From the IMG/VR virus record IMGVR_UViG_3300032753_000133, positions 1-28,505 of that record: a DNA stretch of 28,505 nucleotides, one strand, 5' to 3'. Each line of letters opens with the position of its first letter. The first letter of the stretch is position 1. The translations under genes were made by a program, and so were the position numbers. Positions 1 through 28,505 of this stretch are shown here, in pieces. Below the pieces are notes generated by a model, which made no database searches, was not told the DNA's origin, and saw only the letters and a list, made by a program, of their open reading frames with translations. This DNA is from a virus.

Positions 1-433
1 TGAAAGCCGAAGTAGGCAAGAAGCCTTCGGACTTGTTCTTGGAATCCGCTGCGGCTTGAGCCACCCCGTTTATGGGGAGGTTGTGCAGCTTCACCTTCGC
101 AGTAGCCAGAGCCGCCAGAATTTCAGGGACGGTCGTGGGTACGGTGGGGTTCTCGACGCCAGAGGCGACCATGGCTGTGCGGCAAGCTTCCGACAGGAAG
201 GCGACTATCTTGTCGTTGTCTTCCTTCAGCTTCAAGCCTGCGGCACCATCTTCGGTGACCTTAGCGACCTGTGCGGTCAGTTCGGCAACCTTAGCGTCAC
301 TTTCGGTCAGCTTGGCTTCCAGAGCGGTGACCTTGTCAGTCGCGGCAGTCAAGGCGACATCCACCTTGGCCTTGTCGGCAGAGAGCTGGGCGATCTGTGT
401 AAGAGCCGCAGCAGCCAAATTTTCATCAGCCAT
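1..433 (-). CDS. Nested in-frame scaffold protein (internal start in protease gene, partial)
   Basis: Inside the protease frame, codon 251 is an ATG at 433 preceded by a textbook Shine-Dalgarno AAGGAGG (439-445) with a 5-base gap. This is stronger than the site before the full-length start. Translation from here would yield the coiled-coil scaffold segment (MADENLAAAALTQ...) without the protease domain. The same economy is known from lambda C/Nu3, where the scaffold is made from an internal start in the protease gene. The gene continues off the left edge. The ribosome site is seen; its use is inferred. Confidence 0.6.
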   Translation of the reverse strand, partial: MADENLAAAALTQIAQLSADKAKVDVALTAATDKVTALEAKLTESDAKVAELTAQVAKVTEDGAAGLKLKEDNDKIVAFLSEACRTAMVASGVENPTVPTTVPEILAALATAKVKLHNLPINGVAQAAADSKNKSEGFLPTSAF

Positions 434-1183
434 TACGGCCTCCTTGTTTGTTTCAGGATGATGCTCATGAGCATGCTCATGAGCGCAGACGTGTCCCGCC
501 GAGGCGTAGACAGTCATGGCGTCGGGGTCACGACCAGAGGCTGCCAATCTGGCATGATCGTCTGCACTCAGACGAGCCTTGGCGCGACCAACAATTTTTG
601 CATTCTTAGCTGCTCCCCTGGAGACCAGGGAGAGTTCCCTGAAGTTCTGGAGACCTTCGAGTTTCAGGTGCGTTCCAGCCTCGCCGATGGTGTGGTCATT
701 GGCACAGGTCCGGTTCCAGAAGTGTTCCCCGGAGGCTTCGTCCCCCAGGAAATCAAAGTCGCACTTGGAGCAGAGCGCCTGGGCGGGAATCATGCCCACG
801 GAAACCTCATCGATGGTTCCTGAGTCCAACTTAGCGATCAGATCCTGACCTTCCTGGGTCTCGTTGCTCACGAAGAACAAGCACCTCAGTTCCTTGTCCT
901 TCAGAACCTGACCTTTGAAGACTCGACCGACAGGGAGTTCGTAGCCCTGGTTGTGCAGAGTATGGAGCGGGACTGCTCCACCACTGTTGACGAAGTCAGC
1001 CATGGCGTTGAGCAAAGAGGGTTGCGAGCGAGCGTCTTGATAGATGCTCCCGCGCTTGGACAACGGACTCGTGTTCAGAGCAATGGCCTCGAAGACAGCG
1101 ATCTTTGAAGGATCGATAGCTGCTCCAGTGACCTTTTCGATCTGAGCAAGAATAGTTGGTGTGATCTCGATTTGCTTAGACAT
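1..1183 (-). CDS. Prohead maturation protease with C-terminal scaffold (partial)
   Basis: This reading frame starts at ATG 1183 and is open to the left edge, giving at least 394 residues; its C-terminus is missing. Residues 70-90 hold a conserved His segment (HTLHNQGYELPVGRVFKG, His77) and residues 125-131 hold DEVSVGM (Ser128). Together with RELSLVSRGAA (182-192) this is the layout of HK97-type prohead proteases, Ser/His enzymes that cut the scaffold during capsid maturation. An insertion with C138-x2-C141 and C160-x3-H164 looks like a zinc site. A His-rich linker (231-242) leads into a coiled-coil, Ala/Lys/Glu-rich region from about 255 to 330 that resembles scaffold. It follows the portal gene in the late operon, where a protease is expected. 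The catalytic residue assignment is by pattern only. Confidence 0.8.
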   Translation of the reverse strand, partial: MSKQIEITPTILAQIEKVTGAAIDPSKIAVFEAIALNTSPLSKRGSIYQDARSQPSLLNAMADFVNSGGAVPLHTLHNQGYELPVGRVFKGQVLKDKELRCLFFVSNETQEGQDLIAKLDSGTIDEVSVGMIPAQALCSKCDFDFLGDEASGEHFWNRTCANDHTIGEAGTHLKLEGLQNFRELSLVSRGAAKNAKIVGRAKARLSADDHARLAASGRDPDAMTVYASAGHVCAHEHAHEHHPETNKEAVMADENLAAAALTQIAQLSADKAKVDVALTAATDKVTALEAKLTESDAKVAELTAQVAKVTEDGAAGLKLKEDNDKIVAFLSEACRTAMVASGVENPTVPTTVPEILAALATAKVKLHNLPINGVAQAAADSKNKSEGFLPTSAF

Positions 1184-1234
1184 GCAGCGGAGTGTAATAA
1201 ACTCCAAATGTCTAGTCAAGAGGTCTTGGTAATC

Positions 1235-1441
1235 TTACTTTTTTACTAGTAGATTGTAAATCTTTACTAGTAAATTTCTTACCCTCGTCTCTGTCTTGAT
1301 AATTCCAATGGCGAAGCTCGCTGTGAGCGGCTTGCTCACCAAAGGACATTGATCATAGAGGCAGCAAGGAGTCCTCTCCGAGTGGCACCGTCCGCCTCTG
1401 GGTCCGATGTTCTTTCGATCTCTGATGCAAGGTGTGGTCAT
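1235..1441 (-). CDS. Small hypothetical protein, 68 aa
   Basis: The start ATG at 1441 overlaps the stop of the preceding membrane-protein gene as ATGA, with GGAG about 10 bases upstream, so translational coupling is plausible. The predicted protein has four Cys and no recognisable domain. Its C-terminus NLLVKIYNLLVKK is a short internal duplication caused by the TTTACTAGTA repeats. The overlap is the only support. It could be a spurious frame in the gap between the membrane gene and the protease. Confidence 0.4.
   Translation of the reverse strand: MTTPCIRDRKNIGPRGGRCHSERTPCCLYDQCPLVSKPLTASFAIGIIKTETRVRNLLVKIYNLLVKK
1242..1274. repeat. TTTACTAGTA palindromic repeats
   Basis: A perfect 12-base palindrome TTTACTAGTAAA lies at 1263-1274 and a 10-base copy lies at 1242-1251. 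A second perfect copy sits within the terminase gene at 3674-3685. The pair here encodes a duplicated NLLVK in the small upstream ORF and lies about 60-90 bases before the protease start, so it could be a binding site or just a local duplication. Confidence 0.4.
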
Positions 1442-1794
1442 TCACAAACAACTCCTGCTCTATTGGCGAGCCTTCCGGCCCTTGTGAGGATGTTGTAGAT
1501 AAAGTGCCTACGGTTCAGGATATTGAAGAAGAGATGACCTACTAAGAGGTCTGGTGTCGTTATGAGAATATCCCGCCAGTCTGTGTTGATCGTCGTGGCC
1601 ACATAGATGAAGTGGATACATTGGAGGACGACCATGGTGCTGATCACCATCATCAAAGCCGTTTCCCTGATCTCCCGCTTGGTATCCACTCGCCTCCAGA
1701 AAAATAGGATGTGTGATCCGATGACGATGGTTCGTGTGTGATAGATGATCGTGATGATACTCATGACCCATAGAATGTAATCATGGTGTGTCAT
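1438..1794 (-). CDS. Small multi-pass membrane protein, possible holin
   Basis: The 118-residue product has about three hydrophobic segments (roughly 7-32, 45-70 and 77-95), separated by a basic loop WRRVDTKREIRE. Size and topology resemble phage holins, membrane proteins that permeabilise the inner membrane at lysis. No sequence family was recognised and no endolysin gene is in the window. The start ATG 1794 overlaps the end of the preceding gene by 4 bases (ATGA), so the two are coupled and probably act together. Its position inside the head operon, between portal and protease, is unusual for a lysis gene, so the holin label is only an inference. Confidence 0.6.
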   Translation of the reverse strand: MTHHDYILWVMSIITIIYHTRTIVIGSHILFFWRRVDTKREIRETALMMVISTMVVLQCIHFIYVATTINTDWRDILITTPDLLVGHLFFNILNRRHFIYNILTRAGRLANRAGVVCE

Positions 1795-2054
1795 TCTGCC
1801 TCTCCTTTGAGCGCGGCAAGCTCTGCCTTCAGTTGACCTATCAACTGTGCTGCCTCCAGGAGCTTTGCTTGAAGCTCGTTGTTGTGTATTTCCAAAGCCT
1901 CTACCCGAGCCAGAAGTCCGTCAGTGAACTTGTTGAGCCTTGATTCAGCTCCATCCTGGCTTTTTCCTTCTCGGAACATTCTCCAGATTTGAATGAGCAG
2001 GGCTGTTCCGACAGCGCCGCCGCCCGCTGTTGTGACTGCTGTTTCAGCGTCCAT
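1791..2054 (-). CDS. Membrane-anchored coiled-coil protein, 87 aa
   Basis: An N-terminal hydrophobic stretch (about residues 9-26, GGGAVGTALLIQIW) is followed by a long charged helix with heptad-like Leu/Ala/Glu spacing (about 45-85). This topology resembles small phage lysis accessory proteins such as i-spanins, but no family match is claimed. The start ATG 2054 overlaps the portal C-terminus by 11 bases, and the stop overlaps the next membrane gene. The three genes would be translated as a coupled set. Confidence 0.65.
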   Translation of the reverse strand: MDAETAVTTAGGGAVGTALLIQIWRMFREGKSQDGAESRLNKFTDGLLARVEALEIHNNELQAKLLEAAQLIGQLKAELAALKGEAE

Positions 2055-3525
2055 TTGGTTTCCTCGTAGAGTTCGACTTGGTCATGCTACGAGCAGTCTT
2101 CGACCCAGTGGGTTGGAGGCTCCGACCAAGCGGATCAGAGTTGGGAGTGGGATCTGGTTGGCCGTCACTCGTTTGAGGAGCCATAAAGCCTGTTCCTTGG
2201 AGCTTAGGCGCGGAGGCCAAAGGCAGCCTGCCAAACATCTCCATGGCGTACTCAAAGTCGGAGATAATCCCCAAACTGAGGTCTTCCCGCAGACGTGCGG
2301 CTTTCAAGGTCAATTGTGGTTCCAGTTCCGACGCCGAGCGCATCTCCGCTGGGCGGAATTCCACTTTGACGGTGCTTTCGCTGCCTTGCAGGCGCAGAGC
2401 ATACGTCAACATCTGGCTCAACAGGTCTGCCACGGGTTTGTTGATCTGATCGGCGTTCATCGAGAAGATCCGACATTCGACCGAACCTGTGTTGGTTCCC
2501 GACTCTCCGCGCCCGATGATGGTGGACATGGTCTTCAAGGCCGCTTGGTTCTGGCCGTTGAGTACCGAGATCACCTGGGAGATGTCTATGCCCGTTCCGG
2601 GGTTGTGGTCGTTGATTATCTTGACCTCGACGGAGTCCATGTGGGCGAAGGGCTGATCGGCGCGAAGGCCCGCGACGACGTTTCCCATCTCCTGAAGTCG
2701 AGCATTCATCCAGTTGCGGAGCATCTGGCTGTCGTTCCGAACATTCGCCGGGGCGGACTTGATGAGGACTTCCTCAAGGACCGTGATATCGATCCGGGGG
2801 AAGCCTGTCACCTTCATGATCCGATAGAGGTCGTTGATGACCTGCTGGCGGGCGGACAAGGTGTTGATGGCTGAGACGAAGCACCCGTCCATGTAGATGG
2901 CCAAAGGGCTCTGCCGATAGAACACGGTGAAGAAAGTCGGAAGATTGGTCAGGTCGATGAACTGGCCGGTTGTTCGGGTCCGTTGCTTGGCCGTATAGAC
3001 CCCAGTTTCCTTTTCGATCCACATCAGGCTGTGAGGGTCAACCATGTTGGCTCTCACTGGCATGTGCAGCTCGTTGAGAATGAGTTCCGCCGAGATTGCT
3101 CCACGCAAAAGGACCATGTAGCGCATGCGCTCGCACAAGCTGTTGAGCGAGTGCTTGACGGTGAAGCCGACGTAGTCGTGCTTGGAGGTCAAGGTGTCCA
3201 CGAGAGCGAGCACATCTGAGTGGCCCTGGTCGTCGAACTGCCCATTCTTGTCATAGACGTAGAACATGGGCTCGGTATCGGCGAGAGTCAGGTAAGCATT
3301 TACCGTGGCGCTGACATCGGGATCTTGTCGAAAGAGCAGCTCGAGGAGCTGCTGGCTGTCGTAGTTCTGACGTAAGTCCTCAAGATCGACGATATGATCC
3401 CGGAACAGCGGCAGAGGGAGGAAGTGGTCCCCAAGATAGGGGTTGAACGTGCTTGTGAACGCTGTCGCCTTGGTCGGCGCACGTTTCGGCAAGATATTCT
3501 TAATGAGGTTGGCGAGCTTACCCAT
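2044..3525 (-). CDS. Phage portal protein, 493 aa
   Basis: The portal is a dodecameric ring at the head vertex through which DNA is packaged. The call rests on length (typical portals are 450-550 residues), its place directly after the large terminase and before the protease, and its overall character: a basic N-terminus, a mixed alpha/beta core with NDLYRIMKVTGFPRIDI and the stretch AALKTMSTIIGRG, then a Pro/Ser/Thr-rich disordered tail from about residue 445. The segment around 130-200 (LILNELHMPVRANMVDPHSL) resembles the wing region of portals. It is separated from the terminase stop by about 30 bases and overlaps the next gene. The exact portal subfamily was not resolved. Confidence 0.75.
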   Translation of the reverse strand: MGKLANLIKNILPKRAPTKATAFTSTFNPYLGDHFLPLPLFRDHIVDLEDLRQNYDSQQLLELLFRQDPDVSATVNAYLTLADTEPMFYVYDKNGQFDDQGHSDVLALVDTLTSKHDYVGFTVKHSLNSLCERMRYMVLLRGAISAELILNELHMPVRANMVDPHSLMWIEKETGVYTAKQRTRTTGQFIDLTNLPTFFTVFYRQSPLAIYMDGCFVSAINTLSARQQVINDLYRIMKVTGFPRIDITVLEEVLIKSAPANVRNDSQMLRNWMNARLQEMGNVVAGLRADQPFAHMDSVEVKIINDHNPGTGIDISQVISVLNGQNQAALKTMSTIIGRGESGTNTGSVECRIFSMNADQINKPVADLLSQMLTYALRLQGSESTVKVEFRPAEMRSASELEPQLTLKAARLREDLSLGIISDFEYAMEMFGRLPLASAPKLQGTGFMAPQTSDGQPDPTPNSDPLGRSLQPTGSKTARSMTKSNSTRKPNGR

Positions 3526-3556
3526 GAGACTCTTTTATCAGTATTGTCAAAGTAGA

Positions 3557-5251
3557 TCAAGAGTGACTGGCACGACCAGTCAGACCAGGGATAGTTTGAG
3601 AGTTGATGGGGATGAAGCCAACGAAGGACCTATTGTCCTGATCTGAAGATGCAAGCTCATAGTCGGCGATCAATTTACTAGTAAATCCGAATCCGAGAGC
3701 ATGGAAATAGTGATCATCCTCGGAGATTTTCTTCCATACGGCGGGCCTCTCAGGTGCTTCGTCACGGACCATGTTGGTCAGGTGATTGATGATCGTCTGC
3801 TTTTGAACATCATACCCGGAGAAGCTCACGGTGCGGGCTCTAACAACTGAGGCGACACGATCTATCGAAGCTGTCCTATCACATTGATAGTGCGTGGTGA
3901 CGCCCAAGGCGTCCTTGAATGGGTTGATGTTCTTGCTGCCTCGATACTCAATCGGCCAAATCTTGAAGTTGGAGGCTTCCCTCACCTGTTGGGCCAGCAC
4001 GGTTTGTGGATGGCGATCCATGCCTCCGATGATGACGTTGTATCGGGCGCAGAGGTCGGTGACGTGTGAGACCAATCGCTCGGAATGCACCACTTCAAAT
4101 TTGAAGGGGTTGCCCGTGGCAAGGTCGATGAGGACCACATGACACATGATGCCTGCGTCGATGCCGATGCAGATCGGCCTGAGCACGTCTATATCCGGCA
4201 CCAATGGGGAATCGAGGCAATGAGAGATGTCAGACTCGCTAAGGCGCTCGTTCCCTGCGGTGTAGGGACGGCCCATGACTGTGTTCCACCAGCCTCGGAT
4301 GTAATTGTTCCGCTTGTAGTTGAACAAGGATCGGAGAATGGAGTCCACGGATCGCCGACTTGTGGAAAAGGGCCGAATTCGGTAACCACGCGAGAGAGTT
4401 CTGTTGGGAAAGGCTGGGACCCATTCTCGGAGGTCGGGATCGGTAAGGTCGAGGGCGGCATTACACTTCTCGCAATGAAGGTGCATGTTCTGAGTGTCGA
4501 GCAGGTCCATGTGGTGCTCCTCCAGCTCGGAGAAGCATTCAAGGTCGCTGGGAACGCCTGGGATAGTGACGAACTTCAGCTCGAAGTCAGGAATCTGCCA
4601 GTGATTGCACTTCGGACACCTATAGAGGTACTCCTGCTGGTCAGACGACTGGTAGAGCGCGTCGATCCCATAGGAGAGATGCGTCGGTGTCGAAAAGTTC
4701 TGCGTGATCTTGAAGTCCGAATTCTCCAGACGGGATTGGAACAGAGCGACCATGTGCATGTCCGAGAGGTCGATTTCGTCCGTCATCAGAATATCCGCTG
4801 GCGTGGACGTGGCCGCGCCTTCCGTGCAGTCGGTGATGTGCAGGAAGCTCAGTCCCATCTGGATGATGGTCTTCGTCCTGGTCGCTTTCGCGTCCCTCGG
4901 ACGGTTGAAGATCTCGTCTCCGTCGATGATAGGCTTGAACCGAGTGCTGGCGTTCTTGTCGCGCATGTTCTGGTTAGGAAAGGTGAAGATCCCAGTGGTG
5001 CCTTGGTTGCGCTCGAGGAAACCCAACATCTTACGGATAGAGAGTTCCGTGGCTCCCACTTGGCTGATCTTGATGGTCGATAGGCTCGGATGCGTGTCAT
5101 CCAAGATCTTGCGCTGGAACTCGTAACCCTTCGTCGTAAAGGGGTTGCCTCGGAGAGTCGTATGCTTGGTGACCCAGTCAGACATTGTCATGTTCAACAA
5201 GTCTGTGGAGTATCGGCTCTCAAGTTGACTCAGAAGATTCCTATGCAACAT
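3557..5251 (-). CDS. terL: Terminase large subunit, GpA family
   Basis: This is the packaging motor: an ATPase that drives DNA into the prohead and a nuclease that cuts genome ends. The 564-residue protein has a degenerate Walker A-like segment SQVGATELSIRK (63-74), a Walker B-like LMTDEIDLSD (155-164), the phrase STPTHLSYGIDALYQSSDQQ (187-206), and two zinc-knuckle pairs CPKC (212-215) and CEKC (260-263). All of these are features of lambda gpA-type terminases. The RNase H-like nuclease is marked by IGIDAG (362-367) and GMDRHPQT (410-417). It is first in the leftward late operon. The start is unusual: the only nearby ribosome site (AGGGA) lies in the arm of a terminator-like hairpin immediately upstream. 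Confidence 0.9.
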   Translation of the reverse strand: MLHRNLLSQLESRYSTDLLNMTMSDWVTKHTTLRGNPFTTKGYEFQRKILDDTHPSLSTIKISQVGATELSIRKMLGFLERNQGTTGIFTFPNQNMRDKNASTRFKPIIDGDEIFNRPRDAKATRTKTIIQMGLSFLHITDCTEGAATSTPADILMTDEIDLSDMHMVALFQSRLENSDFKITQNFSTPTHLSYGIDALYQSSDQQEYLYRCPKCNHWQIPDFELKFVTIPGVPSDLECFSELEEHHMDLLDTQNMHLHCEKCNAALDLTDPDLREWVPAFPNRTLSRGYRIRPFSTSRRSVDSILRSLFNYKRNNYIRGWWNTVMGRPYTAGNERLSESDISHCLDSPLVPDIDVLRPICIGIDAGIMCHVVLIDLATGNPFKFEVVHSERLVSHVTDLCARYNVIIGGMDRHPQTVLAQQVREASNFKIWPIEYRGSKNINPFKDALGVTTHYQCDRTASIDRVASVVRARTVSFSGYDVQKQTIINHLTNMVRDEAPERPAVWKKISEDDHYFHALGFGFTSKLIADYELASSDQDNRSFVGFIPINSQTIPGLTGRASHS

Positions 5252-5285
5252 AAAAAATCCCTGTGAAGGTGACCCTCCACAGGGA
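5252..5285 (-). terminator. Hairpin plus T6 directly before the terminase start
   Basis: Read leftward, TCCCTGTG (5285-5278) pairs with CACAGGGA (5265-5258) across a 12-base loop and is followed by six T (5257-5252), then the terminase ATG at 5251. This has the form of an intrinsic terminator acting on late transcripts. The 3' arm also contains AGGGA, the only Shine-Dalgarno candidate for the terminase, so the same hairpin could hide the ribosome site. The structure is seen; whether it silences the late operon during lysogeny is inferred. Confidence 0.7.
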
Positions 5286-5454
5286 AGTCACAAGAGAAAA
5301 CCACAATGAAGCAACTCGATCTGGGAGGACCTTTGCTGCACATTGAATCTCTTATGTTTGGGATTTATTTTCAAGTCAGAGTTGATTAACTCAAGCTTGT
5401 GTCCTTGTCGAAGTTGGTTTTAGCTTGTGATTCAATCAAAACAACGGAAACCCT
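5286..5454. promoter_or_regulatory. Divergent control region between late and replication genes
   Basis: This is the gap between the leftward terminase and the rightward 5455 gene, so both promoters should lie here. An inverted repeat GAGTT-GATT-AACTC (5379-5392) could be an operator. No convincing -35/-10 pair was identified. Confidence 0.4.
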
Positions 5455-5913
5455 ATGAGCGACTATCCAAGCATAAATTCGGAGGTTCTGGGGCCTATCT
5501 CTCTGGTCATCGCCAGAATGCAGGAAAACCCAGGTTATTTAGACGATCTGCTGTGTCCCTATAAGGACACTGTAAAGGTCTGGTTCAAGAGGTACTTCGA
5601 GCCGAGGGTTGGGGTCGAGGTAGCGGAGATCGGCGACGATCTCTTGGAACCATCCACTTGGGATGATATTGCCCTCAAAACTCGTGAAATGTACTCCCGT
5701 CTGGAGGGTCTGAGGACCAACGATCCTGGGGAAATCATTCAGATCACCAAAGCTCAGGCCGCTCTGTTGGAGCGGCTCGTCGAAGCTGGCGAACGCGCCA
5801 TTGGTCATCGCAAATCCGCACAATTCATCAAGGACGTGCTTGGTATCTTCGAGGAGATCCTTACTCCCGACCAGCGTGTTGCGTCCATGGATCGATTGAA
5901 GGACTTCATCTAA
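5455..5913 (+). CDS. Hypothetical protein, possible small terminase-like
   Basis: The 152-residue, mostly helical, acidic protein has no motif I can name with confidence. It has a helix-rich N-terminus (residues 1-45) and a C-terminal helix ending in EEILTPDQRVASMDRLKDFI, a style seen in small packaging proteins. It stands divergent from the large terminase and its stop abuts the primase ATG with no gap (5913/5914), suggesting coupling to replication instead. The start at 5455 has only a weak purine stretch (CGGAAA) upstream. A small terminase subunit is a guess from context; a replication accessory protein is equally possible. Confidence 0.6.
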   Translation: MSDYPSINSEVLGPISLVIARMQENPGYLDDLLCPYKDTVKVWFKRYFEPRVGVEVAEIGDDLLEPSTWDDIALKTREMYSRLEGLRTNDPGEIIQITKAQAALLERLVEAGERAIGHRKSAQFIKDVLGIFEEILTPDQRVASMDRLKDFI

Positions 5914-8466
5914 ATGCCAATTTTTGCTGAAAATGCGCCCAAATACTGGGCTGCTGGACTCCCTGTGTTTCCTGTTCGTGGCAAGCGCCCCGCGATCTTC
6001 GCTTGGCAGGGTCTGAGCGACCGGCTGCCGAACGATCATGAGAAAGCGTCCTGGTTGAAGGACTTCGAAGAGCTGAATCTGGGTCTGGCCTGCGGTCAGC
6101 AGTCGGGAATCGTCATCTTGGATATCGATACCAACGATACTCGGTTGATCCAGATCATCGACGATATGCTTCCTGTCAAATCCCCTTGGTTCAAGATCGG
6201 CAAGAAGGGTAAATCCTACGCCTTCCAGTTCAACGGCGAGAAGACCTATCAGATCAAAGACCTCACCGGTGGCATGATCTGCGAGCTTCTGGGGCCGAAA
6301 CGTCAAACAGTTCTCCCACCGTCGATCCACCCGGATACACAACTACCCTACACGTCGAACTGCGAACTTCTGGACGTGCTCGACCAGTTGCCGAAGCTGC
6401 CCGCGAACTTCGAAGTCGCCCTTCGAGCAACCTTGGTTGAGAAGGGTGATGTGGAGTTGTCCGTCCGTGGCTACTCGAACATGGTCACATGGGTCGCCGC
6501 TGGAAGTCGGGATAGCCAGTACACCTCAATCTGCGGACACTATGCCTTGGCAGTCGCCAAGGGTCAGCTTCCTCTGGTCGAGGCCATCCATGCGGTGGAG
6601 GCGTGGCCTGGAACCTTCACCGAACAGGTCGATGGCGATGCCTTGACAGGTGAAGAGGGCGTCAAGAAGCTCATCAGGTTCCTGGTCAGGGACGTTAAGG
6701 AACGTGGCCATGTGTTGAAGCCTCGATGGGACCTGGGGTTGAGCGAGGATGATAAGGAGAAGCTCGGCCTGGACCTCGATCAAGGCGATATGGAGCAATC
6801 CTTCGAAGAGTTGATGCTCCGTATCGAGTTGGAGTTGGATGACCCCAACAAGGGTGACAAGGATAAAACGAAGCACTTCACCTTATCGTACAGGCAGGAC
6901 ACGACCAAGAACATCCTGATCTCCATCAGTCGCAGCATAACCTTGGTTCCTCGTCAGGTCGATCAACTGCTGCACCTGATCAATCACTACAATGGCACTC
7001 GGACCAGTCTGGCTGCCTTTAGGAAGGAGATCACACAGCTTCGAAACATAGGGTTGGTGGGAGACAATCACACAGACATCGCCGAGGACATGCTCCGCAA
7101 GGTCGGTGATGTTCGATTTCACGAGGGTCATCTATACGAATACGAAGGGTCCTTCTGGCAAGAGACCGAGGAAGTGAAATACCAATCCTACGTGATGACC
7201 AATTATCGGAACATGCCAGCCTGTAAGAAGAATACGGACTACCATTCGGTCTACAAGACCTTCAAGACGTTGGCGACCAAGGAACTGAAAGATGTTTCCG
7301 AGGTGGGGAACCAACGTGGTGTGGCCTTCTCGAACGGCTACCTTACCCAAGACGGTGTCTTGAACATTCACAAGCCAGGGTTTGGTAACACCTTCTGTCT
7401 TCCTTATCGGTACAAGAAGGATCTGGCTGGTCGGGAGAATGCTCCGAAGTTCTGGGAGTTCTTAAAATACGCCTGGGGTGAAGACGCCGACTTCGAGCAG
7501 AAGGTCCTGGCACTGCAAGAGGCCATCTGCTGTACCCTGATGGGCAACGCAGCCAAGATGTCCCGTGCTTTCCTTCTCTACGGAGTTGCCCACTCAGGTA
7601 AATCCGTGTTGCTGCGGATCATCTCCAACCTGTTGCCACCTGAAGGGATCAGCGCGGTTTCCCCAGAGAACTGGGCCGACAAATTCCTACCAGCTCAATT
7701 GTCAGGTAAACTGCTCAACATCGGTGGGGAGTTGTCCGAACACAAGAAGATCGATGGCCAAATGTTCAAAACCATCGTTGAAGGCGGCGACATCACCGCT
7801 CAACATAAGAACCAAGCACCTTTTAAGTTCAATCCCGTCTGTGCTCATTGGTTCGCGTCGAACCATCTGCCTAAGTCCGATGACACCTCCCAAGGCTTCT
7901 ATCGTCGTTGGCTGATCTTCGGCTTCGTCAGGCCATATCCCGAGGAAACACGGAACGTCAATCTGGTTGAAGAGGTCCTTTCGGAGGAACGTGAAGCCAT
8001 CGTGGCGTGGGCACTGGAGGTGAAGGAAAGGCTGGCTAAGGTGGGAAGCTACTCGATACCTCCATCGCATGAGGAGACGATCATCGAAATGATGTCCGCA
8101 TCGGACAGCATCTTCCGTTTTCTCCGAGCCTGTCAGGTGATGAAGGGGTCGAATCTGACAGGCAAGACTGGAAAGAATGGAAACTCAACCTTGCCCTTTA
8201 CACCGGAGCAAAAAGCCTTCCTCGGATACCAGAGTTTTACCTTAAAGATGCATGTACGGCCTGTTTCGTATCCTACCTTCTCGAGGAGTATGCAAGATCA
8301 TTCAAGGCTGATGGGGTATTCAGTAGTTATGCCGAGTTCAGAGAACGGCTACCGGGAGCTTGGTTATCTTGGCCTCATTCTCCCAGGTGTGAGTGTGAGT
8401 GTGGAGGCGGGAACGGGGGCGACGGGGGCGACGGGGGCGACGGGGGCGACGGGGGCGACGGCGTGA
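5914..8466 (+). CDS. Primase-polymerase / SF3 helicase (D5-like), apparent 3' frameshift
   Basis: This is a bifunctional replication initiator. The N-terminus (about 1-190) is a primase-polymerase domain of the archaeo-eukaryotic primase superfamily, with PVFPVRGKRP (16-25) and the metal-binding LDID (69-72). The C-terminal half is a superfamily 3 helicase: Walker A GVAHSGKS (557-564), Walker B LLNIGGE (600-606) and motif C with FASN (647-650), as in P4/D5 primase-helicases. From about residue 750 the annotated frame turns low-complexity and ends in five Gly-Ala-Thr triplets. The -1 frame is open from 8073 to a stop at 8586-8588, has no start codon of its own, and reads like ordinary helical protein. 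One extra G in the run at 8145-8148 would join them, so the intact gene probably ends at 8588. Confidence 0.88.
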   Translation: MPIFAENAPKYWAAGLPVFPVRGKRPAIFAWQGLSDRLPNDHEKASWLKDFEELNLGLACGQQSGIVILDIDTNDTRLIQIIDDMLPVKSPWFKIGKKGKSYAFQFNGEKTYQIKDLTGGMICELLGPKRQTVLPPSIHPDTQLPYTSNCELLDVLDQLPKLPANFEVALRATLVEKGDVELSVRGYSNMVTWVAAGSRDSQYTSICGHYALAVAKGQLPLVEAIHAVEAWPGTFTEQVDGDALTGEEGVKKLIRFLVRDVKERGHVLKPRWDLGLSEDDKEKLGLDLDQGDMEQSFEELMLRIELELDDPNKGDKDKTKHFTLSYRQDTTKNILISISRSITLVPRQVDQLLHLINHYNGTRTSLAAFRKEITQLRNIGLVGDNHTDIAEDMLRKVGDVRFHEGHLYEYEGSFWQETEEVKYQSYVMTNYRNMPACKKNTDYHSVYKTFKTLATKELKDVSEVGNQRGVAFSNGYLTQDGVLNIHKPGFGNTFCLPYRYKKDLAGRENAPKFWEFLKYAWGEDADFEQKVLALQEAICCTLMGNAAKMSRAFLLYGVAHSGKSVLLRIISNLLPPEGISAVSPENWADKFLPAQLSGKLLNIGGELSEHKKIDGQMFKTIVEGGDITAQHKNQAPFKFNPVCAHWFASNHLPKSDDTSQGFYRRWLIFGFVRPYPEETRNVNLVEEVLSEEREAIVAWALEVKERLAKVGSYSIPPSHEETIIEMMSASDSIFRFLRACQVMKGSNLTGKTGKNGNSTLPFTPEQKAFLGYQSFTLKMHVRPVSYPTFSRSMQDHSRLMGYSVVMPSSENGYRELGYLGLILPGVSVSVEAGTGATGATGATGATGATA
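8415..8459 (+). repeat. Five tandem copies of GGGGGCGAC
   Basis: Five perfect 9-base units lie at the 3' end of the primase gene. They encode Gly-Ala-Thr repeats in the annotated frame and Gly-Gly-Asp in the -1 frame. The unit is a multiple of three, so copy-number change would not alter either frame. Confidence 0.95.
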
Positions 8467-8606
8467 AATTCAAGTTCATCGAATTCGAAGAGGACATCAG
8501 GGAGAAGTTCAGCATTGATGTCCGAGTGAAATACGGCTGGTTCAAGGACCCGACGACTGGGGAGCAGAGGAGGATCTGGAGGGGGTGATGATCTGGTGAT
8601 CTAGAG

Positions 8607-8721
<115 letters not shown>

Positions 8722-8722
8722 G

Positions 8723-8953
8723 TCAGGATGGTAACATCCTGACCTCGATAGTTAGAACCCCGGAATCGTCCACCTGATTTACAGAGTCTGGAATGACCTC
8801 GACGGCGATTCTGGTTCCAGGCAGATAGAACCTCGAAGGTATCTGCTGGAGGTTCGGTATCGGCTCCAGCGAAGGAGCCGGGTGATTGTGGAAGGATCGG
8901 CCACATGTGGGACAGGTGGGACAGGTGGGACAGGTGGGCTGGTGCTTGATCAT
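8723..8953 (-). CDS. Small Cys-rich protein with PTC repeats, 76 aa
   Basis: The N-terminus carries four consecutive Pro-Thr-Cys triplets ending in CPTCGRSFHNH, giving stacked CxxC pairs plus His residues that could bind zinc. The rest is an unremarkable beta-rich tail ending TIEVRMLPS. The triplets come from about three copies of a 9-base unit (GTGGGACAG, 8907-8933), a further minisatellite in this region. The ATG at 8953 overlaps the stop of the Rha-type gene as ATGA, so it is third in the regulatory operon. No family was recognised. The number of Cys pairs may vary between relatives because of repeat slippage. Confidence 0.6.
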   Translation of the reverse strand: MIKHQPTCPTCPTCPTCGRSFHNHPAPSLEPIPNLQQIPSRFYLPGTRIAVEVIPDSVNQVDDSGVLTIEVRMLPS

Positions 8954-9498
8954 GCTGCGAGTCCTGGGTGGTTCATAAGCGCCGAGTGGATGAGGTCCTT
9001 TCTGAAGATAAACTTCGGTATGCGGACATCTCCGACATAATAGGGGTAGACCTGATCGGGGTAGAAGGCGAGGGCTTCCAACTTCGCTGCGTACTTTTGC
9101 ATCTCGTAGAAGCAGATGATGAACTTCGCCCGAAGGCGATTATCCAGACCTGTTGCGAGGTGGGCGAAGCCATGTTCGGTGAGAAGGTAGCAAGGAAGTT
9201 CTCGACCAATGGAGTCCTTATAGGTGCTCGGGATGAAATTCTCCCTAATAAATTGAGCATACTCATCGTCATCTAGTGTTTTGAGGGTGAATGTTGGTCC
9301 ACTGAGGGGTTCATTGACCTCACCAGTGAATTCTTTAAAATAACCCTCGATTGTACGCATAACATTCTTATGCTGCTTATTCGCGTATTTGCAGTAGTCC
9401 AACGAGCTGATCGTGGGCGTGTTGTGGGTCAGCTCCAAAGGTATCGGGAGCTGCGGACGGGTAACTTTAATGGGGTCGAGTGCGGAATTAAGGTTCAT
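8950..9498 (-). CDS. rha: Rha-family phage regulatory protein
   Basis: The segments SLDYCKYANKQHKNVMRTIE (near the N-terminus) and YLLTEHGFAHLATGLDNRLR followed by AKFIICFYEMQKY match the N-terminal domain of Rha-type phage regulators (pRha), a DNA-binding domain common in lambdoid and satellite phages; loss of Rha affects growth in some hosts. I place the start at 9498 (MNLNSALDPIK, 182 aa) because GAGGT lies 6 bases upstream. The frame also allows ATG 9537, which overlaps the repressor gene but has no ribosome site. The C-terminal half is not assigned to a domain. It is second in the minus-strand regulatory operon behind the XRE repressor. Confidence 0.85.
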   Translation of the reverse strand: MNLNSALDPIKVTRPQLPIPLELTHNTPTISSLDYCKYANKQHKNVMRTIEGYFKEFTGEVNEPLSGPTFTLKTLDDDEYAQFIRENFIPSTYKDSIGRELPCYLLTEHGFAHLATGLDNRLRAKFIICFYEMQKYAAKLEALAFYPDQVYPYYVGDVRIPKFIFRKDLIHSALMNHPGLAA

Positions 9499-9526
9499 TT
9501 GTACCTCTTTAGGTGGAAGGTCGTGG

Positions 9527-9790
9527 TCATGAGCCATTGAGTACCAGTTGGGGGTTGCCGCTGGTGATCACGTTGGGCTTCAGTCGGACCCAACCATCTG
9601 GGCCGAATTCGACGCCACGGGATTCGTAGAACATCCGAAGATCCCTTATGGTCCGCCGTGTTGGTTTATGCTTGGCTCCCTCTATTCGAGAGAGTGACGC
9701 ACTGACTAAGCCTGTCTCCTCCGTAAGATCGGGAGCTTTCAGGTGGAGCAACGCTCGGGCTGCTCTGAGTTGGGGGATTGTTATTTCCAT
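9527..9790 (-). CDS. XRE-type helix-turn-helix repressor, 87 aa
   Basis: Residues 5-60 form a Cro/CI-like helix-turn-helix: PQLRAARALL, then DLTEETGLVSASLSRIEGAK with the Ser-Leu-Ser-Arg-Ile recognition segment, then TIRDLRMFYESRGVEF. Small repressors of this form often end in RGVEF...DGWVRL, as here (to residue 66). It is first in the leftward operon and faces a control region with palindromes, so it is the best candidate for the lysogeny repressor or a Cro-like switch protein. It lacks any peptidase/oligomerisation domain, so it is not a full CI protein. Confidence 0.85.
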   Translation of the reverse strand: MEITIPQLRAARALLHLKAPDLTEETGLVSASLSRIEGAKHKPTRRTIRDLRMFYESRGVEFGPDGWVRLKPNVITSGNPQLVLNGS

Positions 9791-9897
9791 TTGCTGATGA
9801 TAGCGTAATTAACACTTACTAGCAAGGCCAAATTTCAAAAAATGGTGTCGAGTGAGAGGTCGGTTGGGCGCTCCACCTGCAAACTTTTTGGTAGAAA

Positions 9898-9919
9898 AGA
9901 CGTGTACTCCTCCACGTCT
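9898..9919 (-). terminator. Hairpin in the leader of the repressor operon
   Basis: AGACGTG (9898-9904) and CACGTCT (9913-9919) form a perfect 7-base stem with an 8-base loop. On the minus strand the hairpin is followed by three to four T. It lies about 110 bases before the repressor start and could attenuate the repressor transcript. Confidence 0.4.
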
Positions 9920-9931
9920 AGTTGCGTGAAC

Positions 9932-9958
9932 CTATGCTTAAGGCATAGTCAAATCATA
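9932..9958 (-). promoter_or_regulatory. Candidate operator and -10 box for the repressor operon
   Basis: An inverted repeat CTATGC-TTAAG-GCATAG (9932-9948) lies just downstream of a minus-strand TATGAT (9958-9953). If that is the -10 box of the repressor promoter, the palindrome overlaps the transcription start and would allow autoregulation by the XRE protein. No good -35 was found. Confidence 0.4.
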
Positions 9959-9978
9959 CCTTAGTAGCAGACATCTAG

Positions 9979-9995
9979 TTGGCATGATGATTGCA
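9979..9995 (+). promoter_or_regulatory. Sigma54-like promoter
   Basis: TTGGCATGATGATTGCA fits the -24/-12 consensus YTGGCACG-N4-TTGCW with a single mismatch. The key GG (9981-9982) and GC (9993-9994) are in the required 12-base register. A transcript would start near 10006 and run into the gene at 10146. No enhancer-binding activator is encoded in the window. The match is seen; sigma54 use is inferred. Confidence 0.45.
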
Positions 9996-10020
9996 TAGCT
10001 AATTATTGTTGTATTAGCTA
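9996..10020. promoter_or_regulatory. Operator-like inverted repeat TAGCTAAT-N9-ATTAGCTA
   Basis: Perfect 8-base arms (9996-10003 and 10013-10020) lie directly downstream of the sigma54-like element, across its expected start site. AGCTAA occurs a third time at about 10031. This placement suits a repressor blocking rightward transcription. Confidence 0.5.
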
Positions 10021-10110
10021 ACAATCACAGCTAAGGTAACAACATTACTCTTCCCACTTCCCAGTCTGTCTCTGGGGCGGGTTGGCGGGAGAGGTGTGAG
10101 TGTTCAACAT

Positions 10111-10129
10111 AGCCCAAAGGGTTTGGGCT
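10111..10129 (+). other. Leader hairpin AGCCCAAA-GGG-TTTGGGCT
   Basis: A perfect 8-base stem with a 3-base loop lies in the 5' leader, ending 16 bases before the ATG at 10146, just ahead of the GGAGTAAAAAGA ribosome site. The next gene carries a related AGCCCAAAGGATTTGG before its start at 10958. The stem may stabilise the leader RNA. Confidence 0.5.
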
Positions 10130-10145
10130 CAACGGAGTAAAAAGA

Positions 10146-10847
10146 ATGGCTACTAAATTTGATACGTCAAATATGGTTCAATCGACCGTTACGGCTGGTG
10201 AAAACTTTCTTCGTGGCGGTTGGGATTTCGTGGTTCGTGCTGCATATATGATTCATGATGCACATGATAAAAAGAGCGCCGAAGCTCGCAAGCAATTGTT
10301 GCAAACTCGCCTTATGAAGACTGGTGAGCATCAACCTACCACCATTACAGAATACATGCGTAAAGCCCAGGTTGTGGCGGATTTTTGGAGATGGGATGAT
10401 ATTGTCCCTGTCAACAAAGACGGTGTTTATGAGTTTGAGGGTAAAATACTCGGGTTTGTTGAAATGCTCAATTTTGGTGCTGTAGACAACCCTGAAAATT
10501 GGGGTGCAGGTTCAATCGTTCAACGTGTCAAAGCCTTATGGTTAACGCTGAACGATATCAAGCGCCAAGGGCCGCCTAGTGAACGCATGTGCCGGTCCAA
10601 CCAGATAAAGGCGGAAACGCCGAAACCGGCGGAAACGACGGCGGAAACGACGGCGGAAACGACGGAAACCATTGAAAAGTTTGAAACAACCTTGGTTGAA
10701 GTATTCGCTGCCATTGTGGCAAGTGGGGACGATATTGAAACCATGGCGCAAGCGTTGATTGACGCTAACGCTTTGGAATTGTTCCAAAGCGCGGTTCTAA
10801 AAGCTGTGACGATGCAGGTTTCGCAGGAGCTTAAGGAAGTCGTATAG
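10146..10847 (+). CDS. Hypothetical phage protein, 233 aa
   Basis: No family was recognised. The N-terminal 145 residues look globular and helical (FLRGGWDFVVRAAYMIHDAH, ITEYMRKAQVVADFWRWD). A linker with a Thr/Glu-rich repeat follows, AETTAETTAETTE at about 165-177, encoded by three tandem 12-base units GCGGAAACGACG near 10630-10665. The C-terminus is an acidic helical segment. It is the first rightward gene after the repressor control region, with a good ribosome site (GGAG, spacing about 9), so it is likely an early gene, the position of an antirepressor or Cro in other phages. It has no visible DNA-binding motif. Confidence 0.7.
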   Translation: MATKFDTSNMVQSTVTAGENFLRGGWDFVVRAAYMIHDAHDKKSAEARKQLLQTRLMKTGEHQPTTITEYMRKAQVVADFWRWDDIVPVNKDGVYEFEGKILGFVEMLNFGAVDNPENWGAGSIVQRVKALWLTLNDIKRQGPPSERMCRSNQIKAETPKPAETTAETTAETTETIEKFETTLVEVFAAIVASGDDIETMAQALIDANALELFQSAVLKAVTMQVSQELKEVV

Positions 10848-10857
10848 GTGCAATCTT

Positions 10858-10881
10858 TGGGGGAGGATTGATCCTCCCCCA
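10858..10881 (+). terminator. Strong GC hairpin between two early genes
   Basis: TGGGGGAGGAT (10858-10868) is perfectly complementary to ATCCTCCCCCA (10871-10881). It begins 10 bases after the stop of the upstream gene. No T-run follows, so it may protect mRNA ends instead of ending transcription. Confidence 0.55.
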
Positions 10882-10957
10882 CATGATCGTGTCAAACACC
10901 CTGCATAGGCGGGGCGATAGGTGTTGGCTAAACCTCAAAGCCCAAAGGATTTGGAAA

Positions 10958-11437
10958 ATGCACGTCGTCGATGGAGCCTCCGCTCGCTGGGCGAGCACAC
11001 ATACGCCTGAACGTGATAGGCGAGAATGTGACGCGCTGGGGTTTAGGTTGGAAATTGGTGTTGACGAGGATTTGGACTCGTTCAGACCGAGGTCTAAGCG
11101 CGAACGGAAATTGGTTCCGGTTGAGATTTTGGTTTCAGGCACGGGAGAGGCCTTGAATTTTTTGAACGATCTGGACGACTTGACCCGTGAGAAGCGGAAG
11201 CGAACAGGCATCAAGGGTTGGCAAGAGGTTGAATTGCTTGGGAAAAAGATTCGACTGCCAATCTATGACTTTGAAATCATTCAGGAAGCCACTCTTGAAG
11301 GCGTCGTTTTTCAAGAACAGGCTGCGTTTTTGGCGCAGAATGCGTGTGCGATGGAGCTTATGGACGGGTTAAGATGGAAGTTTGAGGATGGGACGGTCGT
11401 TTACATCGACGCTAAGGGGGCAAAGGCGGTGCTGTAG
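10958..11437 (+). CDS. Hypothetical protein, 159 aa
   Basis: The frame opens earlier, but I place the start at ATG 10958 because AAAGGA lies about 9 bases upstream and the sequence before it is mostly hairpin and leader. The protein begins MHVVDGASARWAST. It has a charged central part (RPRSKRERKLVPVEILVSG) and a mixed alpha/beta C-terminus ending in a beta hairpin (WKFEDGTVVYIDAKGAKAVL). No family was recognised. It follows the 10146 gene by 110 bases and was probably transcribed with it. Confidence 0.65.
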   Translation: MHVVDGASARWASTHTPERDRRECDALGFRLEIGVDEDLDSFRPRSKRERKLVPVEILVSGTGEALNFLNDLDDLTREKRKRTGIKGWQEVELLGKKIRLPIYDFEIIQEATLEGVVFQEQAAFLAQNACAMELMDGLRWKFEDGTVVYIDAKGAKAVL

Positions 11438-11489
11438 GCCGGTTTGTGAGGTCTGGGCTAGGGTGGCCTAGGTCTGAGGTAGAAACGGC

Positions 11490-11516
11490 GTCTGTGACGC
11501 TTGTAGACGGTTTTTG
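11490..11516 (+). terminator. Weak intrinsic terminator after the 10958 gene
   Basis: CGTCT (11490-11494) pairs with AGACG (11506-11510), extended by two G-T wobbles, and is followed by GTTTTTG. It lies about 53 bases past the upstream stop. The stem is short, so strength is uncertain. Confidence 0.5.
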
Positions 11517-11542
11517 ACTGTGCATTAGCAGTCTCTAATGTT

Positions 11543-11579
11543 TTCCGCGCCCGAAACCATGGTGTTTGCGGGCGCGGAA
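11543..11579. ncRNA. Long GC-rich hairpin
   Basis: TTCCGCGCCCG (11543-11553) pairs perfectly with CGGGCGCGGAA (11569-11579). Inside it, AAAC and GTTT pair again around a CATGGT loop with one bulged G. No T-run follows on either strand. It resembles the core of a structured RNA or a protein-binding cruciform more than a terminator. Confidence 0.45.
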
Positions 11580-11596
11580 ATGCACTGTTTATAGTG

Positions 11597-11757
11597 TAAG
11601 CCTTTGTTTTTGCTTATTTTTCTTATCTACAGACTTGGCTTAAGAGTGTGGTGTTTGGAGTATAAGTCTTTGTTTTTGTTATATTTCTTTATATCGAGAA
11701 ACGGCTTTTAAAATGTACCCACCCCTATATAAGTTATTGTTTCTATTCTCTTTTTCC
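11597..11757 (+). repeat. Three diverged direct repeats, period 66-67
   Basis: Each copy starts with TAAG(C/T)(C/T/A)(T)TTGTTT and continues with a T-rich stretch (copies at 11597-11624, 11663-11690 and 11730-11757). The sequence between copies also partly matches (GGCTT...AA...TGT), showing that the whole 66-base unit was duplicated. Iteron-like spacing on the same DNA face may matter. Confidence 0.6.
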
Positions 11758-11892
11758 TTCTCCCCCCTTTAAGTTAAATTTAAGGTATAAAGGTTTTGTT
11801 TAGTTGGTAAACTAAGGTTTTAACTAAAGAGGTTAAGGTGAAAACCATTTCCGGTGCACCGATTTTTGTTATTTAATAAGGAGTTACAGATC

Positions 11893-12387
11893 ATGAGGTA
11901 CATTCTAAAGCCATTTCTAACTTGTTTTGACCGTCCGACTGAGAACTGTTGGGAAGATTTTCCCAAACGTATCAAAGACCCACGGTCAAACACCACTGGT
12001 CAAATTGCCACGGCGCGTTTCCTGTATACGCTCCTGTGTGGGGACCTCACGGCATCACACGCACTAATCCCCAACCGTACAATCTGCCTCAGTAAGGCTT
12101 GTGTCAACCCCCACCATTACCGGAAGGTTCGCGGGAACCCCGCGAACAAGAGGCAGACCTTGAAGAAGTTGTTGAGCTACGACTCCAACTACCAGTTTAC
12201 CCCCGCTGGTCGGTTCGTCGAGTTCCTTACCTACCTCGACGAATACTCCGACCTCACGCCACCTGTGGCTTCAGGGGTAATCATCACCCGAGTCCAGGAG
12301 GTCTACCGAGACCCAGACCTCACAACACGGCATTTAAAACAGGCTCTCCAGGACCATCCCCACCTGAATGGTTTAATCATCTGGTAA
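11893..12387 (+). CDS. HNH-nuclease-like phage protein, 164 aa
   Basis: The segment ARFLYTLLCGDLTASHALIP followed by ICLSKACVNPHHYRKVRGNP and ANKRQ resembles the HNH fold of phage homing-type endonucleases, where a His precedes a Cys-x-CVNPxH motif and an Asn. Only part of the usual zinc/catalytic set is clear, so it could be an inactive or diverged DNA-binding relative. The C-terminal 70 residues are unassigned (FVEFLTYLDEYSDLTPPVAS). The start at 11893 is chosen over the longer frame because AAGGAG lies 10 bases upstream. A strong terminator follows at 12423. Confidence 0.55.
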   Translation: MRYILKPFLTCFDRPTENCWEDFPKRIKDPRSNTTGQIATARFLYTLLCGDLTASHALIPNRTICLSKACVNPHHYRKVRGNPANKRQTLKKLLSYDSNYQFTPAGRFVEFLTYLDEYSDLTPPVASGVIITRVQEVYRDPDLTTRHLKQALQDHPHLNGLIIW

Positions 12388-12422
12388 CACCAGACCCACC
12401 CAAAACCCTCTCTGTTGACCAA

Positions 12423-12456
12423 CCCAGACTCGCCTCCCAGCAAGTCTGGGTTTTTT
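12423..12456 (+). terminator. Intrinsic terminator
   Basis: CCCAGACT (12423-12430) pairs with AGTCTGGG (12443-12450), followed by TTTTTT (12451-12456). It ends the transcript of the HNH-like gene; the next gene starts 25 bases later. Confidence 0.9.
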
Positions 12457-12480
12457 ATTGTCCACATCCAAGGAGTTACC

Positions 12481-12672
12481 ATGAACCTAACCCCCGACGA
12501 AATCGCGGTCCTCGACCACGTTCTGGTCACCACAATTAACCACGCCCTTCGGGAGATCACGCCTGAGACTCCGCAATCTCAGGTTCGCATTCTCAATGCC
12601 CTTGCGGATACCTCAACAAGCATCCTTCAGAAGATACATCTTCAGCCAATAAGGTTCGTGAATCATGCCTGA
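12481..12672 (+). CDS. Small hypothetical protein, 63 aa
   Basis: The start ATG 12481 has AAGGAG with a 6-base gap, just after the terminator. The product is a single helical acidic protein (LTPDEIAVLDHVLVTTINHA, LREITPETPQSQVRILNALA) of no recognised family. It opens a run of very small plus-strand genes that mostly overlap by 4 bases. Confidence 0.65.
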   Translation: MNLTPDEIAVLDHVLVTTINHALREITPETPQSQVRILNALADTSTSILQKIHLQPIRFVNHA

Positions 12673-12833
12673 CCTCACCCCATTCGACCTCTCGGTCACA
12701 ACCCTCACCCCACCAAGACCCTCGACGGACCCCACATGGCAAGCCATCGAATTCACGGTCTGGCCCTCCGAAGCCATCTCACTGATCCCGTCCTGCAACA
12801 ACTTCAAACCCTTTTTCAGGACTACTGATCAAA

Positions 12834-13012
12834 TGCAGCTCCGACTCCGCCTTCTGATCGTTCTCATTCTCGCAACCATGGCAATTACCCTGGCCGAGCC
12901 CCTTCCACCCGCACCAACCCCTCAACCCGCACCAATTCCCCGCTTCCTCTGCTACCAAGCAGCCAAGGAAGCGCCTCCTTTGTGTGCGCCGACGTTTACC
13001 CCTCAACCATAG
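12834..13012 (+). CDS. Small secreted or membrane-anchored Pro-rich protein, 59 aa
   Basis: The protein begins MQLRLRLLIVLILATMAITLA, a basic start plus hydrophobic core like a signal peptide or single anchor. A Pro-rich stretch (EPLPPAPTPQPAPIP) and two Cys follow. AGGAC lies 11 bases before the ATG. The same frame is open from ATG 12665, which would give 115 aa with the hydrophobic segment in the middle. I prefer 12834 because the upstream part is Thr/Pro-rich without domain character. Function unknown. Confidence 0.5.
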
Positions 13013-13022
13013 GAGCCATCAA

Positions 13023-13088
13023 ATGAGCACCTACCTCGTCTTCAGAGACCGAGTGAACATCTATAACTTCGAGGAGATCCTCAAATGA
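13023..13088 (+). CDS. Possible micro-ORF, 21 aa
   Basis: MSTYLVFRDRVNIYNFEEILK is encoded by 22 codons between two other small genes. Its stop overlaps the next ATG (ATGA at 13085), and an AGGAG-type site lies 9-10 bases upstream (ATAGGAGCC). The reason to list it is coupling: the GAGGAG inside its end is the ribosome site of the next gene. It may be a leader for translation only. Confidence 0.45.
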   Translation: MSTYLVFRDRVNIYNFEEILK

Positions 13089-13225
13089 CCCCAAAAACTC
13101 GGACAGCCCTCCTCCAGGCCATCGAGCATTGGGAACGTCTCAAGGACGGTATCTCTCCCGTCTCACCCGAGTGGGAGAAAGCTGCCCAGGCTGAGATTGA
13201 TTTCCTGAGGGGGTTACTAACGTGA
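13085..13225 (+). CDS. Small hypothetical protein, 46 aa
   Basis: A helical product, MTPKTRTALLQAIEHWERLK then SPVSPEWEKAAQAEIDFLRG. GAGGAG lies about 9 bases upstream, and both ends overlap neighbours by 4 bases (ATGA and GTGA). No family recognised. Confidence 0.6.
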   Translation: MTPKTRTALLQAIEHWERLKDGISPVSPEWEKAAQAEIDFLRGLLT

Positions 13226-13410
13226 CCACTGTCATCGCCATCTACGAGAAGGGCCAACCGCCCATTCTCAAATCCACCATCACCTCGGAAGACCCCATGA
13301 GAGCCCACCTGATGGCCCGAAACACCATCAGAGTTCTCTACGCCCGCGCCCGCATCCCCGCCGCGCCTTTCGAGACTGATCCCCTATTTTATGCGGAGAC
13401 CATCCAATGA
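13222..13410 (+). CDS. Small hypothetical protein, 62 aa, GTG start
   Basis: Translation probably starts at GTG 13222, overlapping the previous stop. The product is alpha/beta (VIAIYEKGQPPILKSTITSE, then MRAHLMARNTIRVLYARARI). It has no recognised family. The stop overlaps the next ATG by 4 bases. Confidence 0.6.
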   Translation: MTTVIAIYEKGQPPILKSTITSEDPMRAHLMARNTIRVLYARARIPAAPFETDPLFYAETIQ

Positions 13411-13580
13411 ACCGAATCATCATCTTCCTCGTCGCCATCGTCTTGTTCCTCACCTCCCTGGGTCTCATTACCCAGGTCCTTCCCTATCTGTCCATCCCTG
13501 GTCAGATCCTGTTGTCCGTACCCACAATTGCAATCCTGGCAACCAGCTTTGCCCTCTTCATCATAGGAGTCGAAAGATGA
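13407..13580 (+). CDS. Two-helix membrane protein, 57 aa
   Basis: Two hydrophobic segments (residues 3-21 and 32-53) joined by a Pro/Ser turn (LPYLSIPGQ) make a hairpin membrane protein with short cytoplasmic ends. It could be a holin-like or superinfection-immunity peptide, but this is only a size and topology argument. The ATG overlaps the previous stop and its end overlaps the next gene as ATGA. Confidence 0.6.
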   Translation: MNRIIIFLVAIVLFLTSLGLITQVLPYLSIPGQILLSVPTIAILATSFALFIIGVER

Positions 13581-13897
13581 CCCACACCATCACCGTCTAC
13601 CGTCACAGCCTCGTCCGTCCCTTCCTCTACACCCCACAAGTCCAGGACTTCGCCGAGAGCCAATCCTCCTACTGGCTCTTGGATGTCCTTGCGACCGAGG
13701 TTTTGCCTCTGCATTCCAAGTCGTATTTCTTGGCCGTCACCTTGGAAGTCACCCCAAAATCCCAAGCTTTGCTTTCGGTAACGGATGGTAACGAGACCAC
13801 CCTCTTTGTGAAGAAGCTTGATTTCACATCAACTCCGACAGGCATCCACAAGTTCTTCCTCGTGGACAACGTCTGCATGTTACCCGAGGAGTACTAA
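13577..13897 (+). CDS. Hypothetical protein, 106 aa
   Basis: It begins at ATG 13577 (MTHTITVYRHSLVRPFLYTP) with TAGGAG 9 bases before. The body looks beta-rich (YFLAVTLEVTPKSQALLSVT, then TTLFVKKLDFTSTPTGIHKF). No family recognised. It is coupled to the membrane protein upstream by a 4-base overlap. Confidence 0.6.
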   Translation: MTHTITVYRHSLVRPFLYTPQVQDFAESQSSYWLLDVLATEVLPLHSKSYFLAVTLEVTPKSQALLSVTDGNETTLFVKKLDFTSTPTGIHKFFLVDNVCMLPEEY

Positions 13898-13902
13898 TTC
13901 CC

Positions 13903-14279
13903 ATGACCATGTCTTACACCCCTATCATCACCATCCCCGTCTCCACCCAATTAATTGCCGACTTAATCACCACGGCTCTCGAAGGAGGCTCCAACTACTG
14001 GTTGGAGTCTTACACCTACACCAGTCGGTCCCTAAATCCCGGACCCAAAAACCAGATTATGCTGACCCCAAACTCTACGCCGATCCAGACTTCAACATGA
14101 TCTTCACCACGATTGACGATGAGCTGTTCAGTCTGAACCGAGGCACCCTAATACGTGGTCTGATCTTTGTACACAGACATCCCCGTCTCCTTAAGTCGAT
14201 CATCGACAAAGACTTCGGCGCGACAGACGCCGACGTATTCCTACAGCTCTGCTTGATGGGAGAGATCGTCTACGACTGA
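13903..14279 (+). pseudogene. Frame-disrupted conserved phage gene (ALEGGSNYW...FLQLCLMGEIVY family)
   Basis: The first frame gives MTMSYTPII...TTALEGGSNYWLES and stops at 14098-14100. The -1 frame then supplies PDYADPKLYADPDFNMIF and ends ATDADVFLQLCLMGEIVYD at 14279. I recognise the two halves as one family of about 120-130 residue phage proteins of unknown function, with an N-terminal EGGSxYW motif and a C-terminal TxDVFLQxxLFGEIVY motif. An additional A in the A5 run at 14047-14051 would fuse them perfectly (PGPKKPDYADP). Alternatively ATG 14097, which overlaps the first stop as ATGA, lets the second half be made on its own. I favour a single-base deletion or sequencing error. Confidence 0.65.
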
Positions 14280-14365
14280 GTTGACCAACCTAGACTCCCA
14301 GATCGGCGTCAACTGTCACATTATATCAACAGCAAACACCACCACCACCATACTGAGGACCCAAC

Positions 14366-14842
14366 ATGAAAACCCCTCTCGCCCTCTTCGCCCTCTTCGC
14401 CCTCCCGACCATCGCCCTCGCCGACGCCGATCCTCAACGACCTGATCCCATCAAGACTCCAGGCATGGTCCGCACCACCGATCTTGCCCAGATTTGTGGG
14501 ACCAAGACCTCGACTGTCCGCAACGTCACCCAAGCCGACAAGGACGCGACCTTCGCCGCCTACAAACTGGCCCAACGTCACGACCCCTCTTGCACTGGTC
14601 CTGGCAACGCTTGTTACGAAATCGACCACCTGATCAGCCTTGAGTTAGGCGGTGACAACACGCCTAAAAACCGCTGGCCCCAACCCTATGACACACCCAT
14701 GAACGCCCACATGAAAGACAAACTCGAAAACGAGCTTCACCGACGTGTGTGCCTCACCCATCAACTCACACCGACCCAGGCCCAGAGTATGATCTCGACG
14801 GACTGGATCACAACTTACCGAACCATATTCGGGAACCAATAA
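14366..14842 (+). CDS. Secreted HNH-like nuclease, 158 aa
   Basis: Residues 1-19 (MKTPLALFALFALPTIALA) form a signal peptide with an ALA cleavage motif. The mature part carries YEIDHLISLELGGDNTPKNR followed by WPQPY and NAHMKDKLENELHRRVC. This matches a widespread family of secreted HNH-type (DH...LGG.N) nuclease-like proteins in Proteobacteria, with a Cys pair that would form disulfides in the periplasm. The substrate is presumed nucleic acid. In a prophage it might degrade incoming DNA in the periplasm or be a moron gene that benefits the host. It stands alone between the small-ORF run and the repeat region. Confidence 0.75.
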   Translation: MKTPLALFALFALPTIALADADPQRPDPIKTPGMVRTTDLAQICGTKTSTVRNVTQADKDATFAAYKLAQRHDPSCTGPGNACYEIDHLISLELGGDNTPKNRWPQPYDTPMNAHMKDKLENELHRRVCLTHQLTPTQAQSMISTDWITTYRTIFGNQ

Positions 14843-15105
14843 CGGCTCACCTCGCCTCCCCTCGGCTCCACTCCCCTCATCTCATCTCGGCTCGACTCAA
14901 CGCACTGATTTATTTGGAGATTTACCGCCTCGGCTCCACTCTCCTCGTCTCATCTCCTCTCCGCTCATCTCGGCTCATCTCAACTCAACGCAATGATTTA
15001 TTTGGAGATTTACCGCCTCGTCTCGGCTCTTCTCGTCTCTCCTCTCCTCATCTCCACTCGACTCAACGCACTGACCTTTAACCAAACAGCTCAAGGAATA
15101 ACACT
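14843..15105. repeat. Pyrimidine-rich long repeats, non-coding
   Basis: About 260 bases without a credible gene. A core of about 37 bases, beginning ACTCAACGCA(C/A)TGATTTAT and continuing TTGGAGATTTACCGCCTCG, occurs at 14895 and 14983, with a truncated third start at 15061. Between cores the plus strand is almost all CTC/TCT/CAT/CGG pentamers (for example CTCATCTC, CTCGTCTC), with strong strand asymmetry. An ORF can be read through it only as repeat translation. The last bases hold the ribosome site AAGGAA of the 15106 gene. Possible roles include an origin, triplex-forming DNA or an untranslated leader. Confidence 0.75.
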
Positions 15106-15699
15106 ATGAAAGCTTCTATCGCAACAGTTACCCTGTCTTCCTTCTCGCCTTACAGCCAGTCCCATCACCATGAGGAACCCAAGCTTGAAGGTGAGTCCCC
15201 TGAAGCCCATGACCTTCGGACGCATATGTCCAAGGCGAATCTTTCGCCCCAAGGAACTTTGATGATCCCTTGCCAAGGCATGCATCAAGCGATCATGTCG
15301 GCAGCCAAGTATTCGAAACGCCAAATCCCTGGTCAAGGTAAGGCAACCTGGACGGCCAAATTCACGGCTGGCATTGCCTTCCTGGCCGACATCGATACCG
15401 GCATCAAGAAGGAAGACCTTCAGTCCGTCGCCATCTATGTCAATTCGGATGGCGTCCGAGGCAGCGGCAAGCGCGTCACCCGCCATTTTCCCATCGTCCC
15501 CGAATGGGAAGCCACCTTTGATGTCCTCATTCTGGACCCCATCATCACCAAGGACGTGTTCACCGAGATGTTGGAACTGGCTGGGATGTATGTCGGCATC
15601 GGACGTTTCCGCCCCCAGAACGGAGGCATCAATGGTCGTTTCACGATCAAATCTCTGACGTGGGCCGACAATCGTGAACTCGTGAAGAAGGCAGCCTAA
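15106..15699 (+). CDS. Conserved phage protein with GIGRFRPxNGG motif, 197 aa
   Basis: The sequence has a recognisable run in the middle and end: HQAIMSAAKYSKRQIPGQGK, VNSDGVRGSGKRVTRHFPIV, ILDPIITKDVFTEMLELAGM, and GIGRFRPQNGGINGRFTI (residues about 164-181). I recall this pattern from phage proteins of unknown function that sit before a second conserved gene, as here (15702, 3 bases away). The glycine-rich motif near the end recalls RNA-binding RAMP/Cas7-type loops, but that similarity is only by eye. AAGGAA lies 8 bases before the ATG. Confidence 0.7.
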   Translation: MKASIATVTLSSFSPYSQSHHHEEPKLEGESPEAHDLRTHMSKANLSPQGTLMIPCQGMHQAIMSAAKYSKRQIPGQGKATWTAKFTAGIAFLADIDTGIKKEDLQSVAIYVNSDGVRGSGKRVTRHFPIVPEWEATFDVLILDPIITKDVFTEMLELAGMYVGIGRFRPQNGGINGRFTIKSLTWADNRELVKKAA

Positions 15700-15701
15700 A
15701 C

Positions 15702-16202
15702 ATGTACCAAGCAACCACTGAGCGTAACTTGGAGGTCAACTCCCTCCTATCGGCCCTCAATGCTTGCTCGGTTGGCGGAGTCATCACTTGGGAAGAACTC
15801 GATCAGGCGCTGGGGCGGGAAGTCCGCCCCAGCAATCGAGACCTTCTTCATCGTGCTCTCGCCAAACTGAGCGACGATTCGGGCATAATCTTCGAAAGCG
15901 TCAAGGGTGTCGACTATAAACGACTCTCGCCCAATTCGGCGCACCTTCTCGGACATCGTGCTCGATCAAGGACTCGCAGGGTTGCCAAGCTGGCGACCAA
16001 GCGCATCATCAACGCCACCACCCGAGGCAACCTCTCCCAAGAGGCGAACCTCAAGGCGAACGCCGAGCTGTCGGTCCTTGGGCTGATCAATCATCTGGCC
16101 AAGGACAAGTTCGTCGATAAGCAAGCCGAGACCAGTGATCGACCAAAGAACATGGCGACCCTCGGCAAGGAATTCCTCCAGCACATCGGGGTCAAGCTAT
16201 GA
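15702..16202 (+). CDS. Hypothetical DNA-binding-like phage protein, 166 aa
   Basis: The N-terminal 75 residues (LLSALNACSVGGVITWEELD, QALGREVRPSNRDLLHRALA) have the feel of a winged helix. They are followed by a very basic region (HRARSRTRRVAKLATKRII), both consistent with DNA or RNA binding. The C-terminus is helical. It starts two bases after the previous stop and overlaps the next gene as ATGA, so the three are one operon. I recognise it as a usual partner of the upstream protein but not its function. Confidence 0.65.
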   Translation: MYQATTERNLEVNSLLSALNACSVGGVITWEELDQALGREVRPSNRDLLHRALAKLSDDSGIIFESVKGVDYKRLSPNSAHLLGHRARSRTRRVAKLATKRIINATTRGNLSQEANLKANAELSVLGLINHLAKDKFVDKQAETSDRPKNMATLGKEFLQHIGVKL

Positions 16203-16462
16203 CGACCATCACGAAGCTCCCACCTGGATATGCCCATGGCATCACCCAGATCGAGCGCATCCTCGGAACCCAGTTCAGCACGAACTTCTGGGGAGACAAC
16301 CCTCACAACCCTACCACCCTTTCCAACACACGAGGAACGAAAATGAAGACGCTGACCGTACTATTCGAAAATACCACGAAGCCCTATAGCTACCTCTACG
16401 ACGGCGACGTTCCCGTCACTCCGGGGACTCACGCCGTCGTGAAGCCTTCCAACGAGCTGTGA
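16199..16462 (+). CDS. N-terminal half of a split phage protein, plus upstream extension
   Basis: The frame starts at ATG 16199 (ATGA overlap). The conserved part begins at the internal ATG 16343 with its own GAGGAA site: MKTLTVLFENTTKPYSYLYD, then GDVPVTPGTHAVVKPSNEL and a stop at 16460-16462. That is the N-terminal beta half of a phage protein family that normally continues into xVVKVxEV and a coiled coil. The missing half lies in the next ORF in the -1 frame. The 48 residues before Met 16343 (MTTITKLPPGYAHGITQIER...) may be a separate small protein or untranslated. Confidence 0.5.
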   Translation: MTTITKLPPGYAHGITQIERILGTQFSTNFWGDNPHNPTTLSNTRGTKMKTLTVLFENTTKPYSYLYDGDVPVTPGTHAVVKPSNEL

Positions 16463-16695
16463 AGATCGTTAAGGTCGTCAATGTCGCCAATGAGGCCCTC
16501 CCTTCGGCCACTAAACATGTGGTTTGCGTGATCGATGAGAGCGCCTTCCTTGCCCGACAAGTCCAAGCCGAGCGAAAGAAGGAACTCGAAGCCTTGGAAG
16601 CCAAGAAGATCCAGCTCAACCGCTTTGAGCAACTTGCTCTCAACTACCCCGAAGCAAAGCCTTTGGTCGATGAACTGAAGGCCTTCGACCTCTAA
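16459..16695 (+). CDS. C-terminal half of a split phage protein, 78 aa
   Basis: It begins at GTG 16459, overlapping the previous stop (GTGA), and reads VKIVKVVNVANEALPSATKH, VVCVIDESAF, then a coiled-coil tail. Joined to the end of the upstream ORF (KPSNEL + VKIVKVV), it gives a smooth family-like protein if one G is restored at 16459 (CTGGTG). Either the gene is broken by a single-base loss, or the two halves are made by stop-start reinitiation. No function is known to me for the family. Confidence 0.5.
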   Translation: MKIVKVVNVANEALPSATKHVVCVIDESAFLARQVQAERKKELEALEAKKIQLNRFEQLALNYPEAKPLVDELKAFDL

Positions 16696-16712
16696 CCCAC
16701 CAGCCTTTCCCC

Positions 16713-16742
16713 GTAGACCAGGACGACCCCGCCCTGGTCTAC
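16713..16742. terminator. Perfect 10-base hairpin before rIIA
   Basis: GTAGACCAGG (16713-16722) pairs with CCTGGTCTAC (16733-16742) around a 10-base C-rich loop. There is no T-run; it ends 17 bases before the rIIA start codon. It may separate the two operons or tune rIIA translation. Confidence 0.6.
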
Positions 16743-16759
16743 AACCTAAAGGATAAATC

Positions 16760-18832
16760 ATGAAAATATCTTCTAATAATGCCATTTCCTTCGAGACCAA
16801 CACTCAGGACAATGAAACAAGAGTGGCAACCATCAATTCGAACAACACCATGGCCTATTGGCACATGGTGGACACGCTCTACACCAACAAGCAGAAGGCA
16901 ATCGTCCGGGAACTGACGGCCAACGCTTACGATGAGCATGAGAAGTTCAGCATCACCCGCCCACCCCAAATCCTGGGTCCGACCCAATTGGAACCTTCCC
17001 TGATCATCCGGGACTTTGCCAAGGGTATGTCACACGAGATGGTCATGTCTCAGTATATGACGCTGTTCTCCTCGACCAAGACCTTGGATAACGAACAGAG
17101 AGGCGGATTTGGTTTGGGTTGTAAGACGCCGTTTGCTTATACCTCCCAATTCGCTGTCGAGTCCTACCAGAACGGCATCGTCAGCTCCTACGTGATCTAC
17201 CGAGGTCAAGACCCCAACTCCTCGTCTCCCCAGGAAGTCCCGCTGATCACCCATATGGGCGACTTCATCACCGACGAACCCGATGGTTTGAAGGTCTCGA
17301 TCCCGATTGAGGAGAAGGATTTTTACAAGTTCAACAACGAGATCAAGCAAGTCTGCTGGAGGTTCAATCCACAGCCTGAGACCAATGTTGAACTGGCCAA
17401 GCCCGAGACCGTCATCTCGACGGAGATCTTCTGCCTTCGCCGAGGCAACACAGGGGGCCGAGGCAACGCCATTGTCGGCAACATTGCCTACAGCTTGGAT
17501 GCCTCCGCTCTGGGACTCCCGTATGACAGTCCCCTTTACGGAATTGTCAATTCCCCCATTGATATCTACCTCAGCATCGGCGAAATCTCTCCGACGCTGA
17601 ACCGTGAGGCAGTCTCGTACAAGCCTGAGACAATCAAGAACATCCTGACCAAGTTGAGCCTTGTTCAGGCGACCCTACGCCAGACCGTTCAGGACAAGAT
17701 CAAGACTGCTCCCACGTTGTGGGAAGCCAAGTTGATGTACAAGCGGGATATTCCCGAGGACATCAAGAGTGTCCTGTCCAATTCGCCGATCACTTGGAAT
17801 GACGAGTCAGTCAAACAGCAACCCAACGTGGAAGGCATTTCATGTGTCCGAATCTACGGAAAGGACCCAAGTCGTGTGACTTCGCCCAAACTTCATTGGT
17901 CGAGGGACTCCTATGTCAGTCTCGAAAAGACCAAGATCTTCCTCTTGCCGGATGACCTCTACTGGTCCTCGACCGAATTTTGGCGGCGTCTGAAGCACAA
18001 TGGTTTGGGGTCCAAGTATTCAGACATTCTGTTGATCAAGGGAACCTCCACGGATTTCCAGGTTGCTCTGGATCAATTGGGTTATCCGCCGATTGAGATG
18101 ACCATCAGCGCGGAAACGCTTCCTCTTCCTCCCAAGCCTCCCAGGGCTCCCCGAGCCTCCTCATCTTCCTCTTCCCCGAGGAAACCTCCTGTGAAGTTCA
18201 AGATCTATTCCTACGGCAGGCTTACCGAGGTCGATGTGGACCTCCAGGCTGGAGGGTATTACGTCCTCACCTCGAATAATGACCCACAGGCTCCCGAGAA
18301 TTGGAAGCATTATGTAGGTCACCCGGAGACTTTGAATAATGCCTGTCAAAGGCATTTTGGAAAGACCCTAGTCTTCGTCACAAAGGCTCAAGCATCCAAG
18401 GTCGTCAACGATCCGAATTGGAAGCAAGTCCATCACGCTCTTGAAGCTCACCTGACACAGCTTCTGAAGAACCCTGTGTATTCGATCAACAAGCAACTCA
18501 GGGGCATTCTTTCGCAGCAGTCCACAGCAGTTGACAGGTTCGTCGATTTCTTCCTTCAGAGCCAATCGTTGCCTCTGAAGCCGAATAAGCCTTTCGGTCG
18601 TTACCTCAAGGAACGTAATCGCCTGAAGAACATTCTCACTCCGACAGAGAATATCGACATTCTCCTCGCCCTTCTTGAAACCAGTATTCCTGCTCCCAAG
18701 AAGCCAATCAAAACCAATATTGAAGAACTTCAAGACTTGGTACTCGAAACCTATCCTCTAATGTCTGAGGCAAGGTCTTTTAACGCATCCGCCCATTGGA
18801 TACAGTATATCAATGGTGTAGACTCTCTCTAA
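16760..18832 (+). CDS. rIIA: rIIA-like protein with GHKL ATPase domain
   Basis: The N-terminal 210 residues form a GHKL (gyrase/Hsp90/histidine kinase/MutL) ATPase: N-box VRELTANAYDEH (49-60), G1 box IRDFAKGMS (83-91) and G2 box GGFGLGCKTPFA (115-126). The phrase LTANAYDEH with SSTKT (104-108) is that of T4 rIIA-type proteins. A Pro/Ser-rich linker (about 455-475) precedes a C-terminal region of unknown fold. T4 rIIA and rIIB are membrane-associated proteins that protect against lambda rex exclusion and premature lysis; the biochemical role is unresolved. The 690-residue length is close to T4 rIIA. An rIIB homologue follows after 15 bases. Confidence 0.88.
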   Translation: MKISSNNAISFETNTQDNETRVATINSNNTMAYWHMVDTLYTNKQKAIVRELTANAYDEHEKFSITRPPQILGPTQLEPSLIIRDFAKGMSHEMVMSQYMTLFSSTKTLDNEQRGGFGLGCKTPFAYTSQFAVESYQNGIVSSYVIYRGQDPNSSSPQEVPLITHMGDFITDEPDGLKVSIPIEEKDFYKFNNEIKQVCWRFNPQPETNVELAKPETVISTEIFCLRRGNTGGRGNAIVGNIAYSLDASALGLPYDSPLYGIVNSPIDIYLSIGEISPTLNREAVSYKPETIKNILTKLSLVQATLRQTVQDKIKTAPTLWEAKLMYKRDIPEDIKSVLSNSPITWNDESVKQQPNVEGISCVRIYGKDPSRVTSPKLHWSRDSYVSLEKTKIFLLPDDLYWSSTEFWRRLKHNGLGSKYSDILLIKGTSTDFQVALDQLGYPPIEMTISAETLPLPPKPPRAPRASSSSSSPRKPPVKFKIYSYGRLTEVDVDLQAGGYYVLTSNNDPQAPENWKHYVGHPETLNNACQRHFGKTLVFVTKAQASKVVNDPNWKQVHHALEAHLTQLLKNPVYSINKQLRGILSQQSTAVDRFVDFFLQSQSLPLKPNKPFGRYLKERNRLKNILTPTENIDILLALLETSIPAPKKPIKTNIEELQDLVLETYPLMSEARSFNASAHWIQYINGVDSL

Positions 18833-18847
18833 GAAAGGAACATTACT

Positions 18848-19660
18848 ATGGCAAGCAAAACTTCTTTCATGATGTCCGCCAAAGGGGCATCTATTTTCAT
18901 TGACGGCAAGACTTATGTCTTCAGTCATTCCCATACCAATTTCGAGAGAGCCTGTCAGGCCGCTCGGGACAAGGAGTGGGACATCATCCCCGAATTGGTC
19001 AGCGTCCCCGAGGTCATTCAGAAATTGAACGTCGGCAACCTGATCTTCAAGAACAGGGTGCTCCACTACAACGACCGCCCTGTCGCCAGCAGCTATGTGA
19101 TCGAGAAGCTCCTCCAAATGCTGGACACCAACCAGGATTACCAACCTTTGGCGAGGTTCGTTGAAAACCTCTTCGCCAACCCCTCCGAAGACTCTCGTGA
19201 TGAGCTGTACGGCTTCCTCGAACGCAGCAGCCTGCCGATCACCACGGACGGCCACTTCCTGGCCTATAAGCGGGTCCGTGGAGACTACAAGGATTGCCAC
19301 TCCAAGAGCATCGACAACAGCGTCGGGCGTTTCATCTCAATGTGCCGGGATGATGTTGACAGTGACCGCAATCAGGTGTGCTCACATGGTCTGCATGTCT
19401 GCTCGAAGGAGTATCTCAAGAACTTCAGCGGTGCTCGGATGATGATCTGCAAGGTCAACCCTCGTGATGTGGTGTCGGTCCCCAAAGACTACGGCAACAC
19501 GAAGATGAGGGTCTGCGCCTATCAAGTCGTCGATGAGATGTTGGAGGAGTACATCCCGGAGTTCGAAGAGAACGCTGTGTACGAAGACGACGACCAGCCC
19601 TTTGTCCCACACAAGGTCGGCTTCCTCTCCAGGCTCCGAGCCTTCTTTCCCAACAACTGA
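18848..19660 (+). CDS. rIIB: rIIB-like protein
   Basis: The central and C-terminal parts contain the rIIB signature order: ARFVENLFANPSEDSRDELY, FLERSSLPITTDGHFLAYKR, DNSVGRF, CSHGLHVCSKEYL, and VNPRDVVSVPKDYGNTKMRV. These mark the conserved domain shared by T4 rIIB and many phage rIIB-like proteins. The 270-residue length fits (T4 rIIB about 312). The start has AAGGAA 8 bases upstream, 15 bases after rIIA. The two proteins are expected to work together. Finding the pair in a prophage with integrase and repressor is less usual than in lytic phages. Confidence 0.88.
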   Translation: MASKTSFMMSAKGASIFIDGKTYVFSHSHTNFERACQAARDKEWDIIPELVSVPEVIQKLNVGNLIFKNRVLHYNDRPVASSYVIEKLLQMLDTNQDYQPLARFVENLFANPSEDSRDELYGFLERSSLPITTDGHFLAYKRVRGDYKDCHSKSIDNSVGRFISMCRDDVDSDRNQVCSHGLHVCSKEYLKNFSGARMMICKVNPRDVVSVPKDYGNTKMRVCAYQVVDEMLEEYIPEFEENAVYEDDDQPFVPHKVGFLSRLRAFFPNN

Positions 19661-19683
19661 TCATCCAATCAAAGGAGGGCAGA

Positions 19684-19905
19684 ATGCCTACTTTCACTAT
19701 CCGCGCCTACGGTGTGATCGACTTTGCCGTCGCCGCTCGAACCAAACAAGCGGCGATCTCCAGAATAAACAGATTGTTCGACAGGATGAACGCCAATGAT
19801 CCTTTGTCGGGGAAGCTTCTCTTTCCCGATCTAGGCATCAACGGCTTCGTCATCACCCACCCCGAAGAGACCAAGGAGGTCCAAAATGGAACTGAAACTC
19901 GTTGA
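19684..19905 (+). CDS. Small hypothetical protein, 73 aa
   Basis: It has an excellent ribosome site (AAAGGAGG, 5-6 bases before ATG). The product has a beta-alpha-beta look (FTIRAYGVIDFAVAARTKQA, AISRINRLFDRMN). No family recognised. It overlaps the KTSC gene by 20 bases. Confidence 0.6.
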   Translation: MPTFTIRAYGVIDFAVAARTKQAAISRINRLFDRMNANDPLSGKLLFPDLGINGFVITHPEETKEVQNGTETR

Positions 19906-20113
19906 ATCCACGAACATCCACTCCATCGGTTACGATGAGGAAACGCAAACCTTGCGTATCCGTTTTCACAACACGGGAGTTTATGACTATGCCAAAGTAT
20001 CTGCTTCGATCTACACTCAACTCATGACGGCTGAGTCCGTTGGATCGACGTTCCACAAATTGGTCAAGACCGGAGGGTTCAGTTATGAGAAAGTCCTTAC
20101 TACTGCTGTCTAG
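19886..20113 (+). CDS. KTSC domain protein, 75 aa
   Basis: The whole length fits the KTSC fold: STNIHSIGYDEETQTLRIRF, HNTGVYDYAKVSASIYTQLM, AESVGSTFHKLVKT. The order (S.I..IGY......L.I.F...GVY.Y..V....Y..L..AESVGS.F...) is that of KTSC proteins, named after a conserved motif and common as small stand-alone phage proteins of unknown role. The ribosome site AAGGAGG lies 7 bases upstream, inside the previous gene. Confidence 0.75.
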   Translation: MELKLVESTNIHSIGYDEETQTLRIRFHNTGVYDYAKVSASIYTQLMTAESVGSTFHKLVKTGGFSYEKVLTTAV

Positions 20114-20306
20114 CCTGCTGCTGTTCGCTGGATGCGCCAAGTACGAACCCATCGTTGACCTGAAGGCAACCAAGAACCCTCAGTTGTTCCAAGAGGACTG
20201 GATGGAATGTGAGTGGTTGAAGAACAAGTACGACCTCGATCATGAAGCCGAGACCAAGTGTCTTCAAGGTCGAGGCGCTTCAATCATCGGCGAGCACAAA
20301 TTATGA
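20085..20306 (+). CDS. Small lipoprotein A, 73 aa
   Basis: MRKSLLLLSSLLLFAGC is a lipoprotein signal peptide with lipobox FAGC (Cys17). The mature part AKYEPIVDLKATKNPQLFQE and DWMEC matches the next protein (APLVDLKTIRDPQEYQRDLIEC), so the two are tandem paralogues. It overlaps the KTSC gene by 29 bases and the next gene by 4 (ATGA), and GGAGG lies 8 bases upstream. It should be anchored in the outer or inner membrane by lipid. Superinfection exclusion or host surface change is a guess from other prophage lipoproteins. Confidence 0.75.
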   Translation: MRKSLLLLSSLLLFAGCAKYEPIVDLKATKNPQLFQEDWMECEWLKNKYDLDHEAETKCLQGRGASIIGEHKL

Positions 20307-20803
20307 AGCGGGTTCTCACTCTCCTGCCTCTGACCTTGACCCTGACCCTATCAGCTTGTGCTGTTGCCCCTCTTGTGGACCTCAAGACCATCCGAGATCC
20401 ACAAGAGTACCAACGGGACTTGATTGAGTGCCACGCGCTTGCCGACATGGGTGTCTCTCAAACTGGTGAGATGACGCAATCCTCCGCTACGTCGGTAGTC
20501 GGAGGCTTGATCCTTGGGATGAACCCCATGACCCTTCCCTCGGGCATCATGCAAGGCATCGCACTCAGTGAGTACAAGAAGTCAAGGTTGAGGGCCATCT
20601 GCTTGGTTCACAGGGGTTACAACCTCCTGAACCGAGACAAGCTCATGATCACCCCTCAAGCCCGCTGCATGGAAGACGATTACGGCGGCTACATGCTTGG
20701 CCCCCTAATCCCTCAGTCTTGCAGAGACAAGTACATCGCCGAAGACCGCGCCATTGCTGAGAAATTCGGCTACCCCGACCCAGGCTCTCAGTTGAACAAC
20801 TGA
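20303..20803 (+). CDS. Lipoprotein B, paralogue of lipoprotein A, 166 aa
   Basis: MKRVLTLLPLTLTLTLSACA carries a lipobox LSAC. The mature N-terminus shares VDLK...(D/N)PQ.(Y/F)Q.D..EC with lipoprotein A, but continues into a Gly/Met-rich segment (VGGLILGMNPMTLPSGIMQG) like the glycine-zipper part of small envelope lipoproteins, and a Cys-containing C-terminus. The start overlaps the previous stop as ATGA. It ends this coupled group before a 39-base gap. Confidence 0.8.
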   Translation: MKRVLTLLPLTLTLTLSACAVAPLVDLKTIRDPQEYQRDLIECHALADMGVSQTGEMTQSSATSVVGGLILGMNPMTLPSGIMQGIALSEYKKSRLRAICLVHRGYNLLNRDKLMITPQARCMEDDYGGYMLGPLIPQSCRDKYIAEDRAIAEKFGYPDPGSQLNN

Positions 20804-20842
20804 GACTCACGGATCACAAGACCACCCCCTAAAATCAAAGGT

Positions 20843-21505
20843 ATGAAAATGAATATGCTCTCCCCCAAAGGAGTGCGTTCGCGCACTCGCTTTCTAAATC
20901 ATGTGATCCCTGCGGATCATCGACCGCTCAAACCTGGGTCCTACAATTCCAAGATCGGCAATTGGGTCATGAAGGGAAAATGGGCTGGGATGCCTATCTT
21001 CTCGTTGACGCTTGAAGAAAGAGCAACTTGCCCGCATAGCTGCAAGCAATGGGACAACTGCTATGGCGACAACATGCCCTTCGCCAAGCGGTACATCGTT
21101 GACGATGCTCTATTCCAATCGCTCCGTGCCCAATTGGACCTTCTCTCCAGGCGATACAAGTTCGGATTTGTCGTCCGCCTTCACATCCTGGGGGACTTCG
21201 CCTCCGTTGAGTACGTGAAGTTCTGGGAGAACATGCTCCTCCAACACCCTCAGATGAGGATCTTCGGCTACACGGCTTGGCAGCCGTCAACCCATATCGG
21301 CGGGTACATCGCCGCTCTCAAGCACACTTTCCATCCGAGGTTCATGATCCGATTGAGTGGGTGCGAAACCGAGGTCGTCACCGACCCCGCCGACGCCGAC
21401 GCCACGGGTGTCTTGTGTCCCGAGCAAACCGAGAAGACAGCCAATTGCGGCACCTGTGCTTTGTGCTGGGGCTCGTCCCTCAAGATCACGTTCCTGGAAC
21501 ATTGA
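20843..21505 (+). CDS. Gp88-like cysteine-rich phage protein, 220 aa
   Basis: Two Cys clusters frame the protein: TCPHSCKQWDNCYGDNMPFA (about 63-82) and a C-terminal group CPEQTEKTANCGTCALCW. Between them are RLHILGDFASVEYVKFWENM and FGYTAW. This arrangement matches the phage gene-product-88 family, first named in mycobacteriophage L5, whose function is unknown. The Cys pattern suggests an iron-sulfur or zinc site. It stands 39 bases after the lipoproteins and one base before the next gene, which overlaps in turn with two more. Confidence 0.7.
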   Translation: MKMNMLSPKGVRSRTRFLNHVIPADHRPLKPGSYNSKIGNWVMKGKWAGMPIFSLTLEERATCPHSCKQWDNCYGDNMPFAKRYIVDDALFQSLRAQLDLLSRRYKFGFVVRLHILGDFASVEYVKFWENMLLQHPQMRIFGYTAWQPSTHIGGYIAALKHTFHPRFMIRLSGCETEVVTDPADADATGVLCPEQTEKTANCGTCALCWGSSLKITFLEH

Positions 21506-21506
21506 A

Positions 21507-21734
21507 ATGGCCACCACATCAGCGACACGAGAACGTGTCAACGCCGTTCAGGAATACCTGAACAAGAACGGCATCAGCTTCGACATCGAACACGGAGGAA
21601 AGCACCCAAAGATGGTACTTTCCTTCTCCGGGACCCAAAGGAAGTTAACCCTGGCGGGAACGCCTGGAGATCACCGTGGGATCAAAAATTGGATCGCACA
21701 AGTCAAACGTACAGTTGGAGGAATGTTGAAATGA
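21507..21734 (+). CDS. HicA-like small RNA-binding-fold protein, 75 aa
   Basis: The segment GISFDIEHGGKHPKMVLSFS followed by LAGTPGDHRGIKNWIAQVKR has the GGKHxKL...TPxDxRGxxN...RR pattern of phage-borne dsRBD-like proteins related to the HicA toxin fold. HicA normally has a HicB partner; no HicB-like gene is next to it, so a toxin role is doubtful. It starts one base after the previous stop and overlaps the next gene as ATGA. Confidence 0.6.
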   Translation: MATTSATRERVNAVQEYLNKNGISFDIEHGGKHPKMVLSFSGTQRKLTLAGTPGDHRGIKNWIAQVKRTVGGMLK

Positions 21735-22021
21735 CCGACCATGTTATCCACTTCAACCTAGCAGTCAAACTGTTTGACTGCGGAGGCTCCCTCAAGACCT
21801 CCCAGATCAAGGAACTGGAGACCGGTCTCCAGCAATTCGTCAACGAAAACCCTATCGAAACTTCTTCCCTCTGGGAAGACGACTTCACCTTCAGCAGGGC
21901 CGAGGTCGTCGCCAAGGTCGAGTTCGACCCCATTGATCTATCCACCCAAGTGGCCCAGCTCACCAGAGAATTAAAACTGGCCAATGAACGTATCCGCTGC
22001 CTCGAGGAGAGTTACCAATGA
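21731..22021 (+). CDS. Hypothetical coiled-coil protein, 96 aa
   Basis: Starting at ATG 21731 (ATGA overlap, AGGA nearby), the protein has a beta-rich front (HVIHFNLAVKLFDCGGSLKT) and a C-terminal coiled coil (LSTQVAQLTRELKLANERIR). No family recognised. It overlaps the ligase start by 4 bases. Confidence 0.6.
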   Translation: MTDHVIHFNLAVKLFDCGGSLKTSQIKELETGLQQFVNENPIETSSLWEDDFTFSRAEVVAKVEFDPIDLSTQVAQLTRELKLANERIRCLEESYQ

Positions 22022-22899
22022 TCAAGAAACCCATGCTTGCAGCAACCATCGATGATATCACAAACCTCAGATACCCCGTCTACGTCTCCCCCAAACTGGA
22101 CGGCATCCGAGCCATCATCCAGAACGGTGTGGTGTTGTCCAGATCGCTTAAGCCGATCCCGAACCAGTGGGTTCAGAAGCTGTTTGGCCGTGATCACCTC
22201 AACGGTCTGGACGGTGAACTGATCTTGGGTGATCCCTGCTCACCCACCTGTTTCCGTGATACCACTTCGTTTGTGATGTCGGCAGACAAGGTCGCAGACG
22301 AAATCTACTTCCACGTCTTCGACTGCTACGGTCCCGACGCCTTCAACACCCGACTGGATTTGAGGAATTTCAAGGTTGGGAGCCACCCCAGTATCATCAA
22401 GGTTCCTCACGCCCACGTCGGCACTTCACAACTCCTGACCCATTACGAAGAACAATATCTCGAACAAGGCTTCGAGGGACTGATGGTCCGCGATCCTCAT
22501 GGACTTTACAAATTTGGACGCTCGACCTTGAAGGAAGGTGGGCTGCTGAAGCTGAAGCGGTTCTGCGACGGGGAAGCCGTCATCACCGGCTTGATCGAGC
22601 AGATGCACAACGCCAACGAAGCCAAGGTCAACGCCTTGGGCCACACTGAACGCAGCTCCCACAAGGAGAACATGATAGGCAAGAACACCTTGGGTGCCTT
22701 GTCCGTCCGAGACATCATCACCGGGGTTGAGTTCGAAATCGGCTCGGGGTTCGACGATGCCCTTCGCAGGAAGCTGTGGATTGAAGGTGACTCACCTGTT
22801 GGAAGGATCGTCAAGTACCGCTACTCCCCCACTGGGTCCAAGGACAAGCCTCGGTTCCCGACGTTTCTGGGTTTCCGAAACCCCATGGACATGTCGTGA
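22018..22899 (+). CDS. ATP-dependent DNA ligase, 293 aa
   Basis: This seals nicks in duplex DNA using ATP. Nucleotidyltransferase motifs are in order: motif I SPKLDGIRA with adenylated Lys26, LDGELIL (64-70, motif III), FHVFDCY (98-104), EGLMVRD (153-159, motif IV) and LLKLKRF (176-182, motif V). The C-terminal OB domain spans roughly 183-293, with GALSVR and VEFEIGSGFDD. The size is close to the smallest phage and Chlorella-virus ligases. It belongs to a coupled run (overlaps of 4 bases at both ends) and would support replication together with the primase-helicase. Confidence 0.92.
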   Translation: MIKKPMLAATIDDITNLRYPVYVSPKLDGIRAIIQNGVVLSRSLKPIPNQWVQKLFGRDHLNGLDGELILGDPCSPTCFRDTTSFVMSADKVADEIYFHVFDCYGPDAFNTRLDLRNFKVGSHPSIIKVPHAHVGTSQLLTHYEEQYLEQGFEGLMVRDPHGLYKFGRSTLKEGGLLKLKRFCDGEAVITGLIEQMHNANEAKVNALGHTERSSHKENMIGKNTLGALSVRDIITGVEFEIGSGFDDALRRKLWIEGDSPVGRIVKYRYSPTGSKDKPRFPTFLGFRNPMDMS

Positions 22900-23159
22900 A
22901 CCGCACGATCCACTTCTTCACGACAGGTCCGACAGAGCAGTTCGATCAAGGCGCTCTGTCGGTCTGCCGCAAGCCGATCCTCATCGACCCGCAGTGGGAC
23001 ATGATCGACCTCCTCGTCCAAGCAAGACACTTCGACTCAAGAGGTCAGGCAAAGAAGAACGGCTGGAAACCTGAGCCGATACCTAAAGGGATCACGAAGC
23101 TCGATGTGGGTAAGGACTCCAATGGTTCGAGGAAAGCAATCTTCATCTTCAAGGAATGA
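22896..23159 (+). CDS. Hypothetical protein, 87 aa, GTG start
   Basis: The GTG start at 22896 overlaps the ligase stop (GTGA). The product (RTIHFFTTGPTEQFDQGALS, WDMIDLLVQARHFDSRGQAK) has no recognised domain. Its stop is 4 bases before the pentapeptide gene. Confidence 0.6.
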   Translation: MNRTIHFFTTGPTEQFDQGALSVCRKPILIDPQWDMIDLLVQARHFDSRGQAKKNGWKPEPIPKGITKLDVGKDSNGSRKAIFIFKE

Positions 23160-23163
23160 GCAA

Positions 23164-24054
23164 ATGACAATTACAACGCAGAATTTACCGGAGATACTTG
23201 AGAAACACCTCAAATGGCTGCGCTCCGAAAGCGGTGGCGAGCGAGCGAACTTGGGCAGCGCGGACTTGCGCAGCGCGAACTTGGGCGGCGCGAACTTGTA
23301 CGGCGCGGACTTGCGCAGCGCGAACTTGGGCAGCGCGAACTTGAGCAGCGCGAACTTGGGCAGCGCGGACTTGCGCAGCGCGAACTTGGGCAGCGCGGAC
23401 TTGCGCAGCGCGGACTTGATCTGCGCGGACTTGGGCGGCGCGAACTTGCGCAGCGCGAACTTGGGCAGCGCGAACTTGATCTGCGCAAACTTGGGCGGCG
23501 CGAACTTGCGCAGCGCGAACTTGCGCAGCGCGAACTTGGGCAGCGCGGACTTGCGCAGCGCGAACTTGGGCGGCGCGAACTTGCGCAGCGCGAACTTGCG
23601 CGGCGCGAACTTGCGCAGCGCGAACTTGATCTGCGCGGACTTGGGCGGCGCGAACTTGCGCAGCGCGAACTTGGGCAGCGCGAACTTGATCTGCGCGAAC
23701 TTGGGCGGCGCGAACTTGCGCAGCGCGACCTTGAGCTGCGCGGACTTGGGCGGCGCGAACTTGCGCAGCGCGAACTTGGGCAGCGCGACCTTGGGCGGCG
23801 CGACCTTGGGCGAGAAGGTGGGTAAGCTCGTTAGTGGCCGTTGCTTCTTTCAAGCGGGGCCGATAGGCTCCCGCAACGATTACGTCCTGTTTTTCAAGAC
23901 GGAGAAGGGTATCTTCGTTCGTGCTGGATGCTTCTTTGACTCAATCACCGTTTTTGCAAAAGCGGTCAAAGAAACCCACTCCGGGACAGAGCACGGAGTC
24001 CATTACAAGGCCGCGATTGCTTTGGCGAAGAAGATGTTTGCGGAGGCAAAATAA
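23164..24054 (+). CDS. Pentapeptide-repeat protein, 296 aa
   Basis: After a short helical N-terminus (residues 1-24), about 38 consecutive A(N/D)L-x-x repeats run from about residue 25 to 218, the signature of a right-handed quadrilateral beta-helix. The DNA of the repeats is almost identical (15-base units of the type AACTTGCGCAGCGCG), so the array expanded recently. The C-terminal 78 residues form a separate domain (GRCFFQAGPIGSRNDYVLFF, GIFVRAGCFFDSITVFAKAV, YKAAIALAKKMF) often attached to phage repeat proteins of this kind. Such helices can mimic DNA (as Qnr proteins do for gyrase), but a target cannot be named. The start has a weak site (GGAATGAGCAA). Confidence 0.85.
   Translation: MTITTQNLPEILEKHLKWLRSESGGERANLGSADLRSANLGGANLYGADLRSANLGSANLSSANLGSADLRSANLGSADLRSADLICADLGGANLRSANLGSANLICANLGGANLRSANLRSANLGSADLRSANLGGANLRSANLRGANLRSANLICADLGGANLRSANLGSANLICANLGGANLRSATLSCADLGGANLRSANLGSATLGGATLGEKVGKLVSGRCFFQAGPIGSRNDYVLFFKTEKGIFVRAGCFFDSITVFAKAVKETHSGTEHGVHYKAAIALAKKMFAEAK
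23240..23816 (+). repeat. 15-base tandem repeat array encoding pentapeptides
   Basis: About 38 units alternating between GCGAACTTG and GCGGACTTG cores with (C/G)GCAGC, GGCGGC or ATCTGC linkers. Near identity across units shows recent expansion and predicts length differences among relatives. The opposite strand reads an AAQVR repeat, which is a by-product. Confidence 0.95.
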
Positions 24055-24452
24055 TGGATATCATCGATAAACTGACCTCTTATGACCTTCACTGGCGGAA
24101 CTCGACGCGAGGGGAAGCCATTGCCGAAATCACCAACCTCCGCGCCCTGTGCGCCGCTCTGATTGCGACGAAGGACGAGCTACAGCGCCGCCTTGACGAC
24201 TACAAAAGCACCTGCGCCGAACTACAGGACATGTGGGAGCACGCCCGCCGCGATGGTGAGGGGTCGTCCTTGGTCCGGGGCTTTACGATCACTGCGCCTG
24301 CGACAAATGCCTGGGGCGGCGGCGGGGGCAACACACCTAAGCCGTCTCGTGATTGCTCTGATTGCCAGCACGCATCTGCGTTGCCCGGTGAGCTGCTTCC
24401 TCGCCACAACTGCGTTTTTATGGATAGCCATCCGAACTGGACGCCGAAATGA
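24054..24452 (+). CDS. Hypothetical protein with coiled coil and Cys pair, 132 aa
   Basis: GGAGG lies 8 bases before the ATG, which overlaps the previous stop by one base (TAATG). A coiled coil (AIAEITNLRALCAALIATKD then ELQRRLDDY) leads to a Gly-rich stretch (GGGGG) and a C-terminal Cys set DCSDCQHASAL...HNCVF that could bind metal. It resembles short phage proteins with a terminal zinc knuckle; no function assigned. Confidence 0.6.
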   Translation: MDIIDKLTSYDLHWRNSTRGEAIAEITNLRALCAALIATKDELQRRLDDYKSTCAELQDMWEHARRDGEGSSLVRGFTITAPATNAWGGGGGNTPKPSRDCSDCQHASALPGELLPRHNCVFMDSHPNWTPK

Positions 24453-24661
24453 AACGCAATTGGGTCGCCAAGTGCCAGTATCCAGGACTCAACGAATTCC
24501 TCTTTGGCACCGTGTTTGCCGAAAGCGAACTTGAAGCCGAACGAGCGTTAATTGTCCTGCTGAACGAGACAGTCCCCGTGATGCCAAAGATGTTGGCTAT
24601 CCTTCCGGGAGCCGTTGTTTTTCATGATGAGTCAACTTGTTGTTTTGGAGTGAAATTATGA
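24449..24661 (+). CDS. Small hypothetical protein, 70 aa
   Basis: It overlaps the previous gene by 4 bases (ATGA). The product is alpha/beta (MKRNWVAKCQYPGLNEFLFG, LEAERALIVLLNETVPVMP). It resembles small host-takeover ORFs by size and context only. Confidence 0.55.
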   Translation: MKRNWVAKCQYPGLNEFLFGTVFAESELEAERALIVLLNETVPVMPKMLAILPGAVVFHDESTCCFGVKL

Positions 24662-24879
24662 ACCTGATGGAGCAAGTAGAAAGGCGTGGGCTATACACCA
24701 CGAAGTATCCAAGCAAAGATGTTGTCCTGGCGATCTTGGCCGCTCTTGAATCCGAAGGATTCGCCATCGTGCCGACTGATTTGAAATATGAGCTTCATGA
24801 ATGGGAATGCTACGACACAAGTGATAGTTATTGGTCGAAGGTTCTCGACCAGGAGCGGGTAACATCTTGGGAATGTTAA
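24658..24879 (+). CDS. Small hypothetical protein, 73 aa
   Basis: It starts at ATG 24658 (ATGA overlap; GGAG about 7 bases upstream) and ends at 24879 inside the left arm of a GTTAAG/CTTAAC palindrome. The sequence (DVVLAILAALESEGFAIVPT) has no recognised family. It ends the first coupled block of the right-hand cassette. Confidence 0.55.
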   Translation: MNLMEQVERRGLYTTKYPSKDVVLAILAALESEGFAIVPTDLKYELHEWECYDTSDSYWSKVLDQERVTSWEC

Positions 24880-24892
24880 GTACAGTCTTAAC
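24875..24892. promoter_or_regulatory. Inverted repeat GTTAAG-TACAGT-CTTAAC
   Basis: Perfect 6-base arms over a 6-base spacer overlap the end of the 24658 gene and precede the 24960 operon by about 70 bases. This is the form of an operator for a small HTH protein such as the one at 25294. It could also be a weak transcription stop; no T-run follows. Confidence 0.45.
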
Positions 24893-24959
24893 AGATATGA
24901 CATGTCGGGCTTGTGTTCGCACAATGGCGATGTGTCAGTAACAAAGGAGGACCTTAAAC

Positions 24960-25283
24960 ATGAGTGACCGCTTTATCTCTCCCTGCCCGCCTCCCGAAGG
25001 CTACACCCGCGAGGTGCTAACCATCCTCAATGAGGAGGCGCACGAGGTCGGCCAGCGGGTGTGCAAGGCCCTTCGTTTCGGCCTGGACGAAGTACAGCCG
25101 GGGCATCTGCACAACAACGCCTACCGGATCGGCCTAGAGATCGGTGACTTCATGGAAGTGGTCAACCGGGCTATCAAGGCCGGGATCATTTCCGCCGATG
25201 CTATCGCAGAAGGTCAGAACCACAAGGCGCGACAGCTCACAAAATTCATGCAGACGTCGCCGACCGCCGTTGAAGCACTATAA
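24960..25283 (+). CDS. MazG-like nucleotide pyrophosphohydrolase-family protein, 107 aa
   Basis: The pattern EEAHEVGQRVCKALRFGLDE followed by NNAYRIGLEIGDFMEVVNRA fits the all-alpha MazG-like fold, with acidic metal-binding sites EExxE (25-29) and ExxD (about 60-63). Related phage proteins act on nucleoside triphosphates or on (p)ppGpp-linked metabolism; here the activity is inferred from fold alone. AAAGGAGG lies 9-10 bases before the ATG. It opens the second coupled block of the right-hand cassette. Confidence 0.65.
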   Translation: MSDRFISPCPPPEGYTREVLTILNEEAHEVGQRVCKALRFGLDEVQPGHLHNNAYRIGLEIGDFMEVVNRAIKAGIISADAIAEGQNHKARQLTKFMQTSPTAVEAL

Positions 25284-25293
25284 GGAGCGGATC

Positions 25294-25461
25294 GTGCGGC
25301 TCGGAGAAGTAATCAAGGGATGGCGTGACAACCAACGCATAGGAGTTCGAGAAGCCGCCACGATTCTTGGCTTATCACCTGCCACGTTGTCTCGAATTGA
25401 AAACGGTAAACCTTGCAGTCAGGAGGTTCTAATTATCCTCCTCGACTGGTTGTTACACTAA
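25294..25461 (+). CDS. Small XRE helix-turn-helix protein, 55 aa
   Basis: The frame is best started at GTG 25294 with AAGGAG 6 bases before. Residues 18-42 are a clear helix-turn-helix: GVREAATILGLSPATLSRIE then NGK, with the SPATLSRIENG recognition helix typical of Cro/CI proteins. At 55 residues it is little more than the HTH. It sits amid orphan small genes, a context in which such proteins often regulate their own operon (as Aca proteins do for anti-CRISPR operons). The palindrome at 24875-24892 is a candidate site. Confidence 0.75.
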   Translation: MRLGEVIKGWRDNQRIGVREAATILGLSPATLSRIENGKPCSQEVLIILLDWLLH

Positions 25462-25472
25462 AGGAGCGGATT

Positions 25473-25640
25473 ATGCAAGTCAAATGGGAAGCTGATGACA
25501 TTAAGCCGGGACGCCGGATCGGAAAACCCGGTCAAGCCGAGGTCTGGTTGATCGGGCATCGTCCGACTGCAAATGGAAATGAATATTCTCTAATCAGTCT
25601 TTCGGATGGAGGAACCTTTGAATTTGAAAGGGTGGAATGA
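25473..25640 (+). CDS. Small beta-rich hypothetical protein, 55 aa
   Basis: AAGGAG sits 6 bases before ATG 25473. The product (IKPGRRIGKPGQAEVWLIGH, YSLISLSDGGTFEFERVE) looks like a small beta barrel. No family named. It overlaps the next gene by 4 bases (ATGA). Confidence 0.6.
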   Translation: MQVKWEADDIKPGRRIGKPGQAEVWLIGHRPTANGNEYSLISLSDGGTFEFERVE

Positions 25641-25837
25641 AAATGGTCACGATGCCAGATGAAACATTAGAAGGTGCCTTGCAGCAGGCCGAGCAACTCG
25701 GAATCCGAAAGGCACTCGCCGCCTTGGCGTCTGCGCCGAAATCGCCGGATGCAGACAAGCTGTTCTCTTGGGGATACGAAACAGGTCTATTGGCTGCGTT
25801 TGGACTTGTCGAGGGCTTGCTTGAAAGGGTGGAGTGA
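25637..25837 (+). CDS. Small helical hypothetical protein, 66 aa
   Basis: It overlaps both neighbours. The product (ETLEGALQQAEQLGIRKALA, YETGLLAAFGLVEGLLERVE) is acidic and helical with no recognised domain. Confidence 0.55.
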   Translation: MKMVTMPDETLEGALQQAEQLGIRKALAALASAPKSPDADKLFSWGYETGLLAAFGLVEGLLERVE

Positions 25838-26016
25838 TGATCAACTTTGTCGAGGCTGTAGAACTTGCCCGCAAGGCAGCGTTAGAGGCGTTCAGGAATG
25901 GCGAGAGGGAAGGCTTGAGCAAAGCATTGAAGGCCGTTCAAGAGCACCCGCCCAGTGCACAACGGATTTCAATTATCGAAGCGATTGAGGCATTGATTGA
26001 GGAGGTGGAATGTTGA
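25837..26016 (+). CDS. Small helical hypothetical protein, 59 aa
   Basis: Start at ATG 25837 (TGATG overlap with the previous stop) after GGTGGAG; a GTG three bases earlier is the alternative. The product (INFVEAVELARKAALEAFRN) is acidic and helical and resembles its upstream neighbour in style (both end LL/IE-ERVE/EVE), so the pair may be diverged duplicates. No family recognised. Confidence 0.55.
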   Translation: MINFVEAVELARKAALEAFRNGEREGLSKALKAVQEHPPSAQRISIIEAIEALIEEVEC

Positions 26017-26261
26017 CCGAAAATCTTACAGACTTAGCTCTGGACGGCATCTTAGCTCAAGCAAGGGCCGGGCATCCTGTGCATCTGGCTGCCATTGCCT
26101 TAGTCCAAGAAGTCAGGAAATTGCGAAAGGAGAAGGCCGACCTGAAGAAGACGTGTTTGACAGCCGTCGTTGAAGTCCTGGAAATCACAGACTATCAATA
26201 CGAGGACGGCATAGCTATCCTGGCCTCTGTGATGTTCGCAGGCGAGGATGAGGAGGCATAA
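26010..26261 (+). CDS. Small hypothetical protein, 83 aa
   Basis: It overlaps the previous gene by 7 bases, with GGAGG 6-7 bases before the ATG. The product has a helical core with a basic stretch (EVRKLRKEKADLKKTCLTAV). No family recognised. Its TAA directly abuts the next ATG. Confidence 0.55.
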   Translation: MLTENLTDLALDGILAQARAGHPVHLAAIALVQEVRKLRKEKADLKKTCLTAVVEVLEITDYQYEDGIAILASVMFAGEDEEA

Positions 26262-26603
26262 ATGATCGTAGCACGAATTTCGAAAGCATTCTTCCAACTT
26301 GAAAACGCAGGCCGTGTTTTTGCCAAGATCGGCGAGGGCACCCCGACTGTCAACGTTCCGACAACCGAGAGCATCGAAACCGTATCGGGCCGCATGGCGG
26401 GGATTGTGATCAACCACACCCGATACAAGGCCGGTTTGAGCTTGAAAGGCTGTGACGCTCGCTTTGGGTTCAACGGCCCAGTTTCCCGCGAGGCTGGCAA
26501 GCTCAAAATGAGAGATTACCACGAGGCTTGGAAAGAGGGCGGAATCGAATACGCGAATAGCGTTGTGCCGGAAATTCACTTGGGCGATGAATTGATGCCT
26601 TAG
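26262..26603 (+). CDS. Hypothetical protein, 113 aa
   Basis: It starts immediately after the previous stop, with a ribosome site (GAGGAGG) inside that gene's end. The sequence mixes basic and hydrophobic residues (RYKAGLSLKGCDARFGFNGP) and shows no known motif. It lies near the end of the cassette beside the CRISPR-like RNA unit, so it is a candidate anti-defence protein by location only. Confidence 0.55.
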   Translation: MIVARISKAFFQLENAGRVFAKIGEGTPTVNVPTTESIETVSGRMAGIVINHTRYKAGLSLKGCDARFGFNGPVSREAGKLKMRDYHEAWKEGGIEYANSVVPEIHLGDELMP

Positions 26604-26618
26604 ACTCGGAGAAAAGAA

Positions 26619-26882
26619 ATGTCCATCAAAGTCATCCGCGCAGCCAAGATTTCCAAAATCGGCGGCAACTCCAACAGCTTTTACAACATGCTGGACTACA
26701 TCCCGGCTGATGTCCGCAAAGCTCTGTCCTCCAAACAAATCGCGGTCATAATCGACCGGCTATGGGACGCTTGTGGTGCATCAAAAGCCATCGCTGCGCG
26801 TGAGTCCCTGGAAAACGGATTTGTTTGGGATGCCAAGAATAATCGGGCAGTAGATTTGCGAGAAGGTAGTGTCCAGCATTAA
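26619..26882 (+). CDS. Hypothetical protein, 87 aa
   Basis: The product starts MSIKVIRAAKISKIGGNSNS and has a helical middle (VRKALSSKQIAVIIDRLWDA). GGAG lies about 9 bases upstream. Its final codons and TAA stop lie in a strong hairpin (26869-26891), so this gene and the CRISPR-like unit share a terminator-like element. No family recognised. Confidence 0.55.
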   Translation: MSIKVIRAAKISKIGGNSNSFYNMLDYIPADVRKALSSKQIAVIIDRLWDACGASKAIAARESLENGFVWDAKNNRAVDLREGSVQH

Positions 26883-26891
26883 GCTGGACAC
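26869..26891. terminator. 9-base hairpin shared by the last cassette gene and the CRISPR-like RNA
   Basis: GTGTCCAGC (26869-26877) pairs perfectly with GCTGGACAC (26883-26891) across ATTAA, which contains the gene's stop codon. Transcripts from either side meet here. There is no good T-run on either strand, so it may act as an RNA end stabiliser or weak terminator. Confidence 0.6.
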
Positions 26892-26910
26892 CGAAGCCAT
26901 GACAAAGCTT

Positions 26911-27005
26911 GTTTCGATCCACGCCCCTTTCGGTGCGACTGCTTGCGACGAATTGGCGCAAAACCCTTAAGTCTATTGTTTCGATCCAACGGGCCAAGGC
27001 CCGAC
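26911..27005 (-). CRISPR. Type I-C-like repeat-spacer-repeat unit (mini-array or RNA anti-CRISPR)
   Basis: On the plus strand two copies begin GTTTCGATCCA (26911 and 26978) and end CGAC (26939 and 27005), giving repeats of 29 and 28 bases 67 apart. Read on the minus strand, the transcribed sense of type I-C, each is GTCG-stem-(G)TTGGATCGAAAC-like. The 11 terminal bases TGGATCGAAAC are identical. The stems differ but both fold: CGCACC-GAAA-GGGGCG with one mismatch, and CGGGC-CTTG-GCCCG. The spacer between them is 38 bases (26940-26977). Type I-C repeats are usually 32 with 34-36 spacers, so the 67-base period fits. No cas genes are present. A promoter and a terminator-like hairpin flank the unit. 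Confidence 0.6.
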
Positions 27006-27012
27006 GAAGGCA

Positions 27013-27040
27013 ACTATAAACATTTTTTGAGAGACCGCAA
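27013..27040 (-). promoter_or_regulatory. Promoter for the CRISPR-like RNA
   Basis: On the minus strand TTGCGG (27040-27035), 16 bases, then TATAGT (27018-27013). Transcription would begin about 7 bases on, near 27006, one base before the first repeat at 27005. The tRNA-Pro promoter in this window has the same design (TTGCAC-N16-TATAAG), which supports use by the host polymerase. Confidence 0.5.
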
Positions 27041-27202
27041 GGGTGATGAACGCTTCTGACCTTGATGAACAATACTCGGTGATTCTGTAAGGAGTCGAGC
27101 GACTACAACGGCACCCTTAGACCTTAGACCTTAGACCTTAAGTCAATACCTTATGCACAGAATAACAATCTGTTGAGCCAGAAAACAAGCTGGCCGCAAA
27201 AT

Positions 27203-27225
27203 CTACTCTTTTAGAATAAGAGTAG
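27203..27225. promoter_or_regulatory. Inverted repeat CTACTCTT-N7-AAGAGTAG
   Basis: Perfect 8-base arms about 100 bases before the integrase start. It could be an excisionase/integrase or repressor site, or a terminator for leftward RNA. Confidence 0.45.
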
Positions 27226-27295
27226 TAACAACTCTGTAACAATTCAGTGGACAGTGAGACTAACCACCACTATTTAGGTTAGGTTTCACAGTACA

Positions 27296-27317
27296 CTCCG
27301 ACAGAAAATCTCGGAGG
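27296..27317 (+). promoter_or_regulatory. Hairpin covering the integrase ribosome-binding site
   Basis: CTCCGA (27296-27301) can pair with TCGGAG (27311-27316), and GGAGG (27313-27317) is part of the integrase ribosome site region. Folding could hold integrase translation low. Confidence 0.4.
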
Positions 27318-27326
27318 TGAAAGGGC

Positions 27327-28334
27327 ATGGGCAAAATTAACCTACCATATCTGAATACCTTCCAGGATAGGTATCACATCACGAGGTATTATTATCGTCG
27401 TGATGGAAAGAATATTCCACTCAGTGCAGAGGACCTCGCAGGAGACTATGTCAAGGCTCACTTGTCCTTCGAGACTTCTCCGAAAGGACAGTCGAAGGTT
27501 ACGTTCGGTGAACTCGTAGACACCTACCTTCGATCCAACGCCTATGAGTGGTTGAGGCCAAGCACCCAGTGGCAGTACCAGTGGCACCTAAACCAAGCGG
27601 TGGAGGACTTCGGAGACAAGTCAGTCTCCGAGCTTACGAGGAAGCTGTTGTTGAACCACAGGGACAGTCTGCTCAAGACGCCTGTCAAGGCCAACGCTCG
27701 GCTTCGTATCCTCAACACTCTCCTCAACTTCGCCGTGGAGAGGGAGCTGATGGAGATCAACCCGATCAGGGGCTGCAAGTCCATCAAGGTGAACTCTGAT
27801 GGTTGGAAGCAATGGTCGGATGAGGCTCTGAACCTTTTCAAGGCAGAAGCCAAGGGAAGCCCACGCATCGCTTTTCACCTTGCCCTATACACAGGTCAGA
27901 GAAGGGCTGACGTTCTAGGTATGAAGTGGAGGGACATCTCAAAGGGCATAGTCAGCGTCAGACAACAAAAGACAGGGGTATCTCTTTCGATTCCTGTCCA
28001 CCCACTCCTGGAGGCTGAGTTGGTCAACTTACGCTGTGTTGGCCAACTGAATCGACATATAGTGTGTAGATTAGATGGCAAGCCTTACACACCAGATGGC
28101 TTCGGCATGGTCTGGGAACGTGAACAAAAGAGAGTGGGGGTCTTCGGAAATCCTTTCCATGGGCTGAGAAAGAATGCGGTTTCCGCATTGTTCGAAGCTG
28201 GTTGCACACCTCAAGAAGTTATGGCCATCACCGGCCATACGACCTTGGAGATGATCAATCACTATGGAAAAGGAGCAAATCAGAAACGTCTCGCTCAGGC
28301 AGCTATGGACAAACTTTTGACTAAAGAGGGTTAA
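27327..28334 (+). CDS. int: Tyrosine site-specific integrase, 335 aa
   Basis: It catalyses integration and excision of the prophage at the adjacent tRNA. The C-terminal catalytic set is complete: R192 (TGQRRADVLGMKW), K215 (QQKTG), H278-x-x-R281 (FHGLRK), H304 (TGHTTLEM) and nucleophile Tyr313 (INHYGKG). The core-binding domain covers about residues 58-145 (TFGELVDTYLRSNAYEWLRP). The N-terminus is short and partly basic, an arm-binding domain being expected there. It reads toward the 3' end of tRNA-Pro, 18 bases away. No excisionase gene was recognised. Confidence 0.95.
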   Translation: MGKINLPYLNTFQDRYHITRYYYRRDGKNIPLSAEDLAGDYVKAHLSFETSPKGQSKVTFGELVDTYLRSNAYEWLRPSTQWQYQWHLNQAVEDFGDKSVSELTRKLLLNHRDSLLKTPVKANARLRILNTLLNFAVERELMEINPIRGCKSIKVNSDGWKQWSDEALNLFKAEAKGSPRIAFHLALYTGQRRADVLGMKWRDISKGIVSVRQQKTGVSLSIPVHPLLEAELVNLRCVGQLNRHIVCRLDGKPYTPDGFGMVWEREQKRVGVFGNPFHGLRKNAVSALFEAGCTPQEVMAITGHTTLEMINHYGKGANQKRLAQAAMDKLLTKEG

Positions 28335-28352
28335 TTGACACAACAAAAACAA

Positions 28353-28385
28353 TGGTCGGAGTGGGGAGATTCGAACTCCCGGCCC
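28353..28385. other. Likely attachment site (phage-host junction) in the tRNA 3' end
   Basis: Integrases of this kind recombine within the 3' part of a tRNA gene, and here the integrase lies directly beside that end. The duplicate copy should lie at the other prophage border, outside the window, so the core cannot be measured here. Confidence 0.55.
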
Positions 28386-28429
28386 CTAACTCCCGAAGCT
28401 AGTGCTCTACCAGGCTGAGCTACACTCCG
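28353..28429 (-). tRNA. tRNA-Pro (anticodon CGG)
   Basis: The 77-base gene folds as a complete cloverleaf. The acceptor stem CGGAGTG pairs with CACTCCG, followed by discriminator A and an encoded CCA (28355-28353). The D arm has AGCTCAGCCTGGTAGAGCA, the anticodon loop is TTCGGGA with CGG at 34-36, and the T loop is TTCGAAT. The gene is intact, so prophage integration restored its 3' end. Confidence 0.97.
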
Positions 28430-28468
28430 CCGACCATCGATGCGCGTACCCGCGCTTGGGAAGGCGCC

Positions 28469-28496
28469 CTTATACAGCAAGGGAGCATCCGTGCAA
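28469..28496 (-). promoter_or_regulatory. tRNA-Pro promoter
   Basis: On the minus strand TTGCAC (28496-28491), 16 bases, TATAAG (28474-28469). The start would be near 28462, giving a leader of about 33 bases before the tRNA. This is host DNA. Confidence 0.65.
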
Positions 28497-28505
28497 AGGG
28501 TTTTC

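Follow-up and report, generated by a model that had tools for sequence, protein, structure and literature searches.

A cas-less, type I-C-like repeat-spacer-repeat unit beside a phage integrase gene as a possible RNA anti-CRISPR decoy in two-repeat form

Cas5 is the processing enzyme of type I-C systems, and RacrIC1 is a published RNA anti-CRISPR (Racr) of this subtype (PMC10651486). In type I-F, a non-targeting crRNA was also found to relieve interference (PMC10651486). The mini-arrays described from viruses carry the repeats of their hosts (PMC11656645), and guides of the CreA type require a target match of about nucleotides 1–5 and 7–11 beside a TTC PAM. SRUFinder drops solitary repeat units (SRUs) that are matched above 70% by their own flank, and a mini-array is called by the same program only at 90% identity between the repeats. 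The locus described here was found in an IMG/VR virus record, which was analysed over its whole stretch of 28,505 nucleotides (the window).

The unit, on the minus strand, is located upstream of the integrase gene and points away from it, and the layout proposed by the first-pass annotation was borne out. It comprises a 28-nt I-C-like repeat with a 6-bp stem (psi-repeat 1 or R1, GTCGGGCCTTGGCCCGTTGGATCGAAAC, 27005–26978), a 38-nt spacer-like segment (26977–26940), a 29-nt I-C-like repeat (psi-repeat 2 or R2, GTCGCACCGAAAGGGGCGTGGATCGAAAC, 26939–26911) and a 9-bp hairpin representing a possible 3′ end (26891–26869). R1 has one extra T between the stem and the 11-nt handle, and R2 has a GAAA loop, an A·G mismatch in the stem and an intact handle. 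The two direct repeats are 70% identical. They had been taken to be identical only in their last 11 bases; the common 3′ tail in fact spans 13 nt (TGGATCGAAACAA), and GTCG, CC and GG are shared as well. The repeat period is 67 nt, which is usual for I-C (median 65–67 in real arrays).

The kinship with type I-C was assessed using a covariance model, for which eight genuine I-C repeats were taken from array-bearing genomes. When all positions of the window were scored, two places only were significant, namely R2 (30.0 bits, E 3e-7) and R1 (20.6 bits, E 3.5e-4), with the third-best place at E 0.43, all of these E-values being approximate owing to a short calibration. The GTCG start, the stem of ~6–7 bp and the TGGATYGAAAC handle of I-C repeats are all present, though R1 and R2 are 28–29 nt long compared to 31–32 nt in I-C repeats, and their identity to all the array repeats compared was at most 81%. 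The I-C label of the training repeats is backed by genome G314, in which an array with the identical handle TGGATCGAAAC follows a complete I-C operon (cas3-cas5c-cas8c/csd1-cas7(cas7c)/csd2-cas4-cas1(cas1c)). The two significant matches and the handle shared with this array thus support the type I-C likeness that had been suggested for the repeats. The I-C locus of another genome, G312 (L064, G312:C32), has a related repeat with a different handle, which ends TGAGTTGGAAC, not TGGATYGAAAC. About 6 kb from this locus is a tRNA-Pro, one of those that best match the tRNA-Pro of the window.

Repeats with the same trimmed hairpin recur in other viruses. An exact-pattern search for trimmed-loop I-C repeats, from which a recurrent 26-mer and poor matches were discarded, yielded at least 13 distinct other viral contigs (L066–L071, L078–L082, L085, L087, L092, L093) with I-C-like repeats of 29–30 nt that scored 29–39 bits with the covariance model. 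Some of these repeats are intergenic, others overlap ORFs, and none is part of an array. Two contigs have more than one (two in L080; two and a weaker third in L093), dispersed over several hundred bases, and a two-repeat unit at array distance was found in no other viral contig. Between R2 and the solitary repeat of L067 (GTCGCCCCGAAAGGGGCGTGGATTGAAAC) there are two differences over 29 positions, and the GAAA loop is common to both. At stem pairs 3–6 of the viral repeats, 48 of 56 cells were Watson–Crick and none of 5000 shuffles was as good, a statistic that covers free pairs only, part of the handle and stem being fixed by the search pattern. Both R1 and R2 also form a stem, as had been proposed (R2 with its mismatch), but the strong covariation read into this pair is unsupported: evidence from R1 and R2 alone is weak, because only one stem pair shows a compensated change. 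In 299 proteobacterial and 385 + 75 further alphaproteobacterial genomes (about 760), no array was seen whose repeats measure 30 nt or less. Because at least 13 viral contigs have the trimmed hairpin and no such array was found, the trimming seems, as far as exact-pattern searches go, to mark phage mimics and not arrays. As for the discarded matches, about eleven of the 28 were one recurrent 26-mer without an I-C stem (GTCGATACTGCGRCGTGGATTGAAAC; L073–L075, L077, L083, L084, L088–L091), which is repeat-like and likely coding sequence, while L072, L076 and L086 were poor matches.

The setting is that of an integrated phage, in agreement with the first-pass annotation, as the window ends in a tyrosine integrase gene (27327–28334, plus strand; PHROG integrase, E 1.6e-46) and a complete tRNA-Pro(CGG) identified by ARAGORN (28353–28429, minus strand), the likely attachment site. 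No Cas protein was recognised among the about 30 window ORFs scanned, which upholds, for these ORFs, the earlier statement that no cas genes lie in view. The adjacent small ORFs had been called a cassette typical of anti-defence loci, a claim that found no support: none of the five (25637–26882) matched Pfam, PHROGs or PADLOC, and the HTH gene preceding them is an ordinary regulator. Relatives of the integrase occur in alphaproteobacterial phages, Azospirillum phage Cd among them, the best including Azospirillum, Sinorhizobium, Agrobacterium, Komagataeibacter and Paracoccus phages. The exact 77-nt tRNA-Pro is in no genome searched. Its best matches (92% identical over the tRNA) fall in two groups, placed with the Azospirillum cavernae genome G005 by a class-level draw, which we infer to be alphaproteobacteria, and I-C arrays ending GTGGATCGAAAC were found in both (G381, G390, G314). 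The tRNA and the protein relatives thereby suggest a host and, with it, a putative matching I-C system. No relatives of the phage were found in viral contigs via the integrase or via the ORF next to the unit, which converges on it and encodes 87 aa of no known family (26619–26882, plus strand). The terminase has relatives of only 22% identity in viral contigs and of ~40–45% in Achromobacter-, Caulobacter- and Azospirillum-type (pro)phages, and the unit was not found in these (pro)phages. Weak single matches in G004 and G005, without a proper stem or handle, were taken as chance.

Some further features of the window were recorded. Positions 16760–19660 encode an rIIA-like protein (PHROG 612, E 6.5e-85), and an adjoining 270-aa ORF is a candidate rIIB-like gene. 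The phage, which bears an integrase and is apparently temperate, has a terminase similar to those of the Achromobacter JWF-like and Caulobacter Seuss phages. The early region holds a 316-aa pentapeptide-repeat protein (23104–24054). Short tandem repeats occur at the end of the primase gene in 9-bp steps (8413–8460) and after it in 7-bp steps (8631–8730, about 12 copies).

The explanation that we favour, at a probability of about 0.5, is that the unit is a cas-less, phage-borne mimic of an I-C repeat-spacer-repeat and acts as a Racr-type decoy in two-repeat form. A short RNA would offer one or two I-C-type hairpins with the 11-nt handle to the Cas5c of the host, which would bind and probably cut at the base of the hairpins. 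With the exact Cas5c cut position known for I-C repeats, the predicted product is crRNA-sized, consisting of the 11-nt handle, 38 nt of filler and an 18-nt 3′ hairpin (67 nt in total, starting UGGAUCGAAAC). Such a product may occupy Cas5c, Cas7c and Cas8c and keep them away from real crRNAs, so that the phage would be spared. What was observed is the I-C likeness of the repeats, their spacing, the lack of recognised Cas proteins in the scanned ORFs and the recurrence of the trimmed repeat as solitary units in other phages; transcription, binding, cleavage and inhibition are steps that we infer. In support of the decoy are the two repeats that are significant against an independent model, the handle that they share with an array beside a full I-C operon in one of the groups with the best tRNA-Pro match, the strongly covarying trimmed hairpins that occur outside arrays in other viral contigs, including the near-copy of R2, and the lack of a credible spacer target. 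Precedent is given by RacrIC1 and by the effect of non-targeting crRNA in type I-F (PMC10651486).

Several observations count against the decoy. One repeat without a spacer would suffice for it, yet both handles and the handle-to-handle distance of 67 nt have been preserved, as would be expected if a full crRNA were important. The host and its I-C system are, moreover, deduced from tRNA and protein relatives only. The promoter sequence proposed for the unit (TTGCGG-N16-TATAGT, 27040–27013, minus strand) is present, and its –10 element ends 7 nt before R1, but it is a weak candidate: it matches the consensus at 8 of 12 positions, is not reported by a standard scan at 9/12, and an equally good one is expected at that position by chance in 3–8% of cases. 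The 3′ hairpin folds at –16.2 kcal/mol, has no T-tract and is not a scored terminator; its loop holds the stop codon of the convergent 87-aa ORF, and the hairpin thus belongs equally to that gene. When the 138-base RNA was folded, as the first-pass annotation had suggested, the two repeat hairpins were absent from the lowest-energy structure, which is long-range (–47.1 compared to –40.8 kcal/mol for the local fold). An Rfam search returned nothing relevant.

The first-pass annotation had offered decoy and guide as alternatives, and these proved to be the right pair. As a guide, the unit would be a mini-array that directs the I-C complex of the host against another mobile element, with repeats that have diverged only where processing tolerates it. 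Such a role would fit the preserved handle and base of the stem, the period of 67 nt and a product the size of a crRNA. It would also fit the spacer, whose 38 nt fall within the range observed for I-C (33–40 nt, median 34, in 159 spacers). The proposed comparison of the spacer with phages and plasmids was carried out and gave no credible target. No match came from 50,697 records of phages or 72,556 of plasmids, matches of 18–20 nt in viral contigs failed to extend (19–25 of 38 positions), and related phages, the candidate host groups and the rest of the window held no credible match, a result that is confined to the collections searched and is no proof that a target does not exist. Two matches of 20/23 in a Thermosynechococcus MAG were rejected, as they lie in ordinary chromosomal genes with no extension and no PAM. 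A missing target is common even among functional spacers, which weakens this point as an argument for the decoy. The repeats also speak against a guide, since those of published viral mini-arrays are the host's (PMC11656645), whereas R1 and R2 are identical neither to one another nor to any array repeat in the comparison. The decoy is favoured over the guide because the mimic repeat recurs and no target was found, and we regard the guide as rather unlikely.

A second alternative is that the unit encodes a psiR1-psiS-psiR2 RNA similar to CreA or CreR, which Cas5c would mature into a full-size, divergent guide. Rather than merely blocking Cas proteins, this RNA would direct the host I-C Cascade, by pairing over a short seed, to repress or switch a promoter of the phage or of the host, such as one in the lysogeny control of the phage or that of the host cas operon. 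Two divergent, degenerate repeats around a spacer, of which the first is the more diverged, constitute the anatomy of creA (PMC8501985, PMC9458426), and R1 is indeed more diverged than R2 by covariance-model score. This anatomy, together with the retention of both handles and of the array spacing, provides the strongest facts against a pure decoy. However, no target with a creA-type seed and TTC PAM was found in the fetched cas loci or in the window, where the best TTC-flanked run was 4, compared to a mean of 5.7 for shuffled spacers. The upstream sequence at 27136–27147 matches positions 2–13 of the spacer at 11 of 12 bases, but lacks spacer position 1 and the TTC PAM. With no such target in the window or in these cas loci, a regulatory guide seems distinctly unlikely. 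The stretch around this match (27115–27147) consists of tandem CCTTAGA repeats beside CCTTAAGTCAAT, the sequence that resembles the 5′ part of the spacer (CCTTAAGTCTAT), and is possibly an operator or an integrase arm-type site.

The unit could also be what remains, after decay, of an I-C array from a host or a plasmid, transported by the phage with no function. Terminal repeats of arrays are often degenerate, and R1 and R2 differ from each other as well as from known arrays. The differences, however, are located in the stems, the loops and their junction and spare both 11-nt handles. Though shortened, the two hairpins still pair, and the same trimming is seen in solitary phage repeats and in no array of the proteobacterial genomes surveyed. 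We therefore consider decay improbable. A chance resemblance to I-C repeats can be dismissed as very improbable indeed: the sequences are short, and an 11-mer repeated directly within 100 bp is not rare alone, but a specific match to the I-C handle combined with the GTCG-stem is rare, and two independent significant model matches on the same strand at the exact I-C spacing of 67 nt make chance very unlikely.

Compared with described systems, the unit resembles the Racrs and solitary repeat units exemplified by RacrIC1 (Camara-Wilpert et al. 2023, PMC10651486) in being phage-borne, cas-less and a mimic of repeats of the same subtype, but it differs from them in having a spacer flanked by two repeats that are not identical, and hairpins trimmed to 28–29 nt. 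A strict solitary repeat unit has no second repeat within 100 bp, whereas here one follows at 67 nt. With virus-borne mini-CRISPR arrays (PMC6858448; PMC11656645) it shares the repeat-spacer-repeat order, the array spacing and the lack of cas genes; unlike in those arrays, its two repeats are not alike and neither is the same as any of the array repeats compared, and no target of the spacer was found. Since R1 and R2 differ, at most one of them could match a host array. The two divergent psi-repeats flanking a psi-spacer, with psiR1 the more diverged, recall CreA and CreR (PMC8501985, PMC9458426, PMC12737573), from which the unit differs by its location on a phage, with no adjoining cas genes, no recognised toxin and no seed-plus-PAM target in view.

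A published Racr survey was concerned with near-identical single repeats (≥90%), and divergent pairs and trimmed mimics would lie outside its filters. The trimmed 28–29-nt repeats fall below the 90% identity cut-off of SRUFinder, and by the stated rules of that program the unit would probably be accepted neither as an SRU nor as a mini-array. The trimmed I-C hairpin, present in at least 13 viral contigs, is a simple pattern by which mimics of this kind can be searched for. Should the two-repeat unit work, one could use it to ask directly what phages block Cascade with, bare repeats alone or an entire dummy crRNA. The unit is an I-C repeat mimic, neither a strict solitary repeat unit nor a mini-array in the published sense, and it probably works like a Racr.
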